Shown here: one piece after another, positions 1-36,646 of the stretch | Numbering within the stretch: the stretch's first letter is position 1 | Layout of the letters: each line of letters opens with the position of its first letter | NCBI GenBank assembly: GCA_937920275.1 | Contig: CALGVD010000088.1 | Coordinates: 1 to 36,646, forward strand | DNA from: an uncultured Pseudomonadota bacterium | Lineage (GTDB): Bacteria > Pseudomonadota > Gammaproteobacteria > Steroidobacterales > Steroidobacteraceae | Length of the DNA: 36,646 bases | Direction: 5' to 3' | The notes under the pieces: model-generated | What the model was told of the DNA's origin: nothing | The model's input: the letters and a program-made list of their open reading frames with translations, nothing else | The model's database searches: none | Position numbers and translations under genes: made by a program

Positions 1-20
1 ACCACGACATCCGGGGCATG

Positions 21-662
21 TCAGCGCGGCTCGCCGAGCCCTGCGCGCAGCGACGCGACCATGGTGCCTTTGTTCGCGAAATCCCAGCCGCCACCGAATG
101 CGATGTCGGCGACGACGAAGCGCCCGTACTCCTCCCGCAGGAGCACGGTGTCGGTCCAGATGGCTGGCTCGCCTCCGCCCGCGGCCGGATCGATCGTGTG
201 CCTCAGATCCACGGGGACCTGCAGGTCACCGAGACGGCCGCCGGGCGCCGCCGCCGCCGACACCGCTTTGCCCACGGTGAAGGCGGTCGGCCCCTCGAAG
301 AGGCTGGAGAACAGATCGCCGTCTGTGAACGGCGGCTTTTCGGTGGGCGCTGCCGCACGGGCGGCGGCGCGCGCCGCATCGGCCCGCTGCAGAAGACCGG
401 TGAGTTCGGCGGACAGCAGCGGTGCCAGGATCAGGCGCTGCGCGTCGGTGGGGGCGCCGCTCGGCCGCGCCGCGGCGAGCGCGGCGTAGAGATCGGCGAC
501 GACCTGCTCGGGCGTCGCCGCAGGCAGCGCCGCGGTCGGTGCCGCAGTCGGTGCCGCAGCGACCTCCGCAGCGGGCTTGCTGCCGCAAGCGGTGAGCAGG
601 CCCGCGGCGATGAGGGACAACGCCAGCGCAGGCAGGGCGAAAACGGGCTGTGATCGGGTCAT
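21..662 (-). CDS. Putative lipoprotein of unknown function
   Basis: Predicted 213-residue exported lipoprotein. An N-terminal stretch with Arg at position 3 and a hydrophobic core ends in a lipobox (LLTAC, then GSKP), so lipidation on that Cys and membrane anchoring are expected. A low-complexity Ala/Pro/Thr linker follows, and then a mostly alpha/beta C-terminal domain of about 150 residues that I do not recognise with confidence. The start is ATG at 662: it has a GGAG eight bases upstream and puts the signal peptide at the N-terminus. The frame is open back to 767, but that extension would bury the signal. It lies 65 bp downstream of gltD on the same strand and may be cotranscribed, but nothing in it points to glutamate metabolism. 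Confidence 0.75.
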   Translation of the reverse strand: MTRSQPVFALPALALSLIAAGLLTACGSKPAAEVAAAPTAAPTAALPAATPEQVVADLYAALAAARPSGAPTDAQRLILAPLLSAELTGLLQRADAARAAARAAAPTEKPPFTDGDLFSSLFEGPTAFTVGKAVSAAAAPGGRLGDLQVPVDLRHTIDPAAGGGEPAIWTDTVLLREEYGRFVVADIAFGGGWDFANKGTMVASLRAGLGEPR

Positions 663-727
663 GGGGTCGCTCCAAAGAAGTCCCCGCGTCGAGGACCGAC
701 GGCCCAATATATCAAAGGCGGAAACCC

Positions 728-2212
728 TCAAGGCAGGTCGGTCGATCCCATCAGCCAACGGTCGCACTCGCGCGCCGCCCCGCGGCCCTCAGCGATCGCC
801 CAGACCACGAGGCTCTGACCGCGACGACAGTCGCCCGCTGCGAACACGCCGGGCACGCTCGTCGTGTAGCTCGCCGCGTCGGCGCGGATGTTGCGGCGCT
901 CATCGAGCTCGATCCCGAGATCGAGCGGCAAGCTGCCGTCAGGACCGGTGAACCCCATCGCAAGCAGCACGAGCTGTGCCGGTTGGCGGCGCTCGGTACC
1001 CGGCTGCTCGACCGGCATCGACCGGCCCTGCGCGTCGATCTCCCAACCCACCTCGACGGTCACCAATTCTTTGACGCGACCCGCCTCATCGCCCACCAAG
1101 CGCTTGACCGTGGTGAGGTAGGACCGCGGATCGCGTCCGAACTTGGCCGCGGCTTCCTCCTGGCCGTAATCCGTCTTGTAGACCCGCGGCCATTCCGGCC
1201 ACGGGTTGTCCTCGGCACGCTCGGTCGGCGGCTTCGACAGGATCTCGAACTGCGTCAGCGTACGGCAGCCTTGGCGCATCGCCGAACCGACACAATCGGT
1301 GCCGGTGTCGCCGCCACCGATCACCACCACATCGAGCCCCTTGGCCTGGATCGTCGCGCTCTTCGGCCCCTTGCCGAGCAGCGCACGGGTGGCGTCTGTG
1401 AGGTAATCCATCGCGAAGTGCACGCCCTGCAACGCCCGGCCCTCGACCGGCAGGTCGCGCGGCACCGTCGCGCCGGTGCAGAGCACGACGGCGTCGAAGT
1501 CCCGACGCATCATCTGCGCCTCGTAGTTGTCGCCGACTTCGGCGTTGTAGACGAATCGGATGCCTTCCTGTTCGAGCTGGTGGATGCGGCGCATCACCAC
1601 CTCTTGCTTGTCGAGCTTCATGTTCGGGATGCCGTACATCAGCAGCCCGCCCGGGCGGTCGGCGCGCTCCAGCACCGTCACCGAATGTCCGGCACGGTTG
1701 AGCTGCTGCGCGGCGGCGAGCCCTGCAGGACCCGATCCCACCACGGCGACTTTGCGACCCGTGCGGGTCTTCGGCGGCTCCGGGACGACCCAGCCCTCCT
1801 CGAAACCGCGCTCGATGATGCTGTTCTCGATGTTCTTGATCGAGACCGGCGGCGCGTTGATACCGAGCACGCAAGACCCTTCGCAGGGCGCGGGGCAGAC
1901 GCGCCCGGTGAACTCAGGGAAATTGTTGGTGCGATGCAGCCGCTCGAGCGCCTCGCGCCACAGCCCGCGGTAGACGAGATCGTTCCACTCGGGGATCAGG
2001 TTGTTGACCGGACAGCCCGACGCACCGCCGCTCATCGCCTTGCCGGTGTGGCAGAACGGCACGCCGCAGTCCATGCAGCGTGCGGCCTGGTTGCGCAGCG
2101 ACTTCTCATCGAGCTGGTGGTGGAACTCCTTCCAATCGCGCACACGCTCGGACGGCGAGCGGTCGAGCGGCGTCTCGCGCAGGTATTCGATGAACCCGGT
2201 CGGCTTACCCAT
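728..2212 (-). CDS. gltD: Glutamate synthase (NADPH) small subunit
   Basis: Beta subunit of GOGAT, 494 residues, the usual length. It takes electrons from NADPH and passes them through FAD and iron-sulphur centres to the GltB subunit, which makes glutamate from glutamine and 2-oxoglutarate in the cytoplasm. The N-terminus carries the two Cys clusters of the family (CMDCGVPFCH with GCPVNN, then CPAPCEGSC). A FAD-binding Rossmann motif (GSGPAGLAAA, about residue 150) and a second dinucleotide motif for NADPH (VIGGGDTGTD, about residue 290) follow. A late AAGDCRRGQSLVVWAI stretch is the conserved C-terminal FAD contact. Only two bases separate it from the end of gltB, so the two are an operon and probably translationally coupled. 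Confidence 0.97.
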   Translation of the reverse strand: MGKPTGFIEYLRETPLDRSPSERVRDWKEFHHQLDEKSLRNQAARCMDCGVPFCHTGKAMSGGASGCPVNNLIPEWNDLVYRGLWREALERLHRTNNFPEFTGRVCPAPCEGSCVLGINAPPVSIKNIENSIIERGFEEGWVVPEPPKTRTGRKVAVVGSGPAGLAAAQQLNRAGHSVTVLERADRPGGLLMYGIPNMKLDKQEVVMRRIHQLEQEGIRFVYNAEVGDNYEAQMMRRDFDAVVLCTGATVPRDLPVEGRALQGVHFAMDYLTDATRALLGKGPKSATIQAKGLDVVVIGGGDTGTDCVGSAMRQGCRTLTQFEILSKPPTERAEDNPWPEWPRVYKTDYGQEEAAAKFGRDPRSYLTTVKRLVGDEAGRVKELVTVEVGWEIDAQGRSMPVEQPGTERRQPAQLVLLAMGFTGPDGSLPLDLGIELDERRNIRADAASYTTSVPGVFAAGDCRRGQSLVVWAIAEGRGAARECDRWLMGSTDLP

Positions 2213-2214
2213 GA

Positions 2215-5200
2215 TCAGTTGCCCCCCACGCGCGCGAGATCGCGCGAATTCTCCTCGAAGGCCGCCATCACCGCCTCGTCCCCGGAGAGACCCTGGTCGT
2301 GGGCGCGTTGCAGACAGGCGAGCACGCGTTTGTAGTCCTTGGGGATCACGCGTGCGAAGCGTGCCAGCGTGCGCGGCCAGGTCTTGAGCAGCGCTGCGGC
2401 ATGGGTGCTGCCGGTCACCTCGGCATGACGGGCGATGAGTGCACGCAGCGCCTCCGCTTCGACGGGATCGTCGACGCTGCCGACCTCGACCATCTGCGCG
2501 TTGACACGACCGGCGGCGAAGGCGCCGTCCTCATCGAGCACATAGGCGACGCCGCCCGACATGCCGGCGCCGAAGTTGCGGCCCGTGGGACCCAGCACGA
2601 CGACGCGGCCGCCGGTCATGTATTCGCAGCCGTGGTCACCCACGGCTTCCACCACGGTGTCGACCCCGCTGTTGCGCACCGCGAAGCGTTCGCCCGCCAT
2701 GCCGCGGATGAACACCTCGCCGCCGGTCGCGCCGTAGAGCGCCACATTGCCGATGATCATGTTGCGCTCGGCCGGGAAGGTCGCCTCGCTCGATGGGAAG
2801 ATCGCGAGCTTGCCGCCCGACAAGCCCTTGCCGACGTAATCGTTGGCGTCCCCCTCGAGGGTGAAGGTCATGCCGTGCGGCAGGAAGGCGCCGAAACTCT
2901 GCCCTGCCGAGCCGGTGAAATGCAGACGGATGGTGTCCTCCGGCAAACCCGCTGCGCCGAAGCGTTTGGTGACCTCGCTGCCGGTGATGGTGCCGACCAC
3001 ACGGTTGACATTGCGGATCGGGAGGCTGGCCTCGACCTCGGCACCGCGCTCGATCGCCGGCTTGCACAGATCGAGCAGCGTCGTCACATCGAGCGACTTG
3101 TCGAGTCCGTGGTCCTGGTCGATCTGCCGATAGCGTCCGACCTCCGCACCCGAGTCGGGCTGGTAGAGGATGTTGCTGAAATCGAACCCCTGCGCCTTCC
3201 AGTGATCGAGCGCCACCTTCGGCTCGAGCCGATCGACGCGGCCGACCATCTCCTCGAGACGACGGAAGCCGAGCTCGGCCATGATCTCGCGTAGGTGGCT
3301 CGCGACGAAGCGCATGAAGTTCACCACATGCTGCGGATCACCCGCGAAGCGTTCACGCAGCCGCGGATCCTGCGTCGCGACGCCCGCCGGACAGGTGTTG
3401 AGGTGACAGACACGCATCATGATGCAGCCCACCGACACCAGAGGCGCGGTGGAGAACCCGAACTCCTCGGCACCGAGCAGCGCGGCGATCGCGACATCGC
3501 GTCCCGTCTTCAACTGCCCATCGGTCTCGACCGTGATGCGGCTGCGCAGATTGTTGAGCACGAGGGTCTGGTGCGCCTCGGCCAGCCCGAGCTCCCAGGG
3601 CAGACCCGCGTGCGTGGTCGAGGTGAGCGGTGAGGCACCGGTGCCACCGTCGTGGCCGCTGATGAGCACCACATCGGCATGCGCCTTGGCGACGCCCGCA
3701 GCGATGGTACCGACGCCGACCTCGGCCACCAGCTTCACGCTGATGCGCGCGGCACGGTTGGCGTTCTTCAGATCGTGGATCAGTTCCGCGAGGTCCTCGA
3801 TGGAATAGATGTCATGGTGCGGCGGCGGCGAGATCAGCCCCACACCCGGCGTGGTGTGCCGCGCCTTGGCGATCCAGGGATAGACCTTCGTGCCCGGCAG
3901 CTGTCCGCCTTCGCCCGGCTTGGCGCCCTGCGCCATCTTGATCTGGATCTCCTTGGCGCTCACCAAGTACTCGCTGGTGACACCGAAGCGGCCCGAGGCG
4001 ACCTGCTTGATCGCTGAATTCTTTGAATCGCCGTTCGGCAACGGCTGCCGACGCTCCGGATCCTCGCCACCCTCGCCCGTGTTGCTCTTGCCGCCGATGC
4101 GGTTCATCGCGATGGCGAGCGTCTCGTGCGCTTCCTGGCTGATCGAGCCGTAGCTCATCGCACCGGTCTTGAAGCGGGTGACGAGGCTCTCGACGGACTC
4201 GACCTCGTCGAGGGGGACAGGGTCGCCCTTCTTGAAATCGAGCAGGCCGCGCAGCGTCGAGAGGTTGCGTGCACGCTCGTCGATGAGCGATGCATAGGAC
4301 TTGTAGGTGGCGTAACTGCCGGTGCGCACCGCTTTCTGCAAGCGATGGATGCTCTCGGGGTTGAAGACATGGAACTCGCCGTCGGCGCGCCACTGGTACT
4401 GCCCGCCCGCGGGCAACGCGGGGCCGGTGACCGCACGCTCGGGGAAGGCTGCGCGGTGGCGCATCAGCGATTCCTCGGCGATCACATCGAGACCGACGCC
4501 ACCGACGCGCGACGCCGTTCCCGTGAAGTACTGGTCGATCAGGTCCTGACGCAGACCGACGGCCTCGAACACCTGCGCACCGTGGTAGCTCTGCACCGCG
4601 GAGATGCCCATCTTGGACATCACCTTGACCACGCCCTTGGTCGCCGCCTTGGCGAAGTTCGCACAGGCGAGCTTGTGATCGACATTGGTCAGGAGGTTGT
4701 CGCGGATCATGCCGTCGAGCGACTCGAAGGCGAGGTAGGGGTTCACCACATTGCAGCCGTAGCCGATCAGGAGCGCGAAGTGATGGACCTCGCGCGCCTC
4801 GCCGGTCTCCAGGGCGAGCGACACGCGGGTGCGCAAGCCTTCGCGGATGAGGTGATGGTGCAGGCCCGAGACGGCGAGCAGCGCCGGGATGGCGGCTTCG
4901 TCGCGCGACACGCCACGATCGCTCAGGATGAGGATGTTGACCTCGTCCTCCTCGACCAGGCGCCGCGCTTCGTCGCAGAGCTGCTCCATCGACTTGGCGA
5001 TGCCCTCGGCACCGCGGGCGGCGCGGAACAGCAGCGAGAGCGTCCCGACCTTCAGACCGGGCAACGACAGGCGCCGGACCTTGGCGAACTCTTCGTTGGT
5101 GAGCACCGGCGCCTTCAGTTCGACGCGGCGGCAGTCGGTCGGTCGCGGCTCGAGCAGATTGCCCATGGGGCCGAGCCAGACATCCGACGAGGTGATGATC

Positions 5201-6843
5201 TCCTCGCGGATGCTGTCGATGGGCGGGTTCGTGACCTGCGCGAAGAGCTGCTTGAAGTAGTCATAGAGCAGGCGCGAACGCTGCGACAACACCGCGAGCG
5301 GCGTGTCGTTGCCCATCGATCCCACGGCCTCGACGCCGTCGCGGGCCATCGGCGCCATCAGGATGCGCAGGTCCTCGAAGGTATAGCCGAAGGCGATCTG
5401 GCGCGCATGCAGCAGCTCGGGCTCCGGCGGCGGCAGCTTCGGCGCCGCCGGTAATTCTTTGAGGTGGACGAGATGCTCACCCAGCCACTCGGCGTAGGGC
5501 CATTCCTGCACCACGCTGCGCTTGATCTCTTCATCGTCGATGATGCGCCCCTGCTCGGTGTCGACCATGAACATGTGGCCGGGCTGCAGACGGCCCTTGC
5601 GGACGATGTCGGCGGGCGGGATGTCGAGTACGCCCGTCTCGGAGGCGGCGACCACCATGCCGTCCTTGGTGACCCAGTAGCGCCCCGGCCGCAGGCCGTT
5701 GCGGTCGAGCACGGCGCCCATGCGCACGCCGTCCGTGAAGCAGATCGCAGCGGGACCATCCCAGGGCTCCATCAGGCTCGAGTGGAACTGATAGAACGCG
5801 CGGCGGGCGGGGTCCATGGTCTCGTGCTTCGACCAAGGCTCCGGGATCATCATCATCATCGCGTGGGCGAGCGGACGGCCGGCGAGCACCATCAGTTCCA
5901 GCACGTTGTCGAACATCGAAGAATCGCTGCCGTTGACGTTGACGATGGGCGCGATCTTCGCGATGTCATCGCCGAAGAGCGAGGACTCGAGCTGCGCCTC
6001 GCGGGCGCGCATCCAGTTGACGTTGCCGCGCAGGGTGTTGATCTCGCCGTTGTGCGCGATGTAGCGGTAGGGGTGGGCGCGGTCCCAACTCGGGAAAGTG
6101 TTGGTGCTGAAGCGCGAATGCACGAGCGCGATGGCGGTCTCGAGGCGCTCATCTCGCAGGTCGGGGAAATATTGGTCGAGCTGCATCGTCAGCAGCATCC
6201 CCTTGTAGACCAGCGTCTTGTGGGACAGGCTCGCGACATACCAGGACTCGGCGCCGCCCAGCGTCGAGACACGGATCTCGTTGTAGGCGCGCTTGCGGAT
6301 GACATAGAGCTTGCGCTCGAAGGCCTCGACATCGGGCGTATCAGCGCCGCGCTGGATGAACACCTGGCGCATGAACGGTTCGCTCGCGCGTGCCGTCTCG
6401 CCGAGCATCGAGTTGTCGGTGGGCACCGTTCGGCCACCAAGATAGACCTGCCCCTCGGATTGCACCACGCGTGCGAAGGTCTCCTCGAGCCGTCGCCGCT
6501 GCGTCGAGTTGCGCGGCATGAAGATGATCCCGCAGGCGTACTCGCCGGGCTCCGGGAGCGTGATATGCGCCTGTTTGGCTGCGGCTTTCAGGAAGGCGTG
6601 CGGCATCTGCATGAGCACACCCGCGCCGTCGCCGGTATTGACCTCGCAACCGCAGGCACCACGGTGGTCGAGGTTCTTCAGGACCTCGAGCGCATTGCGC
6701 AGGATCTTGTTGGACTTGCGGCCCTGGATGTCCACCACGAAGCCCACGCCGCAAGCGTCGCGCTCGAATTGAGGATCGTAGAGGCCCTGCTTGCCGGGGC
6801 GGGTGGCGCGGACCGTAGGCCCGACGATGGTGGAATCATTCAT
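2215..6843 (-). CDS. gltB: Glutamate synthase large subunit
   Basis: Alpha subunit of GOGAT, 1542 residues, full length. Domains in order: class II glutamine amidotransferase, whose nucleophile after propeptide removal should be Cys31 in ERDACGVGF; the central domain; the FMN-binding synthase barrel ([11 protein letters not shown] and the [12 protein letters not shown] loop); a 3Fe-4S cluster site ([15 protein letters not shown]); and the C-terminal right-handed beta-helix GXGXG domain. The start is ATG at 6843, because a GGGAG lies eight bases before it. The frame also opens at a TTG at 6858, but that codon overlaps this ribosome site. A TATAGT-like -10 is visible at 6871-6876 on the minus strand with a poor -35. 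Confidence 0.97.
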
Positions 6844-6916
6844 ATGCGCTGCTCCCAAATCCCCGGCGGGACTATAACCACTGGTCGGGGCAGGAGAAAA
6901 GGCGTCCGCTCACATT

Positions 6917-6946
6917 GACTCATAAGCATGAGTCATCCAGACTCAT
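6917..6946. promoter_or_regulatory. Inverted-repeat operator of the toxin-antitoxin pair
   Basis: A perfect inverted repeat, GACTCAT-aagc-ATGAGTC, occupies 6917-6934. A third GACTCAT half-site starts 23 bp further on, at 6940, followed by an imperfect partner that runs into the antitoxin start. A TTGACT -35-like element (6915-6920) overlaps the first half-site. Ribbon-helix-helix antitoxins typically autorepress by binding such tandem palindromes, so this is most likely the operator of the 6950 gene. Binding itself is inferred. The region also lies between the divergent gltB and antitoxin starts. Confidence 0.6.
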
Positions 6947-6949
6947 GCT

Positions 6950-7252
6950 ATGACAAAGCGGCTTCAAGTCTTGTTCGATGAGGCCGAGTACGCCGCTCTG
7001 CAAGCCGCTGCGACCAGCCGCGGCATGACGATGGCCGAATGGGTGCGCCAAGCCCTCGCCGCTGCCCGCCGCGACGCCTCAACGGCGGATGTGGATCGCA
7101 AACTGGCGGCGATCCGCGCGGCCGTGCGCCACGCCGGGCCGACCGGCCCGATCGAGCGCCTCATCGGCGAGACTGAGCGCGGCTATGCCACCGGACCCGG
7201 GCCCGGGCCCGGACCCGGCAACGACCCCGCGGCGAGCGCGGGCGGCTACTGA
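6950..7252 (+). CDS. Ribbon-helix-helix antitoxin (VapB-like)
   Basis: A 100-residue antitoxin. Residues 1-45 fit a ribbon-helix-helix DNA-binding domain: a short beta strand (KRLQVLFDEAEY), then two helices with the MTMAEWVRQAL pattern. The C-terminal half should wrap the toxin. The next gene is a PIN-domain toxin 20 bp downstream, which makes the pairing clear. The start is ATG at 6950; no Shine-Dalgarno is visible, since the preceding bases are operator half-sites. The tail is odd: a Gly-Pro repeat (GPGPGPGPG) encoded by alternating GGGCCC-like units near 7195-7220, a length-variable kind of sequence at the very end of the protein. Confidence 0.85.
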   Translation: MTKRLQVLFDEAEYAALQAAATSRGMTMAEWVRQALAAARRDASTADVDRKLAAIRAAVRHAGPTGPIERLIGETERGYATGPGPGPGPGNDPAASAGGY

Positions 7253-7272
7253 GACCCCCCGCGGCAGCACCC

Positions 7273-7668
7273 ATGGTGTTCATCGACGCCAATGTCCCGA
7301 TGTACCTCGTCGGCGCCGCACACCCGAACAAGGTGGATGCGCAGCGGCGCCTCGAGGCGCTCGTCACGCAGCGCGTGCGGCTCGTCACCGACGCCGAAGT
7401 GCTGACCGAGATCCTGCACCGCTACACCGCGCTCGAGCGGCGCGGCGGCATCCAGCCCGCGATCGATGCGCTGCTCGGCGTGGTGGACGAAGTGCTGCCC
7501 ATGGACCGGGACACCGTCGAGCGCGCCAAGCAGCTGGTCCTCCAATATCCGACGCTGCCGGTGCGCGCCGCGCTGCATGTCGCGACCCTGCAGCGTCACG
7601 GGATCGAGAGCGTGCTGAGCTTCGATCCGGCCTTCGACCGTCTGCCGGGGCTCACGCGGCTGCGGTGA
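7273..7668 (+). CDS. PIN-domain toxin (VapC-like), possibly catalytically altered
   Basis: A 131-residue PIN-domain protein, a Mg-dependent endoribonuclease family. The first acidic residue is Asp5 in FIDANVPMY, the second Glu46 in AEVLTEILHRY, and the C-terminal SFDPAFDRLPG (Asp118, Asp122) fits the family. The third metal-binding Asp normally sits in an RDALHVA motif; here the motif reads VRAALHVA, with Ala99 in its place (codon GCC, one base from GAC). The residue is central in this family, so the toxin may be weak or inactive unless another acid substitutes. It follows its antitoxin by 20 bp and ends 19 bp before the end of the convergent SDR. Confidence 0.85.
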   Translation: MVFIDANVPMYLVGAAHPNKVDAQRRLEALVTQRVRLVTDAEVLTEILHRYTALERRGGIQPAIDALLGVVDEVLPMDRDTVERAKQLVLQYPTLPVRAALHVATLQRHGIESVLSFDPAFDRLPGLTRLR

Positions 7669-7687
7669 GACGCTTCAGGTCGATGAA

Positions 7688-8419
7688 TTAGAACGGTATC
7701 GCCTGCCCGTCCCAGGCGAAGAGGCGTCCGCTGTCGGCGGGCGTCAGCCGGTCGAGGACGCCCAACAACGAGCGGGCTGACATCGCAGGCGTGAAGAGCT
7801 TCGACGACGGCACACCGCCCTGGAACGGCTGCGAGAGCCGCGTGTCGACGGTACCGGGATGCAGCGCGACGCAGAGCGCGGCGGGGTTGCGCTGCTGCAG
7901 CTCGACGGCGCAGCTGCGGATGAGCATGTTGAGCGCCGCCTTCGACGCGCGGTAGGCGTGCCAACCGCCCAAGCGGTTGTCCTCGATCGAGCCGACCCGC
8001 GCCGAGAGACAGGCGAAGGCGGACTTCGCGTCGCGGCGCAGCAGACCGAGCGTGTGCTTGGCGATGAGCGCGGGTCCGGTGGCGTTGATGGCGAAAGCCT
8101 CGGCGAGCGCCGCGGCGTCCAAGCTGCGCCAAGTCTTCTCGGGCCGCAGCGTCGGACTGTGCAGCACGCCGGTCGCGACCAGCACGAGATCGAGCGGCCC
8201 CTCGGCGGCGGCGGCCTTCGCGACCGCTTCGATGCGGGCTTCGTCCGTGAGGTCGAACTGCCACGGTGCCTCGGCGCTGCGCGCCGCCGCGTAGACCTTC
8301 GCGACCCGCGGATTCGCGCCGAGTTCGGTCACGAACGCGGCGCCGATCCCGCCGCCTGCGCCGAACACGAGCGCGCGGAGGCCGGGGGCGAAGGAATCCA
8401 GGTCGGGGGCATCGGTCAT
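7688..8419 (-). CDS. Short-chain dehydrogenase/reductase (C-factor-like)
   Basis: A 243-residue SDR. It has the N-terminal dinucleotide-binding glycine motif (FGAGGGIGAAF, about residues 17-27), a DLTDEAR segment after the second strand that should contact the adenine, and a catalytic Tyr-x-x-x-Lys in YRASKAALN with an upstream Ser in CLSARVGS. The C-terminal ALHPGTVDTRLSQPF resembles the CsgA/C-factor-like group of SDRs. The substrate cannot be read from the sequence. The start is ATG at 8419; the frame extends upstream to 8542, but that segment lacks SDR features. It is convergent with the PIN toxin and starts head-to-head with the secreted peptidase at 8535. Confidence 0.88.
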   Translation of the reverse strand: MTDAPDLDSFAPGLRALVFGAGGGIGAAFVTELGANPRVAKVYAAARSAEAPWQFDLTDEARIEAVAKAAAAEGPLDLVLVATGVLHSPTLRPEKTWRSLDAAALAEAFAINATGPALIAKHTLGLLRRDAKSAFACLSARVGSIEDNRLGGWHAYRASKAALNMLIRSCAVELQQRNPAALCVALHPGTVDTRLSQPFQGGVPSSKLFTPAMSARSLLGVLDRLTPADSGRLFAWDGQAIPF

Positions 8420-8534
8420 GGAAACGGATCCGATCGTAGGCAGGTGGCCGGAGGAGGAAGGTATTGCATCAGCGGGGTCCTCGCCATATTTTTGTCCATG
8501 TCGGGTCGCGTCCACACCGACGAGGGGTTCCGTG

Positions 8535-10148
8535 ATGCGCAAGTCGTTCTCCGTCCTGCTGCTCCTGCTCGCCGCCGCCCCGGTCCACGCCGAGTGGATG
8601 GAGGCCTCGACCGACCATTTCGTGGTCTACGGCGAGACCAACGAACGCAACCTGCGCCGCTTCGCCGAGCAGCTGGAGCGGTTCGACGGCGCGATGTCCG
8701 CGGTGACGGGCGTCCCCAGGACGAAACCGACCCGATCGGCGCGGGTGACGGTCTACATCGTCGGCAGCGACACCGACCTGCGCAAGCTCTATGCGCAGAA
8801 CGGGGGCAACGCCCGGAACATCAGTGGATTCTACTCCCCGCGCCTCGAAGGGCCCGTGGCGTTCGCGCCGAGGGTGCTCGCTGCACGCAGCGGCGACTTC
8901 GACCTCAACTTCTCCACCATCGTCCTGCTGCACGAGTACGCCCACCACTTCACCTTCGCCAATAGCCGGCTCACGCCGCCGCGTTGGTTCGCCGAAGGAT
9001 CGGCCGAGTTCTTCGCGTCGGCCAGTTTCGCCTCGGACGGCTCGGTCACCCTCGGGCGTCCGGCCAACCACCGGGCACCGGAACTGTTCCAGGCGCCCGA
9101 CGTCACCGTCATCGACCTCGTGGACCAAGAGCATTACGAGAAGCGCAAGGGCAAGGACCCGCGGTACGACGCCTACTACGGCCGGGCATGGCTCCTCTAC
9201 CACTACCTCACCTTCGAACCGGCACGCCGAGGGCAGCTCACCGCATACCTCACGGCGCTAGCGGCCGGCACCCCGTCCCGTCAGGCCGCGGAGTCGGCGT
9301 TCGGTGACCTCGTGAAGCTCGACCGGGAGATCGGCAGTTATATGAGGCGGCGCAGCCTGCAGACCCTCGTGATCAAGGGCAGTGCGCTGCCCACCGGCGA
9401 GATCGCCACGCGGGTCATGCGTCCCGGCGAAGCGGCGATCATGCCGGTCGTGATGCGATCGAAACGCGGCGTCGGCTCTGAGGAGACCGCCCGCAGCATC
9501 CTTGCCGACGCGCGCGCGATCGCCGCCCGCTTCCCGGCCGATGCCGCCGTGCTCGCGGCGCTCGCCGAGGCCGAGCACGACGCAGGCAACGACGACGCGG
9601 CGATCGCCGCCGCGGATGCCGCGCTCGCCATCGATCCCGCAAACGTCAACGCGCACCTGCGCAAGGGCTATGCCCTCTTCGACAAGGCGCAGCGCTCCGG
9701 GGACGAGACCGCCATGCGGGATGCCCGCCGTGCGTTCGTGGCCCTCAACCGGGTGGAGAACGACCACCCCGTACCGCTGTACCGCTTCTATCTCAGCTAC
9801 TCGGCCACCGGTACGGACCCGACCCCCAACGCGATCGCGGCGCTAGAACAAGCCGCCGGGATCGCACCTTACGCACACGAGGTGTCCCTGGCCTTGGCCC
9901 ATCGTCGGTTGGTGGAGGGCAAACTCGCCGAGGCACGCGCCGCCTTGCAACCGATCGCCTTCAACCCGCACGGCGGGCTGCTCTCGGCGAAGGTCAGGGC
10001 GTTCATGCAGTCGATCGACGCGGCGGCCGGGGCGGGCGACACCTCGGCGCTCGCGGGACAGCTGCGTTCCCTCGCCGATGCCGGTGACGAAGGCGACGCC
10101 GACCCAAGCGCGCCTAGTGGGCCAGACCAACCCGCCGGGGAGCCTTGA
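8535..10148 (+). CDS. Secreted HExxH peptidase-like protein with TPR region
   Basis: A 537-residue exported protein. Residues 1-19 are a clear signal peptide cut after PVHA. A zinc-metalloprotease motif, HEYAH (residues 133-137), is followed 17 residues later by Glu154 in the WFAEGSAEFF context, the gluzincin arrangement in which two His and a downstream Glu bind zinc. Residues of roughly 335-480 look like TPR helices (repeats of the AAIAAADAALAIDPANVNAH type), expected to bind a partner or substrate. The start is ATG at 8535 with a GAGGGG ribosome site a few bases before it; the longer frame from 8418 would add a non-signal leader. Its target is unknown. It ends 6 bp from the end of the convergent pterin-type SDR. 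Confidence 0.85.
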   Translation: MRKSFSVLLLLLAAAPVHAEWMEASTDHFVVYGETNERNLRRFAEQLERFDGAMSAVTGVPRTKPTRSARVTVYIVGSDTDLRKLYAQNGGNARNISGFYSPRLEGPVAFAPRVLAARSGDFDLNFSTIVLLHEYAHHFTFANSRLTPPRWFAEGSAEFFASASFASDGSVTLGRPANHRAPELFQAPDVTVIDLVDQEHYEKRKGKDPRYDAYYGRAWLLYHYLTFEPARRGQLTAYLTALAAGTPSRQAAESAFGDLVKLDREIGSYMRRRSLQTLVIKGSALPTGEIATRVMRPGEAAIMPVVMRSKRGVGSEETARSILADARAIAARFPADAAVLAALAEAEHDAGNDDAAIAAADAALAIDPANVNAHLRKGYALFDKAQRSGDETAMRDARRAFVALNRVENDHPVPLYRFYLSYSATGTDPTPNAIAALEQAAGIAPYAHEVSLALAHRRLVEGKLAEARAALQPIAFNPHGGLLSAKVRAFMQSIDAAAGAGDTSALAGQLRSLADAGDEGDADPSAPSGPDQPAGEP

Positions 10149-10154
10149 ACCCGC

Positions 10155-10904
10155 TCAAAGATCACCCTGCAATGGACGGATCGTGATCACCTCGAGCGCC
10201 GCCCGCGAGGACAACGCGAGTGCGTCGATCATGGGCTGCGCGACATCCTCGGCCGCCATCATGCGCGCGACCTGCACAGGGTCCACCTCACCCCACATCG
10301 GCGTGTAGGCCGCACCCGGGCGCACCTCGAGGATGCGGATCCCGTCCTGGCGGCCATAGAGCCGCATGACATCCAGCAAGCCGCGCTGCGCGTATTTGCT
10401 CAGGCAATAGGTCGAGCTCTGCGCGAAGGGCTGCTCGGCCGCGATGGAGGTGACGACCTGGATCTGGCCGCGCATCCCGTGCCGCGGCGCCTGCGACTTC
10501 ATCGCAGCGTAAGCCCCCTGCAACAGCAGGAAGGTCGCGGTGACGTTCGTCTTCAGCGTGAACTCGAGGTCCTCGGGCGTCTGCTCGAGGAAATCTTTGA
10601 AACGCCCCACGCCTGCACTGTGGATCAACGCATCGATGCGGCCATACCGCCCGAGGCAGGCCTCGAGCGGCCGCAACGGGGCATCCGCGAGGTCGCAGGC
10701 GATGCTTGCGCATCCGACAGACCCCCCCTGCAGCTGTGCCACGAGCGCCTCGAGGTCGGCCTGGGTCCGCGCCGCGAGCATCAATCGAACCTGCGCGCCG
10801 GACTGCCGGGCGCGCGCCGCCAAACCCTCGGCCACCGCGCGGCCGATCCCCTTGCCGGCGCCGGTGATGAGGATGACGGATGGGGTGATGTCCTTCTCTG
10901 GCAT
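10155..10904 (-). CDS. Sepiapterin-reductase-like short-chain dehydrogenase
   Basis: A 249-residue SDR with the cofactor motif TGAGKGIGRA at the N-terminus, NSAGV-type strand (HSAGVGRFKDF), catalytic Ser in VVTSIAAEQ and Tyr-x-x-x-Lys in YCLSKYAQRG. Several stretches (LITGAGKGIGRA, AGVGRF, SKYAQRGL, MRLY, PGAAYTPMWG, IRP at the end) closely recall the bacterial sepiapterin reductases I know, such as that of Chlorobium, which reduce the side chain of 6-pyruvoyl-tetrahydropterin. The assignment gains weight because the 5' end of a PTPS-family gene lies head-to-head with it (10930) and a full copy lies at 17075. The function is inferred from similarity by eye; other SDR substrates remain possible. 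Confidence 0.8.
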   Translation of the reverse strand: MPEKDITPSVILITGAGKGIGRAVAEGLAARARQSGAQVRLMLAARTQADLEALVAQLQGGSVGCASIACDLADAPLRPLEACLGRYGRIDALIHSAGVGRFKDFLEQTPEDLEFTLKTNVTATFLLLQGAYAAMKSQAPRHGMRGQIQVVTSIAAEQPFAQSSTYCLSKYAQRGLLDVMRLYGRQDGIRILEVRPGAAYTPMWGEVDPVQVARMMAAEDVAQPMIDALALSSRAALEVITIRPLQGDL

Positions 10905-11029
10905 GACGAGCCTCTGCTACGACGATTCGATGCTTGAATCCTACGGAATCCGCATCCGAAAAGATGCGCTGACGTTCGCCGCCAGCCACATGACGGTGTT
11001 CCCGGACGGCTCGAGAGGGCCTTGCACGG
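10871..11029 (+). repeat. Left direct repeat flanking the Mrp island
   Basis: This segment repeats at 17016-17175 in the same orientation, offset 6145 bp. By eye the first 140 aligned bases contain 9 mismatches and no gap; similarity then fades over about 20 bases that include a one-base deletion. It starts inside codon 11-12 of the minus-strand SDR (10904 start), covers the intergenic region, and ends about 100 bp into the PTPS-like gene fragment. Left of 10871 and 17016 the sequences are unrelated. The two copies bracket the whole mrpA-G operon. Confidence 0.9.
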
Positions 11030-11172
11030 CCTCGGGAACTGCTGACGGTGCACTGATCGGTCGCATGCAAGGCACCCCGCAGGGTAAAATCAGGTTCTCA
11101 CGTTGGAGGCGGACCATGGCGACATTGGTCGGGACCACGGCACGCATTCAGCGTGTCGGAAGGCCCGGATAA
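10930..11172 (+). pseudogene. Truncated 5' fragment of the PTPS-like gene
   Basis: The first 28 codons match the PTPS-like gene at 17075 (MLESYGIRIRKDAL against MLESYEIRIRKDAL, then FAASHMTVFPDGS). A one-base deletion near 11020 and loss of homology then destroy the HGH zinc motif. The frame stays open for 80 codons through unrelated sequence and stops with TAA at 11170-11172, five bases before the mrpA ATG. The fragment cannot be a functional synthase, since it lacks Glu30, His33 and His35. If still translated, it could act as a short leader that couples ribosomes into mrpA, which has only a poor ribosome site of its own. Confidence 0.8.
11085..11090 (+). promoter_or_regulatory. Possible -10 element of the mrp operon
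   Basis: TAAAAT at 11085-11090 is the best -10-like hexamer in the 270 bp upstream of mrpA that lies outside the direct repeat. No good -35 lies 16-18 bp before it. It is the only AT-rich step in this stretch, which makes it a candidate promoter for the antiporter operon, but with little support. Confidence 0.3.
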
Positions 11173-11177
11173 CGGTG

Positions 11178-13979
11178 ATGCCGCTGCAGCTGCTCGCCGC
11201 ACTCGCGCTGCCCTGGCTCGCCGCGCTGGCGCTCTTCGCGCTGCCGAACGGGCGGCGCAACACCGCCGCCGCCATCGCGGGCGGTGCGACCCTGCTCGCG
11301 GCAGCGCTGCTGGCGATGCAGGGCCCGGCCGTGTTCGCGGGCGATGTCCCGCACGTCTCGTGGCCCTGGCTGCCCTTCGAGGGCGCGGACTTCGGGCTGC
11401 GGGTCGATGGTCTGGCGTGGACCTTCGCCTTGTTGGTGCTCGGCATCGGCGCACTCGTCGTGCTGTATGCGCGCTACTACCTCTCCGCCGACGACCCGAT
11501 GGCGCGCTTCTACGCGCTGTTCATGGTCTTCATGGGCGCCATGCTCGGTCTCGTGCTGGCGGACAACCTGCTGCTGTTGGTCGTGTTCTGGGAACTCACC
11601 AGCATCTCGTCCTTCCTGCTGATCGGCTACTGGCAGGATCGCGCCGACGCCCGGCGGGGCGCACGCCTGTCGCTCACCATCACCGCGCTCGGCGGGCTCG
11701 CGTTGCTCGGCGGTGTGCTGCTGCTCGGCAACATCGTCGGCAGCTTCCAGCTGGATGCCGTGCTCGCCGCGGGCGAAGTGGTGCGCGCGCATCCCTGGTA
11801 CGCGCCGACCCTGGTGCTGATCCTGCTCGGCGCGTTCTCCAAATCGGCGCAGTTCCCGCTGCACTTCTGGCTGCCGCAGGCGATGGCGGCACCGACGCCC
11901 GTGTCGGCCTATCTGCACTCGGCGACGCTGGTGAAGGCCGGCGTGTTCCTGATCGCCCGCCTGCATCCCACGCTCGCCGGCACCGACCTCTGGTTCTACG
12001 TCGTGTCGTTGACCGGTCTGGCGACGCTGGTGACCGGCGCCTACATCGCCATGTTCCAGCACGACCTGAAGGGCCTGCTGGCCTACTCGACCATCAGCCA
12101 TCTCGGGCTGATCACCCTGCTGTTCGGCCTCTCGACACCGCTCGCCACGGTCGCCGGGGTGTTCCATATCCTCAACCACGCGATCTTCAAGGCCTCGCTC
12201 TTCATGGCGGCCGGGGTCATCGACCATGAGACCGGTTCGCGTGACATGCGGCGGCTGCACGGGCTCCACAAGTACATGCCGCTGACCGCCGTGCTGGCGA
12301 TCGTGGCCTCCGCGGCGATGGCCGGCGTGCCGTTGCTCAACGGCTTCCTCTCGAAGGAGATGTTCTTCGCGGAGACGCTGCAGCTGGATGCCAGGCCGCT
12401 GTTGTCCGTGGCGATACCGCTGCTCGCCACCGTCGCCGCGGCATTCTCGGTCGCCTATTCGCTGCGCTTCATCCACGATGTGTTCTGGAACGGCGAGCCG
12501 GTCGCGCTGCCGCAGAATCCCCACGATCCACCGTTCTGGATGCTGGTGCCGATCGGCACGCTGGCGATGCTCTGCCTGCTGGTGGGCATCCTGCCGGCAC
12601 TGATCGTGGGTCCGGTGCTGGCCGTCACCGCAGCGCCCGTGGTGGGCGGTGCGCTGCCCGACTACTCTCTTTCGATCTGGCACGGCTTCAACCTGCCGCT
12701 GCTGATGAGCGTGCTGGCGCTGTTCGTGGGGGTCGCCCTGTACGTGATGCTGCAGCGGCTGTTCCGGCTGCATGACCTCGTGCACCTGCCGCGCGGTGGC
12801 CGCGAGATCTTCGACGCCACGGTCGCCGCGGCGGTGCGAGCGGCGCGTGCGCTCACCGACCTGCTCGTCAACGGCAGCGTGCAACGCTCGGTGCTGCTGA
12901 TCACGCTCGCCGCGCTCGTGCTCGGTCTCTTCACGCTGCTCGCACCGCAGCCCGCGACCGCGCCGCTGACGGCCGCTGCGACCTCGGCGGGCCCGGTGGC
13001 TTGGACGCTCTGGCTGCTCACGCTGTGCTCGCTCGCAGCGCTGATCGCGCGCCACCGCGAGCGGCTGGAGGCCTTGGTATACCTCGGCGTCGTCGGGCTC
13101 GCCGTCAGCCTGACCTTCGGCGCGCTATCCGCCCCTGACCTGCTGTTGACGCAGTTGCTGGTGGAGGTGGCGTCGATCTTGCTGCTGCTGCTCGCGCTGA
13201 ACTTCCTGCCGCAACGGTCATCGCGCACGGATCCGCCCCGGCGGCGCTGGCGTGACGCGGGCCTCGCCCTCGGCGCGGGCGTCGGCATCAGCACGCTCGT
13301 CTATGCGGTGTTGTCGCGGCCGCGTCCGGACTCCCTGGCGCCATGGTTCCTCGAGAACTCGGTCCCCGGCGCCTTCGGCACCAACGCCGTCAACGTGATC
13401 CTCGTCGACTTCCGCGCCTTCGACACGCTGGGCGAGATCACCGTGCTCGGTCTGGCCGCGGTGCTGGTCGCCGCGCTGCTGCCGCACACAAAGACAGCGG
13501 GGAACATCAAGTCACCGGGCGCCGCAGCGGGGGCTGGGCGCTCGCTGATGCTCGAGATCACCTCGCGGGTGATGCTGCCGCTCACCGCGTTGGTGGCGGT
13601 CTGGTTCTTCCTGCGCGGCCACAACCTACCGGGTGGCGGCTTCATCGGCGGTCTGGTGCTCGCCATCGGCCTGTTGCTGCCCTCTCTCGGCAGCGGCGTG
13701 GACTGGGTCGAACAGCGCTCGACGCCGCGCTTCGAGGCATGGATCGGCTGGGGTCTCGCCTGCGCGACGGTCACCGGTCTCGTCAGTCTGGCGCTCGAAC
13801 ATCCCTTCCTGACGAGCGCGTATCTCGCCCCGGTGCTGCCCGTGATCGACAAGGTGCCCATCGCCACGGCGATGTTCTTCGACCTCGGCGTGTTCCTGAC
13901 GGTCGCCGGCGCCGCCGCGCTCGCGCTCACGCGGCTCGGCCGGCTCTCCGGCGCGCCGCATGACGGGGGGAGGACATGA
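11178..13979 (+). CDS. mrpA: Mrp-type cation/proton antiporter subunit A, fused to subunit B
   Basis: A 933-residue multi-pass inner-membrane protein. The N-terminal two thirds is homologous to the NuoL/ND5 proton-pumping family (WELTSISSFLLIG, the KSAQFPLHFWLPQAMAAPTPVSAYLHSATLVKAG stretch near residue 240, SHLG in LAYSTISHLGLIT). Residues of about 600-730 form the DUF4040-like linker. From about residue 785 a MrpB domain begins (LEITSRVMLPL, then LPGGGFIGGLVLA). Such an A-B fusion is the six-gene, Pha-type form of the complex, which exchanges Na+ or K+ for H+ and supports alkaline or salt tolerance. The start is ATG at 11178, as the first residues are already a membrane helix; the longer frame from 11103 is hydrophilic. 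It overlaps mrpC by four bases. Confidence 0.93.
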   Translation: MPLQLLAALALPWLAALALFALPNGRRNTAAAIAGGATLLAAALLAMQGPAVFAGDVPHVSWPWLPFEGADFGLRVDGLAWTFALLVLGIGALVVLYARYYLSADDPMARFYALFMVFMGAMLGLVLADNLLLLVVFWELTSISSFLLIGYWQDRADARRGARLSLTITALGGLALLGGVLLLGNIVGSFQLDAVLAAGEVVRAHPWYAPTLVLILLGAFSKSAQFPLHFWLPQAMAAPTPVSAYLHSATLVKAGVFLIARLHPTLAGTDLWFYVVSLTGLATLVTGAYIAMFQHDLKGLLAYSTISHLGLITLLFGLSTPLATVAGVFHILNHAIFKASLFMAAGVIDHETGSRDMRRLHGLHKYMPLTAVLAIVASAAMAGVPLLNGFLSKEMFFAETLQLDARPLLSVAIPLLATVAAAFSVAYSLRFIHDVFWNGEPVALPQNPHDPPFWMLVPIGTLAMLCLLVGILPALIVGPVLAVTAAPVVGGALPDYSLSIWHGFNLPLLMSVLALFVGVALYVMLQRLFRLHDLVHLPRGGREIFDATVAAAVRAARALTDLLVNGSVQRSVLLITLAALVLGLFTLLAPQPATAPLTAAATSAGPVAWTLWLLTLCSLAALIARHRERLEALVYLGVVGLAVSLTFGALSAPDLLLTQLLVEVASILLLLLALNFLPQRSSRTDPPRRRWRDAGLALGAGVGISTLVYAVLSRPRPDSLAPWFLENSVPGAFGTNAVNVILVDFRAFDTLGEITVLGLAAVLVAALLPHTKTAGNIKSPGAAAGAGRSLMLEITSRVMLPLTALVAVWFFLRGHNLPGGGFIGGLVLAIGLLLPSLGSGVDWVEQRSTPRFEAWIGWGLACATVTGLVSLALEHPFLTSAYLAPVLPVIDKVPIATAMFFDLGVFLTVAGAAALALTRLGRLSGAPHDGGRT

Positions 13980-14350
13980 TGGAACTGCTGCTCGCCACCG
14001 CGATCGGCGCGATCACCGCCACGGGGATCTATCTCGCGCTGCGCTCGCGGACCTTTGAACTGGTGCTCGGCATGACGCTGATCTCCTACGCGGTGAACCT
14101 GTTCATCTTCGCCATGGGACGCCCAGTGGCGGGGCGCGCGCCGATCCTCCGCGAGGGCGTGCCGACCACGCTCGAGCACTACACCGACCCGCTGCCGCAG
14201 GCGCTCGTGCTCACCGCCATCGTCATCAGTTTCGCGATGACGGCGGTGTTGATCGTGGTCGCGCTGAAGCTGCGCGAGGTGTCCGGGGGCGATCATGTGG
14301 ACGGCGGCGACCCTGCCGGCGACAGCGGACGCGAGCGGGGTGATCCGTGA
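13976..14350 (+). CDS. mrpC: Mrp antiporter subunit C
   Basis: A 124-residue membrane protein of the NuoK/MnhC family: three predicted helices with the typical GIYLALRSRTFELVLGMTL segment and SYAVNLFIFAMGR, then DPLPQALVLTAIVISFA, the conserved stretch in MrpC and NuoK. It starts with ATGATG at 13976, overlapping the mrpA stop by four bases, and its own stop overlaps the mrpD start. It belongs to the hetero-oligomeric antiporter. The last 20 or so residues are hydrophilic and rich in Gly and Asp, with no assigned role. Confidence 0.93.
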   Translation: MMELLLATAIGAITATGIYLALRSRTFELVLGMTLISYAVNLFIFAMGRPVAGRAPILREGVPTTLEHYTDPLPQALVLTAIVISFAMTAVLIVVALKLREVSGGDHVDGGDPAGDSGRERGDP

Positions 14351-15876
14351 GGCCCATGGAGGGACTGCTGCCGCATCTGGCGGTGCTGCCCGTGGCCCTG
14401 CCGCTGTTGGCCGGCGCGCTGTCGCTGGTGTTGCTGCGCCACGCGGGCTGGGTGCGCGCGATCACGGTGGTCTCGCTGTCGTCGCTGCTGGCGATGTCGC
14501 TGGTGCTGCTCGTTCAGACCGCCGGCGGCGCAAGTTGGACCTATGCGCTCGGCGACTGGCCGGCGCCCTTCGGCATCGCGTTGGCCGTCGACCGGCTCGC
14601 GGCGATGATGCTCACCATCACCGCCGTGATGGGGATCGCTTGCCGGCTGGCCGCGGGCAACGAAGGCAGCCGTCGCTTCGACGCCCTGCTGCTGTTCCAG
14701 CTGGCCGGGCTCAACGGCGCGTTCCTGACCGCAGATCTCTTCAACCTGTTCGTGTTCTTCGAGGTGCTGCTGGCCGCCTCCTACGCCCTGCTGCTCGATG
14801 GCGCTGGAGCGGCACGGCTGCGTGCTGGCCTGCACTATGTGACCGTGAACCTGCTCGGTTCATCGCTGTTCCTGATCGCAGCGGCGATGTTCTACGGCGT
14901 CGCCGGCACACTCAACATCGCCGATCTCGATGCCCGTCTCGCGACCCTGCCGGCGTCCGACGCAGGCCTTGCGCAGGTCGCAGGCTTGCTGCTGCTCGCC
15001 GTGTTCGCCATCAAGGCTGCGGCGCTGCCGCTCGGCTTCTGGCTGCCCGGGACCTACGGCGCCGCGGCGGTGCATGTGGCCGTGCTGTTCGCGGTCATGA
15101 CCAAGGTCGGCATCTATTCGATCCTGCGCGTACATGGCGCGCTGTTCGAGGCCGTGCCGCAGACGGCGTCCACGGCCCTCCCGCTCGCCGGGCTCGCCCT
15201 GCCGTGGTTGCTGCCGGCGGGGCTGGCCACGCTGCTGCTGGGTGCAGCCGGGGCGCTGGCCGCGCGTGATCTGCGTGTGCTCGTGGCCTGGCTCGTGGTG
15301 GTGTCAGCTGGCACCTTGCTCGCGGCGCTCGGGCTTGGCACCGTGCCAGCGACCGCCGCAGCGCTCTACTACTTGCCCCACTCGACATTCGCCGCCGGCG
15401 CGATGTTCATCGCCGTCGAGTTCGTCGCACGCCGGCGGGCGGGCTCATCGACGCCGGTCGCCGCCGACTACCGGATCTACGCTGGGCGACCGGTACGCGA
15501 GGCGCCCTGGATCGCCGCGCTCTTCTTCGTGACGGCGCTGGTCGTGGCCGGACTGCCGCCGGGGTCCGGATTCATCGCCAAGGCCTTGCTGCTCGATGCC
15601 GCGGCGGCGACACCGGCGCACGCTTGGATATGGTCCGTCGTCCTGCTCTCCAGCCTCGTCGTGGTGGTCGCGCTGGCGCGCTGTGCGAGCGCCGTGTTCT
15701 GGGGACCGTCGACCGCGGCTGCGATCCCGCCGGCGGTGCAAGGCACCGGGGTCGGCGGGCGCGGCCTCCTGCTGGCGGCGCTGCTGCTGCTCGGATGCGG
15801 GCTCGTCATGGCGCTGTTCGCGCATCCGTCATACGACTTCCTGCGGCAGACCGCCGCGGCCTTGGGGGCGACATGA
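14347..15876 (+). CDS. mrpD: Mrp antiporter subunit D
   Basis: A 509-residue NuoM/NuoN-like subunit with about 14 membrane helices. FNLFVFFEVLLAASYALLL carries the membrane Glu conserved in these antiporter-like subunits, and FAIKAAALPLGFWLPGTYGAA holds the functional Lys. The GTG at 14347 is preferred because a GGGG ribosome site lies six bases before it and it overlaps the mrpC stop as GTGA; an ATG three codons later (14356) is possible. It overlaps mrpE by four bases. Together with MrpA it is expected to form the proton-conducting part of the complex. Confidence 0.93.
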   Translation: MRPMEGLLPHLAVLPVALPLLAGALSLVLLRHAGWVRAITVVSLSSLLAMSLVLLVQTAGGASWTYALGDWPAPFGIALAVDRLAAMMLTITAVMGIACRLAAGNEGSRRFDALLLFQLAGLNGAFLTADLFNLFVFFEVLLAASYALLLDGAGAARLRAGLHYVTVNLLGSSLFLIAAAMFYGVAGTLNIADLDARLATLPASDAGLAQVAGLLLLAVFAIKAAALPLGFWLPGTYGAAAVHVAVLFAVMTKVGIYSILRVHGALFEAVPQTASTALPLAGLALPWLLPAGLATLLLGAAGALAARDLRVLVAWLVVVSAGTLLAALGLGTVPATAAALYYLPHSTFAAGAMFIAVEFVARRRAGSSTPVAADYRIYAGRPVREAPWIAALFFVTALVVAGLPPGSGFIAKALLLDAAAATPAHAWIWSVVLLSSLVVVVALARCASAVFWGPSTAAAIPPAVQGTGVGGRGLLLAALLLLGCGLVMALFAHPSYDFLRQTAAALGAT

Positions 15877-16358
15877 GGCGGCTCATCCCGTATCCGCTGC
15901 GCTCGCTCGCGCTGCTGGCCTGCTGGCTGATCCTCAACCAGACGCTGCACCCGGCGCATTGGCTGCTCGGCGCACTGCTCGGGATCGCCTTGCCGCCTGC
16001 CTTGTCGGCGCTCACGCCGCGCGTCACGACGCTGCGTCGCGCCGGCCTGGCCTTGGCGCTGCTCGGCGTCTTCATCAAAGATATCGTGGTCGCCAACTTC
16101 GAGGTGGCGCGGCTCATCCTCGGGCCCGAGTCGGCGATCCGCCCGCGCTTCGTCTGGGTGCCGCTCGGCATCACCAATGAGCAAGGCATCGCCGTGCTCG
16201 CCGCGATGATCACCATGACGCCGGGTACGCTGTCGGCGGACATCGCGCCCGACCGTCGCTGGCTGCTGGTGCATGCCTTCAACGTCGATGACGAGGCGGC
16301 GCTGATCGGCGACATCCAGCAGCGCTACGAGCGGCCATTGCGGGAGATCTTCACGTGA
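15873..16358 (+). CDS. mrpE: Mrp antiporter subunit E
   Basis: A 161-residue subunit of the MnhE/MrpE family: two or three N-terminal helices (LIPYPLRSLALLACWLILNQ), then a cytoplasmic domain with TPGTLSADIAPDRRWLLVHA, the conserved MrpE signature, and the DIQQRYERPLREIF end typical of the family. It starts at ATG 15873, overlapping the mrpD stop (ATGA). The frame is open much further upstream inside mrpD, but this is coding shadow. MrpE has no counterpart in respiratory complex I and is needed for assembly or full activity in characterised Mrp complexes. Confidence 0.93.
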   Translation: MRRLIPYPLRSLALLACWLILNQTLHPAHWLLGALLGIALPPALSALTPRVTTLRRAGLALALLGVFIKDIVVANFEVARLILGPESAIRPRFVWVPLGITNEQGIAVLAAMITMTPGTLSADIAPDRRWLLVHAFNVDDEAALIGDIQQRYERPLREIFT

Positions 16359-16633
16359 GCGTCGTCATCCAGACCGGCGCGGACATCGCGCTGGCGATGC
16401 TGGCGCTCGCCATGCTGCTCTGCCTGTTCCGGCTGCTGCGGGGCCCCTCGATGGCCGACCGGGTCCTCGCGCTCGACACCCTATACATCAACAGTCTCGC
16501 AGGGCTGATGGTGGCCGGGGTGCGCCTCGACGATCCGACCTTCTTCGATGCGGCGATAGTGATCGGCTTGCTCGGCTTCATCGGCACGGTGGCCTTCGCC
16601 AAGTACCTGCTGCGGGGAGATATCATTGAATAG
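16355..16633 (+). CDS. mrpF: Mrp antiporter subunit F
   Basis: A 92-residue protein with three predicted membrane helices, of the MnhF/MrpF family. The RLLRGPSMADRVLALDTLY segment after the first helix is the family hallmark, and FIGTVAFAKYLLRGDIIE is the usual end. It starts with GTG at 16355, overlapping the mrpE stop (GTGA), which matches the tight overlaps throughout the operon. It shares eight bases with mrpG. Confidence 0.93.
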   Translation: MSVVIQTGADIALAMLALAMLLCLFRLLRGPSMADRVLALDTLYINSLAGLMVAGVRLDDPTFFDAAIVIGLLGFIGTVAFAKYLLRGDIIE

Positions 16634-16967
16634 CGCGGCGTGGGTGGATTGGATCGTCGCCGCCCTCATGGTGGGCGGTGCCGCGTTCGCGCTCGTCGGC
16701 TCCTACGGGCTGGCCAAGCTCAGCGACTTCTACAAGCGCCTGCACGGGCCGACCAAGGCGACGACGCTCGGCGTCGGTGGCGTGCTGCTCGCCGCCTGCG
16801 TCTTCTTCATCAGCGCGGGGCGGGGCGGCACCGAGCAGATCCTCGTCGCGCTGTTCCTGTTCATCACCGCACCGGTGAGCGCGCATCTGCTGGTGAAGGC
16901 CGTGCTGAGCCTGAACGCTGCCGATCGTCCGCCGCAGCCGCCGGATGACGGGCAAGGCCGACCGTGA
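16626..16967 (+). CDS. mrpG: Mrp antiporter subunit G
   Basis: A 113-residue protein with three predicted helices, of the MnhG/MrpG family. The conserved stretch is YGLAKLSDFYKRLHGPTKATTLG, followed by ITAPVSAHLLVKAVL. The start is TTG at 16626: a GGGGAG ribosome site lies six bases before it at 16614-16619, and it overlaps mrpF by eight bases. No earlier ATG exists in frame. It is the last gene of the operon; I see no intrinsic terminator before the right direct repeat begins at 17016. Confidence 0.9.
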   Translation: MNSAAWVDWIVAALMVGGAAFALVGSYGLAKLSDFYKRLHGPTKATTLGVGGVLLAACVFFISAGRGGTEQILVALFLFITAPVSAHLLVKAVLSLNAADRPPQPPDDGQGRP

Positions 16968-17015
16968 GCCAGGGCGTCGCAACGGTGTGACCCGGGCCGA
17001 GCGCCTGCGCGACGC

Positions 17016-17175
17016 GGATGACGGAGGGGGTGTTGTCCTTCTCCGGCGTGGCGAGCCTCTGCTACGATGTTTCGATGCTTGAATCCTACGAAATCCGCAT
17101 CCGAAAAGATGCGCTGAAGTTCGCCGCCAGCCACATGACGGTGTTCCCGGACGGCTCAAAAGAGTCGCTGCACGG
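17016..17175 (+). repeat. Right direct repeat flanking the Mrp island
   Basis: Second copy of the 10871-11029 segment, same orientation. Positions 17016-17048 are a relic of the first 11 codons of the sepiapterin-reductase-like gene read on the minus strand; its start codon has decayed (CAT in the left copy, CGT here). The rest is the intergenic region and the intact 5' end of the PTPS-like gene. Left and right copies thus each hold one intact gene and one remnant, as expected when a locus is split by insertion with duplication of the junction. Confidence 0.9.
17060..17068 (+). promoter_or_regulatory. Extended -10 promoter of the PTPS-like gene
   Basis: TGcTACGAT is an extended -10. The hexamer TACGAT (17063-17068) ends six bases before the ATG at 17075, so transcription would start at or next to the start codon and the mRNA would be leaderless. 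No Shine-Dalgarno is visible, which agrees. The left repeat copy reads TACGAC, losing the most conserved last T, so that duplicate is probably weaker. Confidence 0.5.
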
Positions 17176-17575
17176 GCACAACTACGTCCCCAGCCTCACG
17201 GTGCGGGTGCGCGACGCCTCCTTCGAATCCACCATCCCGTTCTCGCGCCTGAAGGCCGGCATGCGCCGGATCGCGGCCGCTTGGGACGAGAAGGTGCTGG
17301 TCGCGATCCGCAACCCCTTCCACGAGACGCTGCGCGACGACGGTCGGGAGTTCGAGTTCCGGCTCTGCGGCAAGCGCTATGTGTTGCCCGCCGACGAGGT
17401 GGTGCGCCTCGACACCGACAACATCTCCTGCGAGACGCTCGCGCGGACCTATTTCGACCTCCTCGAGGCGGAACTCGGCACGGAGCTGCACGCCGACAAC
17501 ATCCTGTCGGTCGCCGTGTATATCGAAGAGACGCCGGGCCAAGGGGCGGCCTTCGAACGGGTCATGTCGCCATGA
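17075..17575 (+). CDS. 6-pyruvoyl-tetrahydropterin synthase family enzyme
   Basis: A 166-residue member of the PTPS/QueD T-fold family, which acts on 7,8-dihydroneopterin triphosphate. Zinc ligands are His20 (FAASHM) and His33/His35 (LHGHNY). The Cys found in QueD (four residues before HGH) and in animal PTPS (six before) is absent; Glu30 instead gives ESLHGH, matching the E-x-x-HGH pattern described for PTPS-III enzymes, which release 6-hydroxymethyl-dihydropterin and can replace FolB in folate synthesis. The C-terminal DTDNISCETLA and VYIEETPGQGA are the usual substrate-contact motifs. It is about 45 residues longer than QueD. The start is ATG at 17075, from the promoter position; the frame is open to 17018. 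It overlaps the next gene by four bases, so it is operonic with hydrolase and hydroxylase. Confidence 0.85.
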   Translation: MLESYEIRIRKDALKFAASHMTVFPDGSKESLHGHNYVPSLTVRVRDASFESTIPFSRLKAGMRRIAAAWDEKVLVAIRNPFHETLRDDGREFEFRLCGKRYVLPADEVVRLDTDNISCETLARTYFDLLEAELGTELHADNILSVAVYIEETPGQGAAFERVMSP

Positions 17576-18978
17576 CGCGCCGCAACCCGGAGCCTGCCCG
17601 CATGCGCGCCTCCCTGATCGCCGGTGTTTGCACCGCCGTCATCGCCCTCGCCGCCGTCGCCGCGACGGGTGCGCTCGCAGCGACACCGCCGCCCGTCCTC
17701 GACGCCCGCGCCAGCGATCCGCTCGTGATGGGGTGGATGCAGGGCGACCCGCCGCCGCCCGAACGCCAGATCGCCTTCCACGACCGCTCGTACATGCAGT
17801 TCCCGCAGCTGCGCTGGAGCTTCTCGCATTGGCGCGAGCTCATCCCGACGGTCAGCGTCTCGCGCGGCCAAGGGCCCGTGAGCGCGCTGCCGCGTGCGCT
17901 GCGTGACGACCTCGACGCCGTGAGCTTCATGCCGATGGCCACAGCGGCGGGCGAACGGCCACGCATGACCTGGGCGGAGTCGCTGCTCGCCAACTACACC
18001 GACGGCATCGTCGTCCTGCACCGCGGCACCATCGTGTACGAGCGCTACGCGGGCGCGCTCACGGAGACCGGGCAGCACATCGCACACTCCGTCACCAAGT
18101 CGTTCTACGGCACTTTGGGTGCGATGCTGGTGGCCGAGGGTCTTCTGGATGAACGGGCGCGCGTGTCGCGGTATCTCCCCGAACTCAAGGGCTCGGCCTT
18201 CGAGGACGCCACGGTTCGCGAAGTGCTAGACATGACCACCGCGCAGAAGTATTCCGAGGCCTACACCGATCCCAACGCAGAGGTCTGGGACTTCGCGCGC
18301 GCCGGCGGCATCCTGCCGTGGCCGCCCGGCTACCAGGGCCCGAAGTCGCTCTATGAATTCCTGCCCACCGTGCGCAAACAGGGCGAGCACGGCGCAGGCT
18401 TCACCTACCGCTCGACCAACGCCGAGGTGCTGACCTGGCTGATCCGGCGCGTCACCGGACAGAGCGCCGCTGAGGCGCTGCAAGAACGCCTCTTCGGCCC
18501 GCTCGGCGCAGAGCAGGATGCCTACCTCGGCCTCGACCCTGCCGGCAACGGCGTGGGCGCGGGCGGCCTCAACCTCGGTCTGCGGGATCTCGCCCGGTTC
18601 GGCGAGATGCTGCGCCGCGATGGTGAGTGGAACGGACGCCAGATCGTGCCAGCGAGCGTCATCGCTGACATCCGCCGCGGCGGCGATCGCGAGAAGTTCA
18701 AGGCGGGCGGCTACGCGACGTTGCCCGGCTGGAGCTATCGCGCGCAATGGTGGATCTCCCACGACGACCATGGCGCGTACATGGCGCGCGGCGTGCACGG
18801 CCAAGCGCTCTACATCGACCCGAAAGCCGAGATGGTGATCGCCCGCTTCGGCTCCGCCCCCTGGGCGGGCAATGTGTTCCTCGACCCCACCTCCCTGCCC
18901 GCGTTCCGCGCGATGGCGGAGCATCTGCTGCGCGACCTCGACAAGCCCGAATCGGTCCCGGTGCGGGCGGCTCCATGA
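17572..18978 (+). CDS. Exported NylB/class C beta-lactamase-like serine hydrolase
   Basis: A 468-residue serine hydrolase. An N-terminal signal follows a short basic leader (hydrophobic core about residues 13-36, ending ALAATPP), so it should be periplasmic. The SxxK nucleophile motif is SVTK (Ser173, Lys176) and the catalytic Tyr lies in FTYRSTNAEVLTWL (Tyr279), as in 6-aminohexanoate-dimer hydrolase NylB and related esterases; the third motif is RGVHGQALYID. Members cleave amides or esters, and few are true beta-lactamases. The ATG at 17572 overlaps the PTPS stop by four bases; ATG 17602 is a plausible alternative with a shorter signal. It overlaps the following hydroxylase gene by four bases, which suggests a shared lipid or ester substrate, though this is inference. 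Confidence 0.88.
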   Translation: MTRRNPEPARMRASLIAGVCTAVIALAAVAATGALAATPPPVLDARASDPLVMGWMQGDPPPPERQIAFHDRSYMQFPQLRWSFSHWRELIPTVSVSRGQGPVSALPRALRDDLDAVSFMPMATAAGERPRMTWAESLLANYTDGIVVLHRGTIVYERYAGALTETGQHIAHSVTKSFYGTLGAMLVAEGLLDERARVSRYLPELKGSAFEDATVREVLDMTTAQKYSEAYTDPNAEVWDFARAGGILPWPPGYQGPKSLYEFLPTVRKQGEHGAGFTYRSTNAEVLTWLIRRVTGQSAAEALQERLFGPLGAEQDAYLGLDPAGNGVGAGGLNLGLRDLARFGEMLRRDGEWNGRQIVPASVIADIRRGGDREKFKAGGYATLPGWSYRAQWWISHDDHGAYMARGVHGQALYIDPKAEMVIARFGSAPWAGNVFLDPTSLPAFRAMAEHLLRDLDKPESVPVRAAP

Positions 18979-19919
18979 CGGCACCCGCCCACGAGAGGGC
19001 GGTTTCGGTCCGCCATCTGCCGACGGACGCATCGATGCTGACGCGGGTCGTCTTCTGGGCTCTGCAGCCGGCGTTGCTGCTCGGCGTGATCGCGACCTGG
19101 ATCGCGGATCCGGAGAATCCAGCGCTCTTCGGCCTGACCTTCCTCGGCGTCCATCTCCTGCTGGGTGCGCTCGAATACCGCATCCCGGCCCGTCCCCACT
19201 GGCGTCATCCGGCGACCGAGAAGCTGGTCGTCCTCGGCATCGCGGTGGTCAGCTTCATGGTCGGCGGCGCGGCGAGCGGTCTTTATGAGACCCATCTGAC
19301 GGCGCCGCTCGATGCGATCCGCGCGACGCTGCACCTCGACCTCTGGCCCCACCATTGGCCGCTCGTACCGCAGGCGCTGCTGGTGTTCTTCCTGAGCGAG
19401 TTCATCTGGTACTGGATCCATCGGGCGGAGCATCGCTGGACGCCGGTGTGGCGGCTCTCCGGGCACGGCGCCCACCACGCCTTCAAGAGACTCAACGCCA
19501 TCAACGCCGGGGCGAACCACCCGATCGAGCTGTTCCTGATCGTGCTGCCCGCGATTTCCGTCGACCTGCTGTTCGGCGTCGGCGCCGCAGCCTACGGCGC
19601 GGTGCTGCTGACGCTGGTGCAGACCGCGGTCGTGCACAGCAACCTGCGGCTGAACTCAAGCGTCATCGGCTGGCTCTTCACCACCAACGCCTGGCACATC
19701 CGGCACCACTCGGCCGACCTCGCCGAGAGCAACACCAATTATGGTTGCGCCGCCATCATCTGGGACCGGGTCTTCGGAACCTTCGGCGACAGTGCGGTGG
19801 TCGAAGCGGGCGTCGGTCCGCGCGAGCCGACCACGCTCGAGAAACTGCTGATGCCCCTCCGCGAACCGGAAGGCAGCGTCATCGCACCGACGGAGCGGCG
19901 CATCACGCGCGCCCCCTGA
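18975..19919 (+). CDS. Fatty acid hydroxylase superfamily membrane enzyme, AGMO-like candidate
   Basis: A 314-residue membrane di-iron enzyme with about five predicted helices. The His clusters are in place: HRAEH (149-153), HGAHH (164-168) and HIRHH (about 237-241), the HX3H, HX2HH and HX2HH pattern of the sterol desaturase/fatty acid hydroxylase superfamily. The ending NTNYGCAAIIWDRVFGTF resembles the C-terminal part of alkylglycerol monooxygenase, a superfamily member that uses tetrahydrobiopterin. Cotranscription with a PTPS-family gene makes a pterin-dependent hydroxylase worth considering; sterol or carotenoid substrates are alternatives. The start is ATG at 18975, overlapping the hydrolase stop by four bases. 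It ends 12 bp from the convergent antitoxin gene. Confidence 0.85.
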   Translation: MTAPAHERAVSVRHLPTDASMLTRVVFWALQPALLLGVIATWIADPENPALFGLTFLGVHLLLGALEYRIPARPHWRHPATEKLVVLGIAVVSFMVGGAASGLYETHLTAPLDAIRATLHLDLWPHHWPLVPQALLVFFLSEFIWYWIHRAEHRWTPVWRLSGHGAHHAFKRLNAINAGANHPIELFLIVLPAISVDLLFGVGAAAYGAVLLTLVQTAVVHSNLRLNSSVIGWLFTTNAWHIRHHSADLAESNTNYGCAAIIWDRVFGTFGDSAVVEAGVGPREPTTLEKLLMPLREPEGSVIAPTERRITRAP

Positions 19920-19931
19920 GACCGCCGTCGA

Positions 19932-20180
19932 TCAGTCGTCGTGGTCGTGCACCATCGGCGGAACCTTCGGCGCGGCACGCACATAACGAAGCAAGTCCTT
20001 CGGCTTTGCATCGCCCGCACGCTCGCGCAGGAACTCGGCCGTGGTGCGCAGCACACCGACCTTCTCAGCCACCGCAGCGGCGATGAACTGGTTCAGCGAC
20101 ACGCCCTCTTCGCGCGCGAGCTGCGCGGCAGCGGCCTTGATCGAGTTCGGCAGCTTCAACGGATAGGTGCTCTTGCTCAT
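19932..20180 (-). CDS. Antitoxin of a PIN toxin-antitoxin pair
   Basis: An 82-residue protein. Residues 1-45 form a ribbon-helix-helix of HicB-C-terminus/CopG kind (YPLKLPNSIKAAAAQLAREE then GVSLNQFIAAAVAEKVG), a DNA-binding fold; the remainder (AEFLRERA, KDLLRYVRAAPKVPP) should bind the toxin. It lies ten bases downstream of the PIN gene, so toxin comes first, the reverse of the vapBC order but usual for this PIN subfamily. The start is ATG at 20178-20180 with a GAGG-type site about eight bases before it. Its tail (MVHDHDD) is acidic and His-rich. Confidence 0.83.
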   Translation of the reverse strand: MSKSTYPLKLPNSIKAAAAQLAREEGVSLNQFIAAAVAEKVGVLRTTAEFLRERAGDAKPKDLLRYVRAAPKVPPMVHDHDD

Positions 20181-20190
20181 CGCGGGGACC

Positions 20191-20616
20191 TCATCGCTTG
20201 GACAACTCGTTCAACAACAGGGACGGCGTCAGCACCCGGACGGAGAATCTCGGCGCCGCCGGCGAAAAATCCGTCAGATTGTGCGTGACGATGGCGGCGG
20301 CACGACCGTTGACAGCCGCCTCGAGCATCAGTTCGTCCGCCGGGTCCCGCAACTGCGGCCGCCATCGGAAGCTGATCTCGACGGGCTCCGCGGCGGCCGC
20401 CAAGGCAGCGAGGAACCCCGAGACATCGGCCTCGCTCATGCCGGTGGCCAACCGCTGCTCCGCCCGCAGCAGCACCGCCTCGTACTCCAGGAACACGGCG
20501 GTGGTGACCAGAGGCCGCACGCGACGATGGGCGATCGCCGTCAGCAACCGATTGCTTGCGCCGAGCCGACTGCGCAGCCCTGCCACGATGACCGAGGTGT
20601 CGATGACCACACGCAC
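20191..20616 (-). CDS. PIN-domain toxin (TIGR00305/COG1569-like)
   Basis: A 141-residue PIN-domain nuclease. VRVVIDTSVIVAGLRS carries the first Asp, LEYEAVL the Glu, and LRDPADELMLEAAVNG and IVTHNLTDF the C-terminal acidic residues, all in the order of the putative toxin family TIGR00305. The GTG at 20616 is chosen because it gives the family's N-terminus (VRVVIDTS) and lies six bases after a TATGAT -10, which implies a leaderless transcript. The frame is open to a TTG at 20655, but that lies on top of the promoter. All expected catalytic residues are present, unlike in the PIN protein at 7273. The antitoxin follows ten bases downstream. Confidence 0.85.
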   Translation of the reverse strand: MRVVIDTSVIVAGLRSRLGASNRLLTAIAHRRVRPLVTTAVFLEYEAVLLRAEQRLATGMSEADVSGFLAALAAAAEPVEISFRWRPQLRDPADELMLEAAVNGRAAAIVTHNLTDFSPAAPRFSVRVLTPSLLLNELSKR

Positions 20617-20622
20617 GGCGAA

Positions 20623-20651
20623 ATCATATGTGACATCCCATAGAATGTCTA
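20623..20651 (-). promoter_or_regulatory. Promoter and small palindrome of the PIN toxin-antitoxin pair
   Basis: On the minus strand, TAGACA (20646-20651) and TATGAT (20623-20628) are separated by 17 bp. The TATGAT ends six bases before the GTG start, so the transcript would be leaderless. A perfect nine-base palindrome, ATGT-G-ACAT (20628-20636), abuts the -10 and is a likely operator core for the antitoxin. The promoter lies within 40 bp of the end of the cysteine-synthase-like gene, so the pair can be expressed independently of it. Confidence 0.6.
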
Positions 20652-20655
20652 CCAA

Positions 20656-21645
20656 TCATCCGATGTCGATCGCGGACCCTAGCCCCTTGCTGACGAGCCA
20701 CTCGCGGTTGAACAACCGCGATTGATACTTGTGGCCGCTGTCGCAGAGGATCGTGACGACCGTATGACCCGGGCCGAGCTCCTTCGCGACGCGCAGCGCA
20801 CCGGCCACGTTGACGCCGCTCGCGCTGCCGAGGAAGAGACCCTCCTCGCGCAGCAATCGATACACGGTCGCGACGGACTCGGTGTCCGGGATATGCACGG
20901 CGTCGTCGATCGGTGAATCTTTGAGATTGGCGGTGATGCGCCCGATGCCGATGCCTTCGGTGATCGAGCCCGGACCCTCGGCCTTGAGTTCGCCGAACTT
21001 CACCCAGCGGTAGAGCGCGCTGCCCTGCGGGTCCGCGAGCACGATGCGCACTGACCGGCTCTTCTCGCGCAGGTAGCGGGAGACGCCGCCGAGCGTGCCG
21101 CCGGTACCGCTCGAAGCGACGAAGGCGTCGATGCGACCTGCGGTGTCCCTCCAGATCTCCGCGCCCGTCGTGGCGTAGTGGCCGTCGCGGTTCGCGGTGT
21201 TGTCGAACTGGTTCGCCCAGATCGCCTCCGGAAGCTCTTCGGCGAGGCGCCCTGCGACACGCTGGTAGTGGTTGTCGTTCGCGTACGGCACCGCGGGCAC
21301 GCTCTTCACCTCGACGCCGAGCGCTGCCAGCGCCTGGTACTTCTCGGGCGACTGGTTGTCGGGCATGACGATCAACGGTCGATACCCGCGCGCGAGGCAC
21401 AGATGCGCGAGCGCGATGCCCGTGTTGCCAGCGGTGCCCTCGACCACCGTGCCGCCCGGCTGGAGGCGACCGCTGCGTTCCGCGTCCTCGATGATGGCGC
21501 GGGCTGCGCGGTCCTTCACGGACCCGCCCGGGTTCATGAACTCGGCCTTGCCGAGGATCTCGCAGCCCGTCGCACGCGACGGACCGTCGAGACGGATCAG
21601 CGGGGTGTTGCCGATGGCGCCGGCGAAACCGTGGACGATGCTCAT
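20656..21645 (-). CDS. cysK: Cysteine synthase family PLP enzyme
   Basis: A 329-residue fold-type II PLP enzyme. The Schiff-base Lys lies in NPGGSVKDRAA (about residue 44), the substrate loop is EGTAGNTGIAL, and the phosphate-cradle loop is SSGTGGTLGG. These are cysteine synthase/CBS features: O-acetylserine plus sulfide gives cysteine. The substrate loop has Ala where CysK and CysM usually have Ser (TSGNTG), a variant I associate with a subgroup close to fungal cysteine synthases, so the donor or sulfur source may differ. No sulfate-assimilation genes lie nearby. The start is ATG at 21645. The PIN toxin promoter overlaps the end of the gene. Confidence 0.88.
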   Translation of the reverse strand: MSIVHGFAGAIGNTPLIRLDGPSRATGCEILGKAEFMNPGGSVKDRAARAIIEDAERSGRLQPGGTVVEGTAGNTGIALAHLCLARGYRPLIVMPDNQSPEKYQALAALGVEVKSVPAVPYANDNHYQRVAGRLAEELPEAIWANQFDNTANRDGHYATTGAEIWRDTAGRIDAFVASSGTGGTLGGVSRYLREKSRSVRIVLADPQGSALYRWVKFGELKAEGPGSITEGIGIGRITANLKDSPIDDAVHIPDTESVATVYRLLREEGLFLGSASGVNVAGALRVAKELGPGHTVVTILCDSGHKYQSRLFNREWLVSKGLGSAIDIG

Positions 21646-21711
21646 GAGCGGATGGTCGCACAGGGCCGTGCGCTCGGGCAGGGACTCAGCCGTGGTGACA
21701 CCAGCCTCTTG

Positions 21712-22320
21712 CTAGACCACCTCGACTTCGTGGTCGCCGCGGATGAAGAGCACCGCCAGCACCAAAAGGATCAATGGGAACAACACCACGTTGAGCAGGC
21801 CGCCCACGACCGTCAGTTGCAGGACGCAGGCCACGGCCAGCAGTACCGCGAACACCTTCAGCAGTCGGGGGAGCGCAGCCCTCCTCGACAACAGGACGAT
21901 CGACAATACCAAGCCGAGTACGGCGTAGACGAACAGCGCCGCGATCATCACCACCGCGCTCGCCGCGACCAGACGCTCGCGCACCGGTTCGTCGAGCGTG
22001 GAGCCGAGCGAGAGCACGACATCGAACAGCACGGTGGCGTGGAAGACGCCGACGGTGATGGCCATCAAAAGCAGCAGCGTCGCGGGCAGGGCGCCATCGA
22101 TGCGCTCCTGGAAGAGCCTGCGTAACGAGAGATAGATATAGATCTCCATCACGCCGATCACCACGAACAGCAGATCCATCGCGCTCAGTTGCATGACATC
22201 GGCCCGATACGCGTCGGCGAAGGACTCCATGCCCGACGACAGCATGGGGGCCCAATAGGCGGGGAACAGCAACGCCAAAGCGATGGCGATATAGCCCGGT
22301 AAGGCAGGGTGATGCGTCAT
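21712..22320 (-). CDS. Multi-pass membrane protein, partner of an Xre regulator
   Basis: A 202-residue protein with four strongly hydrophobic segments: YIAIALALLFPAYWAPM, MDLLFVVIGVMEIYIYLSL, the VVMIAALFVYAVLGLVL stretch and VVGGLLNVVLFPLILLVLAVLFI. It ends with a short acidic tail. It overlaps by four bases with an upstream Xre-family regulator of 80 residues. That pairing and topology recall the YozG/DUF2975 pairs found in many bacteria, but I cannot confirm the family by eye. Function is unknown; the pair may sense a membrane signal or modulate each other's activity. Confidence 0.75.
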   Translation of the reverse strand: MTHHPALPGYIAIALALLFPAYWAPMLSSGMESFADAYRADVMQLSAMDLLFVVIGVMEIYIYLSLRRLFQERIDGALPATLLLLMAITVGVFHATVLFDVVLSLGSTLDEPVRERLVAASAVVMIAALFVYAVLGLVLSIVLLSRRAALPRLLKVFAVLLAVACVLQLTVVGGLLNVVLFPLILLVLAVLFIRGDHEVEVV

Positions 22321-22559
22321 GTCGGTTCTCCTTGGGTGAGATCGGGATGAGTGCCGTCGGGCACATGTTCAAGCAGGTCGCCGGGCTGGCAATCCAAGGC
22401 CTCGCAGATGGCCTCGAGGGTGCTGAACCGGATCGCCTTGACCTTCCCGGTCTTCAGCAACGACAGGTTGGTCATCGAAACGCCGACGCGCTGTGACAGT
22501 TCGGTCAGCGACATCTTCTTCCGAGCAAGTTGGACGTCGAGCGTGATGCGAATGCTCAT
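22317..22559 (-). CDS. Xre/YozG-like helix-turn-helix regulator
   Basis: An 80-residue regulator consisting almost entirely of one Cro/C1 helix-turn-helix (about residues 5-65): ARKKMSLTELSQRVGVSMTN, then LSLLKTGKVKAIRFSTLEAI and CEALDCQPGDLL. Such YozG-like proteins bind operators as dimers. The start is ATG at 22557-22559, immediately after a 17-bp palindrome that contains the -10 of its own promoter, so autorepression is likely. It overlaps the membrane-protein gene by four bases and is divergent from the HipB-like gene. Confidence 0.88.
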   Translation of the reverse strand: MSIRITLDVQLARKKMSLTELSQRVGVSMTNLSLLKTGKVKAIRFSTLEAICEALDCQPGDLLEHVPDGTHPDLTQGEPT

Positions 22560-22597
22560 ATTATGATAATCGTAATGTATTTTATTTTAATCGTCAA
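22560..22597 (-). promoter_or_regulatory. Promoter with embedded palindromic operator for the Xre gene
   Basis: On the minus strand, TTGACG (22592-22597) and TACGAT (22569-22574) are exactly 17 bp apart. The -10 lies inside a near-perfect 17-bp palindrome at 22560-22576 (ATTATGAT-A-ATCGTAAT, one mismatched pair), which touches the ATG. Transcription would start about three bases before the start codon. A protein bound to the palindrome would block the promoter. The surrounding 100 bp are markedly AT-rich compared with the rest of the window. Confidence 0.65.
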
Positions 22598-22615
22598 TAC
22601 AGAGCGGCTCGCTCG

Positions 22616-22643
22616 TTGAAAAATCCTGTATTACAGATATAAA
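22616..22643 (+). promoter_or_regulatory. Promoter and palindrome upstream of hipBA
   Basis: TTGAAA (22616-22621) and TATAAA (22638-22643) are 16 bp apart on the plus strand. Between them lies a perfect palindrome, CTGTA-T-TACAG (22626-22636), positioned like an operator. HipB-type antitoxins autorepress in this way; the E. coli operator has a different sequence, so the match is by position only. Confidence 0.5.
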
Positions 22644-22660
22644 CGTTATTTTTGATTAAA

Positions 22661-22975
22661 ATGCCGAACATGCCGAGTCGCCCGCCTATGACCTATCCCG
22701 CCGAACAGCGCCGCTTGGTGGCGCTCGGGGAGCGTCTGCGCCTGGCGAGGCTGCGTCGGCGGTTGAGCGTGCTCACCGTGGCCGAGCGCGCTGGGATCTC
22801 GCGCACGACGCTCTACCATGTCGAGCGTGGCGACACGGCGGTCACCTTCGGGACCGTCGTGCGCGTCCTGTCGGTCCTCGGTTTCGGCGAAGACCTCGAC
22901 GCGCTCGCCGCAGATGACCCGGTGGGCCGGCAGCTGCAGGACGCCGCATTGCCGCGGCGCGGCCGGTCCTCATGA
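22661..22975 (+). CDS. hipB: HipB-like antitoxin/regulator
   Basis: An Xre-type protein of about 104 residues. The helix-turn-helix runs through LGERLRLARLRRRLSVLTVA, then ERAGISRTTLYHVERGDTAV, then FGTVVRVLSVLGFGEDL. It precedes and overlaps (four bases) a HipA-family kinase, so it should be the antitoxin and DNA-binding partner. The start is uncertain: ATG codons at 22661, 22670 and 22688 are all in frame and none has a clear ribosome site. 22661 is chosen from the likely transcription start near 22650; conservation of the domain begins only after 22688. Confidence 0.85.
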   Translation: MPNMPSRPPMTYPAEQRRLVALGERLRLARLRRRLSVLTVAERAGISRTTLYHVERGDTAVTFGTVVRVLSVLGFGEDLDALAADDPVGRQLQDAALPRRGRSS

Positions 22976-24270
22976 ACACGGTCGAGGTCTGGATCGATGC
23001 CGACATCGCGCCGCTGACGCGCGTCGGCACGCTCGAGCACGACTGCGGCACCGTACGGTTCGACCACGATCCGCACTGGATCGACGCCCCGTTCGGGTTC
23101 GCGCTCGCGCCGGGACTGCCGCTGCAGCGCGGCTCCTTCTTCCCGCCCAAGAGCATGCCGCTCCTCGGCGCGTTGCTCGATGCGGCGCCGGACCGTTGGG
23201 GGCAGGCCTTGATGGATCGCAGGGAAGTGTTGCTGGCCCGCGCCGAGAGCCGACGGGTGCGCGCGCTGCACCCGTGGGACTATCTGCTCGGCGTCCATGA
23301 CGCGACGCGCATGGGCGCCCTGCGGTTCCGTGACCCGACGACCGGCGCGTTCATCGCCGACGGACACCCACCCGCACCGCCCTTCGCGCGCCTGCGCGAG
23401 ATCGAAGCCCTCGCGATCGCGCTGTCACGGGATGCCGAGGTGGACGCCGACGACGCCTCAGCGTGGCTCACGATGTTGATCGCGCCGGGCTCGTCGCTCG
23501 GCGGCGCCCGGCCCAAAGGATGCGTGACGGACACCGACGGTACGCAGTGGCTCGCCAAGTTCCCGGCTGCCGATGATCGGCACGACGTCGGTGCGTGGGA
23601 GTGGACCTCGAATCGCCTCGCCGAGGCCTGCGGCATCACCGTCCCCGTCTCCCGGCTCTGCAGGTTCAGCCGACACCACACCTTCTGCGCGTCGCGTTTC
23701 GATCGCACCGCCGGCCGTCGACGCCATGTGGCCTCGGCGATGACGCTTCTGGAGCGATCGGACGGCGCCGGCGGAAGCTATCCGGAGCTCGCCGAACTCG
23801 TGAGCAACCTCGGGACGACGGGCACGGTCGGTCGGGATCTCGAGCAGCTCTTCCGCCGGACGCTGTTCAATGTGATGACGGGCAACCGGGACGATCACCT
23901 GCGCAACCACGCGTTCATCCGTGAAGTCGACGGCTGGCGTCCGGCGCCGGCTTTCGATCTGACGCCGGCGCCCGACAAGCCATCCCATGTGCTGGCGCTC
24001 GACGAAGCCGACACCACACCGCGGGTCGAGACCGTGCTCGAGACGCACGACTACTACCGCCTGGGCGCCGAGCAAGCCTTGGGCATCGCGCGCGGGATCG
24101 CGACCGTCGTCGCCACCTGGCCGACGGTCGCAAAGAAAGCCGGCATCAGCGGTACCGGACAGGCCTCGATGTCGCCGGCGTTCGACGCGCACACGGCATG
24201 GTGGAGCGACGGCAGCGGCATCTGGGTACCGAAATCCCGCCGGAAAAGCAGGCTGCGCCGACCCGGCTGA
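22972..24270 (+). CDS. hipA: HipA-family serine/threonine kinase toxin
   Basis: A 432-residue protein, close to the 440 of E. coli HipA. It has the N-terminal subdomain with FFPPKSMPLLGALLDAAPDR, a Gly-rich loop SSLGGARPKG (174-183) and an ATP-contacting Lys196 (WLAKF). The catalytic NVMTGNRDDHLRNHAF has Asp307/308 and Asn312, followed by a DLTPAP metal-binding stretch (about 329-334). Known HipA proteins phosphorylate aminoacyl-tRNA synthetases such as GltX and arrest growth; the target here is unknown. All kinase motifs look intact. The start ATG overlaps the hipB stop by four bases. Confidence 0.92.
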   Translation: MNTVEVWIDADIAPLTRVGTLEHDCGTVRFDHDPHWIDAPFGFALAPGLPLQRGSFFPPKSMPLLGALLDAAPDRWGQALMDRREVLLARAESRRVRALHPWDYLLGVHDATRMGALRFRDPTTGAFIADGHPPAPPFARLREIEALAIALSRDAEVDADDASAWLTMLIAPGSSLGGARPKGCVTDTDGTQWLAKFPAADDRHDVGAWEWTSNRLAEACGITVPVSRLCRFSRHHTFCASRFDRTAGRRRHVASAMTLLERSDGAGGSYPELAELVSNLGTTGTVGRDLEQLFRRTLFNVMTGNRDDHLRNHAFIREVDGWRPAPAFDLTPAPDKPSHVLALDEADTTPRVETVLETHDYYRLGAEQALGIARGIATVVATWPTVAKKAGISGTGQASMSPAFDAHTAWWSDGSGIWVPKSRRKSRLRRPG

Positions 24271-24359
24271 GGCGGTCCGTGGACATCCGACCGAGCGCGC
24301 GGAGAGACGGCCCGGCCATCCACAAATCTTTGCCGTTCTTCACGCTCGGACGATGGAAT

Positions 24360-24374
24360 CCGTTGCAGCAACGG
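24360..24374. other. Short perfect inverted repeat
   Basis: CCGTTG-cag-CAACGG lies 29 bp before the start of the lipoprotein hydrolase gene. It could be a small hairpin in the leader or a regulator site. It has no T-run after it, so it is not an intrinsic terminator for hipA. The rest of the 24271-24402 gap shows nothing recognisable. Confidence 0.35.
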
Positions 24375-24402
24375 CATAAGGTGCCGCGTGAGGGTCTATC
24401 CG

Positions 24403-25299
24403 ATGCGCCAGCGATCGATGATGTTCTGCTTGCCGTTACTGGTTTTGCTCGTCGCCTGCGGCGGTTCGGGATCGGCGGAAGTGGTCCCAGTCGCGGGCTC
24501 CACGCCACCGCCAGCGATCCCCCCGGCTCCGCCTGCGCAAGGCATCCGCACCATCACCTATGGCGGCGTCTCGGTGCAGGTGGTGATCCACATTCCGACC
24601 GCGTCGGTGAAAGACGCACTCGTTCTCTACCATCCCACCGTTTGGTTCGACGACCAGACCCTGCCGGCTGCCGAGAACACCCTCGAGAACTTCAAGCGCC
24701 TGCTCCAGCGCGACGACATGCTGCTGGTCAGCGTCGCCTACCCCCAGCAGAACCGCGAGATCGGCGAGGGTTTGCGCGAGGCGGAGGCCGCTCTCCTTTG
24801 GGTGAAGAACGAAGCCTCGAGAGCGCTGGGCCTATCGATAAACCGTGTCTTCATGGCCGGTCATTCCCAGGGGGCCTATGTCGCGACTCGGCTGAACACG
24901 CTGCATCCGACGGATGGGGTGATCGCCAATGCCCCGGGACCCCTCGACTTCGAGTACCGCTGCCTGCTCGAGGAACGCGGTAGCGCGCCGGGCAGCCAGG
25001 AATGCGGACTGATGGTCCAGCGCTACGGTCCTGCATCCGCCAACCCCGAACCGTATCGCAAGATCTCGCTGTTGTCGTTCACCGCGGGGTTCAAGGCGGA
25101 TGCGCTGTTCGTCCAAGGGCTGGACGACAGCGCGATCCAGATGCGCTCTTGGCCGCTCTTCAAGCAGTCCGTGCAGGCCTGCACGAGCTGTCAGCGGCCC
25201 GTCTTCCTCGAGGTCGCCGGCGGTCACAACGCGCTGTTCATCAGCTTCGAGGCCCGCGAGGCGTTCAATCAATTCATCGACCAACGGCGGAGCAGGTAG
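24403..25299 (+). CDS. Secreted alpha/beta-hydrolase lipoprotein
   Basis: A 298-residue lipoprotein. The signal segment MFCLPLLVLLVACGG contains the lipobox (LVAC), then a Pro-rich linker. The hydrolase body has the nucleophile elbow GHSQG in VFMAGHSQGAYVATRL and a late His in EVAGGHNAL, which fits a Ser-Asp-His triad; the Asp is likely in VQGLDDSA. Six Cys in the second half (CLLEERG, ECGLM, ACTSC) suggest disulfides outside the cytoplasm. The ATG at 24403 is favoured, with a GAGGG seven bases before it; GTG 24388 is the alternative. The substrate is unknown, with esterases and polyester or peptide hydrolases both possible. It is monocistronic. Confidence 0.83.
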   Translation: MRQRSMMFCLPLLVLLVACGGSGSAEVVPVAGSTPPPAIPPAPPAQGIRTITYGGVSVQVVIHIPTASVKDALVLYHPTVWFDDQTLPAAENTLENFKRLLQRDDMLLVSVAYPQQNREIGEGLREAEAALLWVKNEASRALGLSINRVFMAGHSQGAYVATRLNTLHPTDGVIANAPGPLDFEYRCLLEERGSAPGSQECGLMVQRYGPASANPEPYRKISLLSFTAGFKADALFVQGLDDSAIQMRSWPLFKQSVQACTSCQRPVFLEVAGGHNALFISFEAREAFNQFIDQRRSR

Positions 25300-25455
25300 G
25301 AAGCACAAGGCCCCTCCGCGGTCTGGAAGTCCACGCTCACCGTGCGGCGCGCAGCCGACGGCAGCCTGCAGGAACTGAGCTGGTACGAGCGCCGGGAGGG
25401 ATGGGACGTTTGGCCCACCCCATCCGGATGTCTCGCAACATGTCACTTCGCGTGA
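25300..25455 (+). pseudogene. Decayed coding remnant after the hydrolase stop
   Basis: Directly after the TAG of the hydrolase gene, in the same frame, 51 codons stay open with the GC-rich third-base pattern of real genes here. They encode WKSTLTVRRAADGSLQ and ELSWYERREGWDVWP before a TGA at 25453-25455. No start codon or ribosome site precedes them. This looks like the 3' end of a lost gene or a stranded domain; I cannot name the parent. The alternative is chance. Confidence 0.4.
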
Positions 25456-25523
25456 AGCCGCGGTTCAGGGTAGGACATTCAAATGAGCTTCCCATGCGGC
25501 CGATACCGCTGACCCCCCCCACT

Positions 25524-25560
25524 GAGCGGGACTGCAATCGAGGCGCTCGGACTCCCGCTC
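25524..25560. other. Long-loop inverted repeat in the intergenic region
   Basis: GAGCGGGA (25524-25531) and TCCCGCTC (25553-25560) are perfect 8-bp arms with a 21-base loop. A run of eight C lies just before, at 25513-25520. No T-run follows. It lies in the 290 bp between the coding remnant and the GbsR-type promoter, which otherwise shows no gene. Confidence 0.35.
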
Positions 25561-25670
25561 TACATCGGGGGTGTCGTCAAAGCACGGCCCGGCGTGCACC
25601 GCTGCAACCCGCCCGGATCATTTGTCAGCCCGGGCGCCCCGCTTCTGCCCTCTGGACCGTGACGACGAGC

Positions 25671-25719
25671 TTGACAACTGCTCCACCGAGACTATAATTT
25701 CTGTAATTCCTGAAATTAC
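25671..25719 (+). promoter_or_regulatory. Near-consensus promoter with overlapping operator
   Basis: TTGACA (25671-25676) and TATAAT (25693-25698) are both full consensus hexamers with a 16-bp spacer. Two nested inverted repeats overlap the -10 and start region: TAATTTC/GAAATTA (25695-25701 and 25712-25718) and GTAATT-cctga-AATTAC (25703-25719). The promoter should be strong when free and blocked when the palindrome is bound; the MarR/GbsR-type regulator encoded immediately downstream is the obvious candidate repressor. Confidence 0.8.
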
Positions 25720-25743
25720 TAACACTTTAGTCGGAGTGTCCTC

Positions 25744-26268
25744 ATGCAACTCACACCGCTTATGCAGCGCTACATCGTCCACTGGGGTGAGATGGGCAGC
25801 CGATGGGGGATGAACCGCTCCGTCGCGCAGATCCATGCGCTGCTGTTCCTCGCCGAGAAACCGCTGCATGCCGACGAGATCGCCGAGACGCTCGGCATCG
25901 CCCGGTCGAACGTCAGCACCGGCCTGCGTGAACTGCAAGCCTGGGACCTCATCCGGGTGACCCAGGTGCTCGGTGATCGTCGCGACCTCTTTGCTGCCCA
26001 GCACGACACCTGGGAGGTCATCCAGTCGATCATCGAGGGCCGGAAACGCCGCGAGATCGACCCGACACTGGCATTGCTCCGCGATTGCGTCGCCCAGCTG
26101 CGGCAAGACACCCTCACTCCGCCGTCGGTCAAGCGGCGGATCGAGGATCAGCTCGAATTCATGGAGACGCTGACGGGGTGGTACGACCTCGTGAAGCGCC
26201 TGCCGCGGAAGACATTGCTGAAGATGATGAAGATGGGCGATCGGATCTCCAAATTGGTCGGGGAGTGA
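25744..26268 (+). CDS. GbsR/MarR-type transcriptional regulator
   Basis: A 174-residue winged-helix regulator. The DNA-binding part (about residues 28-80) reads QIHALLFLAEKPLHADEIAE, then TLGIARSNVSTGLREL and DLIRVTQVLGDRRDLFAA, the arrangement of GbsR-like proteins; the C-terminal helices should dimerise. The start is ATG at 25744 with GGAG seven bases before. It is the first gene of a plus-strand cluster, 27 bp ahead of a DUF4166 gene, and has a strong promoter with an overlapping palindrome, so it most likely represses its own operon until an unknown signal appears. Confidence 0.88.
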   Translation: MQLTPLMQRYIVHWGEMGSRWGMNRSVAQIHALLFLAEKPLHADEIAETLGIARSNVSTGLRELQAWDLIRVTQVLGDRRDLFAAQHDTWEVIQSIIEGRKRREIDPTLALLRDCVAQLRQDTLTPPSVKRRIEDQLEFMETLTGWYDLVKRLPRKTLLKMMKMGDRISKLVGE

Positions 26269-26295
26269 CGCCGAGGGCAGCGCGGAGGCGACCAG

Positions 26296-26982
26296 ATGAT
26301 CTCCATCAGCCGTTCATCGCTCCGGAAACCGGCGGAACCGCCCGCACCGCGCGGCGGCGTCGGCATCAGGCAGGTCATCGGTGAAGCGGCATGGCAGCGC
26401 CTGCCGGCGGCCGTCCGCCAACGGTTCGATGCCGCACGTGGTTCCGTGGACTACATCGGTCGCTTCGAGGTCGTGGCCGCGAGCCCGGCCGGTCGCCTCA
26501 TCGCCCATCTCGCACGGGTGCTCGGCTCTCCGGTCGCCACCGCTGTCGGCAACGACATCCCGGCCGTTGTGCGGGTGCGCGCGCTCCAGCATGGCGTGCA
26601 ATGGCATCGGGAATACGCATGGCCGGACGGCACCCGGTCCGTGGTGCACTCCACGAAATCGATCGACCGCGGGGGCAACCTGGTTGAACGTCTACCGGCG
26701 CGCCTGTGCATGCCGTTGGCGGTCCATGAGCGTCACGGCATCCTGCACTTCATCAGCACCGGCTACTACTTCGATCTGACCCAGGACTGGCTGCGGGCAT
26801 GGGGCTTCGACCATGAGTGGCGGTTGCCGTTACCACGCTGGTTGTCGCCCGGGACGACGCATGTGGAACACATCGATGAACCCGATGGGTGGTTCCGGTT
26901 CACCCTGCGGGTCACCCACGAACGGCTAGGTCAGCTTTTCTTCCAGACCGGGCGCTTCCGCGCCGAAGGAGACCGACGATGA
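26296..26982 (+). CDS. DUF4166-like protein
   Basis: A 228-residue cytoplasmic protein without membrane segments. It resembles DUF4166 proteins (GRFEVVAASPAGRLIAHLAR near the N-terminus, FRFTLRVTHERLGQLFFQTG near the end). In many bacteria this domain is fused behind a saccharopine-dehydrogenase-like reductase; here such a reductase is encoded separately at 29351-30454 on the other strand. No enzyme activity is established for it to my knowledge. GGAGG lies seven bases before the ATG, and the gene overlaps the next by four bases. Confidence 0.78.
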   Translation: MISISRSSLRKPAEPPAPRGGVGIRQVIGEAAWQRLPAAVRQRFDAARGSVDYIGRFEVVAASPAGRLIAHLARVLGSPVATAVGNDIPAVVRVRALQHGVQWHREYAWPDGTRSVVHSTKSIDRGGNLVERLPARLCMPLAVHERHGILHFISTGYYFDLTQDWLRAWGFDHEWRLPLPRWLSPGTTHVEHIDEPDGWFRFTLRVTHERLGQLFFQTGRFRAEGDRR

Positions 26983-28850
26983 ACACCTTGTTTGCGCTCT
27001 TGACCCTGCAAGCGGTGATGGGCGCCATCGACAATCTTTGGCATCACGAACTGACGGAGCGTCTGCCCGGCAAGCGCTCAGCCCGTCTCGAACTGTCGCT
27101 GCACGCCGCTCGGGAGGCGCTGTACGCCTTTCTGTTCCTGGCCTTGGCTTGGTACACATGGCACGGCGGCTGGGCGTGGGTGATCGGCGCCGTGGTCATC
27201 GCAGAGATCGTCATCACCCTCGGCGACTTCATCGTGGAAGACAGGACCCGCCGTCTGCCGGAACTGGAACGCGTCCTGCATACGCTGCTGGCCATCAGCA
27301 TCGGCGCGGTGCTCGCAGCACTCTGGCCGGTGTTGGCGGTCTGGGCCTCGATGTCCCATGGCGTGGTCGCCGTCGACCACGGTCTCGTCTCATGGATGTT
27401 CACCGTCTTCGGGCTCGGAGCGGCGGCGTGGTCGCTGCGCAACGGCATCGCCGCGCTCAACCACTTCCGGCCGCCGCGGTGGGTGCGCGAACCTTTGGAG
27501 CGCGCTGCGCAGGCCACGGGTCGCGCAGTGCTGGTGTCGGGCGCCACCGGCTTCGTCGGCGGGCACCTCGTGCGGCATCTCCTGCGGCGAGGCGACTCCG
27601 TCATCGTGTGGACGCGTGATGCCGATCGGGCGCTCGATCTTTTCGGCCCCCATGTCCGCATCGTCACCGATCTCGCCGAGCTCGGCGGACACCCGCCGCT
27701 GCACGCCGTGGTACATCTCGCCGGTGCGCCTGTGTTCGGAATCCCATGGACCGCGTCGCGACGCCGTACGCTGATCGCCAGCCGGGTCGAGAGCGCGACG
27801 GCCCTGCTCGACCTCTGCAGCAAACTCCCGAATCCACCGCGTGTGTGGGTGGGCGCCAGCGCCATCGGCTACTACGGCGCACACGAGGCACGGCGGATCT
27901 CGGAGTCGGATGGCTCAGGAGTCGGCTTCCAATCGGAGCTCTGCCGGTCGGTGGAGCGGATGGGCGACGCTGCGGAAGCGATGGGCATGAGGTCGGTCAT
28001 GCTGCGCATCGGCCTCGTGCTCGGGCACGGCGGTATTCTTGAGAGACTGGCGCTGCCGACACGGATGGGCCTCGGAACGGTGCTCGGCGACGGTCGGCAA
28101 TGGTGGTCGTGGGTCCACATCGACGACCTGGTGCGCATCATCGCCTTCTGCATCGATACACCACGGGTCTCGGGCGCGGTCAACGCGGTCGCACCTCAGG
28201 CAGTCCGTCAACGCGACTTCCAGCGACTGCTGGCCCGTACTCTGAATCGACCGCAATGGCTTCGTGTACCGGCTGCACCGCTGCGCGTCGCGCTCGGGGA
28301 GATGTCGGGTCTTCTGCTCGAAGGCCAGCGTGTCATCCCGGCGCGTCTGTCCGCGCTCGGGTTCGACTTCCGCCGTCCGACGCTGCGGTCGGCGCTCCGC
28401 AACCTGTTGATCCAACGACAGGCAGCGCCCGCTGTCGTGACCCCGACCGCGCGCTGCGAGGTCTACTACAATGCGGATTGCCCGGTGTGCAGCTTCGAGA
28501 TGTCGCACTACGCCAAGGCGCTCGCAGAGACCGCCGGGAACGGACCTGAGATGCTTTTCGTGGATGGTCCGAGAGAGGCCGATCGCCTCGCGTCATGGGG
28601 ACTTCGTGCGGAGCACCTCGAGTCGCGACTTTACCTGCGGGACGAACATGGCCGCGTATCGAGCGGCTTCGACGCGATGCTGGCGCTGTGGGATCGGCTA
28701 CCCGTCTATCGATCTGTGGCACGCGTGTTCAGGCTGCCGGGGCTGCATGCCGCGGGCGCCGCGCTATACGACCATGTCATCGCACCGCTGCTGACGGCGT
28801 GGGCACGACGGCGCTCCAATGCAGAACTTCGGCGTCGGGCGCACACATAG
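26979..28850 (+). CDS. Fusion: membrane domain, TIGR01777-type epimerase, DCC domain
   Basis: A 623-residue three-part protein. Residues 1-160 hold about four membrane helices with a HHEL motif near residue 22. Residues of about 180-480 form an extended-SDR NAD(P)-binding domain of the YfcH/TIGR01777 family: GATGFVGGHLV at 188-198, then VVHLAGAPVFG, and WSWVHIDDLVRII. Residues of about 490-610 form a DCC thiol-oxidoreductase-like domain (DCPVC at 500-504). The ATG at 26979 has an AAGGAG site and overlaps the DUF4166 stop. The fusion implies a membrane-tethered redox step, with NAD(P) chemistry coupled to a thiol domain; the substrate is unknown. Confidence 0.85.
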   Translation: MNTLFALLTLQAVMGAIDNLWHHELTERLPGKRSARLELSLHAAREALYAFLFLALAWYTWHGGWAWVIGAVVIAEIVITLGDFIVEDRTRRLPELERVLHTLLAISIGAVLAALWPVLAVWASMSHGVVAVDHGLVSWMFTVFGLGAAAWSLRNGIAALNHFRPPRWVREPLERAAQATGRAVLVSGATGFVGGHLVRHLLRRGDSVIVWTRDADRALDLFGPHVRIVTDLAELGGHPPLHAVVHLAGAPVFGIPWTASRRRTLIASRVESATALLDLCSKLPNPPRVWVGASAIGYYGAHEARRISESDGSGVGFQSELCRSVERMGDAAEAMGMRSVMLRIGLVLGHGGILERLALPTRMGLGTVLGDGRQWWSWVHIDDLVRIIAFCIDTPRVSGAVNAVAPQAVRQRDFQRLLARTLNRPQWLRVPAAPLRVALGEMSGLLLEGQRVIPARLSALGFDFRRPTLRSALRNLLIQRQAAPAVVTPTARCEVYYNADCPVCSFEMSHYAKALAETAGNGPEMLFVDGPREADRLASWGLRAEHLESRLYLRDEHGRVSSGFDAMLALWDRLPVYRSVARVFRLPGLHAAGAALYDHVIAPLLTAWARRRSNAELRRRAHT

Positions 28851-28861
28851 CCCTAAGGCTG

Positions 28862-28893
28862 CGCATGGCGGGTGCGGTATGCCCCGCCATGCG
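28862..28893. terminator. Bidirectional hairpin between convergent genes
   Basis: Perfect 11-bp arms, CGCATGGCGGG and CCCGCCATGCG, with a 10-base loop fill the gap between the two converging genes. It is positioned to end transcripts from both sides, although neither side has a proper T-run, so it may work as an mRNA end stabiliser instead. Confidence 0.6.
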
Positions 28894-28895
28894 GA

Positions 28896-29354
28896 TCATC
28901 CGTCGATCACCCGCTCCCGTTGCGCGGGCGTCAGCAATGCGCAGTGTCCATGCCGCCCGAACCACCGATATCGGTTCCTAGCGACGAGCTTGTACATCGC
29001 GTCGCGCAGCGACTCGGGCAGCAGCCGGCCGACCTCCAGCATCCGCCAGGGTCCACCGACCACCGGCAAGAGCCGCAGGTAGCCGCCGCTCATGCCCCAG
29101 CAGTGGCCGCCCTCGATGAGCAGATAGGTCGTGTCGACCTCGACACCATAGTGCCGATACAGCGCCGACCCGAGACGCCCCTGCGCCGACGCGAACAAGA
29201 CCCGCCTTCGGCGATCCGAAGCCATCAGCCATCGGACACCGGTCGAGCAGAGCCCGCAATGGCCGTCGAACACGAACAAGGGCCGCGAGTCGTCCCACGC
29301 GGGGACATCGGGATCCTCGCGCCAGGAGAAGGCCTGGACGGAGTGACGCGTCAT
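28896..29354 (-). CDS. DCC-family thiol oxidoreductase-like protein
   Basis: A 152-residue DUF393/DCC-family protein. The name motif is present as FDGHCGLCSTGV (Asp, Cys-x-x-Cys) near residue 30, in a thioredoxin-like fold, followed by FASAQGRLGSALYR and the C-terminal RYRWFGRHGHC. The CxxC should support thiol-disulfide chemistry. The start is ATG at 29354, overlapping the reductase stop by four bases, so the two are one operon. The frame is open upstream to 29495 but lies inside the reductase. It is the second DCC copy in the cluster; the other is fused to the epimerase across the hairpin. Confidence 0.87.
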   Translation of the reverse strand: MTRHSVQAFSWREDPDVPAWDDSRPLFVFDGHCGLCSTGVRWLMASDRRRRVLFASAQGRLGSALYRHYGVEVDTTYLLIEGGHCWGMSGGYLRLLPVVGGPWRMLEVGRLLPESLRDAMYKLVARNRYRWFGRHGHCALLTPAQRERVIDG

Positions 29355-30454
29355 GACCGGATGATCTCGATGTCGAGAGATGACAGCGCGGCGAGGTACT
29401 CCTCGAGACGGATCAGGTCGAGGCAGGGTCGTGCTCCGGGCGCGATCGAACCGCCGTGCGCCAACCGACGGGCGATCAATATCGCAGGGACACACGGAAT
29501 GTTGGGTCCGTGACCGGAGCGGGCGATGATGCGTTCTATGCGCGTCACGGGTTGTCCGTCATGCCCCCTACCGGCGATCCTCATGTGGAAGCCGCTGCGC
29601 CCGCTGCCCCAGCGGTCGAACTGGAACGATAGCCTCAACAGGGCGTCGGACCACCGATCGAGCGGAGGCAGCAGCCCGATCCGCACACCCCAGGACAGCA
29701 ACCAGGTGCCGAAGTGCAGCACGGCGCTCTCGTGTCCTGCCCCGAATCGCATCCACCGTAAACCGGGATACCGCGCCGGAAAGAGATCGAGATCGGGCAC
29801 ATCGCAGTGACCGAACCAACGCCGCCCCAATCCGGGGTAGAACTCCGGATGAAGGCCCTGCCAGCCGAAAACACGCTGCATCCGCCCGTCGCGCAAGGCG
29901 GTGAACGGGCGACCCACATAGGACAGCACGGCGCTCGCCGTGGCCGATCCGCGATTGGTCTGCTGTGCCGCCGTGATCCCGTAGTCGACGGACTCGATAC
30001 GAGCGAAGTCTCGCGCAGCATCGTCGAGATACGCTGCTGTGAGGCACGGCACGGAGCTGGCACCCGAGATCACCGCGACGCCACCCGCGCGGGCTGCATC
30101 ATCCAGCGACCCGATACCGCAGACGAACGCGCGTGCATCGGCCAGATCGCAATAATGGGCGCGCGCAGCGATCGTCGCTTCGGCCACCGCGTAGGACTGC
30201 CGCTGGAAAGGGCCGACGGTGTGGATGACCAGTCCGGGGCGCAGATCGGCCAAAGACGGCCCGACCCCCCGTGCGATGTCGAGCGATGCCGCTTCGGCGG
30301 GGTTGACCGCCTCCAACCGGGACGCGAAGGCCTTCGCTTTGTCGAGCGACCGACCGGCGATGACCAAGCTGATCGAGGGGTCGTCCTTGAGGGCACGCGC
30401 GACATACCCCCCGAAGTTGCCGTAACCGCCGAGGATGAGGACGCGGAAGCTCAC
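29351..30454 (-). CDS. Saccharopine-dehydrogenase-like NAD(P) oxidoreductase
   Basis: A 367-residue protein. A Rossmann motif opens it (ILGGYGNFGGYVARAL), followed by IAGRSLDKAKAFASRL, HTVGPFQRQSY and YCDLADARAFV, the pattern of the Sacchrp_dh_NADP family. Most members are not lysine enzymes, and no lysine genes are near. Domains of this kind are often fused to DUF4166, whose stand-alone version is at 26296, so the separate genes of this cluster probably act together. The start is ATG at 30454. The downstream DCC gene overlaps it by four bases. Confidence 0.85.
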   Translation of the reverse strand: MSFRVLILGGYGNFGGYVARALKDDPSISLVIAGRSLDKAKAFASRLEAVNPAEAASLDIARGVGPSLADLRPGLVIHTVGPFQRQSYAVAEATIAARAHYCDLADARAFVCGIGSLDDAARAGGVAVISGASSVPCLTAAYLDDAARDFARIESVDYGITAAQQTNRGSATASAVLSYVGRPFTALRDGRMQRVFGWQGLHPEFYPGLGRRWFGHCDVPDLDLFPARYPGLRWMRFGAGHESAVLHFGTWLLSWGVRIGLLPPLDRWSDALLRLSFQFDRWGSGRSGFHMRIAGRGHDGQPVTRIERIIARSGHGPNIPCVPAILIARRLAHGGSIAPGARPCLDLIRLEEYLAALSSLDIEIIRS

Positions 30455-30657
30455 GCGACAAGATTACCCGCCAGCGTGCGGGACTGCGACGCCGCTCGTC
30501 AAAGAGGCTCCCACCATCCGCCGGGAAATTTCTCCCCGCAGGTCTTGCATCACGGGGGCGCTTGCCGTAACTTCCGCGCCGCGTTGCGGGGTCGGGTACC
30601 GGTCGTGACGCCCAGAAATGGTGCTCCGGATCCCTTTGGAGGTGTGGCAAGACAGAG

Positions 30658-31035
30658 ATGAAGACGAACTACGCGCCCCACGGCAATGACTCCGGACGCC
30701 TGCTCGCTGTGAACCAGTACCTCGAGCAGAACTTCCCAGACTTCTTCGCCGAAGCCCGGTTCCATGTGGGGGACGACGACTATTTCCTCTATTCCCGCTT
30801 CGGCCAGTACCTCGCCCGCTCCATCGAAGACCGCCGCGCCCCGCGCGCCAAGATCAACCGCGGTTTCACCGTCCTCAACAAGATGGCCGCCGTGTCCCGC
30901 AAGGACCCGGCCGTGCGCCGCATGCTGGTCTCGGGCCCGCTCGAGCACCTGTTCGACGCCCCCAAGGCCCGCGCGCTCGCCATGAAGCGCCTCTCGCCCG
31001 TCGCCCAGGGGTATCTCGAAAGCCTCTGCGAATGA
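30658..31035 (+). CDS. Hypothetical protein, small soluble
   Basis: A 125-residue, mostly helical protein without signal or membrane segment. The layout (FPDFFAEARFHVGDDDYFLY, then SRFGQYLARSIEDRR, LNKMAAVSRKDPAVRRMLV and a KRLSPVAQGYLESL end) loosely resembles DUF7674-like helical proteins, some of which sit in toxin-immunity loci; I regard this as a weak similarity. GGAGG lies about 14 bases before the ATG and a weaker AGAG closer. The 203-bp gap before it (30455-30657) shows no gene or clear promoter. Confidence 0.7.
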   Translation: MKTNYAPHGNDSGRLLAVNQYLEQNFPDFFAEARFHVGDDDYFLYSRFGQYLARSIEDRRAPRAKINRGFTVLNKMAAVSRKDPAVRRMLVSGPLEHLFDAPKARALAMKRLSPVAQGYLESLCE

Positions 31036-31111
31036 GGTCGCCGGAGCGGAACTTGGCCGTGTGACCGCTGTCATCCGAGTGGGAGCATCGATTCCCGATC
31101 GGAGCGACACA

Positions 31112-31849
31112 ATGAATTTCGTTCATCAGGCCACGGTCGGCGCCGTGTCGGCAGTCCTCTTCCTCGGCGTCTCGTTGTCCTTCGGGCAGTCGCTCCCCTC
31201 ACCAGACGAAGCGACGTTGCCGAACGACGAGGTGCTGGTGAACGCCTCCAAGAGCCCCTTCTCGATCGACGCCAAGGCACTGCGGCGTGCAGCGGCAGTC
31301 TTCGACAAGGACCGCTCGTTGGCACCGGAGGCGCCGCTGCGATTCCGGGTGATCGACTACACGCCGAAGGCGGAGCCCCTGCGGATCTGGATCGAGCGTG
31401 ACGATGACGTCGAGACCGTCGCGGTAGGCGCGGATGGCCTGCTGAGCCTTCCGCAGGTTGCATTCGCGGATGGTGCGCGCCTTCATGCCAACCGATCCGA
31501 AGAGGCGCTGACGCTGACGCCGGAGATCCTCTCTCCAGGCACAGCGCTGCACACGCGTCGGCTCGGCGATCTGCGGCTGCAGTGCCGGGTCGATTTAGCT
31601 CTGCGTATTTATGAGGAGCCGCTGTACGTCAGAGCGTTGATGCCGCCGGTGAGCATGGTGTGCAATTCCAAAAATTTCGGATACTACGTTTATACGGGCT
31701 TCCCGGTCGAGTCGGCCGAAATCCCCGGTGCCGATGCCTACAAGACGGTCAGGGGCGACAAATCTAAGACAATATCAATGAGAGGGGGCTACGCGGCACC
31801 CCTAGGTGACCGCTCCATCAGCGACGACGCGATCATCGAGCTTAAATGA
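31112..31849 (+). CDS. Hypothetical secreted protein
   Basis: A 245-residue exported protein. The signal peptide is residues 1-27 (ATVGAVSAVLFLGVSLSFGQ). No known domain is recognised in the rest, which is acidic with two Cys (LQCRVDL, MVCNSKN). GGAG lies seven bases before the ATG at 31112; the frame opens earlier at 31061. The last 80 codons use clearly more A/T-ending codons than the first 160 (for instance around 31595-31690 and 31755-31785), a break inside the gene. The four-base overlap with the next gene makes a two-gene unit. Confidence 0.75.
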   Translation: MNFVHQATVGAVSAVLFLGVSLSFGQSLPSPDEATLPNDEVLVNASKSPFSIDAKALRRAAAVFDKDRSLAPEAPLRFRVIDYTPKAEPLRIWIERDDDVETVAVGADGLLSLPQVAFADGARLHANRSEEALTLTPEILSPGTALHTRRLGDLRLQCRVDLALRIYEEPLYVRALMPPVSMVCNSKNFGYYVYTGFPVESAEIPGADAYKTVRGDKSKTISMRGGYAAPLGDRSISDDAIIELK

Positions 31850-32259
31850 TGCTGCGTTCGATGCTGGTCTCGGTGGTGATGTCTGCGGTGTCGTTGGGCG
31901 CGCCGCTCGCCGTGTCCGAGCCCGCAGCGACCAGGCGCATCGCCCCACCGCTCGATCTGCGATTGGGCGATATCCGGAAGTTCGTCCCCACAGAGGAACT
32001 CGACACGCCCCTCGACGCCGCCATCGACGAGGTGGTCGTGCGCTCGCCGCGGGTCCGTTCGCGGCTGCCTGAACGCATGCCGATACCGCGGGGCGTGGGC
32101 GGATTGGGGTGGCTGCTCGACCATCCCACGCAGTTCTGGCGGCTGTTCGTGCCCGACCCCAATGCGCCGCCGATCCCGACCCGAGTTTTCGATGATCCCC
32201 TGTTGGGGGTATCCCCCTCACACCGCAGGCTCATCGGCGAGCCGGGACGGGCCCTTTGA
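31846..32259 (+). CDS. Hypothetical secreted protein, partner of the preceding gene
   Basis: A 137-residue exported protein with a signal peptide (MLVSVVMSAVSLGAPLAVSE) and a proline- and arginine-rich mature part without Cys. The end contains a WLLDHPTQFWRLF segment that could be amphipathic. No family is recognised. It starts with ATGATG at 31846, overlapping the preceding stop, so it is translated with the 245-residue protein. Its 3' end is ambiguous: another frame stays open until 32437, but only this frame carries the signal. Confidence 0.65.
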   Translation: MMLRSMLVSVVMSAVSLGAPLAVSEPAATRRIAPPLDLRLGDIRKFVPTEELDTPLDAAIDEVVVRSPRVRSRLPERMPIPRGVGGLGWLLDHPTQFWRLFVPDPNAPPIPTRVFDDPLLGVSPSHRRLIGEPGRAL

Positions 32260-32573
32260 CACCCTGCGGGTCATGCCCACAGCCCGGCCGCGCAGCGCCT
32301 CCCCGGGCGCCCCTACGCCGAGCTCCTCCGGAGTCGACCCTGACTATCGGCTGCGAGAACGGGCGGTGATGTTGTCGCCCATCGGACTAGAGCACTTCCG
32401 CAGACATGCGACTCGAGTGATCCCCCGGACCATATAAGGCACGCTCAGGCAGGACGCTTGTGGAAGGCCGTAGACCCCTCAGCGCATTAGCCAAACAACG
32501 CAACACCCGCCCATTTTTTTGGCGACTGTCGCCGGCCGAACGACGGACAGCACCGTTCAAAGCACACCTCCCC
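32260..32573. other. Gene-free intergenic stretch
   Basis: I see no credible gene in the 398 bp between 32259 and the peptide start region. It contains a run of seven T followed by a small hairpin (GGCGA/TCGCC near 32520-32532), in the wrong order for a terminator on either strand, and becomes less GC-rich towards the promoter at 32574. One overlapping open frame (32162-32437) has no start signal. Confidence 0.5.
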
Positions 32574-32600
32574 TTGACACCCCCCCCCGCCGATTACTGT
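32574..32600 (+). promoter_or_regulatory. Promoter with a C9 run in its spacer
   Basis: A consensus -35, TTGACA (32574-32579), is followed directly by nine C (32580-32588) and then TACTGT (32595-32600), the best -10, at 15 bp spacing. Two extra C would give the optimal 17. Homopolymer runs in promoter spacers are the classic basis of slipped-strand phase variation, so expression of the downstream peptide could switch with tract length. A less likely -10 is TTAAAT at 32600-32605. Confidence 0.55.
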
Positions 32601-32667
32601 TAAATCGAATCGCCGAGAGATTGACATCATGCACCGATCAACTTTGGGAGAACGCTAATGAACAAAG

Positions 32668-32835
32668 TTGAAGATTCTGATGGCGCTGGCCGGTTTGATG
32701 GCGGGCGCGTCTGTAGGGACCGTTGCAGATGCCGCAACCTGGCTTTGCCGATCGTGCACTGTGGTTTGTGACTCGCAGTATTGTTACTGGCATTGCACGG
32801 GTTGCCAACGGATGTGGAATATCGATTCGTTATAA
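32668..32835 (+). CDS. Small cysteine-rich secreted peptide
   Basis: A frame of 55 codons. From TTG 32668 it reads MKILMALAGLMAGASVGTVA then DAA, a convincing signal peptide, followed by a mature part of about 32 residues with six Cys (CRSC, VVC, QYC, WHC, TGC) and several aromatic residues, ending QRMWNIDSL. The spacing is CX2C-X3-C-X4-C-X3-C-X2C. The best ribosome site (GGGAG, 32646-32650) serves an ATG at 32658, which is one base out of frame; removing one base near 32669 would give MNKVKILMALAG. So this is either a TTG-initiated gene, a recent frameshift or a frameshift-regulated gene. The family is unknown; disulfide-bonded toxin, bacteriocin or metal-binding peptide are all possible. 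Confidence 0.6.
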   Translation: MKILMALAGLMAGASVGTVADAATWLCRSCTVVCDSQYCYWHCTGCQRMWNIDSL

Positions 32836-32861
32836 GACCTCTTTTAACATCGTCTGTCGAC

Positions 32862-32893
32862 GGCGGTGCCCCAACTGGGGTTGGGGCACCGCC
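32862..32893 (+). terminator. Strong hairpin downstream of the peptide gene
   Basis: GGCGGTGCCCCAAC and GTTGGGGCACCGCC are perfect 14-bp arms with a four-base loop (TGGG), 26 bp after the peptide stop. No T-run follows, so it may stabilise the 3' end or slow the polymerase rather than act as a classic terminator. With the promoter at 32574 it delimits a one-gene unit. Confidence 0.55.
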
Positions 32894-33101
32894 TTGCGCA
32901 CTGCATCTTGCCGATTCATTGCCGTCGGTGCGCACGCGTGAGCGACACCGATCGAGTTCTCGATGGCTCATGGCCTTCGCGTGTAGCGTCACGCCTCGTA
33001 GTATAGTCAGCGCTCTTGATATCGCTGAATCGAGACCCGATCACGGCAAGGGTCTGTAGACATCAGGAAGGTGGCGGCAGCTCATCATCGGAGAGACAAA
33101 T

Positions 33102-33581
33102 ATGAACCGGAAATCTCGGCCCAACGTGTGGCTCGCAGCGGCTGTCATTCCTGCGATTTTTTTGTCAACCGCCACCGAAGCACGCGTGATCAGGCAAATC
33201 GACAAGAAAGCGAAAGGCCAGGAGCTGTTTTTTGCCGGAATATTGAATCCGTTTCCTGCGGTGTTCATGGCTGGTCGAGATGGGGATGTCGTGGTTTTGG
33301 GGAGGGGCGATATGTCGGCCTTCGAGGCCTCTCGCATCAAGCGCAGCATCGAAAGCCCTGCGGCGGGATTGCCAAAACTGAGCAAGGAACAAGCCGCCAA
33401 ACTGCGGTCTTACTATCCGGAGATCAAGCCGGGAGAGGTGGTGGTCTTTTTCCTCACGGTCGACGAGACGTTGACCCGGGAAGGTTCGGAGGCGGCAGCG
33501 AAGAAGTTGACGTCAGCGCGAGCCGGCGTGGACAATGCAACCACTCCGGTGACGCTCGCCGTCCTCACGGCCATCAAGTGA
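33102..33581 (+). CDS. Hypothetical secreted protein of the exporter operon
   Basis: A 159-residue exported protein with a signal peptide (NVWLAAAVIPAIFLSTATEA, cut near residue 27). The mature part is Cys-free and mostly alpha/beta: ELFFAGILNPFPAVFMAG, KLSKEQAAKLRSYYPEIK and PGEVVVFFLTVDETLTREGS. I do not recognise a family. GGAGAG lies just before the ATG at 33102. A TATAGT -10-like hexamer is at 33002-33007 with a poor -35. Four bases separate it from the glutaredoxin-like gene, so it is the first gene of a five-gene unit. Confidence 0.75.
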   Translation: MNRKSRPNVWLAAAVIPAIFLSTATEARVIRQIDKKAKGQELFFAGILNPFPAVFMAGRDGDVVVLGRGDMSAFEASRIKRSIESPAAGLPKLSKEQAAKLRSYYPEIKPGEVVVFFLTVDETLTREGSEAAAKKLTSARAGVDNATTPVTLAVLTAIK

Positions 33582-33585
33582 CGCC

Positions 33586-34062
33586 ATGTTCCGTGCTGCA
33601 ACAACAAAGGATATCGTTGGTACGCTAGGGTGGTTCCTGCTCGCGGCGGGCATTTCTTGGGTTGTCGTCACATATGTACGCAATCCTTCGTTCTTCGCTT
33701 CAAAAGTCGAGACCGGGGACTGGCATCAACTGCTGGGCGAACCCGCATCGTCGCGCGTCCTGATCTATAGTCTCTCGACCTGCCCCGCGTGCCAGGAAGC
33801 CAAGGCACTGCTCGACCGCCATTGCGTCGCCTATCTCGACCGGGACGTCGGTACGCCGGGGTCGGTTCGGCGTCAGTTCGAGCGCCTTGAATCGCGATCG
33901 GTTCCCGTCACCGTCATCGGGAACCGCAAGATCACCGGTTTTCACCAGAACGAGATCCTGGACGCGTTGGATGCCGCGGGGATCGCTGTCGGCAAGCCCG
34001 GCAGCTGCTCGGTGGAGGATCGCTCGCAGCGGTCGGCAACGACCGAGCCTCGGACGACTTGA
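33586..34062 (+). CDS. Membrane-anchored glutaredoxin-like protein
   Basis: A 158-residue protein: a single membrane helix (LGWFLLAAGISWVVVTYV, about 13-31), then a glutaredoxin fold. The active site is CPAC (Cys66, Cys69) in YSLSTCPACQEAKALL, the cis-Pro loop SVPVTVIG and the GFHQNEI segment follow as in glutaredoxins. With one N-terminal helix and the basic leader inside, the redox domain probably faces the periplasm, but the charge bias is not decisive. It probably reduces or shuffles disulfides in the envelope, possibly of the Cys-rich peptide encoded just upstream. It lacks its own ribosome site and is likely coupled to the preceding gene. Confidence 0.82.
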   Translation: MFRAATTKDIVGTLGWFLLAAGISWVVVTYVRNPSFFASKVETGDWHQLLGEPASSRVLIYSLSTCPACQEAKALLDRHCVAYLDRDVGTPGSVRRQFERLESRSVPVTVIGNRKITGFHQNEILDALDAAGIAVGKPGSCSVEDRSQRSATTEPRTT

Positions 34063-34073
34063 AAGAGGGTGTC

Positions 34074-35372
34074 ATGGACGGCGATGACGCTCGGACTGTT
34101 CGGCGGACCGTCGAGATCCCGCCGCCCGGAGGGCGGCGTCGCTGGCCCTTGACGAGGACCCGAACGATCGCCGTGCTGGTGGGCGCGGCCATCCTGCTGG
34201 CGGTGACTTATTTCGCGCTGCGACCCGCAACGCCGACGGTGGACCTTGCGGCGTTGACATTGGACGAGGTGCGGCGCGGGGATGTCATGATGACCATGAC
34301 CGCACCCGGCAGTCTGCGATCCGCCAACGCCTATGCGATCTCCGCGACCAGTGGCGGGGTCATCCGGCAGATCGTCGAGCAGCCGGGTGCGAGAGTGGCC
34401 GCGGGCGCCCCGCTGATCGTGATGCTCAACGCCGAATTGGAGCGCCAACTGCTCGAGGCCGAGGCGGCTCTGGTGGACGAGGAGAACAAGTTCACCACGC
34501 TGGAGAGCCAGACCGTCGGCGAGCGTGAGTCCGCGGAATACGAGCTGCAGATGGCGCGCACCGAGTACGCGGGCGAGCGCGCCGAACTCAACGCGCTCGA
34601 GCAGCTGATCGAAATCGGTGCCGTGGCGAAGTTGCAGTACGAGCGTCAGAAGAGCAAGGTCGAGACATACCGCGTGCGGATCGACAGGATGACCGACAGG
34701 CTGCGGCAGTTGGAACGCAGAACGGAGAGCGTCCGAGATGGGTCCGCCAAGGCCTTGGCGCAGCGCAGGAAGGTGGTCGGATTGCTCCGGGAAAAGGTCG
34801 CGGAGCTCACCATCCGGGCACCCAGCGCCGGGGTGCTCACCGCCTTGGGTGAAGGCCTGCGGGAGGGCCTGACCGTACAGCCCGGCAATCTGCTGGCGGA
34901 GATATCGAGGGACCAGAGGCTCGAGGCCCGTGCCAGCGTCCCGGCCTCACGCGCTTCGGAGCTCGTCCTCGGACAACGGGCATACCTCATCAATGGCGCA
35001 GAGCGTGTCCCGGCGCGGGTCAGCCATATCGATCCCCAGGTCCGCCGGGATGAGGTAGAGGTCCTCCTTGCGTTGGATCGACCGCCGATGTCCGGTTTCC
35101 GCGCGGGTCTGGCCGTGATGGCGGAGATCGAGACCAAGCCGCTCAAGGGAGTCCTACATGTTCGCAAGCCCGCGTCGGTCGGCGTATCGCCCGTCGCTGA
35201 TGTCTGGGTGCTCGACGGCGGCCGACTTGCGAGGAGAGAGGTACGCCTCGGCCCTGCGGGCGGCGATCATATCGTGATCGAAAGCGGACTGACCGCCGGG
35301 GAGAAGGTCGTGGTCGGCACCCATCCCGATTGGGGCGATGCACGGGTCATCACCTTGGATGTCCGTACCTGA
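34074..35372 (+). CDS. HlyD/MacA-type periplasmic adaptor
   Basis: A 432-residue membrane-fusion protein. One N-terminal helix (TIAVLVGAAILLAVTYFAL, about 27-45) is followed by the biotinyl-lipoyl half (TAPGSLRSANAYAI) and a long alpha-helical hairpin (about 115-215: LEAEAALVDEE, AEYELQMARTEYAG, QYERQKSKVETYRVRI). Then comes the second lipoyl half (LTIRAPSAGVLTAL) and the beta-barrel and membrane-proximal domains. It links an inner-membrane ABC exporter to an outer-membrane channel. AGAGGG precedes the ATG at 34074; an in-frame TTG at 34059 lies inside this site. No outer-membrane factor is encoded in the window. Confidence 0.87.
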   Translation: MDGDDARTVRRTVEIPPPGGRRRWPLTRTRTIAVLVGAAILLAVTYFALRPATPTVDLAALTLDEVRRGDVMMTMTAPGSLRSANAYAISATSGGVIRQIVEQPGARVAAGAPLIVMLNAELERQLLEAEAALVDEENKFTTLESQTVGERESAEYELQMARTEYAGERAELNALEQLIEIGAVAKLQYERQKSKVETYRVRIDRMTDRLRQLERRTESVRDGSAKALAQRRKVVGLLREKVAELTIRAPSAGVLTALGEGLREGLTVQPGNLLAEISRDQRLEARASVPASRASELVLGQRAYLINGAERVPARVSHIDPQVRRDEVEVLLALDRPPMSGFRAGLAVMAEIETKPLKGVLHVRKPASVGVSPVADVWVLDGGRLARREVRLGPAGGDHIVIESGLTAGEKVVVGTHPDWGDARVITLDVRT

Positions 35373-35375
35373 ACC

Positions 35376-36068
35376 ATGAGCGCGATGTACTCCGATGTCA
35401 TCGAGGTGCGCGATCTGTGCCGCGAGTTCCGGCTCGAGGGCGGTGCCAGTGTCCGGGCGTTGGAGAACGTTTCGTTCAGCGTCCGGGAAGGCGAATTCGT
35501 CGCCATCGAGGGCCCGTCGGGAGGCGGCAAGTCGACGCTGCTGGCGGTGCTGGGGCTGCTCGACCGCCCGACATCAGGCGAGTACCTCCTTGCCGGCACA
35601 CCGACGGGATCGCTCGATCATCACCAACAAAGCCGGTTGCGCAATCAGGCGATCGGCTTCGTCTTCCAGTCGTTCAACCTGATCGGCCATCTTACCGCGC
35701 TGGAGAACGTGCTGGTCCCGCTCGAGTACAGCCAAAAGATCCCGAAATCGGAGCATGTGGCGCGCGCCTCGTCGCTCCTCGAGAAAGTGGGATTGGGTGC
35801 GCGCGTGGACCATCTCCCGCACCAGCTGTCGGGCGGGCAACAACAACGCGTGGCCATCGCACGCGCGCTGGTCACGTCCCCCGCGGTGCTGCTGGCCGAC
35901 GAACCGACCGGCAATCTCGACTCCAAGTACTCGGGTGAGGTGATGTCGTTGCTCAAGAGCCTCCACGAGGAGGGCAGCACGATACTGATCGTCACCCACA
36001 ATTCAACCGTCGCGGCCTGCGCCGAACGCCGTTTGACGCTGCGTGACGGCGCACTCGCTGCCGCGTGA
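35376..36068 (+). CDS. ABC transporter ATPase (LolD/YknY-like)
   Basis: A 230-residue nucleotide-binding subunit. Walker A is GPSGGGKST (46-54), the Q-loop is FVFQSFNLIGHLTALENV, the signature LSGGQQQRVAIARAL (about 150), and Walker B with D-loop LLADEPTGNLDS (about 168). The His switch is in IVTHN. It has the MacB/LolD-subfamily pattern used for peptide, lipoprotein or drug export, with ATPase and permease on separate chains, as in YknXYZ. It overlaps the permease start by one base and lies three bases after the adaptor stop. Confidence 0.93.
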   Translation: MSAMYSDVIEVRDLCREFRLEGGASVRALENVSFSVREGEFVAIEGPSGGGKSTLLAVLGLLDRPTSGEYLLAGTPTGSLDHHQQSRLRNQAIGFVFQSFNLIGHLTALENVLVPLEYSQKIPKSEHVARASSLLEKVGLGARVDHLPHQLSGGQQQRVAIARALVTSPAVLLADEPTGNLDSKYSGEVMSLLKSLHEEGSTILIVTHNSTVAACAERRLTLRDGALAAA

Positions 36069-36646
36069 TGTTCCGCCGCGCGGGAAGACTGATCGGCGCT
36101 TTCTTCAAGTTCGCCCCTGCACGCGCCGCGCTGCTGTTCGCCTCGCTCGCGCTCGTGATGGGATTCTTCATCGTGGTCGGTTCCCTGGTCGAGTCGGTCT
36201 ACTTGGCGGACCCCCCCGGCCTGACCGTTGAAGGCCGTTATGTGACGCTGGCTGAACGATCGTCGGGCGGCGCATTCGTCGGCACACAGGCCCGCGACCT
36301 TGATGCGCTCGAGGAGAAGATCGGCGCGGGACGCATACTGCGTTATTCGGTCGAAGGACTCCCGGAGAAGGAGGGCGAGGTGACCGCGCGACGAGCGGTC
36401 GCGTTCGTGGATCCGGCCTTCCTGACGCAGATCGGGCCTGCGCTACAAGCCGGTCGGGTCTTCGAGCCGGGCGAACGCGCAGCCGTGGTGAGCGGCGCTT
36501 ACGCGAAGCGCCGATTCGGTCGAGCCGAACCAGCCCTCGGCCAGTCGGTCAGGCTAGAGGGGGGGCGATCCCTCTATCGCATCGTCGGCGTGGCAGTGGA
36601 TGAGTTCCGCGGGGTGAACGCAGAGGGCGTGGATATCCTGCTCGAT
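36068..36646 (+). CDS. ABC permease, MacB/FtsX-like (5' part only)
   Basis: The first 193 codons of a permease that continues past the window end. Residues 1-16 are basic; a membrane helix follows (about 17-41: AALLFASLALVMGFFIVVGS). The rest is the MacB-type periplasmic core domain (FLTQIGPALQAGRVFEPGER, GQSVRLEGGRSLYRIVGVAV). It should be followed by three more helices. It starts with ATG at 36068, overlapping the ATPase stop as TGATG. Two seven-base homopolymers (C7 near 36210, G7 near 36560) lie in its coding sequence. Confidence 0.85.
   Translation, partial: MFRRAGRLIGAFFKFAPARAALLFASLALVMGFFIVVGSLVESVYLADPPGLTVEGRYVTLAERSSGGAFVGTQARDLDALEEKIGAGRILRYSVEGLPEKEGEVTARRAVAFVDPAFLTQIGPALQAGRVFEPGERAAVVSGAYAKRRFGRAEPALGQSVRLEGGRSLYRIVGVAVDEFRGVNAEGVDILLD

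Follow-up and report, generated by a model that had tools for sequence, protein, structure and literature searches.

The window, a stretch of 36,646 nucleotides, carries a PTPS-family gene that belongs with a divergent gene for a sepiapterin reductase of the Chlorobium tepidum type, and this conserved pair probably makes a biopterin-like tetrahydropterin. On the same reading, the serine hydrolase gene behind PTPS is lineage-specific, the membrane hydroxylase gene that follows it would be a recent, pterin-independent arrival, and the antiporter genes that now separate the pair would have been inserted later (Table 1).

Table 1. Features of the locus, with positions in the window.
Feature	Position	Strand	Size and best evidence
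Sepiapterin-reductase-like short-chain dehydrogenase (SDR)	10155-10904	-	249 aa; PDB best match 2bd0
Direct repeat, left copy: reductase gene start, intergenic gap and PTPS 5' remnant (from 10930)	10854-11012
Insertion separating PTPS from reductase: genes taken to be for an Mrp-type cation/proton antiporter	11103-16967	+	ORF translations
Direct repeat, right copy; takes in start of intact PTPS	16996-17157
PTPS-family enzyme, ExxHGH subfamily without motif cysteines	17075-17575	+	166 aa; PF01242 49 bits (cut-off 22.4)
Serine hydrolase, beta-lactamase/NylB-like superfamily	17572-18978	+	468 aa; PF00144 110 bits
Membrane FA_hydroxylase-superfamily protein, OlsE-like, not AGMO-like	18975-19919	+	314 aa; PF04116 84 bits

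The ancestral layout proposed by the sequence-only reading, with a divergent reductase gene beside PTPS, proved right. A divergent sepiapterin-reductase-like gene adjoins PTPS in all seven other genus members with this PTPS (in one of them, L162, the reductase match spans residues 1-155 only). There were 74 related loci, and L084, which gave no PTPS match, was excluded, so that counts are out of 73. The divergent gene accompanies PTPS in 15 of these 73 loci, with match starts no more than 77 bases apart in the 15; it was not found near PTPS in the other 58, and 69 of the 73 have at least 900 bases upstream. Reductase linkage runs through a single PTPS clade (15 rows, support 100/99), in which Gammaproteobacteria and Bdellovibrionota are represented, the pair in the window being interrupted; the pair is thus conserved over two phyla. 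Contig ends cut some loci; in the reductase-linked clade, L011 and L015 continue for 1545 and 128 bases after the PTPS match.

The divergent neighbour had been called sepiapterin-reductase-like, and its best PDB match is indeed C. tepidum sepiapterin reductase (2bd0, E 4.3e-57; next match, 1.5e-22). F99 and W196 are marked in the structure of that enzyme in PMC7520308, and the window reductase keeps the matching residues; by close sequence match and by these residues it is a C. tepidum-type sepiapterin reductase. The F99 pattern is present in 13 of the 15 linked reductases, whereas none of 13 other SDRs near PTPS has it, and the W196 pattern is kept in some of the linked reductases only (the match in L017 is partial). 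The SDR beside a Competibacteraceae PTPS, in the one locus tested (L040), is a generic SDR. A literature search, with subscription journals mostly outside its coverage, returned no paper joining 6-pyruvoyl, tetrahydrobiopterin and Bdellovibrio, and none on a bacterial gene cluster of 6-pyruvoyl tetrahydropterin synthase and sepiapterin reductase.

The interruption of the pair in the window consists of what we take, from the translations, to be Mrp-type antiporter genes. They are flanked by a direct repeat whose copies are 91% identical over 162 columns, the left copy being 96% and the right copy 92% identical to L011/L012, and positions 10930-11118 match PTPS residues 1-63 at 49% identity. The antiporter genes are absent between reductase and PTPS in all seven other genus members with this PTPS. 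The insertion would be a later event, confined among the genus members seen to this genome.

All 74 PTPS rows carry an ExxHGH motif, which by motif places them in the folate-type subfamily PTPS-III. The Cys position of the PTPS-II motif CxxxxxHGH is Gly in 74 of 74 rows and that of the QueD/PTPS-I motif CxxxHGH is Lys in 74 of 74, so that by motif the rows fit neither the biopterin type nor QueD. The subfamily pattern reads HMTVFPDGxKExLHGH...WDE. The column of the triad His is Glu in 68 rows, and another cysteine, Cys 98, which might be catalytic, is kept in 71. The predicted fold of the window PTPS is nearest that of Plasmodium PTPS (TM 0.86). Known biopterin-type PTPS carry CxxxxxHGH, according to PMC5041015. 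Pyruvoyl-tetrahydropterin is not assured as the product, because that motif is replaced by ExxHGH, the folds are Plasmodium-like and Glu stands in the triad-His column. Such a subfamily, which resembles the folate-type PTPS of Plasmodium and has neither the motif cysteines nor, mostly, the triad histidine, is an odd partner for a sepiapterin reductase in a genome that also has FolB.

A folate-type enzyme would make 6-hydroxymethyl-dihydropterin, and this or a related pterin would be the substrate of the SDR. The ExxHGH motif without the motif cysteines agrees with such a role, as do the Plasmodium PTPS structures, the nearest found, in which E37, named catalytic there, aligns with the motif Glu. 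We nevertheless consider this account unlikely: FolB occurs in 22 of 24 genus genomes, that of the window (G000) included, and in seven of the eight with this PTPS (the eighth, G152, is 77% complete), which would allow folate synthesis without need of this PTPS; the SDR resembles sepiapterin reductase; and Glu replaces the triad His. Replacement of FolB, the part expected of a PTPS-III enzyme, was rejected as the main role since FolB is present. Much less credible still is a role as QueD in queuosine synthesis. QueC is encoded in G000, and the window PTPS is the only PTPS-family gene found there, but CxxxHGH is missing, the QueD model scores 35.7 bits against an NCBIfam cut-off of 89.25, and QueC, which has a match in 22 of the 24 genus genomes and passes the cut-off in 20, is not co-distributed here with PTPS of any kind (10 of 24). 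Motif, model score and distribution led us to reject it.

The part of the sequence-only reading that concerned cofactor synthesis holds, in that PTPS and a C. tepidum-type sepiapterin reductase form a conserved divergent pair. Together with FolE, found in 22 of 24 genus genomes including G000, the pair most likely converts dihydroneopterin triphosphate to a side-chain-reduced, biopterin-like tetrahydropterin. It is possible, if tentative, that this PTPS subfamily, without the motif cysteines and mostly without the triad His, takes another route to a pyruvoyl-type or other diketo-type pterin and that the reductase then completes the synthesis. Gammaproteobacteria and Bdellovibrionota would in that case have a so far undescribed bacterial way of making a biopterin-like tetrahydropterin. 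A likely user of the cofactor is a phenylalanine-hydroxylase-family enzyme whose gene lies elsewhere in the genome. G000 contains PF00351, as do 61 of 150 family genomes; it also occurs in genus members without a PTPS match (for example G012, G065, G089, G118 and G144) and is thus independent of the PTPS/reductase pair.

Coordinates and Pfam families (PF01242, PF00144, PF04116) confirm the three-gene run with four-base overlaps that had been described downstream. Both overlaps are ATGA (17572-17575 and 18975-18978). The one between PTPS and hydrolase recurs in L011 and L012, both relatives found with the hydrolase, which shows that this coupling is not chance; the one between hydrolase and hydroxylase was seen in this genome only. 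Two such overlaps argue for co-translation of the three genes here, which counts against our preferred explanation. The serine hydrolase gene lies directly 3' of PTPS in L011 and L012 too and is a lineage-specific gene downstream of PTPS. By eye, its product has an N-terminus resembling a signal peptide, and the translation shows SxxK. Two plasmid homologues are annotated 'serine hydrolase', with no pterin gene among their annotated neighbours. ORFs in the relatives' loci came from a simple ORF picker, and neighbour lists may include false genes.

The sequence-only reading had joined these genes into one operon for tetrahydropterin-dependent lipid hydroxylation: PTPS and reductase would supply the cofactor, a membrane lipid would be the substrate of the hydroxylase, and the hydrolase would release or process that substrate. 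Three overlapping genes do lie beside a pterin-synthesis pair, and the hydroxylase belongs to the superfamily that holds alkylglycerol monooxygenase (AGMO); the supply of cofactor stood, but the hydroxylation part did not, and we regard the operon as very improbable. No hydroxylase match was found in the 74 related loci (tblastn, E 1e-6), nor any ORF of at least 150 aa with an FA-hydroxylase-type His pattern, which recovers 40 of 40 superfamily rows; 63 of the 73 PTPS loci have at least 2.5 kb downstream. After the hydrolase gene ends, the window shares only ~34 bp with L011 and L012. The hydroxylase was also not found genome-wide (E 1e-10) in G032, G100 and G138, the other three PTPS-bearing genomes of the sample, which did not include G150, G152, G155 and G158, half of the eight PTPS-bearing genomes of the genus. 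G078, which holds the closest relative found (68%), has no match to this PTPS. An outcome that was to refute the sequence-only reading, homologues usually lacking pterin genes beside them, was borne out in the relatives examined: around nine hydroxylase relatives there was no PTPS, reductase or hydrolase relative (tblastn, E 1e-3), and PTPS-family genes in their genomes lie on other contigs, lie 320 kb off (G505) or were not found. Some PTPS is present in seven of seven class genomes with a hydroxylase match (E 1e-25) vs 278 of 369 overall, and PTPS is so common that this co-occurrence is not informative.

The residues of the hydroxylase point the same way. In human AGMO, activity or cofactor use depends on 16 residues (PMC3617469 and PMC7911779 give the positions); at human spacing the window hydroxylase has 11 of them, whereas 13 AGMO-type proteins have all 16. 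Glu137, the tetrahydrobiopterin glutamate, is replaced by Arg, the residue after the second His; Asp233 is Asn and, by eye, so is Gln162; and the first His box has two extra residues. In a tree built without animal AGMO and without characterised sterol or carotenoid enzymes, the 13 AGMO-type rows form one branch (100/100), and the window type stands apart with four relatives (97/94). AGMO identity was rejected by residues and tree together. L136, with 15 of the 16 residues, lies outside the AGMO-type set and elsewhere in the tree, which means that the group is not defined by the residue test on its own. Two of the 13 AGMO-type proteins are encoded in G000 itself. The only NCBIfam match of the window hydroxylase at E 0.001 is OlsE (NF052566; E 1e-29), at a score below the curated cut-off, and no solved structure was matched up to E 1 by this protein or by an AGMO-type paralogue. 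The hydroxylase looks like a chance recent neighbour of the pterin pair and not a user of its cofactor: an OlsE-like membrane hydroxylase whose gene would have been added to the hydrolase gene at its 3' end and which probably acts on a lipid, without tetrahydropterin.

The attractive link between pterins and lipid hydroxylation is thereby corrected as unsupported, and two leads emerge. One is the association of sepiapterin reductase with a PTPS that has no motif cysteine, which conflicts with the sorting of PTPS subfamilies by motif. The other is that all 16 AGMO-essential residues occur in bacterial proteins encoded at other sites in this genome and in the genus, although eight genus members with such proteins have no PTPS match.

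Among known systems, NylB-like (PF00144) serine hydrolases share the Pfam family and SxxK with the window hydrolase, a likeness at superfamily level. The window hydroxylase matches ornithine lipid hydroxylase OlsE alone in NCBIfam, yet at 103.9 against 475 bits, and it shares the FA_hydroxylase superfamily with AGMO but differs in essential positions, Glu137, His-box length and tree group. PTPS-III enzymes (Plasmodium 1y13 and 2a0s; bacterial folate-type COG0720) have the ExxHGH motif and closest predicted fold in common with the window PTPS, whose subfamily differs in the Glu of the triad-His column, the 15-row reductase-paired clade and the FolB in the genome. The biopterin pathway of PTPS-II and sepiapterin reductase, as described in PMC5041015, likewise has the PTPS and reductase genes together, but the window subfamily lacks CxxxxxHGH. 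The W196 pattern is found in only 8 of the 15 linked relatives, and the window SDR itself has both F99 and W196 in common with 2bd0, its best solved match.

The three genes that the sequence-only reading had joined into a tetrahydropterin-dependent lipid hydroxylation system, encoding a 6-pyruvoyl-tetrahydropterin-synthase-family protein (PTPS), a serine hydrolase and a fatty-acid (FA) hydroxylase, are present in the window with their overlaps. For the short-chain dehydrogenase (SDR), the top solved match, sepiapterin reductase (SR), reached 4.3e-57 (runner-up, 1.5e-22). The SDR-PTPS pair is interrupted (window 10854-17157) by genes that, from their translations, we take to encode an Mrp-type antiporter, and this run is flanked by a direct repeat with diverged copies (162 columns, 91% identity). 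The left copy holds a PTPS 5' remnant that starts 25 bp from the SDR start. Because only these 25 bp (10905-10929; similar in relatives) separate the two start codons, either the promoters extend into coding sequence or both genes have almost no leader.

Features of the window and AGMO-type (alkylglycerol monooxygenase-type) proteins encoded elsewhere in its genome
Feature	Location	Strand	Remark
PTPS	17075-17575		
Serine hydrolase	17572-18978		
FA-hydroxylase	18975-19919		
SDR (sepiapterin-reductase-like)	10155-10904	opposite to PTPS	match to C. tepidum sepiapterin reductase
AGMO-type protein	contig C32, 3075-4298	-	16/16 AGMO residues; locus L124 or L125
AGMO-type protein	contig C121, within 2583-3971	-	16/16 AGMO residues; locus L124 or L125

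Scanning genome contigs for PTPS gave 74 loci, with PTPS confirmed in 73. In 15 of the 73, PTPS has as its divergent neighbour an SR-like SDR that is 45-96% identical to the one in the window; 13 others have an SDR of lower similarity (24-32%) no more than 1.5 kb away. Within the genus, 10/24 genomes had a PTPS-family match and eight the window type: the window's own and seven others (72-91% identity). The proposed divergent SR-like neighbour was borne out, since the SDR was adjacent in all seven, one of them matched over residues 1-155 only. In the PTPS tree (74 rows: the window and 73 loci), the window and 14 of the loci, 15 SR-linked rows in all, formed one group (support 100/99) spanning, by record titles, Gammaproteobacteria and Bdellovibrionota; one further SR-linked row, L053, fell apart from it. 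In the relative L012, the reductase gene shares its last four bases with a second SDR gene (6498-7229); L011 has the same gene, and none appears beside the reductase in the window ORF list. L011, from a record titled Klebsiella pneumoniae MAG, has genes 91-94% identical to the window's.

K-E-x-x-H-G-H is present in all 74 PTPS rows, where Gly and Lys take the place of the two motif Cys; the triad-His column is Glu in 68, Asp in 4, His in 1 and Gln in 1, and Cys98 is retained in 71/74. A profile of 32 rows (the window and 31 of the 73 loci) had Plasmodium PTPS as its top match (E 2e-21), with QueD structures weak. The AlphaFold model of the window PTPS (mean pLDDT 93.9) was likewise nearest to Plasmodium PTPS (TM 0.86), with E. 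coli QueD and 1gtq (rat PTPS) near 0.5. PMC5041015 assigns CxxxxxHGH to the biopterin type, CxxxHGH to QueD and ExxHGH to the folate type. The window PTPS is folate-type going by its motif and biopterin-type going by its neighbour gene. FolB and FolE each occur in 22/24 genus genomes (both in the window's), and a biopterin-like product is therefore favoured as the likely one. QueC was found in 22/24 genus genomes but any PTPS-family gene in only 10/24, so many of them lack QueD, have something else in its place or hold a copy that went undetected.

The gene content 3' of PTPS differs between genomes. Among the PTPS loci, the hydrolase (PF00144, far under all NCBIfam cut-offs listed) follows PTPS only in the window, L011 and L012, and in the comparison from 18901 on, the window matches L011 and L012 over no more than the opening 34 bp, which still lie within the end of the hydrolase gene. 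Plasmid homologues of the hydrolase were matched in 219 records, the best eight at 48-54%; three were inspected, and no pterin gene lay nearby in the two with annotated neighbours (the third record has no annotation).

The linkage of hydroxylase and pterin genes did not survive the neighbourhood survey. The window hydroxylase had no match in the 74 PTPS loci, and no ORF of at least 150 aa in them showed the FA-hydroxylase-type His pattern, which recovers 40/40 superfamily rows; 63/73 loci hold at least 2.5 kb downstream. Matches at E 1e-25 occurred in 7/369 class genomes, the window's own included, and the 150 family genomes contained one close relative (G078, 68%). G078 had no match to the window PTPS, and the different PTPS-family gene that it carries is on another contig than the hydroxylase. 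The stretches around G078's hydroxylase and eight other relatives held no PTPS, SDR or hydrolase relative, and PTPS-family genes in these nine genomes were elsewhere or not found.

Nor is the hydroxylase AGMO-like. Going by the essential residues of human AGMO given in PMC3617469 and PMC7911779, the window protein has 11/16 at human spacing, and 13 proteins, two from its own genome, have 16/16. In the tree, it grouped with four relatives (97/94), separately from these 13, which share one branch (100/100); long branches, such as own_C18 from the same genome, drew a warning. PMC3617469 describes Glu137 as essential for tetrahydrobiopterin binding and found in no other family member; contrary to that statement, L087, L097, L135 and L136 also carry this Glu. 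For the occurrence of AGMO, the paper mentions only animals, Leishmania activity aside. Eight genus genomes with AGMO-type proteins (G012, G049, G065, G089, G110, G126, G132, G144) had no PTPS-family match, G126, G132 and G144 being only 81-83% complete. Proteins resembling the two from the window's genome are also encoded by genus members that gave no PTPS match at all.

Most simply, the pterin pair would be stable and the region downstream of it variable, the window genome having acquired a hydroxylase there. A more ordinary tetrahydropterin user is the phenylalanine-hydroxylase family, PF00351, which is present in this genome and also common in genus members without the PTPS-SDR pair. Downstream of PTPS, five Bdellovibrionota loci (L019, L021, L022, L023, L049) carry another small gene, which belongs to one cluster throughout (PF01242 in L019), as well as ABC importer genes, accompanied in L019 by an NMT1/THI5-like binding protein. 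Another cluster supplies the gene that terminates just upstream of PTPS in 14 loci, most of them from Competibacteraceae; its tested member, from L040, hits GT4-type glycosyltransferase models with scores under their cut-offs, and the SDR beside the L040 PTPS, the one tested among these loci, is generic. This glycosyltransferase-like gene before PTPS recalls the pterin glycosides of cyanobacteria and Chlorobium described in PMC3546692.
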